This document shows, one piece after another, positions 1-64,000 of a stretch of DNA of 64,000 bases (its first letter is position 1; the number at the start of each line of letters is the position of its first letter). The DNA comes from SAR86 cluster bacterium AG-313-D11 (GTDB lineage: Bacteria > Pseudomonadota > Gammaproteobacteria > Magnimaribacterales > D2472): assembly GCA_003284215.1 (NCBI GenBank), contig QBVW01000007.1:1-64000 (forward strand), written 5' to 3'. The notes under the pieces were generated by a model that searched no databases, was not told where the DNA came from, and saw nothing but the letters and a program-made list of their open reading frames with translations. Both the position numbers and the translations under genes were made by a program.

Positions 1-2
1 TT

Positions 3-152
3 CTTTCAGAAATAATTTCAATTATTCTAGCTATATTTACTTTTATACTGTCTCTGGTTTTAATCCTTGTTACATTTTCAGTTCTTTTGACAATTTTATT
101 GTTGGCGTTTCTAAAAACACTCGTTTCAATATTTCTTTTTTTAATTTTTTAA
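3..152 (+). CDS. C-terminal end of an unidentified membrane protein (partial)
   Basis: An open frame enters from the left edge and stops at TAA 150-152, giving 49 residues. Nearly all are hydrophobic (runs of Ile, Leu, Val, Phe), which suggests one or two membrane-spanning segments at the end of an integral membrane protein. It ends 17 bp before sppA on the same strand, so the two may share a transcript. The rest of the gene lies outside the window and no family can be named. The alternative is chance openness in AT-rich DNA. The second forward frame is also open here but is less hydrophobic and would end inside the sppA ribosome binding site. Confidence 0.45.
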   Translation, partial: LSEIISIILAIFTFILSLVLILVTFSVLLTILLLAFLKTLVSIFLFLIF

Positions 153-169
153 CTCAATGGAGATAACTT

Positions 170-1999
170 ATGAATGCACTTAAATCTATTTTTGCTTGGC
201 TTGGTCGATTTTTAGACAAAGCAAGAACAATCATGCTAAACCTTGGTACGGCATTTGTTTTAATCTTTTTTACAATCTTAATTATTGGAGCATTTACATC
301 TTCTGGTCCTGAAATAAAAGATCCAAGTGGAAGAGTCCTCTTCATTGCTCCTAGTGGGACTGTTGTAGATCAAGAGGTATTTAGCTCAGATTTTCTTGCT
401 AGTCTTATGGCTGATGGTTCAACTGATCAGATTCAAACAAGGGATCTTATAGAGTTAATAAGAACGGCTGCTGCTGATGATTCTATCCCTGCTGTATTCA
501 TTGATTTCTCATCAACAGGTTTTGCAGGTCCTACCACTGCGATTAATATCGCAAAAGAACTCAAAGCTCTTCGTGATTCAGGCAAAAGAGTGATTGCAAT
601 GAATGATCGTCTTACTACAACTTCTTATTTGATGGCATCTCAAGCTTCTGAAATATGGGTTCATCCTGTAGGCAGTATTAGTGTTCAAGGTCTAGGTGGC
701 ATGCGTCCTTACCAAAAAGAACTTTATGAGAATCTAAAAATTAATTTTCATAATTATTCGCAAGGTGACTTTAAATCCGCAGTTGAAGGCAATACCAGAA
801 CAGACATGTCAGATAATGACAGATTGCAACGCGAAGCTTTGCTCAATCCTATTTGGGGTGAAATGAAATTATTGATGGCTGAAGGACGAGGAATTGAATC
901 AGATGACATCCAATCTTTTGCTGACAACTATGTTGGATTTTTTGGTGAAGCTGCAATGGGCAATATTAAATACGCGCAAGCAAACAATATCATTGATGGC
1001 ACCAAGTCATTTCCGGAATTTCGTCAATATATGATTGAAGAGTTTGGATTAGACGAAGAGGCTGAAACTGAAACCTATAAAACTATTTCATACAATGATT
1101 ATGCAAAACAAATTAAAGAAGACGAATCAGATAGTGATAATGAAATTGCTGTAATAACTGTTGAAGGCGCAATCATGGAAGGAGAAATTTCTCAGGGTGT
1201 TGCTGGTGCTAATGGTGTCGTAAAACAAATTAGATCTGCCCATGAAGATGAAAATACAAAAGCTATTGTCTTCAGGGTTAATAGTCCTGGTGGATCTATT
1301 ATTGCTAGCGAAATGATGCGAGATGAGCTTTTTGCAGCAAAAAATAAGGGTATTAATGTAATTGTGTCTATGGGCGATTATGCTGCCTCTGGTGGGGTTT
1401 ATATTTCAACTCCAGCGGATTACATCTTTGCTGAACCTACAACGATCACTGGTTCCATCGGTGTGGCAATTGCTTTGCCGACGTTGGAAAATGCGATGGA
1501 TTACATAGGAGTTAACTTTGATGGCGTTGTTACGTCCAAACATGGTGGCTGGGATCCAACCCAAGCGATCGATGATGACTTGGATAAAATATTTGCTGCC
1601 TGGGGTGCCGGTGCATACGATCGATTTGTTAACTTTGTTGCTGAATCAAGATCGCAATCCTTTGAAGATATTAATAAAATTGCAGGCGGCAGAGTTTGGA
1701 TTGCAACCAGTGCTAAAGAGATAGGCTTGATAGATGAGATTGGCGGCATTGATGATGCAATTGCTTACGCGGCCAATATGGCAGAATTAGAAGATTATCA
1801 ACTTGAGTATTATGGGCAAAAACTTTCTCCAGAAGAACTGATCATCAAAGAATTACTTGAAAATTTTGATGTTTCAATCGGGGAGCCAAAAGTTTTAACA
1901 GCTCTCAATGGCCTGGCAAATATTTATGAAACTTTAACAGGAATACAGCAGCCAAAAGCATTGTTAACTTGCGAAGACTGCCTGATAGATATCAATTGA
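170..1999 (+). CDS. sppA: Signal peptide peptidase SppA, long (67K) type
   Basis: Inner-membrane serine protease that cleaves residual signal peptides after export. The 609 residues fit the long proteobacterial form made of two tandem SppA/ClpP-like halves. One N-terminal transmembrane segment lies at about residues 22-42. The expected Lys/Ser dyad is present: Lys202 in the N-terminal half (DFKSAVEG) and Ser407 in the C-terminal half (AASGGVYIS). The start at 170 follows a TGGAGA ribosome binding site. The gene is convergent with hda, with 45 bp between them. Family assignment is secure; the physiological substrate range is not visible from sequence. Confidence 0.95.
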   Translation: MNALKSIFAWLGRFLDKARTIMLNLGTAFVLIFFTILIIGAFTSSGPEIKDPSGRVLFIAPSGTVVDQEVFSSDFLASLMADGSTDQIQTRDLIELIRTAAADDSIPAVFIDFSSTGFAGPTTAINIAKELKALRDSGKRVIAMNDRLTTTSYLMASQASEIWVHPVGSISVQGLGGMRPYQKELYENLKINFHNYSQGDFKSAVEGNTRTDMSDNDRLQREALLNPIWGEMKLLMAEGRGIESDDIQSFADNYVGFFGEAAMGNIKYAQANNIIDGTKSFPEFRQYMIEEFGLDEEAETETYKTISYNDYAKQIKEDESDSDNEIAVITVEGAIMEGEISQGVAGANGVVKQIRSAHEDENTKAIVFRVNSPGGSIIASEMMRDELFAAKNKGINVIVSMGDYAASGGVYISTPADYIFAEPTTITGSIGVAIALPTLENAMDYIGVNFDGVVTSKHGGWDPTQAIDDDLDKIFAAWGAGAYDRFVNFVAESRSQSFEDINKIAGGRVWIATSAKEIGLIDEIGGIDDAIAYAANMAELEDYQLEYYGQKLSPEELIIKELLENFDVSIGEPKVLTALNGLANIYETLTGIQQPKALLTCEDCLIDIN

Positions 2000-2044
2000 C
2001 TAATAGATTAAGCAATTATTAAGCGTCTTTTGATAATATAAAAA

Positions 2045-2749
2045 TTATAGACTGAGCGTTTCTTTGATGAGGGGGATAGTAATCTTTCTTTTCAAAGAAG
2101 CCGCTTGCTTGTCTAAAGTAATTATATTCTCAACAAGGAGAGAAAATTTTCGAGTCTGATGCTTTAAAAGAAACTCTAGTTCTGGCTGATCTATATTGAT
2201 GTCTAGTTGTTGAGTTACAAAATTGATTGCTTGATTGAAAAATTCATCTCGCACAGCATGCAAAGTTGTGAATTCCATGCGCTTAATTCTAGATAGTAAG
2301 TCAGGCAGTTGTATATTTTCCTCTATGAGCTCTGTCCCACCAAAAGACAGCATTAGGCTGCATTCAGATTGCTGGCATTCATTGATCAGATTAAAGAGAG
2401 CCATTTCCCACTCATGATTTGCAAGAATGATTTGGAGATCATCAATACACACTGCATCCAAAGTGGCTAGATTTTGAAATATTTCAACACCCATATTTAT
2501 AGCTTTACTCATAGGGATAAAGGCAAGCTGTTTCCCTGATGTGCTCAGCTCATTACATATGGCTTGCATTAAAAATGATTTCCCAGAGCCCTTTTCACCA
2601 TGAATAAATAATTCATGAGCAGAATCGCTTGAAACTATTTCAGAAAGTCTTGTTATCAAATGCAGATTATCTGGGATGCAAAAAAAACTTTCAAAAGATG
2701 CCTTTTGATTAATCTGAAATGGAAAAATAAGCTGGGTTGGTTTATTCAC
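2045..2749 (-). CDS. hda: DnaA-related regulatory inactivator Hda
   Basis: AAA+ protein that, bound to the DNA-loaded beta clamp, stimulates ATP hydrolysis by DnaA and prevents re-initiation (known for E. coli Hda). The 234 residues match the family length. A clamp-binding motif QLIFPF lies at residues 6-11, Walker A GEKGSGKS at 51-58 and Walker B IDDLQ at 102-106. The start is GTG and overlaps the stop of the upstream CDP-alcohol transferase gene by 8 bp, so translation is probably coupled. The order hda, CDP-alcohol transferase, DUF2066, purM, purN is typical of Gammaproteobacteria such as Pseudomonas, which supports the assignment over a truncated DnaA. Confidence 0.92.
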   Translation of the reverse strand: MNKPTQLIFPFQINQKASFESFFCIPDNLHLITRLSEIVSSDSAHELFIHGEKGSGKSFLMQAICNELSTSGKQLAFIPMSKAINMGVEIFQNLATLDAVCIDDLQIILANHEWEMALFNLINECQQSECSLMLSFGGTELIEENIQLPDLLSRIKRMEFTTLHAVRDEFFNQAINFVTQQLDINIDQPELEFLLKHQTRKFSLLVENIITLDKQAASLKRKITIPLIKETLSL

Positions 2750-3293
2750 GATGCAACTGAGCTGTTAATTTAAACCAATTTAAACCATATATAAATAAAC
2801 TTATTACAGTTATTGAAGCTACTGAAAAATCAATAAAAAAGTTAGTTAGATTCAGGTTAAAAATAATATCAACAAAAACACCTGCCAAATAACCAATATG
2901 CACAAAGGTTGTTATTTTTCCAAATATGTTTGGATTTGGTGCGGTGGTTTCATATACCGTCATGTGGAATGCCGCTCCCATAATAATAATAAAATCTCTC
3001 AGTACAAAAACTATGAATACAAAAATTGGAACATATGAATTCATCCACAAAATTAAAACTGTTCCGATGAGCAATACTTTGTCCGCTATGGGATCAAGAA
3101 TCTTACCAAGATCTGTCTGCCAATCCATGACTCTTGCGAGATAGCCATCCAAACCATCTGTTGCAGCTGCAATAGCAAAAACATATAAAGCAAAAAGATA
3201 ATTTTCTTCAGAAATAAAAGTCAGCAAAGGATACATCAAATAAATTCTAATGATGGAAAGTAAATTAGGTATAAAAATAAAATATTTGCTCAT
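2742..3293 (-). CDS. CDP-alcohol phosphatidyltransferase (PgsA-like)
   Basis: Membrane enzyme that transfers a phosphatidyl group from CDP-diacylglycerol to an alcohol, most likely glycerol 3-phosphate on the way to phosphatidylglycerol. The 183 residues include the complete family signature DG-x2-DG-x2-AR with the downstream G-x3-D-x3-D (DGLDGYLAR, then GKILDPIAD). About five hydrophobic segments are visible. It sits between DUF2066 and hda in a tight minus-strand operon. Members of this family also make cardiolipin or phosphatidylserine, so the exact acceptor is inferred; pgsA itself may lie elsewhere in the genome. Confidence 0.85.
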   Translation of the reverse strand: MSKYFIFIPNLLSIIRIYLMYPLLTFISEENYLFALYVFAIAAATDGLDGYLARVMDWQTDLGKILDPIADKVLLIGTVLILWMNSYVPIFVFIVFVLRDFIIIMGAAFHMTVYETTAPNPNIFGKITTFVHIGYLAGVFVDIIFNLNLTNFFIDFSVASITVISLFIYGLNWFKLTAQLHRE

Positions 3294-3295
3294 GG

Positions 3296-4315
3296 CTAAT
3301 TTAAATACTCTAGTTTTAATTGATTGCTATCAGGATCATATTCTTTAATTAAAAATTTAGTGCTGCCTCTAAGCTCCTTAAACAATGCATCTTTTGTTCG
3401 GAATAATTGAGTGCTGTAATCAATCTTGGTTCGCTCAAAAGCATAGAAAGATCGAGATTTGATAGCAAAAATGTTATTCAGCTCTGATTCAACTGATTGG
3501 AAATCTGTAAAATTTTTTAGGCCCTGAATCGAGACCATAACTCTTTCTCCAGATACACCAGGCTCAAGCGGCTTAACCTCAAGCAAATCATCCAAGAAAT
3601 CATGAATAGCGTTTTGAAAAAATGCTGCTACTTCCTTTTCTTGCAGTGGAGAGAGAGTTTGCAAATCTCCATTAAATGACCATTGATTAATTCCTACTCT
3701 TATAAGCTCAATAGCCAAAAACGCATCATTGTAAAATTTCTCTTGAATATAATTTGATGGTGAGAAAAGCACATTGGCTTGCTTGAGTAAATTTTGATCT
3801 TCTAAGTCAAATTCTGGTAGCTCCAGATAAACTCCTCTCTCAAGAGCTATATCTTTAAATATTTGCTTAATTTCAATAGATAAAATATCACTTGGTACGT
3901 TGCTATCAAGAAAAATAGGTGCTGATTCGCCTGTATCAATTTTTAATAAGATCAAGAGCACAGGACGATTGAAACCTATCAAAGGTATATCTATTTTTCG
4001 CAGTTCAGGTATTAAAGCTTCGCGGTTAAATTTAACATTTAAAAACTCACGCTCTTCAATGAGCTCTGTTGAATAAGAGGAGACGAAATCAATTTTGTTA
4101 AGTTGAGCATCGCTAATTCTCCAAAGAAATTTTTTACTTCTAGAGCCTGAGAGTTTTTGGATCAATCTATTAAATGCTTTATTTAATCCATCGTTAGTAT
4201 TGGTATACTGATCAGCAGGAATCTTAACTTCAAATAGTGCTGGTAACTCTTTGCTAAAAGCTACGTTTACTAAAAGGAAATTTAGCAGAAATAAGATTTT
4301 AATTTTTTGAATCAT
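3296..4315 (-). CDS. DUF2066 family exported protein
   Basis: The 339 residues begin with a cleavable-looking signal peptide (hydrophobic residues about 6-19, Ala-Phe-Ser before the mature region), so the protein should be periplasmic or envelope-associated. The sequence and its place between hda/CDP-alcohol transferase and the divergent purM match the DUF2066 gene found at this locus in Pseudomonas and relatives. The molecular function of the family is unknown. Its start codon lies only 14 bp from the purM start on the other strand, so the promoter of one gene must overlap the other gene. No catalytic motif is recognised. Confidence 0.75.
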   Translation of the reverse strand: MIQKIKILFLLNFLLVNVAFSKELPALFEVKIPADQYTNTNDGLNKAFNRLIQKLSGSRSKKFLWRISDAQLNKIDFVSSYSTELIEEREFLNVKFNREALIPELRKIDIPLIGFNRPVLLILLKIDTGESAPIFLDSNVPSDILSIEIKQIFKDIALERGVYLELPEFDLEDQNLLKQANVLFSPSNYIQEKFYNDAFLAIELIRVGINQWSFNGDLQTLSPLQEKEVAAFFQNAIHDFLDDLLEVKPLEPGVSGERVMVSIQGLKNFTDFQSVESELNNIFAIKSRSFYAFERTKIDYSTQLFRTKDALFKELRGSTKFLIKEYDPDSNQLKLEYLN

Positions 4316-4329
4316 ATTTTTTATTGTAA

Positions 4330-5349
4330 ATGACTAGTAAAACAAAACCTACAGATCCTTATGCTAAGGCGGGTGTAAATATTGAAAAAGGTAATGAGCT
4401 AGTTGATTCAATTAAAAGAAGTGTCAATGCAACTCACGATCGAAGAGTTCTAGGTGGAATTGGAGGATTTGCGGGTCTTTTTCAGCTTGGATCTAAATAT
4501 AAGAACCCTGTCTTGGTAGGCTGCACTGATGGTGTTGGCACCAAGGTCGCGCTTAGTCAAGCTCATAATAAAACTCACCTCACTGGACAAGACTTAGTGG
4601 CTATGTGTGTGAATGATATGGTTACTTGTGGTGCTGAGCCGTTGTTTTTCTTGGATTACTTTGCCGCTTCAAAACTTGAACCAAAATCTACCGCAAAAAT
4701 TGTTAAAGGTATTGCAAATGCATGCAAAAAAAGTAACTGTGCTCTTCTTGGCGGAGAAACAGCCGAAATGCCAGGTCATTATGCAAAAAATAATTTTGAT
4801 TTAGCTGGTTTTTCTGTTGGCGTTGTAGAAAAAAATGATCTGATTGATGGCAAAGATATTAAACCTGGCCATGTATTACTGGGCATCGAATCAAGCGGCC
4901 CTCACTCCAATGGTTATTCTTTAATACGCTCTATTCTAAAAAAAAATAAGGCTTCAGAGTCAATAATGCGCGATCTACTTAAACCAACCCATTTGTATCC
5001 TGCGCCAATTTTAGAACTTATCAAAAAAACTAATGTCAAAGGTATGGCGCATATAACTGGAGGTGGTTTGACAGAAAATATTCCTCGAATTCTCAAAAAT
5101 GGATTGGTTGCAAATATAGATCTGTCATCATGGAAATTTCCAAAAGCCTTTAAGTGGCTGCAGGAAAAAGGAAAAATTTCAGACTCAGATATGCTGAGGA
5201 TATTTAATTGTGGCATTGGAATGGTTTGTATTTTGGAAAAAACAGAAATTCTAAAAGCAAAAAAGATTTTGTCAGCTCATAAGCTACGCACCTTCGAAAT
5301 TGGTTCCATAATGAAAGGGGATCTTAAAGAGCAAATTCAATACAATTAA
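4330..5349 (+). CDS. purM: Phosphoribosylformylglycinamidine cyclo-ligase (AIR synthetase)
   Basis: Fifth step of de novo purine synthesis: ATP-dependent closure of FGAM to 5-aminoimidazole ribotide. The 339 residues are close to the usual length of about 345. Conserved PurM segments are present: YAKAGV near the N terminus, a GGIGGFAGLF glycine-rich stretch, GCTDGVGTKV and the GGETAEMPGHY signature, with GIESSGPHSNGYSL further on. purN follows after 2 bp, the usual purMN pair. No strong Shine-Dalgarno precedes the ATG in the 14 bp separating it from the divergent DUF2066 gene. Confidence 0.97.
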   Translation: MTSKTKPTDPYAKAGVNIEKGNELVDSIKRSVNATHDRRVLGGIGGFAGLFQLGSKYKNPVLVGCTDGVGTKVALSQAHNKTHLTGQDLVAMCVNDMVTCGAEPLFFLDYFAASKLEPKSTAKIVKGIANACKKSNCALLGGETAEMPGHYAKNNFDLAGFSVGVVEKNDLIDGKDIKPGHVLLGIESSGPHSNGYSLIRSILKKNKASESIMRDLLKPTHLYPAPILELIKKTNVKGMAHITGGGLTENIPRILKNGLVANIDLSSWKFPKAFKWLQEKGKISDSDMLRIFNCGIGMVCILEKTEILKAKKILSAHKLRTFEIGSIMKGDLKEQIQYN

Positions 5350-5351
5350 GC

Positions 5352-5999
5352 ATGAAAAAAATAGTTGTAATGATTTCAGGTAGTGGTTCAAATCTCGAAG
5401 CCATTGCTAAGGCATGTCAAACTGGGAGTATTCCTGCTTCTATTGAGTTGGTAATTTCAAATCAACCTAACGTAAAAGGTTTAGAGCGAGCTCAAAAATT
5501 CCATTTGATGAGCAAAATAATTCAACATCAAGATTTTGATTCAAGAGAAGATTTTGATCATGCTCTATTAGAGCAGATTCTTCCCATTGAGCCCGACTTA
5601 GTTGTCCTTGCTGGATTTATGCGCATTCTATCAAGTAATTTTACTGAAGCCTTAAATGGAAGATTGATTAATATTCATCCTTCTTTGTTACCAGACTATC
5701 CTGGACTAAATACTCATAAACAAGCAATTGAAAATGGAGATTTAATGCACGGTATTTCAGTGCATTATGTTAGTAATGTGCTTGATGGAGGGCCTATTAT
5801 TTCGCAAGGAGCTTTAAAGATTGATCCTGCTCAATCTGAAGCAAAGCTGATTAATAGAATTCACAAAATTGAGCATGCCATCTATCCAAAAGTTATAGCG
5901 GACATAGTAAAAGGACATATAGCCCTTCAAGGCGATCAAGTTAAATTTGAGGCTGAAAGCCATTTTGGACCAAATCATATGGAGTTTTTTAATGTTTAA
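5352..5999 (+). CDS. purN: Phosphoribosylglycinamide formyltransferase
   Basis: Transfers a formyl group from 10-formyl-tetrahydrofolate to GAR in purine biosynthesis. The 215 residues show the N-terminal SGSGSNLEAI phosphate-binding loop, the GFMRIL folate-site segment and the INIHPSLLP motif carrying the catalytic Asn and His. It starts 2 bp after purM, so the two are cotranscribed. Its 3' end overlaps the next gene, a DUF3108 protein, by 8 bp, an arrangement also seen in other gammaproteobacteria. Assignment is secure. Confidence 0.96.
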   Translation: MKKIVVMISGSGSNLEAIAKACQTGSIPASIELVISNQPNVKGLERAQKFHLMSKIIQHQDFDSREDFDHALLEQILPIEPDLVVLAGFMRILSSNFTEALNGRLINIHPSLLPDYPGLNTHKQAIENGDLMHGISVHYVSNVLDGGPIISQGALKIDPAQSEAKLINRIHKIEHAIYPKVIADIVKGHIALQGDQVKFEAESHFGPNHMEFFNV

Positions 6000-6672
6000 A
6001 TATCTTGGAATATTGTTTATTTTTATTACGGCTGACTTGGTAGCTCAAGATATTCCTGACTATAAGGGAGAGTATGTTTTTACTAATTCTCGAGTTTCCA
6101 TGAAGGGAATCAGAGAGCTGATTACCCATGAGGAAGAAGGCAAAAGAACCATTCAATTTAATGCTAAGTTCCCGCTAGGAAGAATAAAAATTATTTCAGA
6201 TTTCTTTGAAAAAAATAATCTTATTTCCTCTAAACAATATTATGTTGATGCTAAGGTTTTAATACGATCAGACAAAAGAACTTTAACCTTTGATCGATCT
6301 TCAGGAACTCTCACTTCAAAAGGTAAATTTGAATGGAGCCAAGCATTGTTAAAAAATAAAAATGTATTTGATCCCTTGAATGTTCAAATACAAATTAGGA
6401 GAAATGTTATAGCAGGACTTAAAGATTTTTCCTTGATGCTTCCGGATCTTAAGACAGGAGCGATCGAAGCGAATAACTACAAAGTTGTCGATAATGGAAG
6501 CTTTGAAGTAGATGGCACTGATTATCCTTGCATCATTGTAGAGAGAATTAGATTGCAAGATAATAGAACCACCCGCTACTTTTTAGCGCCAGATCTTGAT
6601 TACTTAATTATAAAAGTTGAGGACGAAGATCAAGATGGAGATACCATGCTTGAGCTCAAAAAATTGTATTAA
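5992..6672 (+). CDS. DUF3108 family exported protein
   Basis: I placed the start at ATG 5992 rather than upstream at 5947. A GGAG ribosome binding site lies 7 bases before it, and the protein then opens with a normal signal peptide (residues about 2-16, ending at Val-Ala-Gln). The mature part of about 210 residues is rich in beta strand and resembles DUF3108, a periplasmic family commonly encoded just after purN in Gammaproteobacteria. Function is unknown; an envelope or lipid-related role is sometimes suggested, but nothing in this sequence proves it. The gene overlaps purN by 8 bp and the convergent dcd by 4 bp. Confidence 0.75.
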
Positions 6673-7238
6673 GTTTTTGGAAGCGTGACGCCTGTTTGTC
6701 CCTGATATTTCCCACCTCTGTCTTTATAGCTGACAGCGCAATCTTCATCAGATTCGAAGAAAATCATTTGCGCCACTCCCTCTCCAGCATAAATTTTTGC
6801 GGGTAAATTAGTAGTATTTGAGAATTCTAATGTTACATGCCCTTCCCACTCAGGCTCTAAAGGAGTCACATTTACAATGATGCCACACCTTGCATATGTT
6901 GATTTACCCAAACAAATAGTTAAAACATTTCGAGGAATACGAAAATATTCAACTGTTCGGGCAAGCGCAAATGAATTTGGTGGAATAACACATACGTCTG
7001 AGGTGATATCAACAAAACTATTATCATCAAAAACTTTTGGGTCAACGGTTGCTGAGTGAATGTTTGTGAAAACTTTAAACTCGTTAGCACAGCGAACATC
7101 ATAGCCAAAGCTAGAAACACCATACGAGATAAGTTTCTCACCCTTGTCATCAACTCGAACCTGATTTTCAGAAAAAGGCTCAATCATGCCTTCTGATTCA
7201 GCCATTCGTTTAATCCATACATCTGGTTTGATAGACAT
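6669..7238 (-). CDS. dcd: dCTP deaminase
   Basis: Converts dCTP to dUTP, feeding dTMP synthesis. The 189 residues match the family. The [13 protein letters not shown] segment near residues 38-50 is diagnostic, and the conserved core with LGKSTYAR and the catalytic-site region [17 protein letters not shown] is intact. The C-terminal GGKYQGQTG tail, which closes over the nucleotide, is also present. It overlaps recR by 1 bp and lies at the end of the dnaX-recR-dcd minus-strand operon. Mono-functional dCTP deaminase is preferred over the bifunctional dCTP deaminase/dUTPase, but the two are closely related. Confidence 0.94.
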
Positions 7239-7825
7239 TAAATTACAATCCTCCCTTGGATAGCTCGCGCAATCGTGTTGCCATCGACATACTCTAACTC
7301 TCCTCCAATAGGAATGCCATAGGAAATTCTTGAAACTTTAACGCTCTCAAGATGATCATTAATAAAAGATGCTGTTGCATCACCCTCGACAGTTGAACTG
7401 GTAGCAAGTATCACTTCCTCAATCTTTGCGCCCTGAATATGTCGCAATAAATCCGGGATGCCAAGATCGTCAGGTGAGACCCCATCAATTGGCGAAAGAC
7501 GCCCCATTAAAACAAAGTATCTCCCTTTAAAGCCTCCAGTAGATTCGATCGCCAAAACATCTGAGGGACTCTCAACAACACAAAGGCTGTATGCATCCCG
7601 CGATTCGTCACTACAAATTCTACAGATAGGCTCTGATGTCAATTGCCGACATACCTCACACCGTTGAATAGAATCTAGGCACTCCTCTAGCGTTTGAGCT
7701 AAATGCAAAGCTCCATCTTTATTTTTATCAAGCAAGAATAACGCCATGCGCTGAGCAGACTTCTTCCCAACCCCAGGCAAAATAGTTAAGGCCTCGATTA
7801 GCTCATATAGTAAATCTTTACTCAT
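7238..7825 (-). CDS. recR: Recombination protein RecR
   Basis: Part of the RecFOR system that loads RecA onto gapped DNA. The 195 residues include a helix-hairpin-helix ([13 protein letters not shown], about residues 16-28), a four-cysteine zinc finger (CEVC then CRIC, about residues 56-71) and a Toprim domain ([13 protein letters not shown]) followed by the Walker B-like region. The ATG overlaps the dnaX stop in ATGA fashion. In most gammaproteobacteria ybaB sits between dnaX and recR; here it is absent, so recR is directly coupled to dnaX. Confidence 0.96.
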
Positions 7826-9462
7826 GGGCTTACCTTTTTAATAGATTCGTCAATGATCTTTCCACCGAATGAATCAAGAATATCTTTGACAGCTGCATTC
7901 TCTAACAAGGCATCTTTATCTTGGTTAAGCTGGTTTTGCACTCTCTCAACCTCAACTGCTGCAGGAGATGCTATCACCTCTCCACTTTCTATTATTAACG
8001 AGATTTTTTGACCCAATTGAGTTGAAATAGCTTCTAAGAATTCAGTTTTTAATCCTTCGGTTGGATTGATAAGCTCATCTGATTTTTTTAAAGTTAAGAC
8101 ACTGTCTGCAAAACTCACAAACTCAAACTCTGAAAAAACCTGGCTCACGAACATAGATAAATTTAATGAATTGAATATTGAGTTCCAACTTTGCATGTCG
8201 AGGTCTGATGGAATACTTGATTCCTCAGTCATTGAAACCACTTCAGGCTCTTCTATGACTTCGATTTCTTCAGACTTAGACTCTGATCTTGGGATCTCAA
8301 CAGCTTCGACTACATTTTTTTTTGATTTTGTAGATTGCTCACCTGCTAATTTAGAATTTTTTTTTTCTATTTTTGGAACTACTCCCTCTGAGATAGGCTG
8401 AAACGCAAGCATGCGCAAAATACATAATTCAAGAGCTTGCTTTGGATGCGGATGTACATGAAATTTACTTAAAGCATTTAAGGCAATCTCATAATGTAAT
8501 TGAGTAATCTGAGGATCAATACTTTCTGCTAATTGCTGAATACTTTCATCTTCGCTATCTTGAATTTGCTGATGCAATGAAATTTTATGAAAAACTGAAA
8601 TAATAATTTTCAAGACTTGCTCGTACTCAACATTCAGTTCAGTGATTTTATGTAAAGCTAAATAGGCTCCATCACCATCGGAAGCAGCCACATGCTTCAC
8701 GAGCTCGATAATATAGGATTGATCAATTGTTCCTAATAATGCTTTTACTTGATCTGACTCAAGCACTCCATTGCCATGAGCAATGGCTTGATCTAGAAGC
8801 GTTAATCCATCGCGTATAGACCCCTGAGCAGAGCTGGCGATTAAAGCCAAAGACTCATCATCATATTTGATGCTTTCTAGATCTAATAAAGACTGAATAT
8901 GATCTCTAGTTTGATTTTCTGGAATGATTTTAAGATTTAATTGCAGACAGCGGGACAAAACGGTCTTGGGAACTTTTTCTACCTCCGTAGTAGCCATCAA
9001 AAACATTACATGAGGTGGTGGCTCTTCTAAAGTTTTTAACAAAGCATTAAAACTACTTTTAGATAACATATGTACCTCATCAATGAGATAAATTTTATAC
9101 CTAGCATTTGCAGGCTTATATTGAACAGATTCTAAAAGCTCTCGCATATCATCCACACCGGTTCTTGATGCAGCATCTACTTCTAAAAATTCTATATGGC
9201 GACCAGCTTTTATTTCCACACAAGCGGAACATTCATTGCAGGGCTCGACTTGTGGCATGTCGCTTTTTTGGCAATTAAGACACTTAGCAAAAACTCTTGC
9301 AATTGTGGTCTTGCCCACGCCACGAGTCCCACTAAACATATAGGCTTGGTGGAGTTTATTATGCTGAATACTATTCTCTAAGGCTTTTAAGATATGCTCT
9401 TGTCCAACAACTTCAGAGAAGGTTGAGGGTCGATATTTTCTAGCTAAAACCTGGTAGGACAT
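7822..9462 (-). CDS. dnaX: DNA polymerase III subunits tau/gamma
   Basis: Clamp-loader ATPase and replisome organiser. The 546 residues start with the conserved YQVLARKYRP segment. Walker A GTRGVGKTT is at residues 45-53, a four-cysteine zinc module at about 64-82 and Walker B IDEVHM near 126, followed by the SRC sensor motif. The AAA+ core and collar end near residue 360, after which comes a charged, low-complexity linker and a divergent tau-type C-terminal domain. The linker contains two long A runs on the coding strand that could yield a shorter gamma form (see separate entry). The gene is shorter than E. coli tau (643 residues). It leads the operon dnaX-recR-dcd. Confidence 0.96.
   Translation of the reverse strand: MSYQVLARKYRPSTFSEVVGQEHILKALENSIQHNKLHQAYMFSGTRGVGKTTIARVFAKCLNCQKSDMPQVEPCNECSACVEIKAGRHIEFLEVDAASRTGVDDMRELLESVQYKPANARYKIYLIDEVHMLSKSSFNALLKTLEEPPPHVMFLMATTEVEKVPKTVLSRCLQLNLKIIPENQTRDHIQSLLDLESIKYDDESLALIASSAQGSIRDGLTLLDQAIAHGNGVLESDQVKALLGTIDQSYIIELVKHVAASDGDGAYLALHKITELNVEYEQVLKIIISVFHKISLHQQIQDSEDESIQQLAESIDPQITQLHYEIALNALSKFHVHPHPKQALELCILRMLAFQPISEGVVPKIEKKNSKLAGEQSTKSKKNVVEAVEIPRSESKSEEIEVIEEPEVVSMTEESSIPSDLDMQSWNSIFNSLNLSMFVSQVFSEFEFVSFADSVLTLKKSDELINPTEGLKTEFLEAISTQLGQKISLIIESGEVIASPAAVEVERVQNQLNQDKDALLENAAVKDILDSFGGKIIDESIKKVSP
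8315..8366 (-). other. Candidate dnaX slippage sites (A10 and A9 runs)
   Basis: On the coding strand the dnaX linker contains ten consecutive A (8366 down to 8357) and, 33 bases later, nine consecutive A (8323 down to 8315). At the A10 run, gaining one base gives Glu-Lys-Lys-Lys-Phe then TAA; losing one gives a TAG after six codons. At the A9 run, both alternative frames also stop within a few codons. Slippage here would give a product of about 370 residues with domains I-III only, that is, a gamma subunit. A9 slippage is known for Thermus dnaX and A6G frameshifting for E. coli. Use of these sites here is inferred. Confidence 0.5.
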
Positions 9463-9486
9463 AGGAGTAAATCATACCATGTGATT

Positions 9487-9927
9487 TTATAAAATCCGCT
9501 CAATAATTTGGGTGCTAAATCCCCGATTAAAAAGAAATTGTTTTTGTTTCATCTTTGATTTGTAGTCAGTTGATTCCACGCCTTTAAATTTCTTTTTTAG
9601 TTCATTTTCAGCATTTTCTGTCCAACTTTCATAAGCTTCAATGGCATTATCAATAAAGATTGAATCAACTTTTTTAGAATACAGTTCCATCTCAATTTTC
9701 TTTGGTCCGAAGCCTTTCCTTGCTCTAGAGTTAAGATACATTTCTGCAAAGCGTTCATCATCAAGAATATTATTAATAGCTAGTTTATCGAGGGCTTCTT
9801 CGATGATGGGCATCGTTTCTGGGAAGCGTTTGTTGAGCTTTTGCTTAAGCTCATGACGTGAGTGTTCTCGCCGAGAAACTAAGTCTAAGGCTTTATTATA
9901 TATAACTATGAAGGCTTCCGAAGTCAT
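9487..9927 (-). CDS. recX: Regulatory protein RecX
   Basis: RecX binds RecA filaments and limits their activity. The 146 residues match the usual length. The N-terminal half carries the family pattern LVSRREHSRHELKQKL, and the middle contains DDERFAEMYLNSRARKGFGPKKI, both characteristic of the three-helix RecX repeats. The gene is not next to recA here; it is followed by dnaX and overlaps the preceding glycine-zipper lipoprotein gene by 4 bp. Assignment rests on these motifs and length. Regulation with the SOS response cannot be judged because no LexA box is evident. Confidence 0.88.
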   Translation of the reverse strand: MTSEAFIVIYNKALDLVSRREHSRHELKQKLNKRFPETMPIIEEALDKLAINNILDDERFAEMYLNSRARKGFGPKKIEMELYSKKVDSIFIDNAIEAYESWTENAENELKKKFKGVESTDYKSKMKQKQFLFNRGFSTQIIERIL

Positions 9928-10388
9928 TGCAAAGGCATGACTCTCGACTTACCTTTATTTTTAATAATTTTAACTCGTTGGCCAACAGCAAAACCATAAT
10001 TGCCTTCTTCTTGAATAATAGAAACGGTTTTACCCGAATCTAAATCCAGCAATAACTCGATGGCAGGCTTCCTAGTCGCAGCATCTCCCATTTTTGAACC
10101 CACTGCTGAACCAACCAAAGCACCCAAGACTCCAGCAATGTCTGATTCAGTCTCAGAGTCAGTTACTGAGGCGCCTGCAACACCCCCAATAATTGCTCCG
10201 GCAACAGCACCAGTATCTCCATCACCGGATAATATAACTTGGTCAACTGAGACAACCGTTGCAAAAATAACCGTTTGCATTCTTTGAGCATCAGAACGAT
10301 CAACTATTTCAGGTCGCAAGGAACTATATGAACAACTCACCATAAACATGGCAAAAATGATGCTAATAATATTTTTAGACGCTGTCAT
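9924..10388 (-). CDS. Glycine-zipper outer-membrane lipoprotein (SlyB/Pcp-like)
   Basis: The 154-residue precursor has a signal sequence ending in a lipobox-like MVSC, with Cys19 the probable lipidated residue. Residues about 61-101 form a glycine zipper (GAVAGAIIGGVAG and GVLGALVGSAVGSKMG), followed by a small C-terminal beta domain with GYGF-like and VGQRVKII segments. This layout is that of the SlyB/Pcp family of outer-membrane lipoproteins, which stabilise the envelope. It overlaps recX by 4 bp and the gene before it by 14 bp. Assignment to the general family is good; a one-to-one match to SlyB is not claimed. Confidence 0.75.
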   Translation of the reverse strand: MTASKNIISIIFAMFMVSCSYSSLRPEIVDRSDAQRMQTVIFATVVSVDQVILSGDGDTGAVAGAIIGGVAGASVTDSETESDIAGVLGALVGSAVGSKMGDAATRKPAIELLLDLDSGKTVSIIQEEGNYGFAVGQRVKIIKNKGKSRVMPLQ

Positions 10389-10803
10389 TGTCTTTTATCT
10401 CCTGTTTAAAATTTTTTTCAAGTTCATCTGCAATTAGATAATAGGTTTTTCCTTTATGGAAACCATCGAGAAGTTTTACTTCATATATCGAATCATTAAA
10501 TTTAGATGCAATAATTTTGATGCTCTCATTTTTTTTTAAACGCACAAGGTTTCTTCCATCGACCATTGAAAAAACATCCCAAGTTTGAAATTTTCTACTT
10601 CTATGGGTGTTGTGTGCGTCGCTGGATAAAAAATATACAACTTGTCCATTACCAAATGAGGAGCTTGGTGAACCATTTTTAATTAACTGCCAAACTGATC
10701 CCATCATATCAACTTCTGGATCATCGGTTGTTTCTGCCACAAGGCTTGGCGTGAGTACGATGAAACTAATAAGTATATATTTTTTAAAATCTATCATATT
10801 CAT
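10375..10803 (-). CDS. Small exported protein of unknown function
   Basis: The open frame extends upstream to 10863, but that part would overlap the neighbouring MAPEG-type gene. Starting at ATG 10803 gives 142 residues with a clean signal peptide (MNMIDFKKY, a hydrophobic core, then Leu-Val-Ala-Glu), so I chose that start. The mature part of about 120 residues is beta-strand rich with many Lys and Asp and has no cysteine pair or known catalytic motif. It might be an SH3-like or PilZ-like fold, but this is only a guess. It overlaps the lipoprotein gene by 14 bp, suggesting one envelope operon. Confidence 0.6.
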   Translation of the reverse strand: MNMIDFKKYILISFIVLTPSLVAETTDDPEVDMMGSVWQLIKNGSPSSSFGNGQVVYFLSSDAHNTHRSRKFQTWDVFSMVDGRNLVRLKKNESIKIIASKFNDSIYEVKLLDGFHKGKTYYLIADELEKNFKQEIKDNDSV

Positions 10804-10837
10804 TTTGACTTTAATTCTAAAAAAAAGTTCATCTATA

Positions 10838-11221
10838 TTAAACAAGGTAAACATAAATGCCATAAATACTCATGCCAAACATCATCGCCCAGGAGCCTAA
10901 TGCCCCAACAAGTCGATAAGGAGTGCTTTCTCTTGAAATGGAAAGTCCATATGCATGGAGAATTCTAAGAAGAAAAAAAGAAGATCCAAGCAAGTGGAGT
11001 TTCCAATCTGTCACGCCGTGCATTTCAAGCAATAACAAAAGCAATAATGCTAAAGGAGCATGCTCTATTAAATTTCCATGCGATCTAATTGATTGCAATA
11101 ATTCAGAGGAGTCGCCCTCGCCAAGCAGAGTATTAGTTTTTCCTCTTGCAATCCCGACTTTGAATGCTAAAAAAATTGTAAGAATTGTGATTAATGAAGT
11201 GTATAAAAGAGTAATTTCCAT
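10838..11221 (-). CDS. MAPEG-family membrane protein (YecN-like)
   Basis: An integral membrane protein of 128 residues with four predicted transmembrane helices. The conserved MAPEG signature is present (RSHGNLIEHAPLALLLL, around residues 46-62), as is a helix ending in RILHAYGL. Bacterial members of this family resemble glutathione transferases and leukotriene synthases of eukaryotes, but their substrates are usually unknown. ATG 11221 is preferred over the upstream TTG at 11278, because the first helix begins directly after this Met. No clear ribosome binding site is seen. It is divergent from the nitroreductase gene at 11330. Confidence 0.8.
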   Translation of the reverse strand: MEITLLYTSLITILTIFLAFKVGIARGKTNTLLGEGDSSELLQSIRSHGNLIEHAPLALLLLLLLEMHGVTDWKLHLLGSSFFLLRILHAYGLSISRESTPYRLVGALGSWAMMFGMSIYGIYVYLV

Positions 11222-11329
11222 AAATAAATTTTTTTTGATTAATTTTGTTTGTGGGTTAAGTTTAATCTGATCAGACAAAAAATTGGAGAATTTCTTATAA
11301 AAAAATTATTCATCTATTAGAATAGAAAA

Positions 11330-11890
11330 ATGGATGCAATGACTAACCTCTTAACAAGAAATTCACCACGTGAATTGTCGACTCCCATTCCATCAAAAGA
11401 TGAGATGCTTGAAATATATCAAGCAGCGCTTCGTGCTCCTGATCATGCTTGGCTAAGGCCCTCTCGTTTTATTGAAGTAACTGGCGCGGGTTTAGATAAG
11501 TTATCTAAGATTTTCACAGAATTTGCAGTGAACGAACTACAGGATGTCACACCTTTGCAAATGGAGAAATATAAAGCTGCGCCATACAGAGCGCCCATGA
11601 TCATCATCCTGGTCTCTCAAATCACTGAGCATCCAAAAGTTCCTAAAGTGGAGCAAATGCTTTCGACTGCAACTGCAGCGGAGAACATCCTGCTTGCACT
11701 TCATGCAAAAAACTATGCTGGCATTTGGCGAACCGGTAAATTTTCTTTCAATCAAAAAATAGCAGAGTACTTTAATTTAACCACTGATCATGAAGTGATT
11801 GGATATTTGTATGTTGGCACCCCTTCTGGAACTAATAAAAAGATCCCTCAACTTGATATTGATAAATTTGTTACCCACTGGAAGGAGTAA
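11330..11890 (+). CDS. ydjA: Nitroreductase family protein, YdjA-like
   Basis: The 186 residues match YdjA, the minimal FMN-dependent nitroreductase that probably works as a homodimer with NAD(P)H. Key segments are the N-terminal TRNSPREL flavin-phosphate-binding Arg region, APDHAWLRPSRFI at about 37-49 and the MLSTATAAENILLALHAKNYAGIW-type helix and strand near 110-130, ending with IGYLYVGTP. The physiological substrate is unknown. It stands alone on the plus strand, 51 bp from the divergent MAPEG gene, followed by the heat-shock gene with its own apparent promoter. Confidence 0.85.
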   Translation: MDAMTNLLTRNSPRELSTPIPSKDEMLEIYQAALRAPDHAWLRPSRFIEVTGAGLDKLSKIFTEFAVNELQDVTPLQMEKYKAAPYRAPMIIILVSQITEHPKVPKVEQMLSTATAAENILLALHAKNYAGIWRTGKFSFNQKIAEYFNLTTDHEVIGYLYVGTPSGTNKKIPQLDIDKFVTHWKE

Positions 11891-11906
11891 ATTCTTTCTT
11901 GTTTTC

Positions 11907-11934
11907 CTTGAATTCTTCTTAAAAGCACCTAAAT
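11907..11934 (+). promoter_or_regulatory. Possible sigma-32-type heat-shock promoter
   Basis: CTTGAA at 11907-11912 and CACCTAAAT at 11926-11934 are separated by 13 bases and resemble the sigma-32 elements (CTTGAAA and CCCCATNT). They lie about 90 bases upstream of the hsp20 start, which would give a leader long enough to fold. The -10 element is imperfect, so this is a suggestion supported mainly by position before a heat-shock gene. Confidence 0.35.
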
Positions 11935-11941
11935 AAGTATT

Positions 11942-12020
11942 GTAGATGCCATTTGGGTCTACGTTTATTAACCGCATACGCCATTAGGGTATGCACATTT
12001 AGTCGCTACTAAGGAGGACT
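11942..12020 (+). promoter_or_regulatory. Structured 5' leader of hsp20, possible RNA thermometer
   Basis: Three inverted repeats follow each other. GTAGA/TCTAC spans 11942-11961. GCATAC/GTATGC spans 11974-11994 and extends by two more pairs around a bulged G and an ATTA loop. AGTC/GACT at 12001-12020 places the strong ribosome binding site AAGGAGGA inside its loop. Small heat-shock genes often carry ROSE or fourU thermometers in this position. The last stem is only 4 bp, so thermosensing is an inference. Confidence 0.35.
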
Positions 12021-12025
12021 ATATT

Positions 12026-12478
12026 ATGGTACTTAATTTTACCGATCCGTTCCTAACCACTCGTGTGTTAGGTTTTGAAAGCCTGTTTGATAGATTGCAG
12101 AGATTCTCTGAAACCACAGAGAGATCTTCAAGCTATCCTCCCTATAATATTCGAAGAGATGAAAATCGAATCTTTATCGATGTTGCTGTTGCTGGTCTAT
12201 CGCGAGAGGACCTCAACATTGAATTGGCGGAAGGCGTATTAACGATTGAGCATAAAGGGCCTAAAGCAGAACTGTTAAATGACTCTAATGAGGTTGTCTA
12301 TCAAGGCATCGCACAAAGAGCTTTTAAACAGCAATTTACTTTAGCTGAAAATGTAGAAGTACATGGGGCTGACTTGGTTAATGGAATGTTAACTCTAGCC
12401 TTGGAAAAAATAATTCCGGATGCTCAAAAACCTCGTTCGATTGATATCAAAACACCTAAGATTCTAGGTAGTAAGTAA
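12026..12478 (+). CDS. Small heat-shock protein, IbpA/Hsp20 family
   Basis: ATP-independent holdase chaperone that keeps unfolding proteins refoldable. The 150 residues contain an N-terminal arm with FDRLQRFSE, an alpha-crystallin domain at about residues 37-130 (YNIRRDENRIFIDVAVAG opening, GVLTIEHKG core strand, FTLAENVEV, then GMLTLALEK) and a C-terminal tail with PRSIDI supplying the I-x-I-type anchor. It has a very strong ribosome binding site (AAGGAGGA, 12011-12018), a structured leader and a strong terminator, so it is probably a single-gene unit. IbpA is the closest named relative; paralogues elsewhere cannot be excluded. Confidence 0.93.
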   Translation: MVLNFTDPFLTTRVLGFESLFDRLQRFSETTERSSSYPPYNIRRDENRIFIDVAVAGLSREDLNIELAEGVLTIEHKGPKAELLNDSNEVVYQGIAQRAFKQQFTLAENVEVHGADLVNGMLTLALEKIIPDAQKPRSIDIKTPKILGSK

Positions 12479-12495
12479 TTCAATTAAATTGGATC

Positions 12496-12523
12496 GGGGG
12501 GACATATGTGCCCCCCTTTTTTT
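12496..12523 (+). terminator. Rho-independent terminator after hsp20
   Basis: GGGGGG (12496-12501) pairs with CCCCCC (12511-12516), with inner ACA/TGT pairs extending the stem, followed directly by seven T (12517-12523). It lies 18 bp after the hsp20 stop. In this AT-rich window a six-pair G-C stem is exceptional, and it cleanly separates hsp20 from the dsbD-like gene. Confidence 0.93.
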
Positions 12524-12547
12524 ATAACAATGGTTTAACATAAAAGC

Positions 12548-14488
12548 ATGAAAAATATCTTCTTAGCTTGCAGTCTCTTTCTAAGCGTCCTGGCAGCCTC
12601 TAACCCAGTTGAAACAGGTCATGCCAAAGCAAGCTTAATCACCAATCTACAAGATTCTCAACAAGAATCTTTTTACATTGGAGTTCGACTCGAGATGCAG
12701 GAAGGCTGGCATACTTACTGGGAAAATCCAGGCGACTCTGGAAGCCCATTCGATGCAACATGGGAAGTTGCTCAAGGTGTGATTGTTGAGAATGTAGAAT
12801 GGCCGACTCCGATCACCATTCCTTACCCACCTTTAATGACATTTGGCTATGAAGGTGATGTTGTTTTCCCATTCAAAGTATTTCGTGCAATTGATTCTGA
12901 TCTCTCCTCAATCACTGTGGATTTTAACTTTTTAATTTGTGCAGATATTTGTATCCCAGAAAAAGCTTCTTTAACTCTTGATTTATCATCCGCGATACCA
13001 AATTTTCTAGTTGACGAGGCGATTAAAAATCTTCCAACAGATTTCGTTCAAACTCAAAGTATTATTGAGGGGGATAATTTAAAAATTACATTTAACTCGT
13101 CGCAACCAATCAATAGTGCGTATTTTTTTCCTAGACAGGATAATTTATTTGCTTATGCACCTACCCAGCAATTAATCAGCCTTGGAGACAATGCCTACGA
13201 AATTGCTATTCCAGTTTTAAGCAATGAAGTAGATTCATTTTCAGGTATTTTGAGCATCAATGGTGAAGGATTTCAAATTGAAGAAAAGTTCAAATCTTCC
13301 TCAAGCATGTCTTTATGGCAAGCCATATTGTTTGCTTTAATTGGTGGCTTGATTTTAAATTTAATGCCCTGTGTATTTCCAGTTATTTCTCTTAAAGTTT
13401 TAAGCTTTGTCTCTATGGGAGGAGATGATAATAGGAAAATAAGAAATCATGCTCTGTCATTTGTTGGTGGAGTCATGTCCACCTTTTTATCAATTGCCAC
13501 AGCCTTAATCATTATAAGATCTAGTGGATCTATGATCGGCTGGGGCTATCAACTGCAATCTCCTGTTGTGGTTGGAATTTTAACGCTTATCATGCTGGGC
13601 ATTGGTCTTATTTTGTTAACAAATATTAATTTTGCTGCAGGCTTAACCACTTTAGGATCTTCTGTGCAATCTCGAAATGACTACTCAGGTTCTTTTTTTA
13701 CTGGTGTTTTAGCCGTGGTGGTTGCATCTCCATGTACTGCTCCATTTATGGGGGCAGCAATTGGCTACGCCCTGTTACAACCCTCCTTCGCAACGCTACC
13801 TATTTTTCTTGCCCTAGGCTTAGGCTTTGCTGGACCTTATTTATTATTAGCGTTAAAACCTGATTGGATCAGCGCCCTTCCAAAACCAGGAGCTTGGATG
13901 GAAACGCTTAAACAATTCTTTGCTTTTCCAATGATAGCCACAGCTCTGTGGTTAATGTGGGTCTTTATGGTGCAAACTTCAGGGGACGCTCTAATTTTAT
14001 TGTTGCTCCTTGGATTGATTCTTGGAATTGCAATTTGGATGATTGCAACATTCAAAGGTCGGTGGAAGTGGATTGGGATGCTCGCAACCATTCTTGCGGC
14101 CGCTCAAATTTTTAATAACCTGCCTGAAAACACGAATGGGCTGGTTACAGATTCTAGCGCTGAGCAATGGAGTTTAGCCATAGAGTCTGACTTGCAAGCT
14201 CAAGATCGAGCTTATTTAATAAACTTTACTGCAGCATGGTGCATTACTTGCCAAACCAATGAAAAAACTGCATTTGCAAGAGACAAAGTGAAAGAATATT
14301 TATCAGATCAAAACATCACTTATGTTAAAGCTGATTGGACCAATCGTAATGAAGAAATAGCCATTGGATTAGCCAGATATGAACGTACTGGAATTCCCTT
14401 GTACATTTTTTGGAAGCCGGGGATGCTGGAATCAAAAATTTTACCAGCAGTGTTGACCGAGGACTTACTTATTAAATCGATGCAATGA
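12548..14488 (+). CDS. DsbD/ScsB-type thiol:disulfide interchange protein
   Basis: Carries reducing power from cytoplasmic thioredoxin across the inner membrane. The 646 residues show a signal peptide, an N-terminal periplasmic DsbD-alpha-like domain (to about 240) with a Cys pair CADIC, and a membrane domain of about eight helices. That domain has the two redox cysteines in LMPCVFPV and ASPCTAPFMG, and a C-terminal thioredoxin-like domain has the CITC active site after TAAW. The larger N-terminal domain resembles ScsB-type proteins more than classical DsbD, so the exact partner is uncertain. The stop overlaps the next thioredoxin-fold gene by 4 bp, which suggests that protein is a client. 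Confidence 0.88.
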   Translation: MKNIFLACSLFLSVLAASNPVETGHAKASLITNLQDSQQESFYIGVRLEMQEGWHTYWENPGDSGSPFDATWEVAQGVIVENVEWPTPITIPYPPLMTFGYEGDVVFPFKVFRAIDSDLSSITVDFNFLICADICIPEKASLTLDLSSAIPNFLVDEAIKNLPTDFVQTQSIIEGDNLKITFNSSQPINSAYFFPRQDNLFAYAPTQQLISLGDNAYEIAIPVLSNEVDSFSGILSINGEGFQIEEKFKSSSSMSLWQAILFALIGGLILNLMPCVFPVISLKVLSFVSMGGDDNRKIRNHALSFVGGVMSTFLSIATALIIIRSSGSMIGWGYQLQSPVVVGILTLIMLGIGLILLTNINFAAGLTTLGSSVQSRNDYSGSFFTGVLAVVVASPCTAPFMGAAIGYALLQPSFATLPIFLALGLGFAGPYLLLALKPDWISALPKPGAWMETLKQFFAFPMIATALWLMWVFMVQTSGDALILLLLLGLILGIAIWMIATFKGRWKWIGMLATILAAAQIFNNLPENTNGLVTDSSAEQWSLAIESDLQAQDRAYLINFTAAWCITCQTNEKTAFARDKVKEYLSDQNITYVKADWTNRNEEIAIGLARYERTGIPLYIFWKPGMLESKILPAVLTEDLLIKSMQ

Positions 14489-15114
14489 AACTTTTTTTAA
14501 CTCTTGTCGCCATATTCTCTGTTGCCACAACTTGTGCTGCTGAGATTCAATTACAAAATCCCTCCATCAATACCAAAGCACCCAATTTTGTTGCCGTTAA
14601 TAGTTATGGTCAAACCATTCAGTTATCTGATTTAAGAGGTAGCCCGGTTATTCTTGAGTGGACCAATCATGAGTGCCCATACGTGGCAAGACATTATGAT
14701 GAAAATAACATGCAGGATGTTCAAAAGATTGCGCGCGCTGAGGGAATTATCTGGTTAAGTGTTATTTCCTCTACTCCTGGTGATCAAGGTCATGTCAGTG
14801 CAGATAAAGCTAATGCATTGACCGATTCCAGAGGAGCTAGCCCTGCTCATGTCATACTTGATGAGTCAGGTGAAGTGGGGATGTTATATGGAGCTAAAAC
14901 TACACCACATATGTACATGATTGATGCAAATGGAATACTTAGGTACAAAGGTGCCATTGATGATATTGGTCGTGGTATGCAATTTTTTAATGCTTCGTTT
15001 AAAGATGCCAAAAACTATGTCAGCTCCCAGTTGAGAGAACTAGTAGCGAATCAATCATTGGCTATCAATACAACAATCGCATATGGCTGTAGCGTGAAAT
15101 ATAACTACGACTAA
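14485..15114 (+). CDS. Periplasmic redoxin, AhpC/TSA-thioredoxin fold
   Basis: The 209-residue precursor has a signal peptide (about residues 1-19, ending Cys-Ala-Ala). The mature domain follows the redoxin pattern: APNFVAVNSYGQTIQLSDLRG, then a strand and WTNHECPYVARHY with a single active-site cysteine in the position of the peroxiredoxin/TlpA cysteine, and a cis-Pro region TTPHMYMID. There is no CXXC pair, which points to a one-Cys peroxiredoxin-like enzyme rather than a disulfide reductase. It is translationally coupled to the upstream DsbD-like gene, so that protein may supply its electrons; this is inferred from context. Confidence 0.82.
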   Translation: MKLFLTLVAIFSVATTCAAEIQLQNPSINTKAPNFVAVNSYGQTIQLSDLRGSPVILEWTNHECPYVARHYDENNMQDVQKIARAEGIIWLSVISSTPGDQGHVSADKANALTDSRGASPAHVILDESGEVGMLYGAKTTPHMYMIDANGILRYKGAIDDIGRGMQFFNASFKDAKNYVSSQLRELVANQSLAINTTIAYGCSVKYNYD

Positions 15115-15239
15115 TCAAATCAACCTATTGGTTCAACCAGCCAATAAACACTCTGCAACCGAAACCACATAAGCCATTCACAAAAGATGTTTTTTCGTAA
15201 AGTCTGGGCTAATATAGACTCAAAAATATTATATGCAGA

Positions 15240-15947
15240 ATGAATTATCCAGCATTTGAAGTATTCGGCACGCAACATCTTGTTACTCTTTTGATATGCG
15301 CCGCTGTGATTTATGCCTATCCCAGATACTATGCAAATAAAAACCTAGCTACACAAATACAAGGTGGCAAAATTCTTGCAACTATTATGATTTTACATAT
15401 GGTGACACAGCCCATTTACGATGTGTTGCTATTTGATCTGCCTTGGAAAGGTGAATTCCCTCTGCACATGTGTGACTTTTCAATGCTTGCCATGATCGTA
15501 TACCTCTTAAAACAAAATGCTCCGAAGATTCTTTTTCATTGTGCTTATTTTTGGGGCATATGCGGCGCAACCATGGCCTTAGCAACACCAGATCTAATTT
15601 ATGGATTTCCTCATGGGGAGTACTCGCCCTTTTTCTGGGGTCACAGCTTGATTTTATTAGCAGTTTTTTATGTATTGATGGTTAATAAAGACAGGCCTGT
15701 GCTCAGCGATATTCCTATGGTCATTGGAGTCACACTGATACTTTTAATATTTGTCTACATTGCCAATCTTCTAATTGGGCCCCCAGCAAATTATTGGTAC
15801 CTTGCTGCTCGACCTGTTGAGGGCACTTTGATGGATTATTTCCCAGACCCTCCATTGCATTTAATTGGCACCATTCCATTAGCCGTTATTCTGTTTTATA
15901 TTGCTTATTTACCACTGCAAATTAAAGATAGATTTAATAAGAAATAA
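15240..15947 (+). CDS. TIGR02206/YwaF-like integral membrane protein
   Basis: The 235 residues contain about seven hydrophobic helices. The pattern FGTQHLVTLL near the N terminus, LPLHMCDFS-like residues in the third segment (here FPLHMCDFSML), and NYWYLAARP with a C-terminal PPLHLIGTIP correspond to the TIGR02206/YwaF membrane family, whose function is unknown. The preceding 125 bp contain no gene. Within them TAATATA near 15210 could serve as a -10 element. The gene is followed after 5 bp by the PLP dehydratase, so the two may be cotranscribed without an obvious functional link. Confidence 0.78.
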   Translation: MNYPAFEVFGTQHLVTLLICAAVIYAYPRYYANKNLATQIQGGKILATIMILHMVTQPIYDVLLFDLPWKGEFPLHMCDFSMLAMIVYLLKQNAPKILFHCAYFWGICGATMALATPDLIYGFPHGEYSPFFWGHSLILLAVFYVLMVNKDRPVLSDIPMVIGVTLILLIFVYIANLLIGPPANYWYLAARPVEGTLMDYFPDPPLHLIGTIPLAVILFYIAYLPLQIKDRFNKK

Positions 15948-15952
15948 TCAAT

Positions 15953-16939
15953 ATGAAACTTGAGCCCAATCTTTGGTTTGACGAGGTTGTGAAAACCTAT
16001 CATCGTATTTCACCATACATACACCACACTCAACTGGTTAGCTGTCCAAATCTCAATGAGGAATTAGATGGTCGATATCTTTTTAAACCTGAATCTCTGC
16101 AAATAACAGGCTCATTTAAAGTGAGAGGTGCCCTTTCTGCCATATCAAGACTTTCAACAAAAGAATTAAAGCGTGGTGTGATAGCCTATTCCTCTGGTAA
16201 TCATGCCCAAGGCGTTGCCCACGCAGCGAAAGTATTTAACACTCCAGCAACAGTCGTGATGCCCAAAGATGCCCCTGCTAGAAAAATTGCCAATGCAAAA
16301 GCACTTGGCGCTGAAGTAGTTTTTTATGATCGACGTACAGAAAGTAGAGAGGACATGAGCAGAGAGATAGCCAAGGAAAAGAATCTAGTATTAATTAATC
16401 CATATGACGCTCTTGAAACAATTTATGGTCAAGGGACTGCAGCCTATGAAGTGATTCATGACGCTAATAATCCTAAGCTAGACAATGCCATTATCTGTGC
16501 GGGTGGCGGTGGTCTGACAGCAGGATCTTGTATTTCTATCAAGCACATCAATCCTAGTTGTAACGTCTTTACTGCTGAGCCAGATGAGTGGAATGATCAT
16601 CAGCTATCTTTTAAAAAAAATGAGAGAGTTGCAATGGACACCAACCGGGGTGGATTATGTGATGGCCTGCTCACACCTACTCCTGGAGAAATACCCTTTG
16701 CAATCAATACGCATTTTGGTGTGCAGGGTTTATCTGCATCGGATCAATCTGTCTGTAATGCCATGAAATTTGCCTTTGATCGGTTGAATTTAAAACTTGA
16801 GCCAAGCGGTGCTGTTGCTTTGGCATGTTTGCTGGAAAACAAGGAAAAATTTAAAGGCACCAGAACATTGGTAATGCTTTCAGGTGGCAATGTTGATAAA
16901 AAAACTTTTGCTGATTGTTTAGCTCAAGCTAATCTGTAG
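15953..16939 (+). CDS. PLP-dependent threonine/serine dehydratase (or serine racemase)
   Basis: Fold-type II PLP enzyme of 328 residues. The cofactor lysine lies in GSFKVRGA (about residues 52-59), with the SSGNHAQGVA phosphate/substrate loop near 82-91 and the glycine-rich GGGGLTAG loop near 184-191. A C-terminal SGGN closes the PLP ring. It lacks the ACT-like regulatory domain of biosynthetic IlvA, which matches catabolic TdcB and eukaryote-like serine racemases; sequence alone does not separate these. It ends by overlapping the convergent channel gene by 11 bp. Confidence 0.85.
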   Translation: MKLEPNLWFDEVVKTYHRISPYIHHTQLVSCPNLNEELDGRYLFKPESLQITGSFKVRGALSAISRLSTKELKRGVIAYSSGNHAQGVAHAAKVFNTPATVVMPKDAPARKIANAKALGAEVVFYDRRTESREDMSREIAKEKNLVLINPYDALETIYGQGTAAYEVIHDANNPKLDNAIICAGGGGLTAGSCISIKHINPSCNVFTAEPDEWNDHQLSFKKNERVAMDTNRGGLCDGLLTPTPGEIPFAINTHFGVQGLSASDQSVCNAMKFAFDRLNLKLEPSGAVALACLLENKEKFKGTRTLVMLSGGNVDKKTFADCLAQANL

Positions 16940-17666
16940 ACTCTTTTTTATCTGGATCGACCAGTTCATCGATTCCGGTTCCACCCATCATCACATCGAC
17001 AATCACGCCAATGACCATGTTAAGCAAAATCACAGCATTAACAATGATAAAAGACACAAAGAAAATCCATGCATAGGGATAGACATCTATGACTTGAGCC
17101 ATGATATTTGCCCAATCATCATAGGTGGCAACCTGCACAAGAGTAATTAATGCCAAGCCAATATTGCCCCAATTTTCTGGATCAACTTTGCCAAAGAACA
17201 TGGTACCTATCGCACCCCATACATACATAAAGATGAACATGAGCAAGGCTATAAAACCTACTCTGGGAATGGTCTTAATTAATGAGTCGATAATATGACG
17301 GAAAGCTGGAACAACAGTAATGATTCGAAGCACTCGAATAATTCTTAGCAACCTAGCCACAAAGACACTTTCAACATTATTAATTGGTACCAAGGAGATG
17401 GTCACAATTAAAAAATCAAAAATGTTCCAACCATCGCTAAAGAATTTAACCAATGAGCGTTCAGAAATCATTCGAATAATAATCTCAATTAAGAAAAACA
17501 AGGTAATGGCATAGTCGAATAGATCTAAGTAAACCGTGTACTCAGGTGAGATGTCATAAGAGCTAACACCCGCATAAACAGCAGATGCCACAATCACAGC
17601 AATCACAATGCCGCTAAAGGCTTTGCTGTTTCTAACTTTTAGAAAAAAATCTACAAACGTATTCAT
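16929..17666 (-). CDS. Voltage-gated cation channel of the bacterial Nav (NaChBac) type
   Basis: One-domain, six-helix channel subunit of 245 residues that should form a tetramer in the inner membrane. S1 begins near residue 17. S4 carries four regularly spaced arginines, R105, R108, R111 and R114. The pore helix LITLVQVA leads into the filter TYDDWAN at 181-187, and S6 near 205-225 contains the conserved Asn-rich ILLNMVIGVIVD. Known Na+-selective relatives have TLESW filters. The two aspartates here resemble engineered or natural Ca2+-selective versions, so Ca2+ permeation is plausible. AGGAGCTGAC before the ATG gives a strong start. It lies 48 bp downstream of the giant FecR/cadherin gene on the same strand. 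Confidence 0.9.
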   Translation of the reverse strand: MNTFVDFFLKVRNSKAFSGIVIAVIVASAVYAGVSSYDISPEYTVYLDLFDYAITLFFLIEIIIRMISERSLVKFFSDGWNIFDFLIVTISLVPINNVESVFVARLLRIIRVLRIITVVPAFRHIIDSLIKTIPRVGFIALLMFIFMYVWGAIGTMFFGKVDPENWGNIGLALITLVQVATYDDWANIMAQVIDVYPYAWIFFVSFIIVNAVILLNMVIGVIVDVMMGGTGIDELVDPDKKESTD

Positions 17667-17714
17667 GTCAGCTCCTAATAATAAAGATATGTTGCTTTTT
17701 TACAACCAAACAAT

Positions 17715-20700
17715 TTAATCAACAAGATAAATCCCCTCAGCAAAATAAAAATCATTGGCTCCAGCCGTGCCAGTATCACCTGATTTATACAAGTTTACAT
17801 TTACCCTGCCGCCACTCTCATCGGGCGATGAGTCGCCGTATAAGGCTCCAGCCACAGATGCCCCACCCAACCAAGAATTAGCTAAGCTGTCGGTTGAATT
17901 ACCCGTGTAGGTATTATCGGTGCCGGTAATAGCAACTGAGAATGAGGCAAAGCCTGCATTATCAACAATAGGATTTTTATCATCAAAATTAGTAAAGGCT
18001 AAAGTTCCAGAATAACCGCTGCCGCCCCAATTAAAGGTTGCGGCCACATCAGCCGTGGTGGTGTATTTGTGAACATCGTAATTGGTGCCCGTTTGATTAT
18101 AGCGATAGGCCACATTCATCACCGCCGCCCCACTCATCGAGGCTGAACCGGAAGTTGGTATTTCACTTTGATCAACCACTTCACCGCCCACCCAAGTGCC
18201 CAGATGCACCGAAGCATTCTGGGTGCCAGAATTAGGTGAGACATCAACCGCGCTCATGGCCCAAAAGCCCCAAGTTGAATAAGCGGTATCTGGCATCGAA
18301 TCGTTGCCGCCTGTGTGGAATAAATCAGTATCCTCTCTATCTAATGTATTGTATGAAACCATCACTCCAGCTAGATTATTTGAACCCCCCGAAGTGCCAT
18401 CAATTTGCGCGCCATCGTCTTGAATCTCAGCTGCAAAGACTTCACTTGAAATGTAAGCTGATTTTGCTTCATCGTTGGTGGCATCACCAAACTTCAAGGT
18501 CATAGAGCCGGTATCCACGGTGCTCCAATTGGAAGTATAGTTATTTGATGGAGCAGCACTGATGGTCATCGGAGCCACCACTTGCACATCATCGTTGGTG
18601 GTATCAAACGCAAAGGTTGCAAGCGTGCTGCTTGAGCGAATCGAAGACAGCTGAGAGTTGCCTGTGCCACTGACATCAAATTCTAAAATGCCACTGAAAA
18701 ATCCGCTGTAGCCCGTAGCACTTGAGGAGTAAAAATCTGAAGATCTAAAGTCACTCAGATTATGATAAGCTCCAGAACCAACGCCAGAAGTTCTCACGTC
18801 TTGCACCACAGCAGAAACATTAAAGGAGCCAGTGCTGAAGGTATCATTGTTAGAGTTATAATTAACTCCCAAAGTCATATTACCTGACTTATAGGGATCA
18901 GAAGATGTAATCATGGCGCCGCCAGGTTGATTGGAGCTATCACCCCAAAAGCAGCCGCTATCATTGGAGGTTGCACACTCAATTGGAGAAGTACCATAGT
19001 TAATACCCAGACCATCATTATCTGCATTTGTGGCACCCTGATAAGACCAATAATGATAGCCATCCATGCCCAAGCCAGTATCTCCTGGTGAGTATCTTGT
19101 TGTATCATTTTTTCGATAATCCACATTAGATATCACCACATTCAAAAGACTCTGTTGATCATCCCGAGTGGTACTGCCTGAGGCACCGTCATAGGAATCT
19201 TTCAAAGAAATTTGCGCCCAAAGACCGGTCCCTACTCCGCTTGGATTTAGTACCTGCCACCACATGGATGTACCTTCAGGCAGATAACTGGTGCTGGTAT
19301 GAGGCATTCTATTGGTATAAATAATATTAGCTTCATTAAGAGCCATTCTCGCAAAGTCATAGTTTAGTTGGTAAGATGCCGCGCAAGCAGAAGAGGAATT
19401 ACCTGTACCTGCACAATAATTCAGACCAACATCGCCATAAGACCATACATTAGTTGGAATAAAATTAGGATAGAAATAATCATTCGTGGTTCCAGAAGCT
19501 GTAAAGTTTTCAAGCGGGATGACTGCCATGGCAATGACTCTTTTATTTCCATTGGTAAAGGATACAAAGTTTGCATCCTTATAAACTTCTCCGGCTAAGG
19601 TGACTTGATCCTCATAGAGGTTGTAGGTACTTGAGGTGGTTGAGCCATCACCAGACAAACCAACTATCCATTGCATGATCGCATAACTATTAGTCCCTTG
19701 ATACTGAGTTTGGTGATCCCAATTTATATCATTTACTCCAAGCAAAACACCATTGGTGTCACTATCGGTTTCGTTAGGTCCCCAATAACCAAAATATTTC
19801 GCCAATTTAATTCCGTTACCTGCACTATTTAAATATCTACCGCAACCCTGACATTTAATGGAAAAGCCATTTAAAGCTTCAGCTATACCACCACTTCCTG
19901 TATAAGTAGAATTGATAGGTTCAGTATCTGTGACAGCTTCTCTAGAACTAAAAGTGGCAGTACCGCCACCAATTGCAGACAAAACAGCATTTAATCTACT
20001 TTCATTTGTTTGATATTGACAACATTGTTCAGAATAAAGGACATACAAGACATTTCCAGAAGTTTCCAAAAAGCTCTCATACCCGCTGATATCTGTGCTC
20101 GTAGTGTTTATTCTTATATCTATGATCAAGCTGTATGGGCTTAAATCAGCAGGTACGCTAGTGCTCTGAACTGCATCATAGGTTTTACCTGCTGCAGTAA
20201 TTGCATCTACCCATTGATTACTATCATTGCTCCAATCCCCATCGTAACCGTTGCTACCCTCAGTATAATTCCACAATATTAGAGCTTTTCCTCCAGCAAT
20301 TGCTGAGTTAAAGCTAATATTGCTAGCTGCCTTATCAGTGGTCATGAACCAATATTCAGCGCCTTCTAGTCGTCCTGCAGTCAGGAAGTCAGCATTGGCT
20401 ATGGTGGTGGTGACTACCGTGCCTAGAGGACTGTAATACTTGCCATCGAGTGCAGAAGAATTTGGCGCAAAAGCAAATTCGCCACTACCACTAGTATCAA
20501 TAGGAAAATAATAACGCCAATTGAGTGCGGTTCCAGAATTGATTTCCACCGGAACATAGTTGTTAGACGTATCGTCCACTGAAGTGATGGCAGTTGAATT
20601 GGTGGTACCGACTTGCTCTAAAGTGTAGGCAGCGAGGCTTGATCCAGACGGACCTCGAGTTGCTGTTGCACTAAAGCCACTTCTTGAGGCTGAGTTATAG

Positions 20701-23700
20701 TCAGCAGAATAGCGCAAGACTGCCGATTCAAGTTCTTCAACGTTACCTACATTAACCGTAAAGGCATCGGTGGTGGTGTTACCTCCTGCGGTGGCAGTCA
20801 AAGTTAAGCTGTAGCTTTTAGCCGTCTCAAAATCCAAGGTTGCATTGGTGGTGACATTACCAGAGCTGTCAACGGCAAAATTACTGCTGCCGGTTCCACT
20901 GAGTGAGTAAGAGACAGTTTCGCTATCTGGATTGGTAATGCTTGAGCTACCAACAGTAGTGCCTGAACTGGAGGATTCTGCCAAAGCTGCGCCGCTGTTG
21001 GCCAAAGTCACTGCTAAGGTATTAATTTTTAAATCGTTCACATTCACCGTGAAATTTTGCGTCACTGTATTGGTGCCATCGGTTGCAGTAAGAGTTAATG
21101 AATATGATGTTGTGGTTTCATAATCCAAACTTGCTGCTGTGGTAATGGTTCCATCTGAAGAGACTGCAAATTTATCACTGCCGGTGCCAGAAAGGGTATA
21201 AGTCACACTACCACTGCCCTCGGTGGTGGTTGTTGTTGTTGTAATGCTTGATCCCGAACTAGCATTTTCATCAATACTAATTGATGAACTTGCTAGGGCT
21301 ATAGACAACTCAACCACATCAGCAACACTAATATTGATAATGTTCGATATAGTATTGGTTCCATCGCTAGCAGTTAATGTTAGTGAGTACGAGGTGCTTG
21401 TTTCATAATCTAAAGAACTGACTAAAGTAATATTTCCAGCACTATCGACCGCAAAATTTTCACTACCGGACCCACTTAAGGCATAAGTAATGGTTTGTGA
21501 TTCAGGATCGGAGGCTGATGCAGTTGCAATCGTAGTTCCAGCAGCAGTGTTTTCTGCAAAAGAAGAAGCCGCCAATGAGCTTGAAAGACTTGGAGCTTCA
21601 TTGACATCGCTAATACTGATGGCGATAGTGTTAGTTATAGTATTAACTCCATCAGAAGCGCTCAGTGTTAAAGTGTAAGAACTGGCTGTTTCGTAATCCA
21701 AGCCAGCTATCAAAGTTACGTTCCCCGAACTATCTACTGCAAAATTTTCACTGCCAGTTCCACTTAAGGAATAGGTAATAGCTTGTGATTCAGGATCTGA
21801 TGCTGAAGCATTTGCAATGGTCGTTCCCGTTGAAATGTTCTCTGCGAAGGAAGAAGCTGCCAATGTATTCGAAAGGCTTGGTGCTTCATTGACATCATCG
21901 ACTGTAATAGTTAAGTCAGAAGAAGTTGTGTTCACTCCATCAGATGCATTTAAGGTAAGCGTATAGCTTGTTGCAGTTTCATAATCCAGTGTATTGACCA
22001 GTGAAATATTCCCAGCACTGTCCACGCTAAAGTTTTCACTGCCTGCTCCCGAAAGACTATAGGTAATAGAATTACCTTCAGGATCTGTTGCTGAGGCTGT
22101 ACCTATGTTTATACCGGTCAGACTGTCTTCAGCAAAACTAGTTGCTGAGGTGCTTGCAGTTAAAATAGCAGGCTCATCAATATCAATAACACTAAAATTA
22201 ATTTCATAGACAGTCTCATTAACTCCGTCACTGGCAGTCAGTGTCAGCGCATAACTGGTAGTGGTCTCATAATCCAATTCAGCTTGCAAGGAAATGTTCC
22301 CATTTGCATCCACGCTAAAGTTTTCACTACCCTCTCCAGAAAGAGTGAATGAAATATCTCCACCTTCAGGATCTATGGCTGTGCTTTCGAGAATCGCTGA
22401 TTGCAAATCAATATTTTCAGCAAAGGAATCAGCAAGTAAAGTAGATGTTAATACAATAGGCTCATCAATGTTTGTTACATCCAAAAGCACTTGTATTTCA
22501 GAAATATCAGCATTTTCAGATTCAATGGTCACAGTAAATGAAAGGGTAGTTTGAGTCTCATAATCAAGCGCACTTATAAGATTAATTGTTAAAGTTTCTT
22601 CATCAAATTCCACGAGTTCGGCATCATCACCGGAAATGACAATTGTGTAAGCTAATTCTCCTGGATTAATAAAAACCAATGGGGTGAGGGTTTCATTGAC
22701 CAGATTTTCGTTAATGGATTCAATGGACTCACCTGCACTAACTTGAAAAATAGGAGCAACTTCAACGGTTGTCTCTTGAGTAGATTCTGCGACCTCCTCT
22801 GCAACTTCTCCGGTTGGATCTTCATTGGCATCATCGGCCTCGACGGTTTCAAGCTCAACAGCAGCCTCATAATCATCAGCTGTTCCCAAATCTTCTGGCT
22901 CCACATCTGAAGAGGCATCTGATACTCCCGATGAGTCTAGCAAACTTTCATCTACTTCAATGTCGGTTGAATCGCCAGCATCATCGCTTGCAACTTCTGC
23001 CTCAGTTTCAGCTTCTGTTGATTCGGGGGCAGTCTCCTCGGCCGGCGTCTCTTCGCTTACAGTTTCTTCACTAGGAGCAGCCTCTTCTTCTTGAGTTTCC
23101 TCCCCAGGAGTTTCTTCGGCAGCAGGCTCATCTTCTGAAATTTCCTCTTCAGCAGCAGATTCTTCTTCTGGTGCTTCTTCGGGTGCCTCTAATTCTTCCT
23201 GCAATGCATCTAAACTCTCTTCAGTAACTGCAACAGGCTCACTTGGCTCAGAATCTTCACTTTCAACAGAGACTGAAAAACCTGGTTCAGTAACCGTCGT
23301 AGCAAAATCTGGGGAGCATTGATCCCCAAAAGAATCTAAATCTACACAATTAGGAGTAACCGTCATCTCTGTGCCATATAGAAAGGTTGCATTCGTTTGC
23401 GGGCCTGTGGTCTGCACAATTCCGATTCCACCCCTAATACCAACCGTGGCAGAATTTGTTCGAATTAAAGCGGGTTGTTTTTTTGTAACTTTACCGCCAA
23501 CTATTCTAAGCAAGCCACGCGCTGTTACCTCGAGTGAGCCTTCGGCAGTCTCAGGGTTATAAATAAATTTATCCAAAACAACACTGGAGTTAGGTCCAAT
23601 CGAAAATGCAGTGCCATCAAGCAACAACATTTGCGCCCTCCCGATGCCATCAGTTTCAATCGTATGATTTTGAATAATCTCATAACCCGCATCGATAAGT

Positions 23701-23840
23701 TTACGCTCTTGTTCAAGAGTTAAATCGGTTGTATTTTTATTAACCGCAGATGCAACTCCTATTTGTTCTTGGGTCTGACCATCAATAGCAAAAAGACTGA
23801 CTGCTAAATAAACTGAAAGAAAATTTTGAATAAATTTCAT
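17715..23840 (-). CDS. Giant secreted FecR-domain / cadherin-repeat protein, putative type XI cargo
   Basis: About 2040 residues. I chose ATG 23840, two bases after the upstream stop; an ATG five codons earlier (23855) is also possible. Order: a signal peptide without lipobox; a FecR-like domain (about residues 30-150, ending TVGIRGGIG); a very acidic Glu/Ala/Pro linker (about 195-360); one divergent and six clear cadherin-like repeats (about 360-1040) with LDYET and DVNEAP motifs typical of Ca2+ binding; and then about 1000 residues of unrecognised sequence with an alpha/beta stretch near 1185-1260. The last 200 residues look like a TbpB-type beta-barrel (LYGDSSPDESGG near the end). The adjacent TPR/barrel protein is the likely exporter. 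An adhesin or surface sensor is inferred; no enzyme activity is claimed. Confidence 0.85.
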   Translation of the reverse strand: MKFIQNFLSVYLAVSLFAIDGQTQEQIGVASAVNKNTTDLTLEQERKLIDAGYEIIQNHTIETDGIGRAQMLLLDGTAFSIGPNSSVVLDKFIYNPETAEGSLEVTARGLLRIVGGKVTKKQPALIRTNSATVGIRGGIGIVQTTGPQTNATFLYGTEMTVTPNCVDLDSFGDQCSPDFATTVTEPGFSVSVESEDSEPSEPVAVTEESLDALQEELEAPEEAPEEESAAEEEISEDEPAAEETPGEETQEEEAAPSEETVSEETPAEETAPESTEAETEAEVASDDAGDSTDIEVDESLLDSSGVSDASSDVEPEDLGTADDYEAAVELETVEADDANEDPTGEVAEEVAESTQETTVEVAPIFQVSAGESIESINENLVNETLTPLVFINPGELAYTIVISGDDAELVEFDEETLTINLISALDYETQTTLSFTVTIESENADISEIQVLLDVTNIDEPIVLTSTLLADSFAENIDLQSAILESTAIDPEGGDISFTLSGEGSENFSVDANGNISLQAELDYETTTSYALTLTASDGVNETVYEINFSVIDIDEPAILTASTSATSFAEDSLTGINIGTASATDPEGNSITYSLSGAGSENFSVDSAGNISLVNTLDYETATSYTLTLNASDGVNTTSSDLTITVDDVNEAPSLSNTLAASSFAENISTGTTIANASASDPESQAITYSLSGTGSENFAVDSSGNVTLIAGLDYETASSYTLTLSASDGVNTITNTIAISISDVNEAPSLSSSLAASSFAENTAAGTTIATASASDPESQTITYALSGSGSENFAVDSAGNITLVSSLDYETSTSYSLTLTASDGTNTISNIINISVADVVELSIALASSSISIDENASSGSSITTTTTTTEGSGSVTYTLSGTGSDKFAVSSDGTITTAASLDYETTTSYSLTLTATDGTNTVTQNFTVNVNDLKINTLAVTLANSGAALAESSSSGTTVGSSSITNPDSETVSYSLSGTGSSNFAVDSSGNVTTNATLDFETAKSYSLTLTATAGGNTTTDAFTVNVGNVEELESAVLRYSADYNSASRSGFSATATRGPSGSSLAAYTLEQVGTTNSTAITSVDDTSNNYVPVEINSGTALNWRYYFPIDTSGSGEFAFAPNSSALDGKYYSPLGTVVTTTIANADFLTAGRLEGAEYWFMTTDKAASNISFNSAIAGGKALILWNYTEGSNGYDGDWSNDSNQWVDAITAAGKTYDAVQSTSVPADLSPYSLIIDIRINTTSTDISGYESFLETSGNVLYVLYSEQCCQYQTNESRLNAVLSAIGGGTATFSSREAVTDTEPINSTYTGSGGIAEALNGFSIKCQGCGRYLNSAGNGIKLAKYFGYWGPNETDSDTNGVLLGVNDINWDHQTQYQGTNSYAIMQWIVGLSGDGSTTSSTYNLYEDQVTLAGEVYKDANFVSFTNGNKRVIAMAVIPLENFTASGTTNDYFYPNFIPTNVWSYGDVGLNYCAGTGNSSSACAASYQLNYDFARMALNEANIIYTNRMPHTSTSYLPEGTSMWWQVLNPSGVGTGLWAQISLKDSYDGASGSTTRDDQQSLLNVVISNVDYRKNDTTRYSPGDTGLGMDGYHYWSYQGATNADNDGLGINYGTSPIECATSNDSGCFWGDSSNQPGGAMITSSDPYKSGNMTLGVNYNSNNDTFSTGSFNVSAVVQDVRTSGVGSGAYHNLSDFRSSDFYSSSATGYSGFFSGILEFDVSGTGNSQLSSIRSSSTLATFAFDTTNDDVQVVAPMTISAAPSNNYTSNWSTVDTGSMTLKFGDATNDEAKSAYISSEVFAAEIQDDGAQIDGTSGGSNNLAGVMVSYNTLDREDTDLFHTGGNDSMPDTAYSTWGFWAMSAVDVSPNSGTQNASVHLGTWVGGEVVDQSEIPTSGSASMSGAAVMNVAYRYNQTGTNYDVHKYTTTADVAATFNWGGSGYSGTLAFTNFDDKNPIVDNAGFASFSVAITGTDNTYTGNSTDSLANSWLGGASVAGALYGDSSPDESGGRVNVNLYKSGDTGTAGANDFYFAEGIYLVD
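20720..22465 (-). repeat. Six tandem cadherin-like repeats inside the giant gene
   Basis: Units of about 94-98 codons recur six times. Each carries SFAEN-like, LSGTGSENFAVDS, LDYET and SYTLTLTASDG elements, and most are joined by DVNEAP or close variants. The repeats are alike in protein but clearly diverged in DNA, so they are old or under recombination only in part. A seventh, weaker unit precedes them at about 22465-22755. Repeat number may vary among strains. Confidence 0.85.
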
Positions 23841-23842
23841 GA

Positions 23843-25171
23843 TTATTTGAAACATTGATAGTTTATTTGTGCAGAAAAATTATTAGCCCTGCGTTTATAA
23901 ATACTGATGGTGCTTCTGGAGTCATTGAAGATCAAACCAAGATTTAACGACCAACAAGCTCCTATGGATTTCAGCATATTGAATCGAAGACTTTCCATTT
24001 GATCATGTCTTGCACCAAAAAGAGGATAGTTCTTATCATGCGATTTATCTTGATAGCTGTACTTTGATGAAAATTGCCAATTTTCACCCAGGGGCTGAGA
24101 ATAACTAAACTCTAAACCATAGTTTTCATAAAACTCATAGTCTGTATTTGCACGATAATTTTCTAAAATGATCTTATAGCCATATAAGGCTTGAGGGCCA
24201 GACCAAACGTAACTCTGCCCAAAACTTATTCCGTTTATGCGGCCATTTTTTTGTCTTCCTGACCTAAAAATTTTCTCATCTCTGTAATATGAAAAGAGCA
24301 TGGAGGAACCATTATCTAATTGACCGCTGTAATCAAGGGAAATACGGCCACTGCGTAAAATTTCTTGTCGGTTTAACACAACTCGCAGTAAATTAATGTT
24401 CGGCGCAAAGACTGGATCCTCTAAATTAAAGAAAGAAAAGAAATTCTCATCTAAGTTAAAGTTTCTGCGAACTGAAATTACGTTACTTTGTACATCGAAT
24501 TGAGTGTAAGTATCGAATCGATCTGCGCCATAACTAAAAAAGTATTGAATGTTATCGCCTCTTGGATGATTTAAGTCCTGATCAATGCTTAAAGAATAGT
24601 TATATAGAGACGATCTATCGCTTTGTCTTTTGCTCTCTTGATCAACCTCTAATAAAAAATCACCAATCTCAATAAAATCGGCATTGATGCCTGAATTTCC
24701 ATTCGTGGTTCGTTTGAAGCCAATACTAAGGTTTTGTTGCCATTGAAAAGGCTCCTCAGCAGAGACAATTGCTTCAAGGAATTGATCAACCTTAGCTTCA
24801 ACTTCTGGGGGTGGATTAAACTCCTTAACACTTTTTAAATAATTGTTAGCCAAAGCAAAAGCGCCTAGACGGAAATATAAAACTCCAAGTTCTAACCTGA
24901 TTCTAGGTAATTCTGAATCATAAATAAGCATCTGCTCAAAGACACCTATGGCGCCCTCTAAATCTCCAACTACAATGGATAAATTTGCATATTCAAATAA
25001 CAAAGAAAGGTTTGTTGGATCTTTGAAAAGCTTTTGAAAGGTTTGCTCTTTTTTTTTCTCGAGAACCTCTAATGCTTGGGGATCGGATATAGTTGGAACA
25101 ACATTTTGTGCTAAAGAATCCATACATAAGAGAGCAAAAAGCATGGATAAAAATAGCTTGGATAATTTCAT
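23843..25171 (-). CDS. TPR plus outer-membrane beta-barrel protein, DUF560/SLAM-like
   Basis: The 442-residue precursor has a signal peptide (to about residue 21), then a TPR region (about 40-145). This region includes LRLELG-type and NPPPEVEAKVDQFLEAI segments (here RIRLELGVLYFRLGAF) characteristic of the DUF560 N-terminal domain. Residues from about 160 to the end alternate polar and aromatic/hydrophobic positions with many Tyr, Phe, Ser and Asn, as expected for a barrel of about 14 strands. DUF560 proteins (SLAMs, type XI secretion) move barrel-bearing cargo to the cell surface. The next gene 2 bp downstream encodes a giant protein with a TbpB-like end, which fits. An unrelated TPR-porin is the main alternative. 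Confidence 0.7.
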   Translation of the reverse strand: MKLSKLFLSMLFALLCMDSLAQNVVPTISDPQALEVLEKKKEQTFQKLFKDPTNLSLLFEYANLSIVVGDLEGAIGVFEQMLIYDSELPRIRLELGVLYFRLGAFALANNYLKSVKEFNPPPEVEAKVDQFLEAIVSAEEPFQWQQNLSIGFKRTTNGNSGINADFIEIGDFLLEVDQESKRQSDRSSLYNYSLSIDQDLNHPRGDNIQYFFSYGADRFDTYTQFDVQSNVISVRRNFNLDENFFSFFNLEDPVFAPNINLLRVVLNRQEILRSGRISLDYSGQLDNGSSMLFSYYRDEKIFRSGRQKNGRINGISFGQSYVWSGPQALYGYKIILENYRANTDYEFYENYGLEFSYSQPLGENWQFSSKYSYQDKSHDKNYPLFGARHDQMESLRFNMLKSIGACWSLNLGLIFNDSRSTISIYKRRANNFSAQINYQCFK

Positions 25172-25177
25172 AAGTTT

Positions 25178-25200
25178 TTTAGTGACATTTAGTCACTAAA
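25178..25200. promoter_or_regulatory. Palindromic operator, candidate TetR binding site
   Basis: TTTAGTGAC and GTCACTAAA form a perfect 9-bp inverted repeat around a 5-base centre (ATTTA). It starts 7 bp upstream of the DUF560-like gene and lies in the 115-bp divergent region shared with the TetR-family gene. Size and symmetry match operators of TetR-family repressors. Its position over the leader of the minus-strand genes suggests repression of the DUF560/giant-protein pair. Confidence 0.65.
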
Positions 25201-25222
25201 TTTGTTGTGTATTTAAACATAA

Positions 25223-25241
25223 AAATGACAAAATATCATTT
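25223..25241. promoter_or_regulatory. Second, weaker inverted repeat in the same divergent region
   Basis: AAATGA and TCATTT are separated by 7 bases. The arms are AT-rich and short, so chance is possible, but the repeat lies where a -35/-10 region for the divergent TetR operon or the minus-strand operon would be expected. It could be a second regulator site. Confidence 0.3.
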
Positions 25242-25286
25242 GAAAGGTGTCAATACGCGCATTCTCTCCCCTAGAGGTATAATCTT

Positions 25287-25889
25287 ATGATGAAAAAATC
25301 TGAGCAAACAAAAGCCAAACTTGTTAACGCAGTTGTAAACCTCATTAATAAGGGTAAGAAAATTTCTGTATCAAGCATTTCCAAAGAATCCAAAACTGCT
25401 TACGGAACCTTTTACAGATACTTCAATAATCTTGATGAGATTCATGAGGCTGCAATTATTAACGTTGTCTTGGAGGTAGCTGAAAGTCTTGATAAACAGC
25501 TAGCAAAAGAATCATCAAATCTTTTTAAGATTTATTATGCTTGGTACGTTGCCATTGATTTGTATAAAGATACCTATACAGCTAACTGGCTTATTGATCA
25601 CCCTGCCAGCATTAATGAAGCATGGATTCTCACTCACCCTATTACCTTTGGCTGGTTGCAAGAAGCAATCAAGCAAAAAGAAGAGCTGGGATTAAATAAT
25701 GAAAATTTAAGACACTTTAAGATGGCTTCATCTTATATCCACTGGACCTATCAAAATGCTTTGCGAGAATTGCTTAGAGGTAGAAAAACAATTCATGTCT
25801 ATCTAGATTTAATGAATTCAATTAATTTTCTAGATCTACCCAAAAAAACTCATAAAAAATATCTTAAAAGAGTCGCTGACTCTCTTTAA
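25287..25889 (+). CDS. TetR-family transcriptional regulator
   Basis: The 200 residues begin with a basic helix-turn-helix domain: helices over residues 3-50 with SVSSISKESKTAYGTFYRYFNNLDEI, the classical TetR recognition helix ending in FYRYF. The C-terminal ligand-binding part is helical and not similar to a named subfamily. GAGG at 25274-25277 serves the ATG at 25287; a second ATG follows at once. The gene opens a plus-strand operon with the cyclase (18 bp apart), DUF481 and MscS genes, and faces the DUF560/giant-protein pair across a near-perfect palindrome. Control of both directions is inferred. Confidence 0.85.
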   Translation: MMKKSEQTKAKLVNAVVNLINKGKKISVSSISKESKTAYGTFYRYFNNLDEIHEAAIINVVLEVAESLDKQLAKESSNLFKIYYAWYVAIDLYKDTYTANWLIDHPASINEAWILTHPITFGWLQEAIKQKEELGLNNENLRHFKMASSYIHWTYQNALRELLRGRKTIHVYLDLMNSINFLDLPKKTHKKYLKRVADSL

Positions 25890-25907
25890 GCCTCACTAAA
25901 ACTTAGC

Positions 25908-28091
25908 GTGAAGAAAAATTTAAAGCAGCTATCTCGATACGGCCTTTTAATTTTTGCAATCTTGGTAAGTTTTTTACCGATCCTTAATCCTTTTCAAATT
26001 TTTAGCAGCCTACAAAATTATTCTTTTGATACCTTCCAAAGAATTTTACCAAGAGAGATCTACACTGAAGACCCTGTGATCATCATTGATATTGATGATC
26101 GTTCACTTACAGAAATTGGCCAGTGGCCCTGGCCTAGAAATCAATTAGCAAAATTAACAGATCAAGCTTATGCAGCAGCTGCATTAGGATTTGATATCGT
26201 CTTTGCTGAAGCAGACAGAACCAATCCTGAAAATTTCATTTTCAGCTACCCTCTTACCGAAGCATCAAAAAAAGAACTATCAAAATTACCGAGCAATGAT
26301 GAGCTTTTTGCTCAAGCCATCGTTAATCATGGAACCGTTGTTCTAGGTCAGGCTTTAAATAATAAAAATAACATTAAGCCTTACCAGGCTAAATATGGCT
26401 TGGTAACTCAAGGTGATAATCCCAAGCAATTTATTAGAAATTATCTGGGTGCACAAAATAATATCAAACTGCTGGATGACTCAGCTTCAGGAATTGGTTC
26501 AATGAGCATAGGTAATAATGATGCAATTGTTCGCCAATTACCTACCTTTGAAAGAATTGATGATCAATTGGTGCCTAGCCTTGCTCTGGAAATGACAAGA
26601 GTGGCTGTGGGAGCCTCAACTTTTCAGATTAAGTCCTCTAATGCCTCAAGCGAGGAAGCCTATGGCGCTCAAACAGGCATCAACAATATCAAATTGGGCC
26701 CTCTCACTATTCCAACAACACCTGAAGGAAATGTATGGGTTTACTTTGCCCCTACAAAAAATATTCCTACAGTCTCTGCAGGGGATGTGATCTCAGGATT
26801 AATACCGCCTGAATTTTTTGAGGGCAAGGTTGCACTTGTTGGAACATCTGCTGCCGGCCTGCTCGATCTTAGATCTACCCCTACAGAAAAAAATATTCCT
26901 GGGGTCACAATCATTGCTCAATTTATTCAGCAAATTTTTGCTAATGAATTTTTACAAAGGCCAGATTGGCTTTTTGGAGCGGAGTTCCTTGCAGGTCTTA
27001 TATTAGCTGTACTAATTACTCTAAGCATTCAAGCCCTAGGACCTATCGGTGGATTGAGTGTTTTGATCCTAGGTTCTGGCGGAATCACGGGTTCAAGTTA
27101 TTATTTTTTTAAATCAAAATTATTTTTAGTTGATCCAATCTCTCCTTTAATCATTGCATTGAGTGTTTATGTTGCCGTTACCTTTTTCAATTTTCTGTTT
27201 ACTGAGCTAGAACGAAGCAGAGTAAGAGGCGCCTTTGCACAATATCTTTCCCCAGAAATGGTTAATCGCTTGGCAGAATCTAGCGAATCATTGGTTCTTG
27301 GTGGAGAGAGAAAAGAAATGACCTTCCTGTTTTCAGATATTAGAGGTTTCACTAAAATTTCTGAACAATACAAGGATGATCCAGAAGCTTTAACACAGCT
27401 CATCAATCAATTACTCACGGTGTTATCTAATGCAATTTTAGAGCATGGTGGCACCATAGATAAATACATGGGTGATTGCATCATGGCATTTTGGAATGCA
27501 CCGACCGACCAAGAAGATCATCGTCAATTAGCTATTAAAGCAGCCCATACAATGAATGAGGCTTTAGATGAATTCAATCTTGAGACAGATGGAGGTTTAG
27601 ACTTTAAGCTTGAAATAGGAATTGGTATCAATTCTGGAAACTGCATTGTCGGCAACATGGGTTCTGATAAACGTTTTGATTATACCGTCCTCGGTGATGC
27701 TGTGAACTTAGCATCTAGACTTGAAAGTCAGTCATCTAATTATGGCTTACATATGATCGTAGGCGAAAATACTTACATACATGATTGTGATTTTACAATT
27801 ATAGAAATTGATAAAATTGCAGTTAAAGGAAAATCTTCTGCTGAAATAATTTATACCTGTTTTAAGCCAGAAATGAAATTTACAGCAGGGTTCTTACAAA
27901 AACATCAAACTTTCTTGAATGAATATAGAGCTCAAAACTGGGATAGTGCCAATTTATTAATCGATGAATTAATATCTTCCTCTGATGCGCTTGAACTATA
28001 CTACAAGCACATGAGAGCAAGAATTGCAGAATATATTTTAAACCCGCCAGCCATTGATTGGGAAGGAGTCTATATTGCTAAAAATAAGTAA
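25908..28091 (+). CDS. CHASE2-domain class III adenylate/guanylate cyclase
   Basis: A 727-residue inner-membrane sensor that makes a cyclic nucleotide. One N-terminal helix (about 11-28) is followed by a periplasmic CHASE2 domain (about 35-350, with DIDDRSLTEIGQWPWPR), three helices (about 355-430) and a cytoplasmic cyclase domain (about 465-650). Metal-site aspartates are D477 (FSDIRGFT) and D523 (YMGD). The base-selecting pair K519/T593 is of adenylate-cyclase type, and N600/R604 are the transition-state residues, so cAMP is the expected product. Start is GTG. CHASE2 senses an unknown extracytoplasmic cue; the giant FecR-domain protein nearby could be part of that cue. Confidence 0.92.
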   Translation: MKKNLKQLSRYGLLIFAILVSFLPILNPFQIFSSLQNYSFDTFQRILPREIYTEDPVIIIDIDDRSLTEIGQWPWPRNQLAKLTDQAYAAAALGFDIVFAEADRTNPENFIFSYPLTEASKKELSKLPSNDELFAQAIVNHGTVVLGQALNNKNNIKPYQAKYGLVTQGDNPKQFIRNYLGAQNNIKLLDDSASGIGSMSIGNNDAIVRQLPTFERIDDQLVPSLALEMTRVAVGASTFQIKSSNASSEEAYGAQTGINNIKLGPLTIPTTPEGNVWVYFAPTKNIPTVSAGDVISGLIPPEFFEGKVALVGTSAAGLLDLRSTPTEKNIPGVTIIAQFIQQIFANEFLQRPDWLFGAEFLAGLILAVLITLSIQALGPIGGLSVLILGSGGITGSSYYFFKSKLFLVDPISPLIIALSVYVAVTFFNFLFTELERSRVRGAFAQYLSPEMVNRLAESSESLVLGGERKEMTFLFSDIRGFTKISEQYKDDPEALTQLINQLLTVLSNAILEHGGTIDKYMGDCIMAFWNAPTDQEDHRQLAIKAAHTMNEALDEFNLETDGGLDFKLEIGIGINSGNCIVGNMGSDKRFDYTVLGDAVNLASRLESQSSNYGLHMIVGENTYIHDCDFTIIEIDKIAVKGKSSAEIIYTCFKPEMKFTAGFLQKHQTFLNEYRAQNWDSANLLIDELISSSDALELYYKHMRARIAEYILNPPAIDWEGVYIAKNK

Positions 28092-28830
28092 TTTTCAATA
28101 CCTCACAGTCTTTGTTATGTGCTTAAGCTCTTTTAATCTTATGAGCCAGGCCATAGTCAATATTGAAGATTTGAGACGCGAAGGTGAAGTTGGATTCTTT
28201 ACTAATATCAGCGCCAATCTCAATGCATCGCGAGGCAATAGAGATAGAGATTTCTACTCTGTTCAACTAAGGTTTGATAATAACTCTAAAGATACGGAAT
28301 CTTTTTTGATTCTCCAGCAAAGTGAACGTAAGTCAAATGATAAGCTGATGGATGAAGCAACCTTCATGCATGGCAGGTATATTTTAGTCGGTGAAGATGC
28401 TGTTAACTGGGAAGTTTTTATTCAATACAGTGAAAATCCTTTTAGAAATTATAAAAAAAGATCAGTTATCGGTGGCGGTCTTAGATATGAGCTATCAGAC
28501 TCAGCTCGCTTTGGAGCTGGTTTGCTCAATGAGGATGAGACCGATCTGAGTGGTCAATCTAAAACCACAGAGCGTTTCGGTTTTTATCTCCATAATTCTT
28601 TAGAGCTAGCAGAAAATATTGCCTTAAAACCTACAATATATTTTCAACCTAGCATTGATGATTTTGAGAATGACTATAAAGCAAGTATCATCTTAGCCTT
28701 AGATTTTAAAGTAAATGAAAATTTTAAGATAACGATGCAATATTCATCTTTTCATGACTCGGATCCACCCATGTTGGCTGAGAAAACAGATGAATCAATC
28801 TCAACCATGTTTTCATACAATTTAAATTAA
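28075..28830 (+). CDS. DUF481-like outer-membrane beta-barrel protein
   Basis: I chose TTG 28075, because GGAAGGAG lies 6 bases upstream and the protein then begins with a signal peptide (hydrophobic to about residue 20, Met-Ser-Gln-Ala). This start overlaps the cyclase gene by 17 bp and gives 251 residues. The mature part shows repeated amphipathic strands (for example FYSVQLRFDN, GFYLHNSLEL) and ends in FSYNLN, typical of a small outer-membrane barrel and similar in style to the DUF481/YdiY family. Its role in the operon between the cyclase and MscS is unknown; a channel or structural role is possible. Confidence 0.65.
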   Translation: MLKISNFQYLTVFVMCLSSFNLMSQAIVNIEDLRREGEVGFFTNISANLNASRGNRDRDFYSVQLRFDNNSKDTESFLILQQSERKSNDKLMDEATFMHGRYILVGEDAVNWEVFIQYSENPFRNYKKRSVIGGGLRYELSDSARFGAGLLNEDETDLSGQSKTTERFGFYLHNSLELAENIALKPTIYFQPSIDDFENDYKASIILALDFKVNENFKITMQYSSFHDSDPPMLAEKTDESISTMFSYNLN

Positions 28831-28832
28831 TT

Positions 28833-29999
28833 ATGGAAGGATTTATAGAAATTTTTACAAATGTCTGGGAAGAAGGCTTTTTAGGCATTGGTATAACAGA
28901 GATTATTGTCTCTATGTTGATATTTATAGCTGGAGCTATAAGTAGAGCCTTTTTTGTAGGCAGAGTTTTGAATTGGCTCGAAAAGCTTACTGAGCATACA
29001 GATTCTGAAGTGGACGATGTATTGCTTGAGTCACTCAAGAAGCCACTTGGATATATCCCCATGACGGTTGCTCTCTACTTTATTGCTGTTTACCTCCCTC
29101 TTTCAGGCATGGCAGATATTTTTGCTACTAATCTAGTCAAAGCCATGATTGCTTTTACAATATTTAGTGCATTATCAAATAGTATTGCTCCAATTTTTCA
29201 GGCTTTTACCTCAAGTGCTGTATTAACCAAATCCATGACCATGTGGCTTGAAAGAGCTGCGAGGATAATTATATGGATTATAGGTCTTGGTATTATTTTA
29301 GATATCTTTGGCATTCAAATTGGCCCACTGGTCGCTGGTCTTGGTTTATTCTCAGTCGCTGTTGCGCTTGGTGCTCAAGATTTATTTAAAAATCTAATCT
29401 CTGGATTATTGATCATTGGAGAAAATAGGTTTCAACCGGGCGATCGAATCGAGGTGCCGGGTTCACTTCATGGCATGGTTGAAGACATAGGTTTTAGATC
29501 AACCCTTATCAGAATGTTTGATACATCTCCCATGCTAGTTCCAAACAAAGATCTTTCAGATGTAAAAGTTATCAATCATGGCAACATGAAATATAGAAGA
29601 ATTAGCTGGTCATTAAATCTGATTTACTCTACTACCCAAGAACAATTAGCAAAAATTTGTGAAGAAATTACAAACTTTATTACCACCTCTGAAGAATTTA
29701 TAAATAATCCTGATCAAGAATCCTTCGCTCGAACTGAAGAACTAGCATCAAGCTCCATTGATGTGAGAGTGCTATGTTACACAGACCCAGTGGGCTTAAC
29801 AGATTTTTCTAAAATTAAGCAAAACCTAATTTTTGAAGTGATTAAAATCGTTAGAAATAATGGCTCTGAATTTGCCTACCCTTCAACTTCAGTCTATGTA
29901 GAAAATACAGATCCTTTGAATGTTGCAGACTACTCAACCGATGGCTTGCAAGAGAAAGATATCTCTCATCAGGCTGCGCCTGATAAGGGCGATGACTAA
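28833..29999 (+). CDS. Small-conductance mechanosensitive channel, MscS family
   Basis: The 388 residues contain four N-terminal helices, a pore-lining helix with the Gly/Ala pattern GLGLFSVAVALGAQDLFKNL (about 168-187), and the MscS beta domain with FQPGDRIEVPG and the downstream VPNKDLSDVKVINHG motif, followed by a C-terminal cytoplasmic domain. The product should open under membrane tension and release solutes on osmotic downshift. It starts 2 bp after the DUF481-like gene and overlaps the convergent cyclic-nucleotide-gated channel by 4 bp. There is no cyclic-nucleotide domain in this protein itself. Confidence 0.92.
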   Translation: MEGFIEIFTNVWEEGFLGIGITEIIVSMLIFIAGAISRAFFVGRVLNWLEKLTEHTDSEVDDVLLESLKKPLGYIPMTVALYFIAVYLPLSGMADIFATNLVKAMIAFTIFSALSNSIAPIFQAFTSSAVLTKSMTMWLERAARIIIWIIGLGIILDIFGIQIGPLVAGLGLFSVAVALGAQDLFKNLISGLLIIGENRFQPGDRIEVPGSLHGMVEDIGFRSTLIRMFDTSPMLVPNKDLSDVKVINHGNMKYRRISWSLNLIYSTTQEQLAKICEEITNFITTSEEFINNPDQESFARTEELASSSIDVRVLCYTDPVGLTDFSKIKQNLIFEVIKIVRNNGSEFAYPSTSVYVENTDPLNVADYSTDGLQEKDISHQAAPDKGDD

Positions 30000-31024
30000 T
30001 CTGCAGTTCTTTGCGAGACGCTAAGCTCTAATTCTTTGAACAGACCAGGGTGCTCTTCAGTAAGCTCTGCCAAGTCCAACTTTGTTAATTCAAGTAATTT
30101 TGTATCGTCAGCAGCGGTTATGGTTGCATTTCTTGGCGCATTGCCAAGTAAGCCCATTTCTCCAAAATAATCTCCTGCTACTAAATAGACCGGCTGATCA
30201 ATTTCTACTTTAACCTTTCCATATTCAATGATAAACATTGAATCAGCCTCCTCGCCCTTAGAGAAAATAGTCTCATGCTCACTTATCAAAACAACCTGTA
30301 GCTTTTCATTAATTTTTCCAACTGCTCCAATTGGAAGCTCTTGAAATAGCGGCACTGATGCAATAGCTTCAAAGCTCACGAGAAAATTCTTTTTTTGAAT
30401 CTCTTCATAGTAGGCAGATGCAAGAATGGCTGCAGGTAAGGCAAACATCCCTATCCCAACCAACATCGTAAAGCTTGCTAGCAGCTTACCAAGGTCTGTC
30501 ATAGGCACAACATCGCCATAACCCACAGTAGTTAAAGTCGCTATGCCCCACCACATGGTAGACGGAATGCTACCAAAAACCTCTGGCTGGACCGAGGATT
30601 CTAAAAAATATATAAATGTAGAAACTACCAATAAAATTGAAATCACCATGATTTGTGAACCTAGCAAGGCATTGCGTTGTTTAATGATTGTCTTAATAAG
30701 AGTATTGGTTGGTAAGAGAAACCTTGATTGACTAAAAATATCAAAAAGTCTAAATAATCTAAGGATTCTTAAATCATAGATGGAAAAAAATATTTGATTA
30801 ATAAGAACCAGTCCATCAATCGAAAGAAGAAACGAAAGTTTTCGTTCATTGAAAAGCCTTAAAATAAACTCAATTCCAAAAATACTTATTGAAATTAAAT
30901 ACGACACTTTAAATGCTGGTATTTCGAGCACAAAATAACCCGCACTAGAAACTATTTGATGCAAGATATTAATAGCAATCACTACTCCAAAAAACTTATT
31001 CAAGGTATCTAGTATTTTTTTCAT
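29996..31024 (-). CDS. Cyclic-nucleotide-gated potassium channel (MloK1-like)
   Basis: The 342 residues have the six-helix layout: an S4-like helix with R86, R89 and R92, a pore helix, the K+ selectivity filter TTVGYGD at 165-171, S6, and a C-terminal cyclic-nucleotide-binding domain (about 224-335). The phosphate-binding cassette is intact (FGEMGLLG from 287, Arg298, Ala300, Thr301). Length and order resemble MloK1 of Mesorhizobium, gated by cAMP. It lies tail-to-tail with the cyclase operon, so the nearby CHASE2 enzyme may supply its ligand; this coupling is inferred. No separate regulator is seen. Confidence 0.92.
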   Translation of the reverse strand: MKKILDTLNKFFGVVIAINILHQIVSSAGYFVLEIPAFKVSYLISISIFGIEFILRLFNERKLSFLLSIDGLVLINQIFFSIYDLRILRLFRLFDIFSQSRFLLPTNTLIKTIIKQRNALLGSQIMVISILLVVSTFIYFLESSVQPEVFGSIPSTMWWGIATLTTVGYGDVVPMTDLGKLLASFTMLVGIGMFALPAAILASAYYEEIQKKNFLVSFEAIASVPLFQELPIGAVGKINEKLQVVLISEHETIFSKGEEADSMFIIEYGKVKVEIDQPVYLVAGDYFGEMGLLGNAPRNATITAADDTKLLELTKLDLAELTEEHPGLFKELELSVSQRTAD

Positions 31025-31146
31025 TCAATAATTATAGCTTGAGTCTGTAATATGAAAAACTCAACGCTAGAATATTAATCATTATATGAAGGATTTATTT
31101 GGTAGGATGGTCATTGAAAAAAGGAATTTAAGGGTACATATTAAGC

Positions 31147-32913
31147 ATGTCTGATCAAACTATTCTTGCAACGACTTTGGCTGTTTTAATGGGTCTGCTC
31201 ATTTGGGGAAAATGGCGTTATGACGGGGTCACTCTGGTTTGCTTGGCTGCGCTAGTTTTATTTGGAGTTGTGCCTGCAGAAAGTGCCTTTACAGGGTTTG
31301 GACATCCTGCTGTGATAACCGTTGCGCTTGTTCTCTTGATCAGCAGAGGTTTACAAGAAGCAGGAATGGTAAGTTTGGCAGGAAACCTAATTTCTCGTCT
31401 TACTCTTTCAGAGAATCAATACATGGTTATGATCATGATTGTTGCAGCTTTCTTATCATCATTTATGAACAATATTGGAGCCATGGCTTTACTCCTTCCT
31501 ATTACACTATCGCTATGTCAAAAGATGGAATGGAATCCCTCAAAGTTTCTTATGCCTCTTGCCTTTGCAAGTATTCTGGGCGGTATGAACACTGTGATTG
31601 GAACACCTCCAAATATTATCATTGCTCAATATAGGCAAGAATATACAGGCGTTGCTTTTAGTTTCTTTGACTATTCATTTGTAGGATTGGCAGTAAGCGT
31701 ATTGGGTGTTTTGTTTATAGCATTAATAGGCTTTAGATTTGTGAAAGTTCGTGACAATACAAATGATCAAACTAGACTCATTGATTTAAAAAACTATCTT
31801 TTTGAAGTTACTGTCAAAGATGATAGTAAGGCTATCGGAATGCGTCTTTCTGAAATTAAAAAAATGTCTGGGCCTGAAACAGAAGTTCTTGGAGTTGTGA
31901 ACGAAACCGGAGGTGTTTCAAGAGTTTCAATGAGCAAAAAAATTCAACCTGGGCAAATCTTAGTTATTAAGACCTCCCCAGATGATATTTCTTCTATTCA
32001 AGAGGCGCTAGGGTTTGAGATCGCTGATGATCTTGTCACAGTCAAAGAATCAGATTTAGCTGAAATTGAGGTCATGGTCACAGCAGGTTCAAGACTGGTT
32101 GGTAGAAAACATGAATTTCTGAAAAGACTTGCCTCAGATGATCTTGCTCTGCTTGGATTATGGAGACAAGGTGCAAAATTCAGAACTAGGCTTGCTAGAG
32201 AAGCTTTTAAAATTGGAGATGTATTACTGCTAGGAGTCAGAACTATTGATGATGAGGGAGTCAAGGAGAGAATAAAACACTTAGGCCTTATGCCATTAAT
32301 GGAAAGAGATCTCCAAACAATTCCTAGTAGAAGTCGATTATTAAAAAGTTTAGTCTTTTTTGGTTTAGCAATTGGTCTAACTGCCTTCAATGTAATAGAC
32401 ATAGTTGTTGCGTTTTTATTATGCGTTATAGCTTTCATATCAATCAAAGTTTTAAATGGAAATCTTTATAGAAATATTGAATGGCCCGTTGTTGTAATGC
32501 TTGCTGCAATGATTCCAGTAGGACAAGCTTTAGAAACTTCTGGAATCTCATTAAATATTGCAAACTTTATATCTGCTAGCACCGAGGGTATGGCTTTACC
32601 TTGGTTAATCTTAATGGTGCTGGTTATTACAATGTTTGTTTCTGACATAGTAAATAATGCGGCTACAGCTGTAATCATGGCGCCGATTGCAGCCAATCTT
32701 GCTATTCAAGTTGGGCAACCGGTTGAACCCTTCCTTATGGCAGTTGCAGTTGGAGCAAGCTGTGCTTTTCTTTCTCCTATTGGGCACCAATGCAATACCT
32801 TGGTAATGGCTCCAGGAAATTATAAATTTGGAGATTATTGGCGTCTTGGTCTTCCGCTTGAATGCGTGATTGTGGCTATCTCAATTCCGATGATTTTATT
32901 TGTTTGGACTTAG
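31147..32913 (+). CDS. SLC13/DASS-family permease with two TrkA-C domains
   Basis: A 588-residue inner-membrane transporter. An N-terminal half of about six helices includes the conserved FMNNIGAMALLLPI segment, with a matching C-terminal half (FVSDIVNNAATAVIMAPI). Between them, at about residues 210-370, are two RCK/TrkA-C domains that usually bind regulatory ligands. Members move sulfate, dicarboxylates or other anions with Na+; the substrate here cannot be read from sequence. It follows a 122-bp gap without genes and is convergent with an alpha/beta hydrolase gene. Confidence 0.88.
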   Translation: MSDQTILATTLAVLMGLLIWGKWRYDGVTLVCLAALVLFGVVPAESAFTGFGHPAVITVALVLLISRGLQEAGMVSLAGNLISRLTLSENQYMVMIMIVAAFLSSFMNNIGAMALLLPITLSLCQKMEWNPSKFLMPLAFASILGGMNTVIGTPPNIIIAQYRQEYTGVAFSFFDYSFVGLAVSVLGVLFIALIGFRFVKVRDNTNDQTRLIDLKNYLFEVTVKDDSKAIGMRLSEIKKMSGPETEVLGVVNETGGVSRVSMSKKIQPGQILVIKTSPDDISSIQEALGFEIADDLVTVKESDLAEIEVMVTAGSRLVGRKHEFLKRLASDDLALLGLWRQGAKFRTRLAREAFKIGDVLLLGVRTIDDEGVKERIKHLGLMPLMERDLQTIPSRSRLLKSLVFFGLAIGLTAFNVIDIVVAFLLCVIAFISIKVLNGNLYRNIEWPVVVMLAAMIPVGQALETSGISLNIANFISASTEGMALPWLILMVLVITMFVSDIVNNAATAVIMAPIAANLAIQVGQPVEPFLMAVAVGASCAFLSPIGHQCNTLVMAPGNYKFGDYWRLGLPLECVIVAISIPMILFVWT

Positions 32914-32916
32914 GCG

Positions 32917-33645
32917 TTAAACAATCATTGAAATTAATCTGCTTAACTCCTCAGGATCTTCAAAAAATGAGAAATGTCCCACCTCATCCATTGTATAAGT
33001 CTCACTTGGCACAATATCAATAAAACTTTCTACAGCCTTTAAGTCAACTAACCTATCTTTGCTGCCAAGAATAATTGAAATGGGAATGTCCAAGTTTTTT
33101 ATATCATTTAAATCAAGCTCATAATTATTGCATGCATTTAAATCATCTAGCATCACTAGATCGTCAGCCTCAGAGAAAGCATTCCTCATGCCAAGAAGTC
33201 TTCTGTATAACCCATACTTAATAATGAAGTTTGCAGCATCCCCATTGCCTGCCTTAGCTTTTGCAAGCAAGGCATCAGCAACTCTTGTCGGATAGATGCT
33301 GTTCACTAGTATAAGTTCTTTAGCTGCAAAATTATGATTCAGCACCATATCAAGGGCAACAAGCCCTCCCATGCTATGACCACACAAAGAAAGATTTTTA
33401 AGATCATAGGCTTCTAGTGCATCTATTAAAAACTCACTATAAGATTCAATTTTATTACTTGAGGATCCCTTTGATTCTCCATGACCAGGAAGATCAATGA
33501 TCAAAGGCTTATTATATTCAGATTCAGATAATTGAATCGCTCTAACCAATCGATGATCCATGCCAGCACCTGCAATAAAGAGAATAGATTTCTTTGCCTG
33601 ATTGATAGACTCAAAATTATGAAAATATGTTTTTGAATTACTCAT
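32917..33645 (-). CDS. Alpha/beta-fold hydrolase
   Basis: The 242 residues show a typical small alpha/beta hydrolase: oxyanion region FIAGAGMDH, IDLPGHGES, the nucleophile elbow GHSMGG (Ser near residue 93), an Asp in ILGSKDRLVD and the catalytic His in EVGHFSFFEDP near the end. Substrate is unknown; esterases, lactonases and MenH-type enzymes share this layout. It is the first minus-strand gene downstream of tRNA-Val. Nothing about neighbours indicates a pathway. Confidence 0.85.
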   Translation of the reverse strand: MSNSKTYFHNFESINQAKKSILFIAGAGMDHRLVRAIQLSESEYNKPLIIDLPGHGESKGSSSNKIESYSEFLIDALEAYDLKNLSLCGHSMGGLVALDMVLNHNFAAKELILVNSIYPTRVADALLAKAKAGNGDAANFIIKYGLYRRLLGMRNAFSEADDLVMLDDLNACNNYELDLNDIKNLDIPISIILGSKDRLVDLKAVESFIDIVPSETYTMDEVGHFSFFEDPEELSRLISMIV

Positions 33646-33705
33646 TGGCTCAATCTATTTGAATTCGAAGCGATGATCAAGTGACATAAGATAAAACTTT
33701 AAATG

Positions 33706-33784
33706 TGGTAGACCCGAATGGACTCGAACCATCGACCTTCGCAATGTCAATGCGACGCTCTAACCAAAACTGAGCTACGGGTCT
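33706..33784 (-). tRNA. tRNA-Val (anticodon GAC)
   Basis: A cloverleaf is readable on the minus strand: acceptor AGACCCG pairing with CGGGTCT, D arm TAGCTCAG, anticodon stem TCGCA/TGCGA around the loop TTGACAT (anticodon GAC), and a T arm with GGTTCGAGTCC. A discriminator A and an encoded CCA end at 33706. GAC decodes GUC, valine. Confidence 0.95.
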
Positions 33785-33876
33785 AGAATATTTCGACATT
33801 ATACAGCTAGACAAATAATAAGATAAGTCTGAAATACGTTAGAGGGGGAGAATTTTTTGATCGGGGATAGAGAGTA

Positions 33877-34158
33877 TTACAAATCTTGCTCTGAATTATA
33901 TATATCAAAAAAATCTAATTTTAAATCAAGGAAGTTAGCATATTTTTTAAAATACTGAAGTGCAAAAACTCTGGCTGGAAATATTGAATAATCACCATGC
34001 TCTATACCCTTAATATAATTTACGTTTACGAATATTTCAGAGGCAACTTGAGATTCAGATAGAGAAAGTAACTTTCTGCGCTCTGCAAATACTTTTCCAA
34101 TCTTGCAGGTATGTGCTGATTTGAGGTTAGGCTGTGCTTCTATTGCGCTTGTTTGCAT
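33877..34158 (-). CDS. Small helix-turn-helix protein, RodZ N-terminus-like
   Basis: The 93 residues consist almost entirely of one HTH_25-like domain (about residues 18-85) of the type found at the N terminus of RodZ: FAERRKLLSLSESQVAS, YIKGIEHGDYSIFP and RVFALQYFKKYANFLDL. RodZ's transmembrane segment and periplasmic domain are missing, so this is either a stand-alone DNA- or MreB-binding protein or a remnant. The frame is intact. It lies between exonuclease I and tRNA-Val on the same strand, with about 127 bp of gene-free AT-rich sequence upstream. Confidence 0.7.
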   Translation of the reverse strand: MQTSAIEAQPNLKSAHTCKIGKVFAERRKLLSLSESQVASEIFVNVNYIKGIEHGDYSIFPARVFALQYFKKYANFLDLKLDFFDIYNSEQDL

Positions 34159-34285
34159 CTCTTAAAACTATTAATCAAAACGAACCTTACATTATACATA
34201 TAAATGATAAATTGTCATTTTTTATAATCAGTCAAAAGAGAAACCAGCTCTATGCTCTAAAAAAGATACAAAGCTAATGTTAAAT

Positions 34286-35689
34286 TTAATCTATAGATGC
34301 AGATCTTTGGGTTAAGAACTCTTTTGTATCCTCAAGAATGCTTTGAGTTTCTGAAGAGTTATCTTTCTCTAAGAGTTTTTCGAGCTCTGTCATCACCTTA
34401 CTCATAGAGCCCCATGGGCCCTCTTCATTTAAGCGTTGAGTGATAAGTGACTGGTAGCGGCCCATCATATCTTCCGGAGCTGCTTGGGGATAAAACTGAC
34501 AAATTAATCTTTCAGCAAACGACCTATGACGTTCATCAGTGATGTTTCGGCAAATTTTAATTCGCTCTTCAGCTGAATCAATTCGATGAAAGTCTGCCAT
34601 TAAATCTTTATCTTCTTTGGAAGGAAAGCCCCCAGCATAAATCATTTGCTCGATATGATCATATTCATTATTCCAATTATTAATTTTATCTGCCATAGCT
34701 TGACTAACCAGTGCTTGAAAATCTGTATTTTCTCTAATCTGCTTAGCTCTTGCTTCTAAAACCTCAAAGTCCATGTCAAATGCGTTTTTATCATCAATCA
34801 TTGAACTTGGACATATCGGTATAGTTTTGTTAATACCATATTTTTTGAATGGGCCTGATTTGCCAGGTTTTTGTACCATGGAGTAGATTTCTTGTGTATC
34901 AAGATCAAAGATCTCTTGAGGATCGAAACTAAGATCAAAAAACATCAGGTCATTGGGAGCTTTGCTGCCACAAGGAACCACTGGATATCTAAATATTTCA
35001 CGTCTAAAAACTTCTCCTAAACACAAAAAACCCGGTTTTTGAACAGCTTCTTGAACGCCTGCTTTCGACGCAATACTAAAGAAAAAATCCAATAATTCAG
35101 GTTTTTTATTATTAATGATTTTAAGAAGCGAGATCATTAGTTTGCAATCAGCAATTGCATCATGAGCATCACCAATTTCAATTCCGTTAGCTTCAGCTAA
35201 ATCTGCCTGTTTCAAACTAATTCCAGGACCACCATCGTGCAAGGGAATATTTAATAAGTCAGGTGAAAAAGCAGCGATATTGTTCATCATCAACAAAATA
35301 TCGAGGCGACTATTTCCATTGGTATTTGTAAGATATGACTCAAACAAGTTCCAATAAAATTGTCTACGAACTAGCTCTTCATCGTAAGCCATCCCATTAA
35401 AAGTAATGAACACTCCTGGCTCATCAATGGTCCACTGTCGCCATTGTCGATTGAGATCTCGCATCATTTCATAATGAGATACATTGGAGCTAAAAAGATG
35501 AGTTTTTTTATTGGTGACCATTGCCATTGGATGGGGTATTGACCAAGGCAAGGGCGCGCAACCTAGATTTTGTTCAGCTTGAATATCTAAATTACGATTT
35601 GCTTGTATCGAACCACATTGGAGTATCTGGGCAAAATCTTTTATTAAGCCTGTTGTCTCAGTATCATAAAAAATTAAATTGTTAACCAA
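34286..35689 (-). CDS. sbcB: Exodeoxyribonuclease I
   Basis: 3'-5' single-strand DNA exonuclease used in repair and recombination. The 467 residues match E. coli ExoI (475). The DEDDh active site is present: FYDTETTG near residue 8, NGMAYDEELVRR near 100, and HDAIADCKLMI near 180. The long C-terminal part is that of the ExoI SH3-like and helical domains. The start is TTG at 35689, needed to include the first catalytic motif, and lies 7 bp after the acyl-CoA dehydrogenase gene. No other start with a better site is visible. Confidence 0.93.
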   Translation of the reverse strand: MVNNLIFYDTETTGLIKDFAQILQCGSIQANRNLDIQAEQNLGCAPLPWSIPHPMAMVTNKKTHLFSSNVSHYEMMRDLNRQWRQWTIDEPGVFITFNGMAYDEELVRRQFYWNLFESYLTNTNGNSRLDILLMMNNIAAFSPDLLNIPLHDGGPGISLKQADLAEANGIEIGDAHDAIADCKLMISLLKIINNKKPELLDFFFSIASKAGVQEAVQKPGFLCLGEVFRREIFRYPVVPCGSKAPNDLMFFDLSFDPQEIFDLDTQEIYSMVQKPGKSGPFKKYGINKTIPICPSSMIDDKNAFDMDFEVLEARAKQIRENTDFQALVSQAMADKINNWNNEYDHIEQMIYAGGFPSKEDKDLMADFHRIDSAEERIKICRNITDERHRSFAERLICQFYPQAAPEDMMGRYQSLITQRLNEEGPWGSMSKVMTELEKLLEKDNSSETQSILEDTKEFLTQRSASID

Positions 35690-35696
35690 CTATCTT

Positions 35697-36953
35697 CTAA
35701 GACCTGCTTACGTTAGATGACTCTACTTTTGACTTATCATATTCAGAGTACTTTCCAAGCTCATATCTTGCAACTGATCTTCTGTGCACCTCATCTGGAC
35801 CATCAGCCAGACGCAAAGTTCTCATTCCAGCATACATTCTTGCAAGTGGGAAAACTTGAGACACACCGGCACCACCATGCATTTGAATGGCTCGATCAAT
35901 TACATCGCAAACAATGTTTGGCACAATCACTTTAATTTGAGCGATCTCACTTGCAGCAACTTTGTTGCCAACAGTATCCATCATATGAGCTGCTTGAAGT
36001 GTTAGGAGTCTTGCCATATTAAGCTCTATTCTTGAGTTAGCAATGATATCCATGTTGCCGCCTAATTGTGCTAAAGGTTTACCAAAAGCTACTCTGCTTT
36101 GAGATCTTTCACACATCATTTGCAAAGCTCTTTCTCCCAAACCAACAGCTCTCATACAATGATGGATTCTTCCTGGTCCAAGACGGCCTTGCGCTATTTC
36201 AAAACCTCTGCCCTCGCCAAGAATCATGTTGCTTTTAGGAACTCTCACATTGGTAAATTTAAGATGAGCATGACCGTGAGGAGCATCATCCCAGCCAAAT
36301 ACTTCCATCATTTTTCTCACTTCAATACCCTCTGAATCCATCGGTACTAATATTTGAGAATGTCTTTTATGTCGCGGAGAGTCAGGATCTTGGTCTGTAA
36401 CACACATGAAGATAATAATTTTACACCTAGGATCGCCTGCTCCAGAGGTCCACCATTTTTCACCATTTATAACGTATTCATCGCCTTCCAAAACTGCTGT
36501 TGCTGCCATATTGGTTGCATCTGATGAAGCAACGCCAGGCTCGGTCATTCCAAAAGCAGATCTTATTTCACCAGCAAGCAATGGTTTTAGCCACTCTTCT
36601 TTTTGCTCATCAGTTCCATATCTCTCCAGAACCTCCATGTTGCCTGTATCTGGAGCTGAACAGTTAAATACCTCTGAAGCAATGCCTACTGCACCCATTT
36701 TTTCTGCAAGATGGGAGTATTCAAAATTACTTAAACCGGTTCCAAACTCGCCCTCATAACCAGGTAAGAAAAAATTCCATAAGCCTTCAGCCTTAGCTTT
36801 AGCTTTCATCTCTTCCATGATGGGAGGAACGCACCAACGACCGCCCTCTTCAACTTGTTGAGCATAAGTAGCTTCATTAGGCCTGATTTCAGTATCTATA
36901 AATGTTTGAACCCTATCAAGAAATGCTTGCACTTCTGGTCTTAAATCTCTCAT
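35697..36953 (-). CDS. Acyl-CoA dehydrogenase, ACAD10/11-like
   Basis: FAD-dependent oxidation of an acyl-CoA thioester. The 418 residues have the ACAD fold: [15 protein letters not shown] (flavin/substrate region), [12 protein letters not shown], a [12 protein letters not shown] Arg segment and [13 protein letters not shown]. The C-terminal motif [13 protein letters not shown] is typical of the ACAD10/11-like group, which often act on unusual or hydroxylated acyl-CoAs. AGGAA precedes the ATG. A LysR gene lies divergently 136 bp away and may control it. Substrate is not determined. Confidence 0.88.
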
Positions 36954-37089
36954 TATGTTCCTCTTATTAACGAATTTTATTTATAATATAAGTATTGTGA
37001 ATGTTACAAAATAACTTTATTATTAGTGATTAATTTATATTAACCATAATAACTGCAAGCAAGATGCAAAGCTATAGGATCTGCAAAAA

Positions 37090-38001
37090 ATGAAAATTAG
37101 TTCTTTTGATTTAAATCTATTTGTCATTATGAACTCGATATACACCGAGGGCAGCCTGACAAAAGCAGCTGAAGTAGTTGGCATTACACAGCCAGCTGTC
37201 TCTAATGCACTTTCAAGATTAAGAGAAAAATTTGATGATGAGCTTTTTGTTAGAACAGGCTCCGGCATGGTCCCTACCCAAAAAACTGAAAATATTATTA
37301 AAGATATTCAGAATGCTCTTCAGCTAATGCAAAAGAGTGTGAATGAGCCTGATGAGTTTGATCCAGAGACTAGTCAAAAAACTTTCAGAATATCCCTTGG
37401 GGATATAAATGAAGGTCGAATCCTTGCAATTTTAATGGGCAAGATTGAAAAACAAGCGCCTAATATAAAACTCGAGTGTTACTACACAGCTAGAGATCAA
37501 GTACCCCATGCTCTGGCTACAAATGAATTAAGTTTTGCCGTAGATCCTTTTATACCCAATTCTAAAGATACTAATTCCATGAAAGTATTTATCGATCAGT
37601 TTGTGGTAGCTCACCGGGCCAATCATCCAGTAACTAAGATTCCGGAGTTGACCTTAGATGAAATGCTGAAATTAAAATATATCAATATTTCAAATAGAAA
37701 AAGAGGTGCTTCTGTTGTAGAGATGGAAATGCAAAAAATGCAATTGCAGCCAGAAATTGCGTTAAGAGCCCAGCATTACTTAGTAACACCAGAAATCGTT
37801 AGGTCTTCAGATCTATGTTTGCTGTGTTCTGAAACTTTTGCAAAAAAACACGGATTAAGCTATATCGAAATACCCTTAAATGTTCCTCCTTTGGAACAAT
37901 ATTTGATTTGGCACAACAGTGACGATAATGATGGATCTCATATTTGGATGAGAAATCTTATTTCAGAGTCTTTTGAGGAAGTTAACTCCCTCAAGCTTTA
38001 G
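37090..38001 (+). CDS. LysR-family transcriptional regulator
   Basis: The 303 residues have a winged helix-turn-helix at 5-65 (DLNLFVIMNSIYTEGSLTKAAEVVGITQPAVSNALSRLR in outline) and a periplasmic-binding-protein-like effector domain from about 90, as in the NodD/LinR branch. It diverges from the acyl-CoA dehydrogenase gene. The 136-bp region between them contains TTAT-N7-ATAA near 37032-37046, compatible with a T-N11-A LysR box. Control of the dehydrogenase is inferred from the divergent layout. Confidence 0.88.
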   Translation: MKISSFDLNLFVIMNSIYTEGSLTKAAEVVGITQPAVSNALSRLREKFDDELFVRTGSGMVPTQKTENIIKDIQNALQLMQKSVNEPDEFDPETSQKTFRISLGDINEGRILAILMGKIEKQAPNIKLECYYTARDQVPHALATNELSFAVDPFIPNSKDTNSMKVFIDQFVVAHRANHPVTKIPELTLDEMLKLKYINISNRKRGASVVEMEMQKMQLQPEIALRAQHYLVTPEIVRSSDLCLLCSETFAKKHGLSYIEIPLNVPPLEQYLIWHNSDDNDGSHIWMRNLISESFEEVNSLKL

Positions 38002-38608
38002 GAGCCTCTCCATAATATAAATACGAAGCTATCTTAGGGCCTCTGATATATTTTTTTGTTAAGTCTTTAAATTTAAAACCGCCAGAAAGAATAAGTTCCT
38101 CTATATTTCTATTAAGATTGCACCCACCAGCAAATTTTCTCCAAAATGGAGTGATGCGATGTTGCCATTTTTGAACATTAGGTTCAGGCGCAAGCCCATG
38201 CTCCATAAAAAATAATGAGCCACCTGATTTTAGGAGCCTATGAGCTTCACCAAGAGCTTGCATAGGATTTGGAATGGTACAAAGACTGTATCCAATAACC
38301 ACACTATCGAATGTTGATGATTCAAGGTCAATTGACTCAGCGGTTGCCTCTATAAAAGAAATTTTAGAGTGAAAATTTGAAGCCCGAGATTTTGCAATTG
38401 CCACTGAGCTTAAAGCAGGGTCAACTCCAATGACTTCAGTGACCCTATCAAAATCATAAAAGTCAAAGTTAAGACCTGACCCAATTCCAATTTCTAAAAC
38501 CCTACCGGAAACCCTTGGAATAATTTGTGCCCTTTTCTTTTGGAAACCTTCCATGCCACAACAGCAATCTAATAATCTTGGTAAAAAATATTTCTCATAG
38601 AAACTCAT
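37991..38608 (-). CDS. Class I SAM-dependent methyltransferase
   Basis: The 205 residues contain the SAM-binding motif LEIGIGSGLNFDFY (about residues 36-49), an acidic VIGVDP residue after strand 2, and the DSVVIGYSLCTIPNP post-motif. The closest style is the UbiE/Methyltransf_11 group, including phospholipid N-methyltransferase-like proteins; the substrate is unknown. It overlaps the convergent LysR gene by 11 bp and the SDR gene by 4 bp, so it is coupled to the latter. Confidence 0.83.
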   Translation of the reverse strand: MSFYEKYFLPRLLDCCCGMEGFQKKRAQIIPRVSGRVLEIGIGSGLNFDFYDFDRVTEVIGVDPALSSVAIAKSRASNFHSKISFIEATAESIDLESSTFDSVVIGYSLCTIPNPMQALGEAHRLLKSGGSLFFMEHGLAPEPNVQKWQHRITPFWRKFAGGCNLNRNIEELILSGGFKFKDLTKKYIRGPKIASYLYYGEAPKA

Positions 38609-39408
38609 GTTTGGCTTAGATCATGTCCAGCCGTTCCAACCAACCCACCATCTGAAGGTATGATTGCACCAACGGTGTATGCTCCAGCCCGTGAACATAA
38701 AAAAAGCGCTAGTCCTGCAATATCTTCAGGTGAGCCAATCCTTTTTCTTGGATTTCTAGATTCTATTAAGGAATAGTCATGATTAACGGCAGCTCCAAGC
38801 ATCATAGATTCATATGGACCAGGTGCGATTGCATTCACAAGGATATTTTCTCCAACCAATCTTTTTGCTTGTACTCTTGTTAAATGATGAACAGCAGCTT
38901 TTGAGGTTCCATAAGCATAACTCTCCAAAGCAGGTACATTCAAACCATCAATTGATCCAATATTAATAACTCTAGCAGGGTCTGCAATAGATGCCTGATT
39001 TGCCAACATGGGAGTAAGTTTCTGAGTTAAATAAAAGATACTTTTAACGTTTAAATCCATGACTTTGTCCCACCCTTTTTCTGCGTACTCTGCATAAGGT
39101 TCTCCCCATGAAGCACCTGCGTTATTAATAAGAAAATCAATATGCTCCTCTTTCGATTGAATAAAATCAACAAAGTCATTCATGCCGTCCATGGTGCTTA
39201 AATCACAGGGCACAGGAATGCACTCGCCCTCATACATTGTTGCTAACTCTTCAGCCTTTTTGATTAAGGCGGCCTCTTTTCTAGCCGTAATATATACCTT
39301 CACTCCATTAGCTAAAAAACCTGCTGCTATCATCTCACCTATACCCCTTGAGCCACCAGTGACAATTGCTACTTTTCCTGAAACGCTAAAAAGCTCTGCT
39401 ATTTTCAT
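38605..39408 (-). CDS. Short-chain dehydrogenase/reductase
   Basis: NAD(P)-dependent SDR of 267 residues. It has the cofactor motif TGGSRGIGE (about 17-25), NNAGAS near 93, and the active-site triad Ser in INIGSIDG with YGTSKAA (Tyr/Lys near 164-168). A Pro-Gly IAPGPYES segment follows. The N-terminal AELFSVSGKVAIVTGG resembles glucose/gluconate-type SDRs. Substrate is unknown. It is cotranscribed with the methyltransferase. Confidence 0.87.
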   Translation of the reverse strand: MKIAELFSVSGKVAIVTGGSRGIGEMIAAGFLANGVKVYITARKEAALIKKAEELATMYEGECIPVPCDLSTMDGMNDFVDFIQSKEEHIDFLINNAGASWGEPYAEYAEKGWDKVMDLNVKSIFYLTQKLTPMLANQASIADPARVINIGSIDGLNVPALESYAYGTSKAAVHHLTRVQAKRLVGENILVNAIAPGPYESMMLGAAVNHDYSLIESRNPRKRIGSPEDIAGLALFLCSRAGAYTVGAIIPSDGGLVGTAGHDLSQT

Positions 39409-39491
39409 ACTTGTCCTTACATGATTTATTAAATGCTTATGTTCTCTTGAAATGATTATGAATTCAATAGTAATGCCTTTAGAATACTGTC

Positions 39492-40433
39492 ATGGAGTTA
39501 ACTTTAAATATCATCCTACTGGTTGTAGGAATAATAATTCTTGTTTGGGGAGCAAATAAATTTGTTGATCATGCCTCAGTCATAGCTAAACATTTGGGAG
39601 TTGGAGACCTTGTGATTGGCTTGACACTTATAGCCGCTGGAACATCTGCACCCGAAGTATTTGTTGGTATATCAGCTGTTCTTAATGGAAATGAAGATAT
39701 TGCTCTTGGAACTGCTATTGGTTCAAATATTTCTAACATTGCTCTAATTTTTGGGGTCTCATGTTTGTACTTTAATGTTGGTTCCAAAACTCATTTATGG
39801 AATTTACTCCCTTTTGGTCTCACTGTTTTATTGCTCGGGCTGACTCTTGCAGATGGCACAATCTCCTCAGAGGAAAGCATAGGTTTTATTGGTTTATTTA
39901 TGTTGTTTATGTATGTTCTTATGAAAACAGATGGTGTGCCTGATGAGGAAGATACAGAAGTATCTGAATTTACAAAAAGTCTATTTCTTTCCATGGTTGG
40001 TCTTGTGGGTTTGATAGCTGGGGCTAATATTTCTATTATTTATGCTGAGAGTACTGCTTTGTTGCTAGGTATTTCAGAGCTTGTTATTGGCCTGACAATT
40101 ATTGCTTTAGGAACTAGCTTGCCTGAATTGGCAGCTACAGTTGCAGCACTAAAAAAAGGCAAGCATCAAATGGTGGTCGGTAATATTATTGGCTCTAATG
40201 TGCTCAATTTAGTATTTGTCATTCCGATCATTGGATTTTTTGGTTCGGTTCAACTCAGTCCGATAGTGATGGAAAGAGATTTCACTATCTTGGCAATCTT
40301 AAGCTTAGCCTTTGTTGTGCTAGCCATGTCATTGACCAAATTAAACTTCAAGAGAAGTTTATATATAACTTCAGGGGTTGTTTTAGTCAGCAGTTACGTT
40401 CTTTACATCGCCGTTCTTTCTGGGATTGTATAA
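39492..40433 (+). CDS. Calcium/sodium antiporter, YrbG-like (CaCA family)
   Basis: Inner-membrane exchanger of 313 residues and about ten helices. Both alpha repeats are present: GLTLIAAGTSAPEVFVG with AIGSNISNIALIFG, and GLTIIALGTSLPELAATV with IIGSNVLNLVFV. The acidic and Asn residues in these repeats bind Ca2+ or Na+. It probably extrudes Ca2+ with Na+ or H+. Its last 51 bases overlap the convergent DUF4345-like gene. No riboswitch is seen in the 83 bp upstream. Confidence 0.92.
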   Translation: MELTLNIILLVVGIIILVWGANKFVDHASVIAKHLGVGDLVIGLTLIAAGTSAPEVFVGISAVLNGNEDIALGTAIGSNISNIALIFGVSCLYFNVGSKTHLWNLLPFGLTVLLLGLTLADGTISSEESIGFIGLFMLFMYVLMKTDGVPDEEDTEVSEFTKSLFLSMVGLVGLIAGANISIIYAESTALLLGISELVIGLTIIALGTSLPELAATVAALKKGKHQMVVGNIIGSNVLNLVFVIPIIGFFGSVQLSPIVMERDFTILAILSLAFVVLAMSLTKLNFKRSLYITSGVVLVSSYVLYIAVLSGIV

Positions 40434-40844
40434 AAATTTCATATACAAGAAAAAAGATAGCGACAAAACAAAAGTAACCACCTCAAATATAAAAAAAGTA
40501 TTATAAAAAGTAGGCGTACTTGGGATTAATGCAAAAAGATACCTGCCCAGTGCAATACTAAATGTTAGGAATGCAAGCAGCGACAAAACATACGTTGCGA
40601 TGCCTCTGCTAAAAAGACCAAGAAAGCACAACAATCCAACAATCATATTGATGCCACCATATAAACCTGCAACTTCTGAGTAACCTATAGTTCCTGAAAC
40701 CTTTAACCCAACAGCATCCATAAATGAAGGAATCTCGTAACTAAGCTCGAGAGCATCTTTCACTGGATCAATGATTGCCCAAGCACCTATACCAAAATAT
40801 AAAACTGCATAAGCAAGTAAAAATAATCTAATTATCCAAATCAT
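40383..40844 (-). CDS. DUF4345-like integral membrane protein
   Basis: The 153 residues form about four hydrophobic helices, with PSFMDAVGLKVSGTIGYSEVAGLYGGINMIVG in the pattern of DUF4345 proteins (short runs quoted only: SEVAGLYGG). Function unknown. ATG 40844 is used. The last 17 codons overlap the antisense end of the CaCA antiporter gene, an unusually long convergent overlap for this window. It is followed upstream by another small membrane gene on the same strand, so the pair may form a small operon. Confidence 0.65.
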   Translation of the reverse strand: MIWIIRLFLLAYAVLYFGIGAWAIIDPVKDALELSYEIPSFMDAVGLKVSGTIGYSEVAGLYGGINMIVGLLCFLGLFSRGIATYVLSLLAFLTFSIALGRYLFALIPSTPTFYNTFFIFEVVTFVLSLSFFLYMKFLYNPRKNGDVKNVTAD

Positions 40845-40852
40845 AAGAAGCC

Positions 40853-41248
40853 CTATAAAATTTCGTTTTTTCTTTTGTTGTGACCCTGTCTAGCTACAAA
40901 GCTAATAAATAAAGTAAGAATTAACATTCTAACAGTTTCTGTAGTTAGCGGAAGAAACGTTAAAAAGGCTATGATCTGAGTTATTACAAATGACACACTG
41001 ATAACATATATAGGCCATAGAGGGGAAGTAGGATTTTTGCCCAATAAATATCTAAAAATAAAATAAACCAATGTAAGATAAAAAGCAGGAAGTAAAACTC
41101 TTGCCCTGTATTCATTCATTTGCTCTAGACTTAAACTACCTGCAAGAAAAGCTATTGGAAATTGATCATAAAAAAATAAAGCAATTATTGCTCTTATTCC
41201 TGCATACAGACCTGCTGTTATCAAAGAATATTTAATTAACTTATCCAT
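40853..41248 (-). CDS. Small integral membrane protein of unknown function
   Basis: The frame reaches GTG 41266, but ATG 41248 gives a protein of 131 residues beginning MDKLIKYS with the first helix directly after; I prefer that. Four hydrophobic segments are visible, with short basic ends (Arg-Gln-Gly-His-Asn-Lys-Arg-Lys at the C terminus), so the tail is probably cytoplasmic. No motif or family is recognised. It lies 8 bp before the DUF4345-like gene. Confidence 0.55.
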   Translation of the reverse strand: MDKLIKYSLITAGLYAGIRAIIALFFYDQFPIAFLAGSLSLEQMNEYRARVLLPAFYLTLVYFIFRYLLGKNPTSPLWPIYVISVSFVITQIIAFLTFLPLTTETVRMLILTLFISFVARQGHNKRKNEIL

Positions 41249-41343
41249 CGATTTACTAGGATACACGTTAATTATTGAAATTTTAAATATTTACAAAGCT
41301 GAAAAAGAAATATGAATATTATTTATGTCTGAAGCCTAGTTAA

Positions 41344-42117
41344 TTAATAACGGAAATGTTTGATCTTGTCTCTGCTATTTTTTAGGTCTGTCATGGCATT
41401 AATGCCAATGTCTAAATGTTGCTTCGCCCATTTAGAGGTAACAGCTTTGTCTGATTCTTCAGTTTTTACTCCATCTGGTGTTACTGGGACATCAGAAACT
41501 AAAAGTAAGGCTCCTCTGGGTATTTCATTGTAATGACCAACAATAAATATTGTAGCGACCTCCATATCAATGCCGATGGCTGTACTTTTTTTAAGTTTTT
41601 TTAAGAATGTTTTGTCATGCTCCCAGACTCTTCTATTAGTCGTATATATAACTCCAGTTCTATAATCTGTTCCAACATCTAAGATTTTGTCAGAGACAAA
41701 TTTGTGCAATTTAAATGATGGCAATGCAGGCACTTCAGGAGGAAAATAATCATTTGATGTTCCATCACCTCTGATGGCAGCTATTGGAAGAATAAGGTTT
41801 CCGATCTCAGATGAATCTTTTAAACCACCACATTTTCCAAGAAATAATACTCCTTTTGGCTGCCTTGCCACCAAAAGATCCATAATTGTTGCAGCATTGG
41901 GTGAACCTATACCAAAATTAATAATGCTTAGACCAGCTTCATTGGTGCTGGATGACATAGGTCTATTTTCACCCTGAATATTACATTCAAATCTCTCAGC
42001 AAATTGCTCAACATAATCTTGAAAATTAGTTAGAAGAATATAATCTCCAAAATCATCCACAGGCATTCCTGTGTACCTAGGAAGCCAGTCTTTGGCTATA
42101 TCATATTTATTATCCAT
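41344..42117 (-). CDS. amn: AMP nucleosidase, short form
   Basis: Hydrolyses AMP to adenine and ribose 5-phosphate. The 257 residues correspond to the catalytic phosphorylase-like domain only, without the N-terminal domain of E. coli Amn (484 residues). Conserved parts are SIINFGIGSPNAATIMDLL, FLGKCGGL, the AIRGDGTSNDYFP loop, GIDMEVATIF with the ribose-binding Glu, and VSDVPVTPDG with the catalytic Asp. Other purine phosphorylases share the fold, but these segments fit AMP nucleosidase best. It is flanked by unrelated genes. Confidence 0.85.
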   Translation of the reverse strand: MDNKYDIAKDWLPRYTGMPVDDFGDYILLTNFQDYVEQFAERFECNIQGENRPMSSSTNEAGLSIINFGIGSPNAATIMDLLVARQPKGVLFLGKCGGLKDSSEIGNLILPIAAIRGDGTSNDYFPPEVPALPSFKLHKFVSDKILDVGTDYRTGVIYTTNRRVWEHDKTFLKKLKKSTAIGIDMEVATIFIVGHYNEIPRGALLLVSDVPVTPDGVKTEESDKAVTSKWAKQHLDIGINAMTDLKNSRDKIKHFRY

Positions 42118-42181
42118 TGTTCATTATAGACTATTAAGCATAGCCATCGATATTAGTTCATGTGGAGCTATCTTTAGAAGA

Positions 42182-43867
42182 TTAATGCATGTTCCAATCT
42201 TGAAGAATCATATCAGAAGCTTTTTCTCCAATCATAATAGTTGGGGCATTTGTATTGCCGCCAACAATGGTTGGCATGATGGATGCATCTACCACTCGCA
42301 ACCCATTAACTTTATGCACTTTGAGCTTATTATCAACCACAGACATGTGATCATTTCCCATTTTGCATGTACCTACAGGATGATAAACAGTATCTGCGCT
42401 TTCACGCATGGCTTGTTCAATATCAGCATCATCATTGATATCAATAGGTCTTTGAGTATGCTCGGATATGTATTTACCAAATGGTTCACTGCCAAGAACT
42501 TTCATCATTATCTTGTAGCCATCAACCATATCTTTCATATCATCGGGATGACTCAAAAATTTTGGATCAATTAGAGGATCTGCAAATGGATCTGCAGATT
42601 CAAGAGTGACCTCACCAAGAGACTTAGGTCTTAGTAAGCAAGAATGACAGCTCATGCCTGTTCCCCAAAGAAGTGATCTGCCATGATCGACAATCATTGC
42701 TGGAGCATAATGAAATTGGATATTTGGTATTTCTAATTCATCATGTGTTTTTACAAAAGCACCGGCCTCTGCAATGGTGGAGGTAAAAAGACCAGTTTTC
42801 CTAAAAAGGTATTTTAAAACCTCGTAAGGATATTTAAAAAGTATATTTTTTAAACTGAAACCTATCAATTTCATTGAGTCATACTTATGGACTGTAATGT
42901 AGTCAATGTGATCTTGAAGATTTTTTCCCACACCTGGAAGATCCACTAAATGATCAATCCCGTGTCTACTTATTTCATTAGCTGGCCCAACACCCGATCG
43001 TAAAAGAATTTGAGGAGATCCAAAGGCTCCTGAGGAAAGAATAACTTCCTTTGATGCATTCAATGAAAAGGTATTATTATCACTTCCAATACATTCAACT
43101 CCTTTGGCATGATTTTCTTCGATAAGGATTTTGTTTACCTGGGTGTCTGTAAGAACAGTAAGGTTTTCTCTTTCGAGCGCTGGTACAAGATAGGCTTTAG
43201 CGGCACTACACCTTTTGCCATTGATCTGAGTTGTTTGGTAGAAACCAAATCCCTCTTGTTCTGCTCCATTAAAATCATCATTGTAGTTAAATAAATTTGA
43301 TCCAGCTTCCACAAAAGATTTGCATGATTCAGGCTGATGAGCAATATCGCAAACATTTAATGGACCATTTTGACCATGGTATTCATTATTATGAATTTCA
43401 TTGTGTTCTGCTTTTTTAAAATATGGCAATACTTCCTCATATGACCATCCCTCATTACCAAGCTCGGACCAATGATCATAATCCCAACGATGGCCTCTCA
43501 CATATAACATAGCATTTATTGAGCTTGATCCCCCTAAGGTTTTTCCTCTTGGTTGAAATCCCTTCCTATGCTCTTGAGTCTCACTAGTCATTTTATGAGT
43601 ACCACCAGCAGAATCTACTACAACTGATTCTGGTTCAGTTACTGTAACTTTTTCAAATTCTTTTTGCGGAACTGTATCAAAGGACCAACTATACTTGCTT
43701 TGTGTCATCCCAAAAGCAAAGCCAATAGGCACGTGCAATCTTGGATCATTGTCCTTTGAGCCAGCCTCTATCAAGCATACAGATGTATTAGGATCTTTAC
43801 TGAGTCTGTTAGCTAAAACACATCCAGCTGAGCCAGCACCTAAAATTATAAAATCATAATTTTTCAT
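42182..43867 (-). CDS. GMC-family FAD oxidoreductase (choline/alcohol dehydrogenase-like)
   Basis: The 561 residues contain the ADP-binding Rossmann motif DFIILGAGSAGCVLANRLS near the N terminus, the GMC signatures (GKTLGGSSSINAMLYVRG near 107 and SSGAFGSPQILLRSGVG near 275), and the C-terminal HPVGTCKMG with the catalytic histidine. BetA and aromatic or alkyl alcohol dehydrogenases share this layout; the substrate is not clear. The PQQ-dependent dehydrogenase gene begins 27 bp away in the same direction, so they may act on related alcohols. A 30-residue segment near 70-95 is unusual for BetA. Confidence 0.88.
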   Translation of the reverse strand: MKNYDFIILGAGSAGCVLANRLSKDPNTSVCLIEAGSKDNDPRLHVPIGFAFGMTQSKYSWSFDTVPQKEFEKVTVTEPESVVVDSAGGTHKMTSETQEHRKGFQPRGKTLGGSSSINAMLYVRGHRWDYDHWSELGNEGWSYEEVLPYFKKAEHNEIHNNEYHGQNGPLNVCDIAHQPESCKSFVEAGSNLFNYNDDFNGAEQEGFGFYQTTQINGKRCSAAKAYLVPALERENLTVLTDTQVNKILIEENHAKGVECIGSDNNTFSLNASKEVILSSGAFGSPQILLRSGVGPANEISRHGIDHLVDLPGVGKNLQDHIDYITVHKYDSMKLIGFSLKNILFKYPYEVLKYLFRKTGLFTSTIAEAGAFVKTHDELEIPNIQFHYAPAMIVDHGRSLLWGTGMSCHSCLLRPKSLGEVTLESADPFADPLIDPKFLSHPDDMKDMVDGYKIMMKVLGSEPFGKYISEHTQRPIDINDDADIEQAMRESADTVYHPVGTCKMGNDHMSVVDNKLKVHKVNGLRVVDASIMPTIVGGNTNAPTIMIGEKASDMILQDWNMH

Positions 43868-43894
43868 AAATTGAATCTAGTTTTTGTATAATTA

Positions 43895-45970
43895 TTACTC
43901 AGCGGCGCTTGCTATGCCAGTCAAAACTGCTTGATTTTTAATGTATGAATGAATTTGTTGAGTTTGCTCTACATTTAAAACATCCTTAAATGATGCCATG
44001 CCACTCCCATGGATTCCACCTAAAACACTGCCCAGAAATGAAGCATGACCTTGAGCATCTAGCTTTCTTAAGTCAGGCAAAACTCCTCCACCAATGACAC
44101 CTGCGCCATGACAAAATTGACAATGTTCATGATACTCATACTCACCTCGAGCAATGGTCAGGGCATCTGCATTTAATTCAAAAAGAGTAGGATTTAATTG
44201 AGCGATTGTGGCAACAGGTTCTGCTAGCTGTGTGCCTCCAATTTCAAAAATCATCATTCTTCCATCTCGAGATGGGTTTTCATTTGGTGACTCTAGCCCG
44301 CCGGTAAGCGCGTAAGCACCACCATAACCTACCTGCACTGCAATGTATTGCTTGCCTTCAATCTTGTATGTTATCGGGGGCGCTACAATGCCTTGCCCAG
44401 TATCAACACTCCAGAGTAGATCACCAGAATCTGCTGAATATGCTACAAACCTTCCATCTGATGTTCCTTGAAAAACTAAATTTCCATCTGTTGAAAGAAC
44501 ACCTCCACTCCATGGTCTTTTATACTGCGCTCGCCAAACTTCTTTTTGCTCTTTTGGATCCCAAGCAAGCAAATAGCCAACTGTAGCTGCATCGACCATT
44601 GCCAGCTCATCAGGGTCTTTTGGCAAATAACTCATTTCAATCTGATTACCTAAATTCCAAGTGCCTGGATTGTATTCAAATTCGTTATCTGTTGAGTAGA
44701 TAAAGATTGTCTCTTGGGCTGGAATATACACCAAGCCAGTTTTGGGACTGTATGACATTGGATGCCAATTGTGACCACCTAAGGGTCCAGGTGTAGTTAA
44801 CGCTGGTTGTGATTCATGATTAGTTTCTGAAATTTCAACTGGTCTTCCGGTTTTTGGATCTACATGAGAAGCCCAATTTGTTGGTACAAAATTATTTGCT
44901 GAAATAAACTCGCCCGATATTCTATCTATCACGTAAAAAAAACCATTTTTTGGAGCCTGCATGATGACCTTTCTCTGCTCTCCATTAATCTCCATATCAG
45001 CAAGGATCATGTGCTGTGTGGCCGTATAATCCCAGCTGTCTCCTGGAGTTGTTTGGTAATGCCAAACATATTCTCCATCGTCAGGGTTTAATGCCACAAT
45101 TGATGAAAGGTATAAATTGTCTCCACCACCAGGACTGCGTACATACCTATTCCATGGTGAACCGTTACCAGTCCCTATATATAATAGGTTTAATTCTGGA
45201 TCATAAGCCATGGAATCCCAAACAGTTCCGCCTCCTCCAACCTCCCACCATTTACCACCAGACCATGTTGCAGCCGCTTTTGCTAAAGCATCTGACTCAA
45301 AAGGTTCGTTAGGGTTTCCAGGAACAGTAAAAAATCTCCATAACATGGAACCATCTTGAATATCATAAGCAGAAATATAACCTCTGACTCCAAGCTCACC
45401 GCCACCATTCCCGATAATAATTTTCCCATCTATAATTCTTGGCGCACCGGTAATTGTGTATGGCTTAGATTTATCAATTGTTAAAACATCCCAATTAACT
45501 CTTCCAGATAACTTATCAAGAGAGATTAAACGACCATCAATGGTTGCAAAAACTAATGAGTTTCCCCAAACAGCAACCCCTCTATTAACAACATCGCAAC
45601 AAGCATTTCTTGCCCAAGCTTTATCAGCCTTTGGATCAAATGACCAAATTTCTTTTCCTGTTTTAGCATCCAATGCAAAAACTACACTCCACGGTGCAGT
45701 GATGAACATCATGCCATCAACCACGATAGGTGTTGTTTCATGGCCTCTGTTGGTTCCAGTCTCAAAAGACCATGACAATCCTAACTCATGAACATTTGAA
45801 TCATTGATATCTTTCAATGGGCTAAATCTAGATTCATCATAAGTTCTGCCATGCAAAAGCCATGATTCATTTTCACTATCTGCATTCAATACTCTATCTG
45901 TATAAGATTGGTGATCTGCGCATGAAAATATAAAAAGAAAAACCAGAGGTGGTAATAGTAAATTTTTCAT
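43895..45970 (-). CDS. PQQ-dependent quinohemoprotein alcohol dehydrogenase
   Basis: A periplasmic or lipid-anchored enzyme (N-terminal signal ending IFSC, Cys17 possible lipid site) of 691 residues. The eight-bladed propeller shows repeated tryptophan-docking motifs (for example LDAKTGKEIWSFD) and the vicinal disulfide Cys124-Cys125. The active-site Asp is in SWDYTA near residue 313, and the residue two positions later is Thr, not Asp, which favours Ca2+ over lanthanide. A C-terminal cytochrome c domain carries CQFCH near 617. It passes electrons from an alcohol to the respiratory chain; the exact alcohol is unknown. Confidence 0.92.
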   Translation of the reverse strand: MKNLLLPPLVFLFIFSCADHQSYTDRVLNADSENESWLLHGRTYDESRFSPLKDINDSNVHELGLSWSFETGTNRGHETTPIVVDGMMFITAPWSVVFALDAKTGKEIWSFDPKADKAWARNACCDVVNRGVAVWGNSLVFATIDGRLISLDKLSGRVNWDVLTIDKSKPYTITGAPRIIDGKIIIGNGGGELGVRGYISAYDIQDGSMLWRFFTVPGNPNEPFESDALAKAAATWSGGKWWEVGGGGTVWDSMAYDPELNLLYIGTGNGSPWNRYVRSPGGGDNLYLSSIVALNPDDGEYVWHYQTTPGDSWDYTATQHMILADMEINGEQRKVIMQAPKNGFFYVIDRISGEFISANNFVPTNWASHVDPKTGRPVEISETNHESQPALTTPGPLGGHNWHPMSYSPKTGLVYIPAQETIFIYSTDNEFEYNPGTWNLGNQIEMSYLPKDPDELAMVDAATVGYLLAWDPKEQKEVWRAQYKRPWSGGVLSTDGNLVFQGTSDGRFVAYSADSGDLLWSVDTGQGIVAPPITYKIEGKQYIAVQVGYGGAYALTGGLESPNENPSRDGRMMIFEIGGTQLAEPVATIAQLNPTLFELNADALTIARGEYEYHEHCQFCHGAGVIGGGVLPDLRKLDAQGHASFLGSVLGGIHGSGMASFKDVLNVEQTQQIHSYIKNQAVLTGIASAAE

Positions 45971-46089
45971 AGAGCTAATATACCAAAGGTTTTGATGGAA
46001 TGTTTAATAAAAATTGAGGGAGTTAATTCTATTAAGATTTAAAAAAATGATCTTAGGTCAACTCAAAATAAGTCATTATTGGAAGGGAT

Positions 46090-46728
46090 TTATTCTCCCC
46101 CTCCGCCTCCACCACCAGCATCCCCGCCTGCCATCATTCCTGCTCCCCCATCACCTGCATCTTTGGGATGAGTAAGAGATATGGAAGATAGGAAGGATGT
46201 CCCATTCCCTAGAGAGGAGGTAATATCTTTAAGATTAATCTTGTCTAAGATTTCAGGACAGTCATTTACTTGACCAGTTTCTTTATCAAGAACCTTAGCA
46301 TCCTTGGTAGAGAGCAAATAAATTTGGTCACCAGTAATGATCATTCCATAGGATGAAAATATAGGTTTTTTAAATTTTTTTCTATAAACCAATTCACCCG
46401 ATTGAAGATCTAGTCTTCCAACTTCTTTTGAAGAAGCTAAATAGTATAAAGATCCATCAAGGTAATGAGGAAAAAAAGGATAGCCAGATACCAAAAGTAA
46501 CTTTGCCATGGTCTGCCATAGCAATATACCCGTGCTCTCATCAAAACAATGAATCATTGGTTTTGTGCCCCATTTGGTATAGCTAAAAACTAAGACAAAG
46601 TCTTTATATTGACATATAGAATATGGGGAATACCCTGCCTCTATAATACCGACCCAAATGGGCTGATTTTTGGAGAGATCATATTTAGCAATAGATCCTT
46701 TTTTTCCAAATATACCAACCTCATTCAT
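46090..46728 (-). CDS. PQQ-like beta-propeller fragment with a glycine-rich tail
   Basis: The 212 residues show about four propeller-blade motifs of the PQQ/outer-membrane BamB style (FDESTGILLWQT, LDLQSGELVYRK, LDKETGQV), followed by a spacer and a tail of mostly Gly (GDAGGGGGGGE). No signal peptide is present, and the number of blades is too small for a complete propeller. It begins 22 bp after the 3' end of tRNA-Leu, so the 5' end may have been lost, or this is a small cytoplasmic protein. Function unknown. Confidence 0.55.
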   Translation of the reverse strand: MNEVGIFGKKGSIAKYDLSKNQPIWVGIIEAGYSPYSICQYKDFVLVFSYTKWGTKPMIHCFDESTGILLWQTMAKLLLVSGYPFFPHYLDGSLYYLASSKEVGRLDLQSGELVYRKKFKKPIFSSYGMIITGDQIYLLSTKDAKVLDKETGQVNDCPEILDKINLKDITSSLGNGTSFLSSISLTHPKDAGDGGAGMMAGGDAGGGGGGGE

Positions 46729-46750
46729 GCATACAGTATATATAAAAAAA

Positions 46751-46835
46751 TGGTAGGGATGGAGGGAGTCGAACCCCCACGCCTTTCGGCACTTGGTTCT
46801 AAGCCAAGCGTGTCTACCAGTTCCACCACATCCCC
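46751..46835 (-). tRNA. tRNA-Leu (anticodon TAG)
   Basis: Class II tRNA on the minus strand: acceptor GGGGATG with CATCCCT (a G-U first pair), D loop TGGTGGAACTGGTAGACACG, anticodon stem CTTGG/CCAAG around CTTAGAA (anticodon TAG), a long variable arm, T arm GGGGGTTCGACTCCCTC, discriminator A and an encoded CCA ending at 46751. A run of seven T follows the 3' end on the transcribed strand. Confidence 0.95.
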
Positions 46836-46897
46836 AGAAAGAGAAAGAATTATATTACAGAATCGAGAAATGTTAAGAAGTTTTATGCGATCTTAAA

Positions 46898-47287
46898 TTA
46901 TGAGAAATAAGAAATTTCATTTTTTCTTTTTTTATGTGCCAAAAGAAGAATAAGCATTAAGAATATTTCGCCTGAAAAAACTAACAGACCAAATATATTA
47001 AACCCCTCATAAAAAAAACTTACAATGCGGCCAATAGCAATAAACCCCATGATGTAAGCAATAATTAATGCTATTGATATAGAGTTGTATGAAAAAGCAT
47101 ATCGAATCAGTAAATATGCATAAGCAATAAATGAGCCTGCAAATAATGACCTAAATTCTGAAGCAGTCTCAGGATTTGTGGCAACAACTGGAATAAAACC
47201 TAGATCACTTAAATCTGGTTTAAACATTACATAACAACCAATAGTAAATAAACATAGTGCTGAAAAAATTATGCAAGCCTTCAGCAT
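46898..47287 (-). CDS. Small integral membrane protein, DUF4345-like
   Basis: The 129 residues form four hydrophobic helices with a central ATNPETASEFRSLFAGSF stretch and a C-terminal basic tail (HKKRKNE). The overall pattern resembles DUF4345 and the other two small membrane genes at 40.4-41.3 kb, but I cannot name a function. It lies between tRNA-Leu and a second small membrane gene, separated from the latter by 3 bp. Translation begins at ATG 47287. Confidence 0.6.
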   Translation of the reverse strand: MLKACIIFSALCLFTIGCYVMFKPDLSDLGFIPVVATNPETASEFRSLFAGSFIAYAYLLIRYAFSYNSISIALIIAYIMGFIAIGRIVSFFYEGFNIFGLLVFSGEIFLMLILLLAHKKRKNEISYFS

Positions 47288-47290
47288 TAC

Positions 47291-47503
47291 TTAAAGCACT
47301 CCCAATACAAATAATGCTAAGAAAAATGCAACCACGCCCATGGCTAACCAGAAATATAACTCCTTAGTATTGCCGAAGCGATATGCATTGATGGCAAGAC
47401 CCCAACAATATAAGGGGGCCAAAGTGATAATGATAGAGCTAATTAATATTGCTATAGGAATGAAAGCTAAAACTAGAAATAACTGTAGAGCTAATTTATT
47501 CAT
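47291..47503 (-). CDS. Very small membrane protein of unknown function
   Basis: Seventy residues with two hydrophobic segments (about 5-33 and 48-68) joined by a short polar loop containing Asn-Ala-Tyr-Arg-Phe-Gly. The start ATG 47503 is 31 bp after the DUF3604 gene and its stop is 3 bp before the next small membrane gene, an operon-like spacing that supports a real gene. No family recognised. Confidence 0.55.
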   Translation of the reverse strand: MNKLALQLFLVLAFIPIAILISSIIITLAPLYCWGLAINAYRFGNTKELYFWLAMGVVAFFLALFVLGVL

Positions 47504-47534
47504 AACCTAATGGAACATATTTTTTAAGGATGTG

Positions 47535-49355
47535 TCAAATATCCTTTGAATTTTCTAACCATATAGGAGATGTCCATGCCCTTTCTCGAATAAACTTTGG
47601 AATATTGAGATCATTTTCATCTTCGCAATATTGGGGATTTTTTACACACAGGTCATGTGACCAGCGACAAGATTTGTTAGCGATCACCCTCACATAATAA
47701 TAAGCTTCATCACCTTGATTAAAATTGGGATCTTCCCAAACCGCACACATAGATCGGACTCCATTACCTAAAACTTTACAGGAATTTAAGTCTAGATCAC
47801 TCGATTCATGAGATTTAATGTCATGAATAGAAGTTTCAACCATTCCATCACGGACAACGCCTTTGATGACTTGAAGTTTTTCAATAAATTGAGCGTCTAG
47901 AGACTGATCGGCACTGGCAGAAACAAAAATTCTAGCATTAGAGATATTGTTAGAATCTAGAGTGCCGCCCATAGGAACACCATTTTCATAGGAATAAGGA
48001 ATTGCATTTGCGCTATTGCATAGATCCAAGCCAAGATTTTCTCCCATAAAGAATCTCACTAAAAATCGAGGGCCTGAGGTGCCATATACTTCTTTTCGTT
48101 TTAAAGCATTAAATATTGATGTTCTACTATTTTCTTCAGCCCACACAACTGCTAAGCCTCCAGGATTAAATTCAACGTCGTCTGGCAAACCTTGAGGAAT
48201 TTTCGTTCTGTAGGATTTTCCTGCACCTCCGCCGCCAAGAAAATTATCCTCATCAACAGATCCTGGAGTTCCAAAGTGAGTATCAGTACTCCCTATAATG
48301 CCAAGCTTAAAGGGATTAATATTTTGTTGTGATTGTATAAGTAGTCCAGTATTTAAAGCTTCTCTAACAAAACTAGATTTTGGAGGTTCTGAGAGATCAT
48401 TTTGAAATTTAGATCTAAAATCTTTGTAAGGTAACTGTTCAAAATTACATAATGGATCCATAGAAGTTATCGCACATTCTGAGCTACCCTTATGTTGGAA
48501 AATCTCTACCAATGGCTCCTTAACGTTTTGAAGATATATTTCATTTTGATTTGGTTTATCAAACATAAAGCCGTTGCTTAAATTTGAATTATGAGGAATC
48601 ACCATATAATTACAGTCGTCTTTACATTCCTGATCAAGTTGTTTCCAAAGCTCTGCCCTATCAGAAGCTTCATAAAAACTTACAGGCTGATGAGGAACAT
48701 TAGAACTTTCAAAGATGATATTTCTATGGAGATTGCTGCCTGAATATACCGCACCGGTCCATTCATAACCAACAAAAGATGTGAAGGTGCAATCCTGAGA
48801 TCTATCATAATGATCCTCGGCTGCTTGAATGGTTTCCTGCCAAGGTTTTTGGGCTGCATCTAAACAAATTTCTCTTGATTCTCCACACATTTCCAGAGGA
48901 CTGCCCAGGCTAGCTTTTGCATTCATGTAAAAGTAAGCAAGTTTAGGTAAATTTCTATAAGCCATGCATTGAAGGCTAGTATATTTTTGACTATTGGGAT
49001 CTAAGCAAATCCTCACTTCACCCAGTAACTCTGCATGATCTGTCACCGCAGCAAAATCTAGAGGCTGTCTTAATTTTGAAATTCTTGAACTGGTTCCATC
49101 CTCATCATATGGCTGAAGATATAAAGATTCGCCTTTAGCATATCTATAAGCATCATCTGGCGTATTTAACGTCCCTTGAGTATTTGCGTCTAACGATAAG
49201 GCAGTATGAACATGCAAATCTCCAAATAAGGGAATTTTTTCTTTCACATAGACTTTACATGGCAGTCTATCCTCATTGGTATATGTTTGTAGCTCAGAGC
49301 TTTGCAAGCCACCAAAATGAAGCAAAGTAATAATTATGAATGTATTTCTTCCCAT
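47535..49355 (-). CDS. DUF3604 family exported protein
   Basis: About 606 residues. I start at ATG 49355, not the TTG 27 bases upstream, because the longer version would run through the terminator hairpin of the TonB receptor gene. A signal peptide follows (IIITLLHFGG). The protein has DUF3604 features: FGDLHVHTALSLDA near the N terminus, reminiscent of PHP metal sites (DLHVHT), DFAAVTDHAELLGE, and a later IGSTDTHFGTPG. PHP-type hydrolase activity is plausible but unproven. Its place next to a TonB receptor suggests a shared uptake or degradation task. Confidence 0.82.
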   Translation of the reverse strand: MGRNTFIIITLLHFGGLQSSELQTYTNEDRLPCKVYVKEKIPLFGDLHVHTALSLDANTQGTLNTPDDAYRYAKGESLYLQPYDEDGTSSRISKLRQPLDFAAVTDHAELLGEVRICLDPNSQKYTSLQCMAYRNLPKLAYFYMNAKASLGSPLEMCGESREICLDAAQKPWQETIQAAEDHYDRSQDCTFTSFVGYEWTGAVYSGSNLHRNIIFESSNVPHQPVSFYEASDRAELWKQLDQECKDDCNYMVIPHNSNLSNGFMFDKPNQNEIYLQNVKEPLVEIFQHKGSSECAITSMDPLCNFEQLPYKDFRSKFQNDLSEPPKSSFVREALNTGLLIQSQQNINPFKLGIIGSTDTHFGTPGSVDEDNFLGGGGAGKSYRTKIPQGLPDDVEFNPGGLAVVWAEENSRTSIFNALKRKEVYGTSGPRFLVRFFMGENLGLDLCNSANAIPYSYENGVPMGGTLDSNNISNARIFVSASADQSLDAQFIEKLQVIKGVVRDGMVETSIHDIKSHESSDLDLNSCKVLGNGVRSMCAVWEDPNFNQGDEAYYYVRVIANKSCRWSHDLCVKNPQYCEDENDLNIPKFIRERAWTSPIWLENSKDI

Positions 49356-49368
49356 AAATAACTTAGAC

Positions 49369-49399
49369 AAAAAAAACGGCAACCCAAGGCTGCCGTTTT
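49369..49399 (-). terminator. Rho-independent terminator of the TonB receptor gene
   Basis: On the minus strand AAAACGGCA (49399-49391) pairs with TGCCGTTTT (49381-49373) around a 9-base loop, and the T run continues to eight T (49376-49369). It begins 20 bp after the receptor stop. The structure also marks the true 5' limit of the next coding region. Confidence 0.9.
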
Positions 49400-49418
49400 G
49401 ATTTATATTAATAATTAA

Positions 49419-51902
49419 TTAAAAATTATATACAAGGTTTACTCCTACCTGTCTTCCTGGATTCGCATTTGCTGGATAGAATTCAGAAGCTTGACTGTCG
49501 CCACCAACGATAGAGTAATCAGAAAAATAAGATTGTATGTGAGTCAAGTCCACATCATCAGTTATATTTTTCACAAATAAACTAGCATCCCATTTTTCAT
49601 CTGTTGATCTCCAACCTACAAAAATATTAGCTAGATATAAAGCCTTGATTTTTAAATCAGGATTAACAGTAGATGATCTTTCATCTCTCCAGCTAACATT
49701 GTATCTTGTATATCGCTCACCGCCCCAGTAAGCAGCAGTGTTGTGCTCAAGATAAAATGATAATGAACTCTCAGCTGCATCATTGAGTGGCGTACCACTT
49801 ACGTCTCTTGTTGCTGCAACCATGCCAGTGTAGCTAGGATCATTGGCATAACCTACTGATCCTGCATCAAATTCACTTGAAACAGAAGTAAAGCTTCCAC
49901 CCAAAGTTAGGTTTTCTCTAACAATATAAGCCCAATCTAGGTCAAGACCTGATAAAGATGCATCATTGTTATTAAAAACTCCACCTTGGATTTGTATTAA
50001 CGAACTTGGGCCTGCAGCGGTAAATGATCTAGCTGTTACATCATCCCACTTAGCCTGAAAACCATCAAAGGTATAATCGAAATATGAAGCATTCAATCTT
50101 AGTCTTCCATCTAAGAACTCACCCTTCATACCAATCTCTATCATGTCATTTTCTTCATCCCCAAATGGAATCAAGGAAGGACTGACTGGTTGAGTCAGAA
50201 TTGAAATAGAGCCTCTTCTGAAACCACGCTCTGTTGCAAAGTATAAAAGCACATCGTCGTTTAAATAATGACCAATTTTAAAGCTTCCAGTAGTTGAGTC
50301 AGCAGAACCATTCTGATTTTCAGGAGCAATAAACGGAATGGTCAGCCCTCCACCAACAGCAGCAGATACAGCAGCCGTTAATGGCAAGTACATGTCAGTA
50401 GCGCTGAAATTATTGATTTCTTGATCTCTGATACCAAATTGAATAAATGTTTTCTCAGATAGGTTGTATTTAAAGTTTGCAAATATTGCCTCAGTTTTAG
50501 CATCGACTGGAATCATCATGCAGGTTAAAACATTTACTCTTGCAGCAAAAATTGCTGGGTTAGCCTTAGCTGCGTTACAAGCATTAGAAGGCGTTTTGTA
50601 ATCGAATCCAACTAATGGCTTCATTAATGTTGGGAAGACTTCAGTTGCAGTATAAGAACGATCTATGTCATATGTTGTGTATGTTTGAGAATCTCGAGAA
50701 AAGAATCCAACCGTATATTCAAATTTATCATTATCCTGATTAGAAATTCTTCCTTCAATGGTTTCAATTCCAGTATTAGTTCTCACTTCTTGCGGATAAC
50801 CATAGGCAAACGAACCAGCATAATCTCTATCTAACATAGCCATAGTATCACTCTCAGATTTTGAGAATCTCAAAGCTAAAGCGTGGCTGCCCATATCGTA
50901 ATCAATCATAAGATTGTGAAAGAAGGCTGAATTATTTTGTCGAGGATCTTGAAAATGTACTGCAGTTCTATCCTCAACCTTAAATCCACCTGCTGGCATA
51001 TCGTTGAAAGAGGGTCTTCTTAGCGTAGCTAGTTGAGCTGCTGAACCTGGAGGAGCAAGCCCAAACTGTTCAGCCATCGCAATGCCTTGCAAGTAACCAT
51101 TGACTCTTTGAGCAAATGTTACTGGCCCTTCAGTACCAGCTACAGCCTGAGGATAAATTACATCAGTTTCGCTATTTTGATACTTATATCTTACAGATAA
51201 TTCATCAGAGGGCTGCCAAGACATACTTACTCTGATGGAGTCAAAAGAATGGCTTTCGTCAACACTAGTTCTGATATTCTTTGTCTCTGTACCATTGCTA
51301 TCATTGGTAACACCAGCAATTCTGAAAGCTAATGTGTCGGAAAGATGTAAATCGGTCGCAAATTCAAGCATTGAGGTCATATTGTCTGCAAAGGTAGTTT
51401 TTACATAACCATTTCTCTCGCCACTGCCAAGCTGCGCAGATCTTGTATAGATGTGTAAAGCTCCACCTGAACCAACAACCCCTTGAAGAGTTCCCTGAGA
51501 GCCTTTTAAAATCTCAACTCTCTCAGTGTCGTACATCTGATGAAACATTTCACCTGTTCTTAGAGGCATTTCATCCATATAGCCCTGAATTGGTTGATCA
51601 TTTCCACCATCTGGATCAAGTTTTTGACCTCTCATTATGATAGTTTGTCTTCTTGGATCAATTTGGGTAAATTCAACGCCTGAGACTAGCTGAGCTAATT
51701 CACTTAAATCTCTAATCTGATAATCATCCAGAGCTGATCCAGAAACCGCATTGACAGTCTGAGCTATGTCTTGAACGTTTTCCTCTTTTTTTGTAGCTGT
51801 AACAACCACTTCCTCGAGAACAAGATTAGATTCTTGAGCAAAAGATATGCTTGGAACTGCTGTAAAGGCAACAATAGTTATTAGTGTAAATAATCTCTTC
51901 AT
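49419..51902 (-). CDS. TonB-dependent outer-membrane receptor
   Basis: Start ATG 51902, with GGAGGGGG just upstream; an in-frame TTG at 51917 lies inside that site and is rejected. The 827 residues comprise a signal peptide (to Phe-Ala-Gln), a TonB box-like segment (EEVVVTATKKEE), a plug domain with ERVEILKGSQGTLQG-type motif (about 100-115) and a 22-strand barrel ending in NLVYNF with the terminal Phe. The ligand cannot be read from sequence. DUF3604 lies directly downstream and a terminator separates them. In SAR86-like genomes many such receptors occur for polysaccharide or lipid uptake. Confidence 0.94.
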   Translation of the reverse strand: MKRLFTLITIVAFTAVPSISFAQESNLVLEEVVVTATKKEENVQDIAQTVNAVSGSALDDYQIRDLSELAQLVSGVEFTQIDPRRQTIIMRGQKLDPDGGNDQPIQGYMDEMPLRTGEMFHQMYDTERVEILKGSQGTLQGVVGSGGALHIYTRSAQLGSGERNGYVKTTFADNMTSMLEFATDLHLSDTLAFRIAGVTNDSNGTETKNIRTSVDESHSFDSIRVSMSWQPSDELSVRYKYQNSETDVIYPQAVAGTEGPVTFAQRVNGYLQGIAMAEQFGLAPPGSAAQLATLRRPSFNDMPAGGFKVEDRTAVHFQDPRQNNSAFFHNLMIDYDMGSHALALRFSKSESDTMAMLDRDYAGSFAYGYPQEVRTNTGIETIEGRISNQDNDKFEYTVGFFSRDSQTYTTYDIDRSYTATEVFPTLMKPLVGFDYKTPSNACNAAKANPAIFAARVNVLTCMMIPVDAKTEAIFANFKYNLSEKTFIQFGIRDQEINNFSATDMYLPLTAAVSAAVGGGLTIPFIAPENQNGSADSTTGSFKIGHYLNDDVLLYFATERGFRRGSISILTQPVSPSLIPFGDEENDMIEIGMKGEFLDGRLRLNASYFDYTFDGFQAKWDDVTARSFTAAGPSSLIQIQGGVFNNNDASLSGLDLDWAYIVRENLTLGGSFTSVSSEFDAGSVGYANDPSYTGMVAATRDVSGTPLNDAAESSLSFYLEHNTAAYWGGERYTRYNVSWRDERSSTVNPDLKIKALYLANIFVGWRSTDEKWDASLFVKNITDDVDLTHIQSYFSDYSIVGGDSQASEFYPANANPGRQVGVNLVYNF

Positions 51903-52015
51903 GGTATCCCCCTCCAATTTGAAGAATGTTTAGATCAAAATATACCTGTTTTTTAAAGAAACCCCAAACTTTTTAGATACAAAATAAAAAAAGATTTTAT
52001 TTAGAACAGCGAGCT

Positions 52016-52630
52016 TTAGGGGGTATTGAGCTGCAATTGAATGTCTTGAAGTAATTCATTATTTTGTCTTCTATAGGCGTCGAAAGCTTGAATATTTTCT
52101 TCTATTAATAAAATACTTCTATTGAGTTCAGCTATTTGATTTTGTATGGCTGTATTGTCCTGATTAATTTTAGCCACTTCTTCAATTCTATCTTGAATTT
52201 TTTGCGATTGATTTTTAATAGTATTTATATTTTTTTGGTCATTTGTTTGAGTCATTGCTATCTCTTTTAGCGCAATAGAATACCTACTTAAGTCTTCTGT
52301 AATTTTTGTAATATTAACTTTGTTGCGTTTGTTGCTTAAATCCCATAATTTCCTAATCTCCTTATCAAGAAATTGGAGTTGAGAATTTATATCAGATAAA
52401 AATTCAGTAGAAGTTGAATCTGCTAATTGTAGTTGCTCTTCTAATATTAAAAGTCTAGATTCTACTTTCGTATTAACCTTGCTTGAAGCATTAGAAAGCT
52501 CATTAACCCATAAAGACAGTGCAAGGATTCCAATCAACAATAAGACAAACACAATACCAAGAAACAAGCCACTAGAGCTTTTGGTAATATGAGAGTCTCC
52601 ATCTTTTGTTGCCGATATTTTCATGTTCAT
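52016..52630 (-). CDS. Single-pass membrane protein with a coiled-coil domain
   Basis: About 204 residues from ATG 52630 (a TTG lies two codons upstream). One transmembrane helix lies at about 24-44 (FLGIVFVLLLIGILAL in outline), and the rest is a long charged helix with heptad-like Leu/Ile spacing (for example LEEQLQLADS, IEEVAKINQD). The topology suggests a small cytoplasmic N terminus and a periplasmic coiled coil. Such proteins often scaffold envelope complexes; no specific family is recognised. It stands alone between the TonB receptor and the dehydrogenase pair. Confidence 0.7.
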   Translation of the reverse strand: MNMKISATKDGDSHITKSSSGLFLGIVFVLLLIGILALSLWVNELSNASSKVNTKVESRLLILEEQLQLADSTSTEFLSDINSQLQFLDKEIRKLWDLSNKRNKVNITKITEDLSRYSIALKEIAMTQTNDQKNINTIKNQSQKIQDRIEEVAKINQDNTAIQNQIAELNRSILLIEENIQAFDAYRRQNNELLQDIQLQLNTP

Positions 52631-52731
52631 AAGCAATAAGAATATGTATATTAAATTGTATTAAATTATATGTTCTAATATGACTTAGAATTATAAGCCT
52701 TAACTTAAAACTATATTACAGCAATAACAAC

Positions 52732-53853
52732 ATGAATTTAGATTTCTCAGACGACCAAAAATTTTTGCAGGACGATGCCAAAAAATTCTTCGACAAAGAA
52801 GGCGGTCTTAATAATGCGCGAACAGTCATGGACAATGCGTTGGAAGGTGATCAAGAGCTTTGGCAAAAAATTGTTGATCTTGGATGGACTGGGATAAGGG
52901 TTCCAGAAAAATATGAAGGTCTTGGTTTGGGTCATTTAGAGCTTTGTGTAATTGCTGAAGAACTTGGTAGGTCTCTTGCGCCAGTTCCATTCTCATCATC
53001 TGTGTATTTTTTCACTGAAGCACTGATCAAATTTGGCAGTGAGGACATCAAATCTAATTTGTTACCAAAATTAGTCTCTGGAGATGTTGTTGGTACCTAT
53101 GGTATTGCCGAGGATAAGCATCAAGCAACAGAATCTAACCTTGTTGTTACGGTTGAGTCTGAAAAAATCAATGGCGTCAAAATTGCTGTGCCAGATGCTG
53201 GAGTGGCGTCCCAAATGATTGTGGTTGTGAAGTCAAATACTGGTACTGATCTTAGATTAGTTGATTTAAATGATGCATCCGTAAAGGTGACTCAGCAAAA
53301 AAACATTGATACTTCAAGGGCCTTCTTTAAAGTCGAATTTACGGATACACCATCTCAATTAATTGGGGCCTCGGGTGAGGGTTGGGATCATATTCAGCAT
53401 CTTCTTGATCAAGCAGCCGTTTTATTTGCATTCGAGCAGGTTGGAGGCTCTCAAGCTGCACTTGATATGGCGAAAGCATATTCCATGGAAAGATTTGCGT
53501 TTGGAAGGCAAATTGGATCTTACCAAGCTATTAAACATAAGCTTGCCGATATGTACATTGCCATTACTCTTGCAAAATCAAATTGTTACTATGGTGCCTG
53601 GGCATTATCTTCAGAATCTGCTGAACTTCCACTAGCAGCAGCAACTTCAAGAGTAAGTGCAACGAAGGCTTTTCAATTATGTTCAAAGGAAAATATTCAG
53701 ACCCATGGAGGGAATGGGTTTACATGGGAATACGATTGTCATTTATTTTATAAACGCTCAAAGGTTCTTTCAGTTTTACTTGGATCTGAAGCGACATGGA
53801 AAGAAAAATTAGTTACAAGCTTAGAAAAAACAAATACTTTAGTAAAGGAGTAA
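52732..53853 (+). CDS. Acyl-CoA dehydrogenase, probable non-catalytic partner subunit
   Basis: The 373 residues have the ACAD fold, with RFAFGRQIGSYQAIKHKLADM and THGGNGFTWEY in the expected places. The usual catalytic Glu position (YEGT in other ACADs) is Leu (LLGSEA), and the alternative position used by isovaleryl-type enzymes is Gln (AFEQVGG region), so this chain probably does not catalyse alone. The next gene 3 bp downstream encodes a second ACAD with the alternative Glu. A heteromeric enzyme like the FadE26-FadE27 type of actinobacteria is likely. Substrate unknown. Confidence 0.85.
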   Translation: MNLDFSDDQKFLQDDAKKFFDKEGGLNNARTVMDNALEGDQELWQKIVDLGWTGIRVPEKYEGLGLGHLELCVIAEELGRSLAPVPFSSSVYFFTEALIKFGSEDIKSNLLPKLVSGDVVGTYGIAEDKHQATESNLVVTVESEKINGVKIAVPDAGVASQMIVVVKSNTGTDLRLVDLNDASVKVTQQKNIDTSRAFFKVEFTDTPSQLIGASGEGWDHIQHLLDQAAVLFAFEQVGGSQAALDMAKAYSMERFAFGRQIGSYQAIKHKLADMYIAITLAKSNCYYGAWALSSESAELPLAAATSRVSATKAFQLCSKENIQTHGGNGFTWEYDCHLFYKRSKVLSVLLGSEATWKEKLVTSLEKTNTLVKE

Positions 53854-53856
53854 ATT

Positions 53857-55089
53857 ATGGATTTTAATGACACACCAGAACAAGCTAAATTTAGAGCCCA
53901 ATGCAGAGAATGGTTAGAGGCTAATGCTTCACTCAAAGAAAGTAAAAGCAGTGGTCATAGTGACTCATCATTAGAGAATCACCTTCAAGTGGCAAAAGCT
54001 TGGCAACAAAAAAAATATGAGGCTGGATGGGCAATGTTGCATTGGCCTAAAGAATATGGAGGCATTGAAGCTTCGCCGATTGAAAGAATTATATGGGGTC
54101 AAGAAGAAGCAAAATTTAATGTCCCAGGCGGTATATTTGAGATTGGTCTTGGTATGTGTGGCCCAGTAATGATGCAATATGCATCTGCAGAACAAAAGGA
54201 TAGGTACCTCGCACCAATGGCTGAGGGGAAAGAAATTTGGTGTCAACTTTTTTCTGAGCCTGCTGCTGGATCTGATGTTGCGGGCTTGAGAAGCAAGGCT
54301 GAAAAAGATGGTGATGATTGGATCATTAATGGTCAGAAGGTTTGGACTTCTGGGGCGCACTACTCTGATTTTGGCATCTTAGTTGTTCGCCATGACCCTG
54401 ATATAGCAAAGCATAAGGGCCTTACATTCTTTTTTGTTGACATGAAGTCACCAGGAATCACCGTAAAACCCATTAAGCAAATTACAGGGCAAGCAGGAAG
54501 CGGCTCAGGTTTTAATGAAGTTTACTTTGATGATGTGCGAATTCCTGACTCACAACGCCTTGGTGAAATTGGTGATGGGTGGAAAGTTGCCATCACTACA
54601 CTAATGAATGAAAGATTAGCGGTTGGTGATGCAAAAGGCTCTGATATTGAAGAGGCTTTGATTCTATCTAAAACTCAGGATGATGCTGGAGAGGCCCTGA
54701 TTAAAAATGATTCAGTACGCGAGAGACTTGCTGATTGGTTTTGTCAGGCCAATGGCCTTAAATACACCAAATTTAGAACAATTTCCGCTCTATCTAAAGG
54801 AGAAGCACCTGGACCTGAAGCCTCTATTACAAAAATAGTTAGTGCGAACAAGCTGCAAGAAATTGGTAACTTTGGGATTGATTCTGGTGATATGGCTGGC
54901 ATGCTCATAGATGAAGATGACGGAGTCAGCTCATTCCAAGGAGCTTGGTTAGGCGCTCCTGGTTTAAGAATCGCAGGTGGAACAGATGAAATTCTAAGAA
55001 ATGTCATAGCTGAAAGAGTTCTTGGTTTGCCTCAAGATCCTAGAGCGGACAAAGGTTTAGCCTTTAAAGATATTCCAACTAAGGCCTAA
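53857..55089 (+). CDS. Acyl-CoA dehydrogenase, probable catalytic partner
   Basis: The 410 residues share the ACAD layout: FSEPAAGSDVAGL (flavin site), WTSGAHYSDFG, a FNEVYFDDVRIP segment and LRIAGGTDEILRN near the C terminus. The common catalytic Glu near the end is Gly, but Glu252 in LMNERLAVG matches the alternative base of isovaleryl- and FadE26-type enzymes. GGAG precedes the ATG, 3 bp after the partner gene. The two proteins probably form one alpha2beta2 enzyme acting on a ring-type or branched acyl-CoA; this is inference. It overlaps the convergent hydrolase gene by 11 bp. Confidence 0.87.
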   Translation: MDFNDTPEQAKFRAQCREWLEANASLKESKSSGHSDSSLENHLQVAKAWQQKKYEAGWAMLHWPKEYGGIEASPIERIIWGQEEAKFNVPGGIFEIGLGMCGPVMMQYASAEQKDRYLAPMAEGKEIWCQLFSEPAAGSDVAGLRSKAEKDGDDWIINGQKVWTSGAHYSDFGILVVRHDPDIAKHKGLTFFFVDMKSPGITVKPIKQITGQAGSGSGFNEVYFDDVRIPDSQRLGEIGDGWKVAITTLMNERLAVGDAKGSDIEEALILSKTQDDAGEALIKNDSVRERLADWFCQANGLKYTKFRTISALSKGEAPGPEASITKIVSANKLQEIGNFGIDSGDMAGMLIDEDDGVSSFQGAWLGAPGLRIAGGTDEILRNVIAERVLGLPQDPRADKGLAFKDIPTKA

Positions 55090-56797
55090 ATGCTGTTAAT
55101 ACTTTAAGGAACTGTACATCCTTATCTACAATTAGATTGCCATTAGCAATTTCTACAATTGGATTTTTAATCCCAGCTAAAACTTGTTTCAAAATTTGCT
55201 CATCAGTTTTAATATTGATAGTGCAGTCCATAGGTAGACGGCTTGTAATTTGAGCAATTTGATTTCTTAATATCATAGCTTTGGTTAAACCAGATGAAAA
55301 TTCAAAACAAACAGTGATAATTTCACTTGGGTCAACTTTTTCTGGGTTTAAGTTAACTCTCAAAACATCAAAAAACATATCCATTGGAATCTGGTCAAGC
55401 ATAGAAGCTTCAGGCGGAATAATATTGACTGATTGTTGATTACCTAAAAGTCTTTGAGCTTCGCTTAAAAAATAATTCCTTTTATTTGGATTAGAGGCCA
55501 TATGTCCAAGATACAAGGCAGCTTCAGCACGATATTTTGTAACCTCTGACCTACGATGATCGATTGCAAGTAATAAGTCTGATAACTCCAATGCCCATTG
55601 CATATCCCCATTAGTAATGGCTCTTTCAAGCTCAGCAAATAAGGCATCAGAGCCACCAATCATATCGGAGACGAATTTAGCTTTTTTGAAGGTCGAGGTA
55701 GGATCAAGCTCTGAAATATTTCCTGAGAACCAGCCCAAATAACCATTAAATATGCTTTTAACAGACCAACGCACTGTGCCATAAAACTCTTGCAAATATG
55801 GAGAAGAAGCAACTACTGATGGTAATTCTATGTTTTCAATAATTTCTTCTGGGTGCATACCTTGATTCATAAGTCTAATTGTTTGATCGTGTATAAATTG
55901 AATGCCGTCTCGATAAATCATCAATGTCTCAAGGGCTGAATCACCTGCAAAAGGCAATGTATGACTTGGAAATATATTCTGTGGCTCAAGAGCTATCATC
56001 ATATCAAGGCTATTTACCCATGCATTTACATCTCTGTGAGAAGTGCCCCTAATGGTATAAAGGTTGGGAAAAGTTTTATAAATATTATCCCCTGGAAAGA
56101 GAGCTTGATACTCTGGTAACCAGACAAAAATCTGATCGTCAGTTTCTCCAGGCGCATGAAAGAATTCAAATGCAATTCCAGCAATGTTTAACTTCAATTC
56201 ATTATCAAAGGTTACGTTTGGCTTGATATATCCTGGAGCACTCCTGCCTACACTTAAGTAAGGCCCAATACCAACATTAACCACATCCTCCTCAGGAAGA
56301 GTGGTGCCAAACATTTTGGAAGAACGTGATGAAATAATAGGATTCAAAATTCCAAAAATTTTTTCAACAGATTTTGCTGTTGTTTCATGTGCTATGACAA
56401 GAGGAATCTCATCTTGCTGGTCAACAAAGTATTTGGCTCCCAACGTATGGTCTCCGTGATTATGAGTATAAATAATTGCAGCTATAGGATTAGCGTTAAT
56501 AGCCTTGAATTCTGCATAAACTTTCTCAGCCTGATAAATACTATCTGTGGCATCAATAATAATATTTAGTCCGCTCCCTTCGATAAAATAAGAGTTAGCT
56601 ATTCCAAAACCAACCGCGGCATGAATCCCGTTTTCATATGAATAAATTGCTTGAGTAAACTCTTCTGAATGCTTGAATAGCTTTTCTACCTCTGAAGTTT
56701 TTTCAATTATAGGGGTTGAGACTGAATCAGTTTTAGAGCAACTTAATGAAAGAATGCATATAATAGATATCTGAATAAAATTACTAATTTTGATCAT
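55079..56797 (-). CDS. Alkylsulfatase-like metallo-beta-lactamase-fold lipoprotein
   Basis: A 572-residue precursor with a lipobox (LSLSC, Cys near 20). An MBL-fold domain carries the zinc motif THNHGDHTLGAKYF (HxHxDH near 110-117), AHETT and the metal ligand H in FHAPGETDDQI and PSHTLP. An alkylsulfatase dimerisation domain follows from about 365 (GGSDALFAELERA, then LGHMASNPNKRNYFLSEAQ), and a C-terminal SCP2-like domain completes the SdsA1/BDS1 layout. It probably hydrolyses sulfate or other esters at the cell envelope. It faces mnmC divergently with 13 bp between starts. Confidence 0.87.
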   Translation of the reverse strand: MIKISNFIQISIICILSLSCSKTDSVSTPIIEKTSEVEKLFKHSEEFTQAIYSYENGIHAAVGFGIANSYFIEGSGLNIIIDATDSIYQAEKVYAEFKAINANPIAAIIYTHNHGDHTLGAKYFVDQQDEIPLVIAHETTAKSVEKIFGILNPIISSRSSKMFGTTLPEEDVVNVGIGPYLSVGRSAPGYIKPNVTFDNELKLNIAGIAFEFFHAPGETDDQIFVWLPEYQALFPGDNIYKTFPNLYTIRGTSHRDVNAWVNSLDMMIALEPQNIFPSHTLPFAGDSALETLMIYRDGIQFIHDQTIRLMNQGMHPEEIIENIELPSVVASSPYLQEFYGTVRWSVKSIFNGYLGWFSGNISELDPTSTFKKAKFVSDMIGGSDALFAELERAITNGDMQWALELSDLLLAIDHRRSEVTKYRAEAALYLGHMASNPNKRNYFLSEAQRLLGNQQSVNIIPPEASMLDQIPMDMFFDVLRVNLNPEKVDPSEIITVCFEFSSGLTKAMILRNQIAQITSRLPMDCTINIKTDEQILKQVLAGIKNPIVEIANGNLIVDKDVQFLKVLTAFRP

Positions 56798-56810
56798 AAG
56801 CTGCTCCTAA

Positions 56811-58634
56811 ATGCCAATTCATTATAGCTGTTTCGAAAATCCGTTTGAAGAAAAGTGCCAAGAGATTATATGGAAAGATAGCCTTCCCTACTCTAATGTA
56901 TATCAAGATAGATTTTTTCAAGATGATGCGGTCTCAGAAATTACAAATATTTTTATTGAGCCTAATCAGCTTCTTGCAAGAATTAAAAATGGTTCTCAAA
57001 TTCATATCGGTGAATTAGGATTTGGATTTGGTCTAAATTTTTTAGTGACTGCAAAGTTTTGGCTTGAAAATAAAAATTTAAACTCCCACATTTTGGAATA
57101 TCTTGCAATTGATGAGGCGCTGCCAACCAAAGCACAGATACTAAAGATCGTAGATAATTTTCCTGAGCTTCAGAAAATATGTAATATTTTTCTACAAAGT
57201 TATGATCCCTTTCATAATGATAGTCACAGAATTTTTTTCCCCTCTCTTAAAATTAGACTAACACTTATCCAAAATGATGTTGAGTTAGGTTTAAAAAATC
57301 TACTTGGGTTTAAAAATAATCAGATTAGTGCTTGGTATCTTGATGGGTTTGATCCAAGTAAAAATAAATCTATGTGGAGTAATTCAGTTTTTCAATATAT
57401 GAAATTTTTATCTACAAAAGATGCAACCTTTGGTACTTTTACTTCGGCCGGTTTTGTTAAACGGGGGTTAAAAAAATTTGCTTTTGAAGTCGAGAAGGTT
57501 AAAGGCTATGGAATGAAGCGTCATAAGCTGATTGGATGGAAATCTATGGGTAATCCAGACATCAATACTGAAAGTAGTAAAAAGAAAAAAATAGGTATTA
57601 TTGGAAGTGGCATTGCTGCAAGTTCAGCAGCTTATGCAGCTGCACAAAATGGAGCAGATATAGAAATATTTGAGTCTGCAGATGGTATTGCTGCTGGGGC
57701 TTCTGGGAATCCTGTTGCTGCGTTGTACCCAAGATTTTCAATTAATAACTCACCATATTCATTTCTAACTGCGCAAAGTTATTTTTTTGCTGAGAAACTA
57801 TATTCTCAGATGCCTAATGCATACATGCAAACTGGTCTTTTGTTTTCTCATTCAAATGATTATCAAGCGCAGTGGATAGAAGAGATGAAGCATTTAAATC
57901 GAAATGATCTATTTGAAATTATTGATATAGAAAAAATGAAAAAAGTATACGGATTTGAATCTCATGGTTTATTGGTAAAAAAAGGTGGTTACTTATTTCC
58001 TAATTTAATCTGCAAGGAATTGCTAACACGTCCAAATGTAAAAATTTCTTACAATTATTGTTTTAAAAATTGGCTTAAAAATAAATCAAAGATAGATATT
58101 CATTTTTCTAATCAAGAGAAAAAATCTGGTTTTGATGAATTGATTATCGCAAATGGTCCAGGTTTAGAGCAATATTTATGTGGTTTAAAAATTTCAAAAG
58201 GTCAATTAGTTGGTTTAAAAGGTAATCAGCAAATTAACTTAGATCTTCCACTCAACTCGGCTGGCTATATTTTACCCGAAGTTGATGGAGTAACTTGGAT
58301 TGGTTCTACACATGAACGAGAGTTTAAAAATATTGATGTATGTTATGAAGCTGGGTATAAATTAATCGAGAAAACTAACAAAAACTTTAATCTTGGGTTT
58401 ACAGGTGCAGAAAATATGTTGATGACAGCTAATTTTAGAGTTGGAAGCAAGGACAGGTTGCCTATAGCAGGAAAAATAGAAGACAAAATATATGTTATTG
58501 GCAGTTTAGGCTCGAGGGGCTTTAGCTTAGCACCTTTGCTCGGAGAGTTTGTTGCATCTCAAATAAACAACTCACCCAGCCCAATATCTTCTGGGATAGC
58601 CCTGGCTATAGACCCACTCAGATTTAAAGATTAA
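56811..58634 (+). CDS. mnmC: Bifunctional tRNA mnm5s2U biosynthesis protein MnmC
   Basis: Two-domain enzyme finishing the wobble modification of tRNAs reading Lys, Glu, Gln, Leu and Arg codons. The N-terminal methyltransferase domain (about residues 1-240) has the SAM motif ELGFGFGLNFL and the YLDGFDPSKN loop. The C-terminal FAD domain (about 255-607) begins with IGSGIAASSAAYAAA and shows ASGNPVAALYPRFS and the terminal GSLGSRGFSLAPLLGE segment. At 607 residues it is shorter than E. coli MnmC (668) but complete in both domains. It overlaps the next minus-strand gene by 11 bp. Confidence 0.93.
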   Translation: MPIHYSCFENPFEEKCQEIIWKDSLPYSNVYQDRFFQDDAVSEITNIFIEPNQLLARIKNGSQIHIGELGFGFGLNFLVTAKFWLENKNLNSHILEYLAIDEALPTKAQILKIVDNFPELQKICNIFLQSYDPFHNDSHRIFFPSLKIRLTLIQNDVELGLKNLLGFKNNQISAWYLDGFDPSKNKSMWSNSVFQYMKFLSTKDATFGTFTSAGFVKRGLKKFAFEVEKVKGYGMKRHKLIGWKSMGNPDINTESSKKKKIGIIGSGIAASSAAYAAAQNGADIEIFESADGIAAGASGNPVAALYPRFSINNSPYSFLTAQSYFFAEKLYSQMPNAYMQTGLLFSHSNDYQAQWIEEMKHLNRNDLFEIIDIEKMKKVYGFESHGLLVKKGGYLFPNLICKELLTRPNVKISYNYCFKNWLKNKSKIDIHFSNQEKKSGFDELIIANGPGLEQYLCGLKISKGQLVGLKGNQQINLDLPLNSAGYILPEVDGVTWIGSTHEREFKNIDVCYEAGYKLIEKTNKNFNLGFTGAENMLMTANFRVGSKDRLPIAGKIEDKIYVIGSLGSRGFSLAPLLGEFVASQINNSPSPISSGIALAIDPLRFKD

Positions 58635-59139
58635 CTAATAGATTTTCCACCAACATTTCTGCAGATGGAATATCGGTTGGAGCATAACTAGAGCCTTTGC
58701 GCCATTTCGTTAATCCAGTCCATAGAGTTTTATCTGAAACTTCGTCTTTCAATGAGACTCTTAGAAAAAATTCTGGGACAGAACTAATTCTATCTGGTTC
58801 ATACAGATAGCTTCTATAGATTGGATATCTATAAAAACGGAAATCATCATATTTAATCTTTTCTTTTGTTGTGACACTAACATCTATTGTAAGAGAAGCA
58901 TCTCCAGAAGACTGATGCCCCACCCCTTCTAAATATGACAATACAGCATCCCCCAAATTTTCAATTAAAATTGGGTCCATCTCAACGGGCATCGAATCTT
59001 TATTTAGTTGAATTTTAAAACTTGTTCCTTCCTCTAATTGAAAGTTATCTCTGCTATTTAACTCTGTAAACGGTGTGGTGGTGCAAGAAGTTAAAAAAGC
59101 TATAAAACTAAATATTAAAAAATATTTTTTTTGTGTCAT
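58624..59139 (-). CDS. DUF4136-like lipoprotein
   Basis: ATG 59139 gives a lipoprotein precursor of 171 residues with the lipobox LTSC (Cys near 19). The longer reading from 59181 would add residues before the signal peptide, so it is rejected. The mature domain has the DUF4136-like pattern of a beta-alpha-beta fold with LTIDVSVTTKEK, a Tyr/Arg-rich RFYRYPIYRSYLY stretch and LWTGLTKW. Function unknown; related lipoproteins sit in the outer membrane. It overlaps mnmC by 11 bp at the 3' ends. Confidence 0.7.
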   Translation of the reverse strand: MTQKKYFLIFSFIAFLTSCTTTPFTELNSRDNFQLEEGTSFKIQLNKDSMPVEMDPILIENLGDAVLSYLEGVGHQSSGDASLTIDVSVTTKEKIKYDDFRFYRYPIYRSYLYEPDRISSVPEFFLRVSLKDEVSDKTLWTGLTKWRKGSSYAPTDIPSAEMLVENLLVNL

Positions 59140-59199
59140 AGGTAATAGTAATTTGATTCTAATATAATTAATATAAGGCATTTATTTAATTTTTAAACC

Positions 59200-62040
59200 A
59201 TGTTTGAACTAAAAGAGTCAAAAAAAATAGAGCTTTTAGATGTAAATGCTCAAGTTTATAGACATTCAAAATTTAATACGCAGCACATTCATCTAGATGC
59301 AGATAATGATGAAAAAGTTTTTATGGTTGCCTTCCGAACTATCCCTGAAGATTCTACAGGTGTAGCTCACATCTTAGAGCATACGTCCTTATGCGGTTCG
59401 AAGAAGTACCCAGTTCGTGATCCATTTTTCATGATGATTAGAAGATCTCTTAATTCATTTATGAATGCATTTACATCAAGTGACTGGACTGCTTATCCTT
59501 TTGCTACTCAAAATGATAAAGATTTTAAAAATTTATTAGATGTTTATGTTGATTCAGCTTTCTTTCCAAGATTAGATCCGCTTGATTTTTCTCAAGAAGG
59601 CCACCGGCTTGAAATAGATATTGATAATAAATTAGAAATTAAGGGGGTAGTATTTAATGAAATGAAAGGAGCGATGAGCTCCCCAACAGATCAACTGTGG
59701 CATGGAATGTCTAAATATCTCTTTGAAGAAACTACATATCATCATAATAGTGGTGGTGACCCTGAAAAAATTATTGATTTAACGCATACAGATTTAGTTG
59801 CCTTCCATCAAAAACACTATCATCCCAGCAATGCAACTTTTTTTACTTTTGGCAATGTTTCTATAGATGAAGTCCATGAACATCTAGAAGAAAATGTTTT
59901 CCAAAAATTTACACCTGCCTCAGAGCAGCTGACAATCAAGCCCGCAAAAATATTTACAAGTCCAGTGAAAGCTAATGGCACCTACCAACCACTACCAGGG
60001 GACGAAGCAAATCATCATGTTGTTATTAGTTGGTTACTTGGCGATAGTCATGACCCATTAAATTTATTAGAAAAATATTTTTTATCGAATATTTTACTCG
60101 ACAATTCGGCATCGCCACTGAGGAAAGCATTGGAGCTTTCAAAAATAGGAAAATCTCCCTCACCATTCTTGGGGATTGAGCCTAGCAATAAAGAAATTGT
60201 GTTCATGGCTGGCCTAGAGGGAGTCGGCCAAGATCAAGCTGGTGAGGTTGAAGAATTAATTCTAACTACACTTGAGAAACTTGTGATAGATGGTGTTTCA
60301 GAGGATTTAATCAATTCCTCTCTTCATCAATTAGAGATTGGTCAAAGAGAAGTATCAGGTGGAGGGATGCCATATGGGTTGCAACTGATGCTTGGATGCA
60401 TGAATGCCTGTATACATCACGATGATCCAATCTCAATGCTGGATTTAGATACAAACTTTACAAAACTCAAAGCTTTGATATCTCAAAAAGGTTACTTAGA
60501 AGAATTGATTTCAACCAGCCTAATAAAGAATCCACATAGACTGAATTATGAATTGAAACCAGATCCAAACTTTAACGAGAACTTAGAAAATTTCTTCTCA
60601 TCATCACTCAGAAGTAAAGAGGAAACTTTAACTGATAAAGAGATAGAAGAAATCAATGATCTTGCCAAAGCTTTAAAAGCTCGTCAGGAGGCTGTTGATG
60701 ATGTAGAAATTTTACCTAAAGTTACCAAGCAAGATATTCCCTTAATGCGCGAGTATACGCATGAAGCCTTTCTTAAAAACAATAGGTCAGTCTATGAAGT
60801 TGGGACTAATGGTCTGATGTATTCTGATTTTTTATTTCCATGTAAAAATCTTACATCTCAAGAATTACTATTCTCGTCTTTATACACTTTTATTCTTACT
60901 GAAGTGGGTATTCTAGAAAGTTCTTATGAAGAAATTCAAGCCCTTCAATCAAGTATTACCGGTGGCATAAATGCCTCCTTTAAACTTCACACAAATGCTA
61001 AGGACAGACCTGGAAAACTTTTACTATCCATTTCTTCTAAATCTTTAGAAAACAATTTCGATGAAATGGAAAGGCTTATATTAAACACCATAGAAAATGC
61101 TAGGTTTGATGAGGAAAATAGAATATTAGATTTATTTAATATTTTTATTGCTCGAAATGAAGAATCATTAAATCAAAATGGTCACATTTTAGCCATGAAT
61201 TCTGCAGCTAGTAGCTTAAATACGCTTTCTGCTTCAGCATTTCAAATGTCTGGACTGCAAATGCTGAATCACTCCAAAGCTGCTATTTCAAAAATGAAAG
61301 AGGCTTCTGATGCTATGCAATTAATTAATATATTAAAAAGTATTCATTCAAAAGTTTTGCATTCGCCATTCAAAATTTTTACAGCATGTTCTCCAAAAGC
61401 TCTTAAAGATCAATCTATGGAATTTGAAAATATTTTTTGTGAAGCTGAGCAATCTTTGGCAAAACCCATTGACGAACAAATAGCATGGATTACAGGGTCA
61501 CAGGTCTGCTATTGCGCTGAAGCATTTCAAGGCGTTTCAAGAGAGCATCCTGATGCACCTGCCCTTTCTGTTTTGGCAACTGTTTTAAGGAATGGCTTCC
61601 TTCATACTGCAATTCGTGAAAAAGGAGGGGCATATGGTGCGGGAGCTACGAATGATACTTCAACTAATACATTTAAATTCTTTTCTTATAGAGATCCAAA
61701 GTGTACAGAAACGTTTACTGCATTTAAGGATGCTATTCAATGGTCAAAAACCTCAATTACTGATCAACATCTTGAAGAAGCAATCCTAGGAGTTGTATCC
61801 TCTATTGATAAACCCCTTTCACCTGTTGGTGAAGCAAAAAATGATTTTAATTTTAATCTAGAGGATATATCAACCAAAGAAAGACTAGCATTGAGGCAAC
61901 GTGTTATCAATTGCTCAATTGAAGATTTGATTAGAGTAAGCAAAGAATATCTTACTAAAAATTCTAAAAAATCTATTCTTGCTGGTGAAGCATACAAAGA
62001 AGAAGCAACTTCACTGGGCTTAACTCTTAGAGAAGTGTGA
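59200..62040 (+). CDS. PreP-type M16C metalloprotease
   Basis: A 946-residue zinc peptidase of the presequence-protease group (pitrilysin-like, M16C). The inverted zinc motif H57-x-x-E60-H61 is in VAHILEHTSLCGS, with the downstream Glu in GVVFNEMKGAMSS. The four-domain length fits the group. The C-terminal half retains the conserved GGAYGAG segment near 810, which completes the closed active-site chamber. In bacteria these enzymes degrade small peptides. No signal peptide is seen, so the site is probably cytoplasmic. It is convergent with the transglycosylase gene. Confidence 0.9.
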   Translation: MFELKESKKIELLDVNAQVYRHSKFNTQHIHLDADNDEKVFMVAFRTIPEDSTGVAHILEHTSLCGSKKYPVRDPFFMMIRRSLNSFMNAFTSSDWTAYPFATQNDKDFKNLLDVYVDSAFFPRLDPLDFSQEGHRLEIDIDNKLEIKGVVFNEMKGAMSSPTDQLWHGMSKYLFEETTYHHNSGGDPEKIIDLTHTDLVAFHQKHYHPSNATFFTFGNVSIDEVHEHLEENVFQKFTPASEQLTIKPAKIFTSPVKANGTYQPLPGDEANHHVVISWLLGDSHDPLNLLEKYFLSNILLDNSASPLRKALELSKIGKSPSPFLGIEPSNKEIVFMAGLEGVGQDQAGEVEELILTTLEKLVIDGVSEDLINSSLHQLEIGQREVSGGGMPYGLQLMLGCMNACIHHDDPISMLDLDTNFTKLKALISQKGYLEELISTSLIKNPHRLNYELKPDPNFNENLENFFSSSLRSKEETLTDKEIEEINDLAKALKARQEAVDDVEILPKVTKQDIPLMREYTHEAFLKNNRSVYEVGTNGLMYSDFLFPCKNLTSQELLFSSLYTFILTEVGILESSYEEIQALQSSITGGINASFKLHTNAKDRPGKLLLSISSKSLENNFDEMERLILNTIENARFDEENRILDLFNIFIARNEESLNQNGHILAMNSAASSLNTLSASAFQMSGLQMLNHSKAAISKMKEASDAMQLINILKSIHSKVLHSPFKIFTACSPKALKDQSMEFENIFCEAEQSLAKPIDEQIAWITGSQVCYCAEAFQGVSREHPDAPALSVLATVLRNGFLHTAIREKGGAYGAGATNDTSTNTFKFFSYRDPKCTETFTAFKDAIQWSKTSITDQHLEEAILGVVSSIDKPLSPVGEAKNDFNFNLEDISTKERLALRQRVINCSIEDLIRVSKEYLTKNSKKSILAGEAYKEEATSLGLTLREV

Positions 62041-62042
62041 TC

Positions 62043-64000
<1,958 letters not shown>

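Follow-up and report, generated by a model that had tools for sequence, protein, structure and literature searches.

A CHASE2 adenylate cyclase gene paired with a MloK1-like K+ channel gene in SAR86: a candidate cAMP circuit with electrical output

Known systems and the SAR86 locus

MloK1 and SthK are the standard structural models of bacterial cAMP-gated K+ channels, and our literature search found no paper that assigns such channels a partner enzyme or names their input in the living cell. More is known about CHASE2 cyclases. In Campylobacterota a cluster has been described that joins the gene of a CHASE2-bearing class III cyclase to FecR, TPR and phosphodiesterase genes (PMC9239204); in Sinorhizobium meliloti the CHASE2 cyclase CyaD1, with a FecR gene (SMc02177) alongside, belongs to a system with SMc02178 and the CRP-type regulator Clr (PMC5498481). 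A cyclase has also been joined to a channel by design: the man-made, light-driven PAC-K silencer, an adenylyl cyclase and a cAMP-gated K+ channel that set membrane voltage, works in cells (PMC6218482).

We analysed a window of 64,000 nucleotides on a 77.7-kb contig of SAR86 cluster bacterium AG-313-D11, whose assembled genome is 1.30 Mb and 75% complete. SAR86 is an abundant surface-ocean clade, and we found no literature on adenylate cyclases, and nothing relevant on potassium channels, in it. The locus shares CHASE2 cyclase, FecR and TPR genes with the Campylobacterota cluster but has no phosphodiesterase, carries a giant cadherin-type FecR protein and a voltage-gated channel within an operon, and has a K+ channel as its output. 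Unlike in Sinorhizobium, where the output is Clr, the SAR86 cyclase lacks a CRP-type companion; unlike PAC-K, the locus is natural and has a CHASE2 domain in place of light input. The preliminary description had presented this as an unfamiliar kind of signaling module; since the CHASE2-FecR-TPR front end is known elsewhere, only the channel output is unusual, and we read the locus as that cAMP front end coupled to an ion channel.

This pairing is nearly absent outside SAR86. In a sample of 398 genomes of the phylum, a strong match to the K+ channel occurs in 24, the host's not counted, and none of the 20 such loci read outside SAR86, of alphaproteobacterial MloK1-like type, has a class III cyclase within ~9 kb, whereas the SAR86 channel adjoins one. 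Conversely, a K+ channel of MloK1-like type stands at just one (L102) of 69 non-SAR86 CHASE2-cyclase loci, and FecR- or barrel-like genes lie near 18 of them, many of the 69 being cut by contig ends.

Genes of the cluster

All eight gene families named in the preliminary description lie within 16929-31024, as judged by open reading frames and Pfam (Table 1). The surface genes are tightly spaced: those for the FecR giant and the TPR-barrel protein overlap by 13 nt, and the voltage-gated channel gene, 48 nt beyond FecR, is by its spacing the last of this operon. In the oppositely oriented cyclase operon the cyclase and DUF481 genes overlap or abut across loci, and the MscS gene follows co-directionally 2 nt from DUF481, while the K+ channel gene forms its own convergent transcription unit. 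No cAMP phosphodiesterase was found among the genes at 16929-31024, and a promoter scan returned sites no more often than in shuffled sequence.

Table 1. Genes of the SAR86 cluster, with positions in the window
Feature	Position	Strand	Evidence
Voltage-gated cation channel, NavRh/T-type-Cav-like, 245 aa	16929-17666	-	Pfam Ion_trans E 2e-41
FecR-cadherin giant, secreted, 2046 aa	17715-23855	-	Pfam FecR and six cadherin repeats
TPR and 14-strand outer-membrane barrel protein	23843-25171	-	TPR Pfam, AlphaFold pLDDT 86
TetR-like regulator, divergent, upstream of cyclase	25287-25889	+	Weak NCBIfam BetI/FadR matches
CHASE2 and class IIIb adenylate cyclase	25908-28091	+	Pfam E 2e-49 (CHASE2), 5e-24 (cyclase)
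DUF481 outer-membrane protein	28054-28830	+	Pfam DUF481 E 1e-14
MscS channel	28833-29999	+	Pfam
MloK1-like cyclic-nucleotide-gated K+ channel	29996-31024	-	Pfam ion channel and cNMP_binding

The cyclase combines a CHASE2 domain with the catalytic residues of class IIIb. D477, K519, D523, T593, N600 and R604 are invariant in 13 of 13 aligned sequences from three families; we take these to be the full class IIIb adenylate set, with two metal-binding aspartates, the Lys/Thr purine pair and the Asn/Arg transition-state residues. The Lys/Thr pair claimed at the outset is thus retained along with every other catalytic residue. The nearest solved cyclases are adenylate cyclases, CyaB among them, and from these residues we infer that the enzyme makes cAMP.

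The K+ channel has the six-helix pore, TxGYGD filter and C-terminal cNMP-binding domain with Glu and Arg contacts that define the MloK1 type, and MloK1 is its best PDB match (E 2e-44 over S5-CNBD). The TTVGYGD filter and the ligand residues E289 and R298, invariant among its relatives, equal those of MloK1 and SthK; a difference from these lies in the S4 region, which has three invariant arginines. We infer by this likeness that cAMP opens the channel.

The second channel had been described as Nav-type. Its single Ion_trans domain and ladder of four S4 arginines agree with this; its filter, ATYDDWA, does not, being of a TYDDW rather than a TLESW type, and TYDDW recurs in 27 of 28 SAR86 relatives read. 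Among bacterial structures NavRh (4dxw) matches best (E 2e-60), and the one-domain fold and length are common to NavRh, CavMr and NavPp, but the SAR86 filter TYDDWA differs from the TLESW of typical Nav channels, TLEGWVD of CavMr and TLEDWTD of NavPp. Aspartate at the two selectivity positions of TYDDW accompanies Ca2+ selectivity or Ca2+ block (PMC10120453), and the case of NavPp cautions that it may be block (PMC7041947). Because both positions are aspartate, the filter points to a pore permeated or blocked by Ca2+, not to a Na+-conducting one.

The FecR-cadherin giant is a candidate surface or periplasmic input. It may also be a type 11 secretion cargo; its C-terminal 900 residues, where such a cargo would carry an 8-strand barrel, have no Pfam match and a predicted model with pLDDT of only 41. 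For the adjoining barrel gene, conserved beside the cyclase across relatives, a DUF560-like identity had been proposed; the predicted fold, TPR followed by a 14-strand barrel, agrees with this, and the family assignment does not, as PF04575 scores E 0.1 (12.5 bits against a cut-off of 22; E 0.0026 in the best relative). The model resembles solved 14-strand barrels (Z 20-22), and the fold-search matches listed are generic porins and exopolysaccharide exporters, with no Slam entry. The arrangement recalls Type 11 secretion (Slam/DUF560), in which a periplasmic TPR region precedes a 14-strand barrel beside a large secreted protein, but in the SAR86 protein PF04575 falls below cut-off and TPR_Slam is weak; the T11SS papers found by literature search mention neither FecR nor cyclases.

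Distribution of the cluster in SAR86

We surveyed 203 genomes of the SAR86 order, mostly incomplete MAGs and SAGs; the counts ignore kinship, and Fisher values are descriptive only. A class III cyclase occurs in 48, one in each. One of these (G588) is a likely contaminant, being soluble and on a small contig whose neighboring genes are unlike SAR86, and it was excluded, leaving 47 genuine cyclase genomes. A cNMP-binding protein is found in 51 of the 203, and in 44 genomes such a gene lies 1.3-2.9 kb from the cyclase. Counting one truncated channel at a contig end (G507), 45 of the 47 cyclase genomes have an adjoining K+ channel; in the remaining two (G001, G488) the contig stops short of the channel position, so the association is without a real counter-example in this survey. 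Conversely, the only channels lacking a cyclase partner stand at contig ends (G004, G468). The preliminary description held that scattered loci in relatives would refute the module; instead, cyclase and K+ channel adjoin wherever contigs allow.

The K+ channel is also the only recognizable cyclic-nucleotide receptor in the module genomes, one FNR-type protein apart, because a search of cNMP-domain proteins found no cAMP-type CRP in them. Of the module genomes only G572 has a further cNMP protein, which, like those read in G012 and G036, is of FNR type with N-terminal cysteines. Elsewhere in the order we read a CRP-like protein (G024) and a cNMP domain within a 963-aa transporter-like fusion (G047), and those of G568 and G569, compared by length alone, are similar to the FNR type. 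This search covered proteins with a cNMP domain, and the cyclase search covered classes III and I; no class I enzyme was found in the 18 module genomes searched.

In line with their proposed linkage to the module, the genes for the giant FecR protein and for the voltage-gated channel accompany the cyclase and K+ channel even where unlinked. FecR proteins occur in 20 of 60 genomes, all of them with the cyclase, unlinked cases included. Orthologs of the voltage-gated channel (at least 60% identity) are present in 42 of the 47 cyclase genomes and 15 of the 156 others, uncorrected for kinship, and four of these 15 (G004, G012, G015, G468) hold module fragments at contig ends. Its gene follows FecR at a distance of 42-48 nt in two f2 loci and the majority of those of f1, at 243-564 nt in three other loci and at 44-183 nt in genus g15. 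The g16 loci have FecR in another place, and in them the gene lies 32 nt after the barrel gene. Operon-like spacing with FecR or the TPR-barrel gene is therefore seen in all three families. At least five genomes read (G005, G010, G013, G019, G034) have the channel without the module, indicating that it also has another role. Spacing and distribution together link this channel with the surface genes, not with the cyclase itself, and show that it can exist without both.

In three of these genomes (G005, G010, G013) the voltage-gated channel and MscS genes start ~105 bp apart, against 11.2 kb in the window, and the missing stretch comprises the FecR giant, barrel, TetR, cyclase and DUF481 genes. 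The K+ channel, on the other side of the retained MscS gene, is missing too. With absences on either side of a kept gene, the two sites are empty or filled together. In a tree of the neighboring SLC13 gene, G005 is nested among module carriers with strong support, and parsimony on this tree requires 4 changes in all, at least 2 of them forced. We conclude that the two sites were lost or gained together; either direction fits.

A proposed circuit from surface to membrane potential, and its alternatives

We suggest that the cluster encodes a self-contained cAMP circuit with electrical output, to which we assign a probability of roughly 0.6. In such a circuit the TPR-barrel protein, the FecR-cadherin giant and the DUF481 protein would act on the periplasmic CHASE2 domain; the class IIIb cyclase, with its invariant residues, would then produce cAMP, and cAMP would open the K+ channel with which the cyclase co-occurs, moving the membrane potential towards K+ equilibrium. 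The voltage-gated channel, whose gene by its spacing would share a transcript with the surface genes, would answer the change in voltage and either let Ca2+ in or be under its control. No CRP-type transcription factor would be required, and the placement of the only cyclase detected beside the only classical cNMP protein detected, near surface-protein genes, suggests direct conversion of a surface signal to an electrical change, not gene regulation. A stricter version, in which the native pathway runs from surface signal through cAMP from the only cyclase to the K+ channel only, and from voltage to a co-expressed Ca2+-type channel, with no CRP-type branch, we put forward tentatively, as somewhat doubtful in its entirety.

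The direction of the electrical change depends on the resting potential. If seawater contains ~10 mM K+ and the cytoplasm, as assumed here, a few hundred mM, K+ equilibrium lies near -90 mV. In a cell at -150 mV, K+ entry would depolarize the membrane and could open the voltage-gated channel. K+ equilibrium may thus be positive of the resting potential in seawater, and the voltage change may have either sign.

The K+ channel transports an osmolyte, and the cluster could instead serve osmotic or K+ homeostasis, with an envelope-stress cue raising cAMP, the K+ channel and MscS adjusting turgor, and voltage a side effect. In its favor, MscS belongs to the cluster in family f1 and genus g15 and runs in the direction of the cyclase operon, 2 nt from DUF481; against it, genomes lacking the module still have MscS, and the clusters of f2 loci and genus g16 do not include it. 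MscS had been counted among the module's components, and on this distribution we withdraw it: it is a resident neighbor, outside the module, and we consider the osmotic reading unlikely. Rather less probable still is a surface-adhesion cAMP system of the ordinary CHASE2-FecR-TPR kind, with the K+ channel one output of several and the voltage-gated channel a hitchhiker. The Campylobacterota and Sinorhizobium systems provide precedents, the giant looks like an adhesin, and the voltage-gated channel survives without the module; however, the module genomes hold no further cNMP receptor except the FNR-type protein of G572, and cyclase and channel are jointly absent at two sites.

That the genes were together in an ancestor and remain so without functional coupling we regard as highly improbable. 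Gene order is kept in streamlined genomes and kinship inflates our counts, but the cluster persists amid flanks that vary from family to family, its distribution requires repeated gain or loss, the joint absence of channel and cyclase spans a gene that was retained, and unlinked FecR and voltage-gated channel genes still track the cyclase. Its persistence in three families of the order with changing flanking genes puts the cluster far beyond chance. An electrical circuit remains our preferred reading. Genomic association here names an input enzyme for a MloK1-like channel in a clade abundant in the surface ocean. Were the channel the sole target of cAMP, the messenger would address the membrane directly instead of the genes, much as it does in animal sensory cells, within a genome of ~1.3 Mb.

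Three smaller observations concern individual genes. In G479 the cyclase, barrel and channel genes are all in pieces, as if decaying together; adjacent genes also look split when reading-frame lengths are compared by eye, making assembly error more likely, and we set this case aside. The TetR label for the divergent gene rests on NCBIfam BetI/FadR matches (E 1e-4) that fall far below cut-off, so that we retain it only as TetR-like; the gene is found in most f1 and some f2 loci and is absent from family f3. The DUF481 gene is kept in two genomes (G019, G034) that have no cyclase.

Neighbours and composition of the locus

The TMEM164-related gene is kept in relatives and is a resident neighbour of the locus. 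The voltage-gated channel and DUF481 may be an older pair, as a distant channel (39% identity, filter TMSSW) adjoins a DUF481 gene in a genome lacking the cyclase-K+ channel module. Copy number of the FecR-cadherin giant differs between genomes: two lie in tandem in G021, and G043 has two FecR genes separated by 7 kb.

Related gene sets elsewhere

The reordered gene set in the Woeseiaceae bin reflects either horizontal transfer or misbinning, and the cyclase contig in the SAR86-order bin G588 is likely contamination. The genes standing side by side in the Hyphomicrobiales MAG are possibly an independent pairing of cyclase and K+ channel, with a candidate phosphodiesterase.

Coordinates of the features discussed
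Position	Source	Feature
15240-15947	Window	Integral membrane acyltransferase-like protein, TMEM164-related (TIGR02206)
L059:9813-10535	Module-less genome	Distant voltage-gated channel
L027:13903-19998; L046:476-6970	G021, G043 (jointly)	FecR genes
L075:5402-11977	Woeseiaceae bin	DUF481-MscS-channel-barrel-cyclase
L196:2945-5254	G588	Soluble cyclase protein, xanthine-dehydrogenase-type genes
L102:3636-10345	Hyphomicrobiales MAG	CHASE2 cyclase, MBL-fold hydrolase, MloK1-like K+ channel, second cNMP-binding protein
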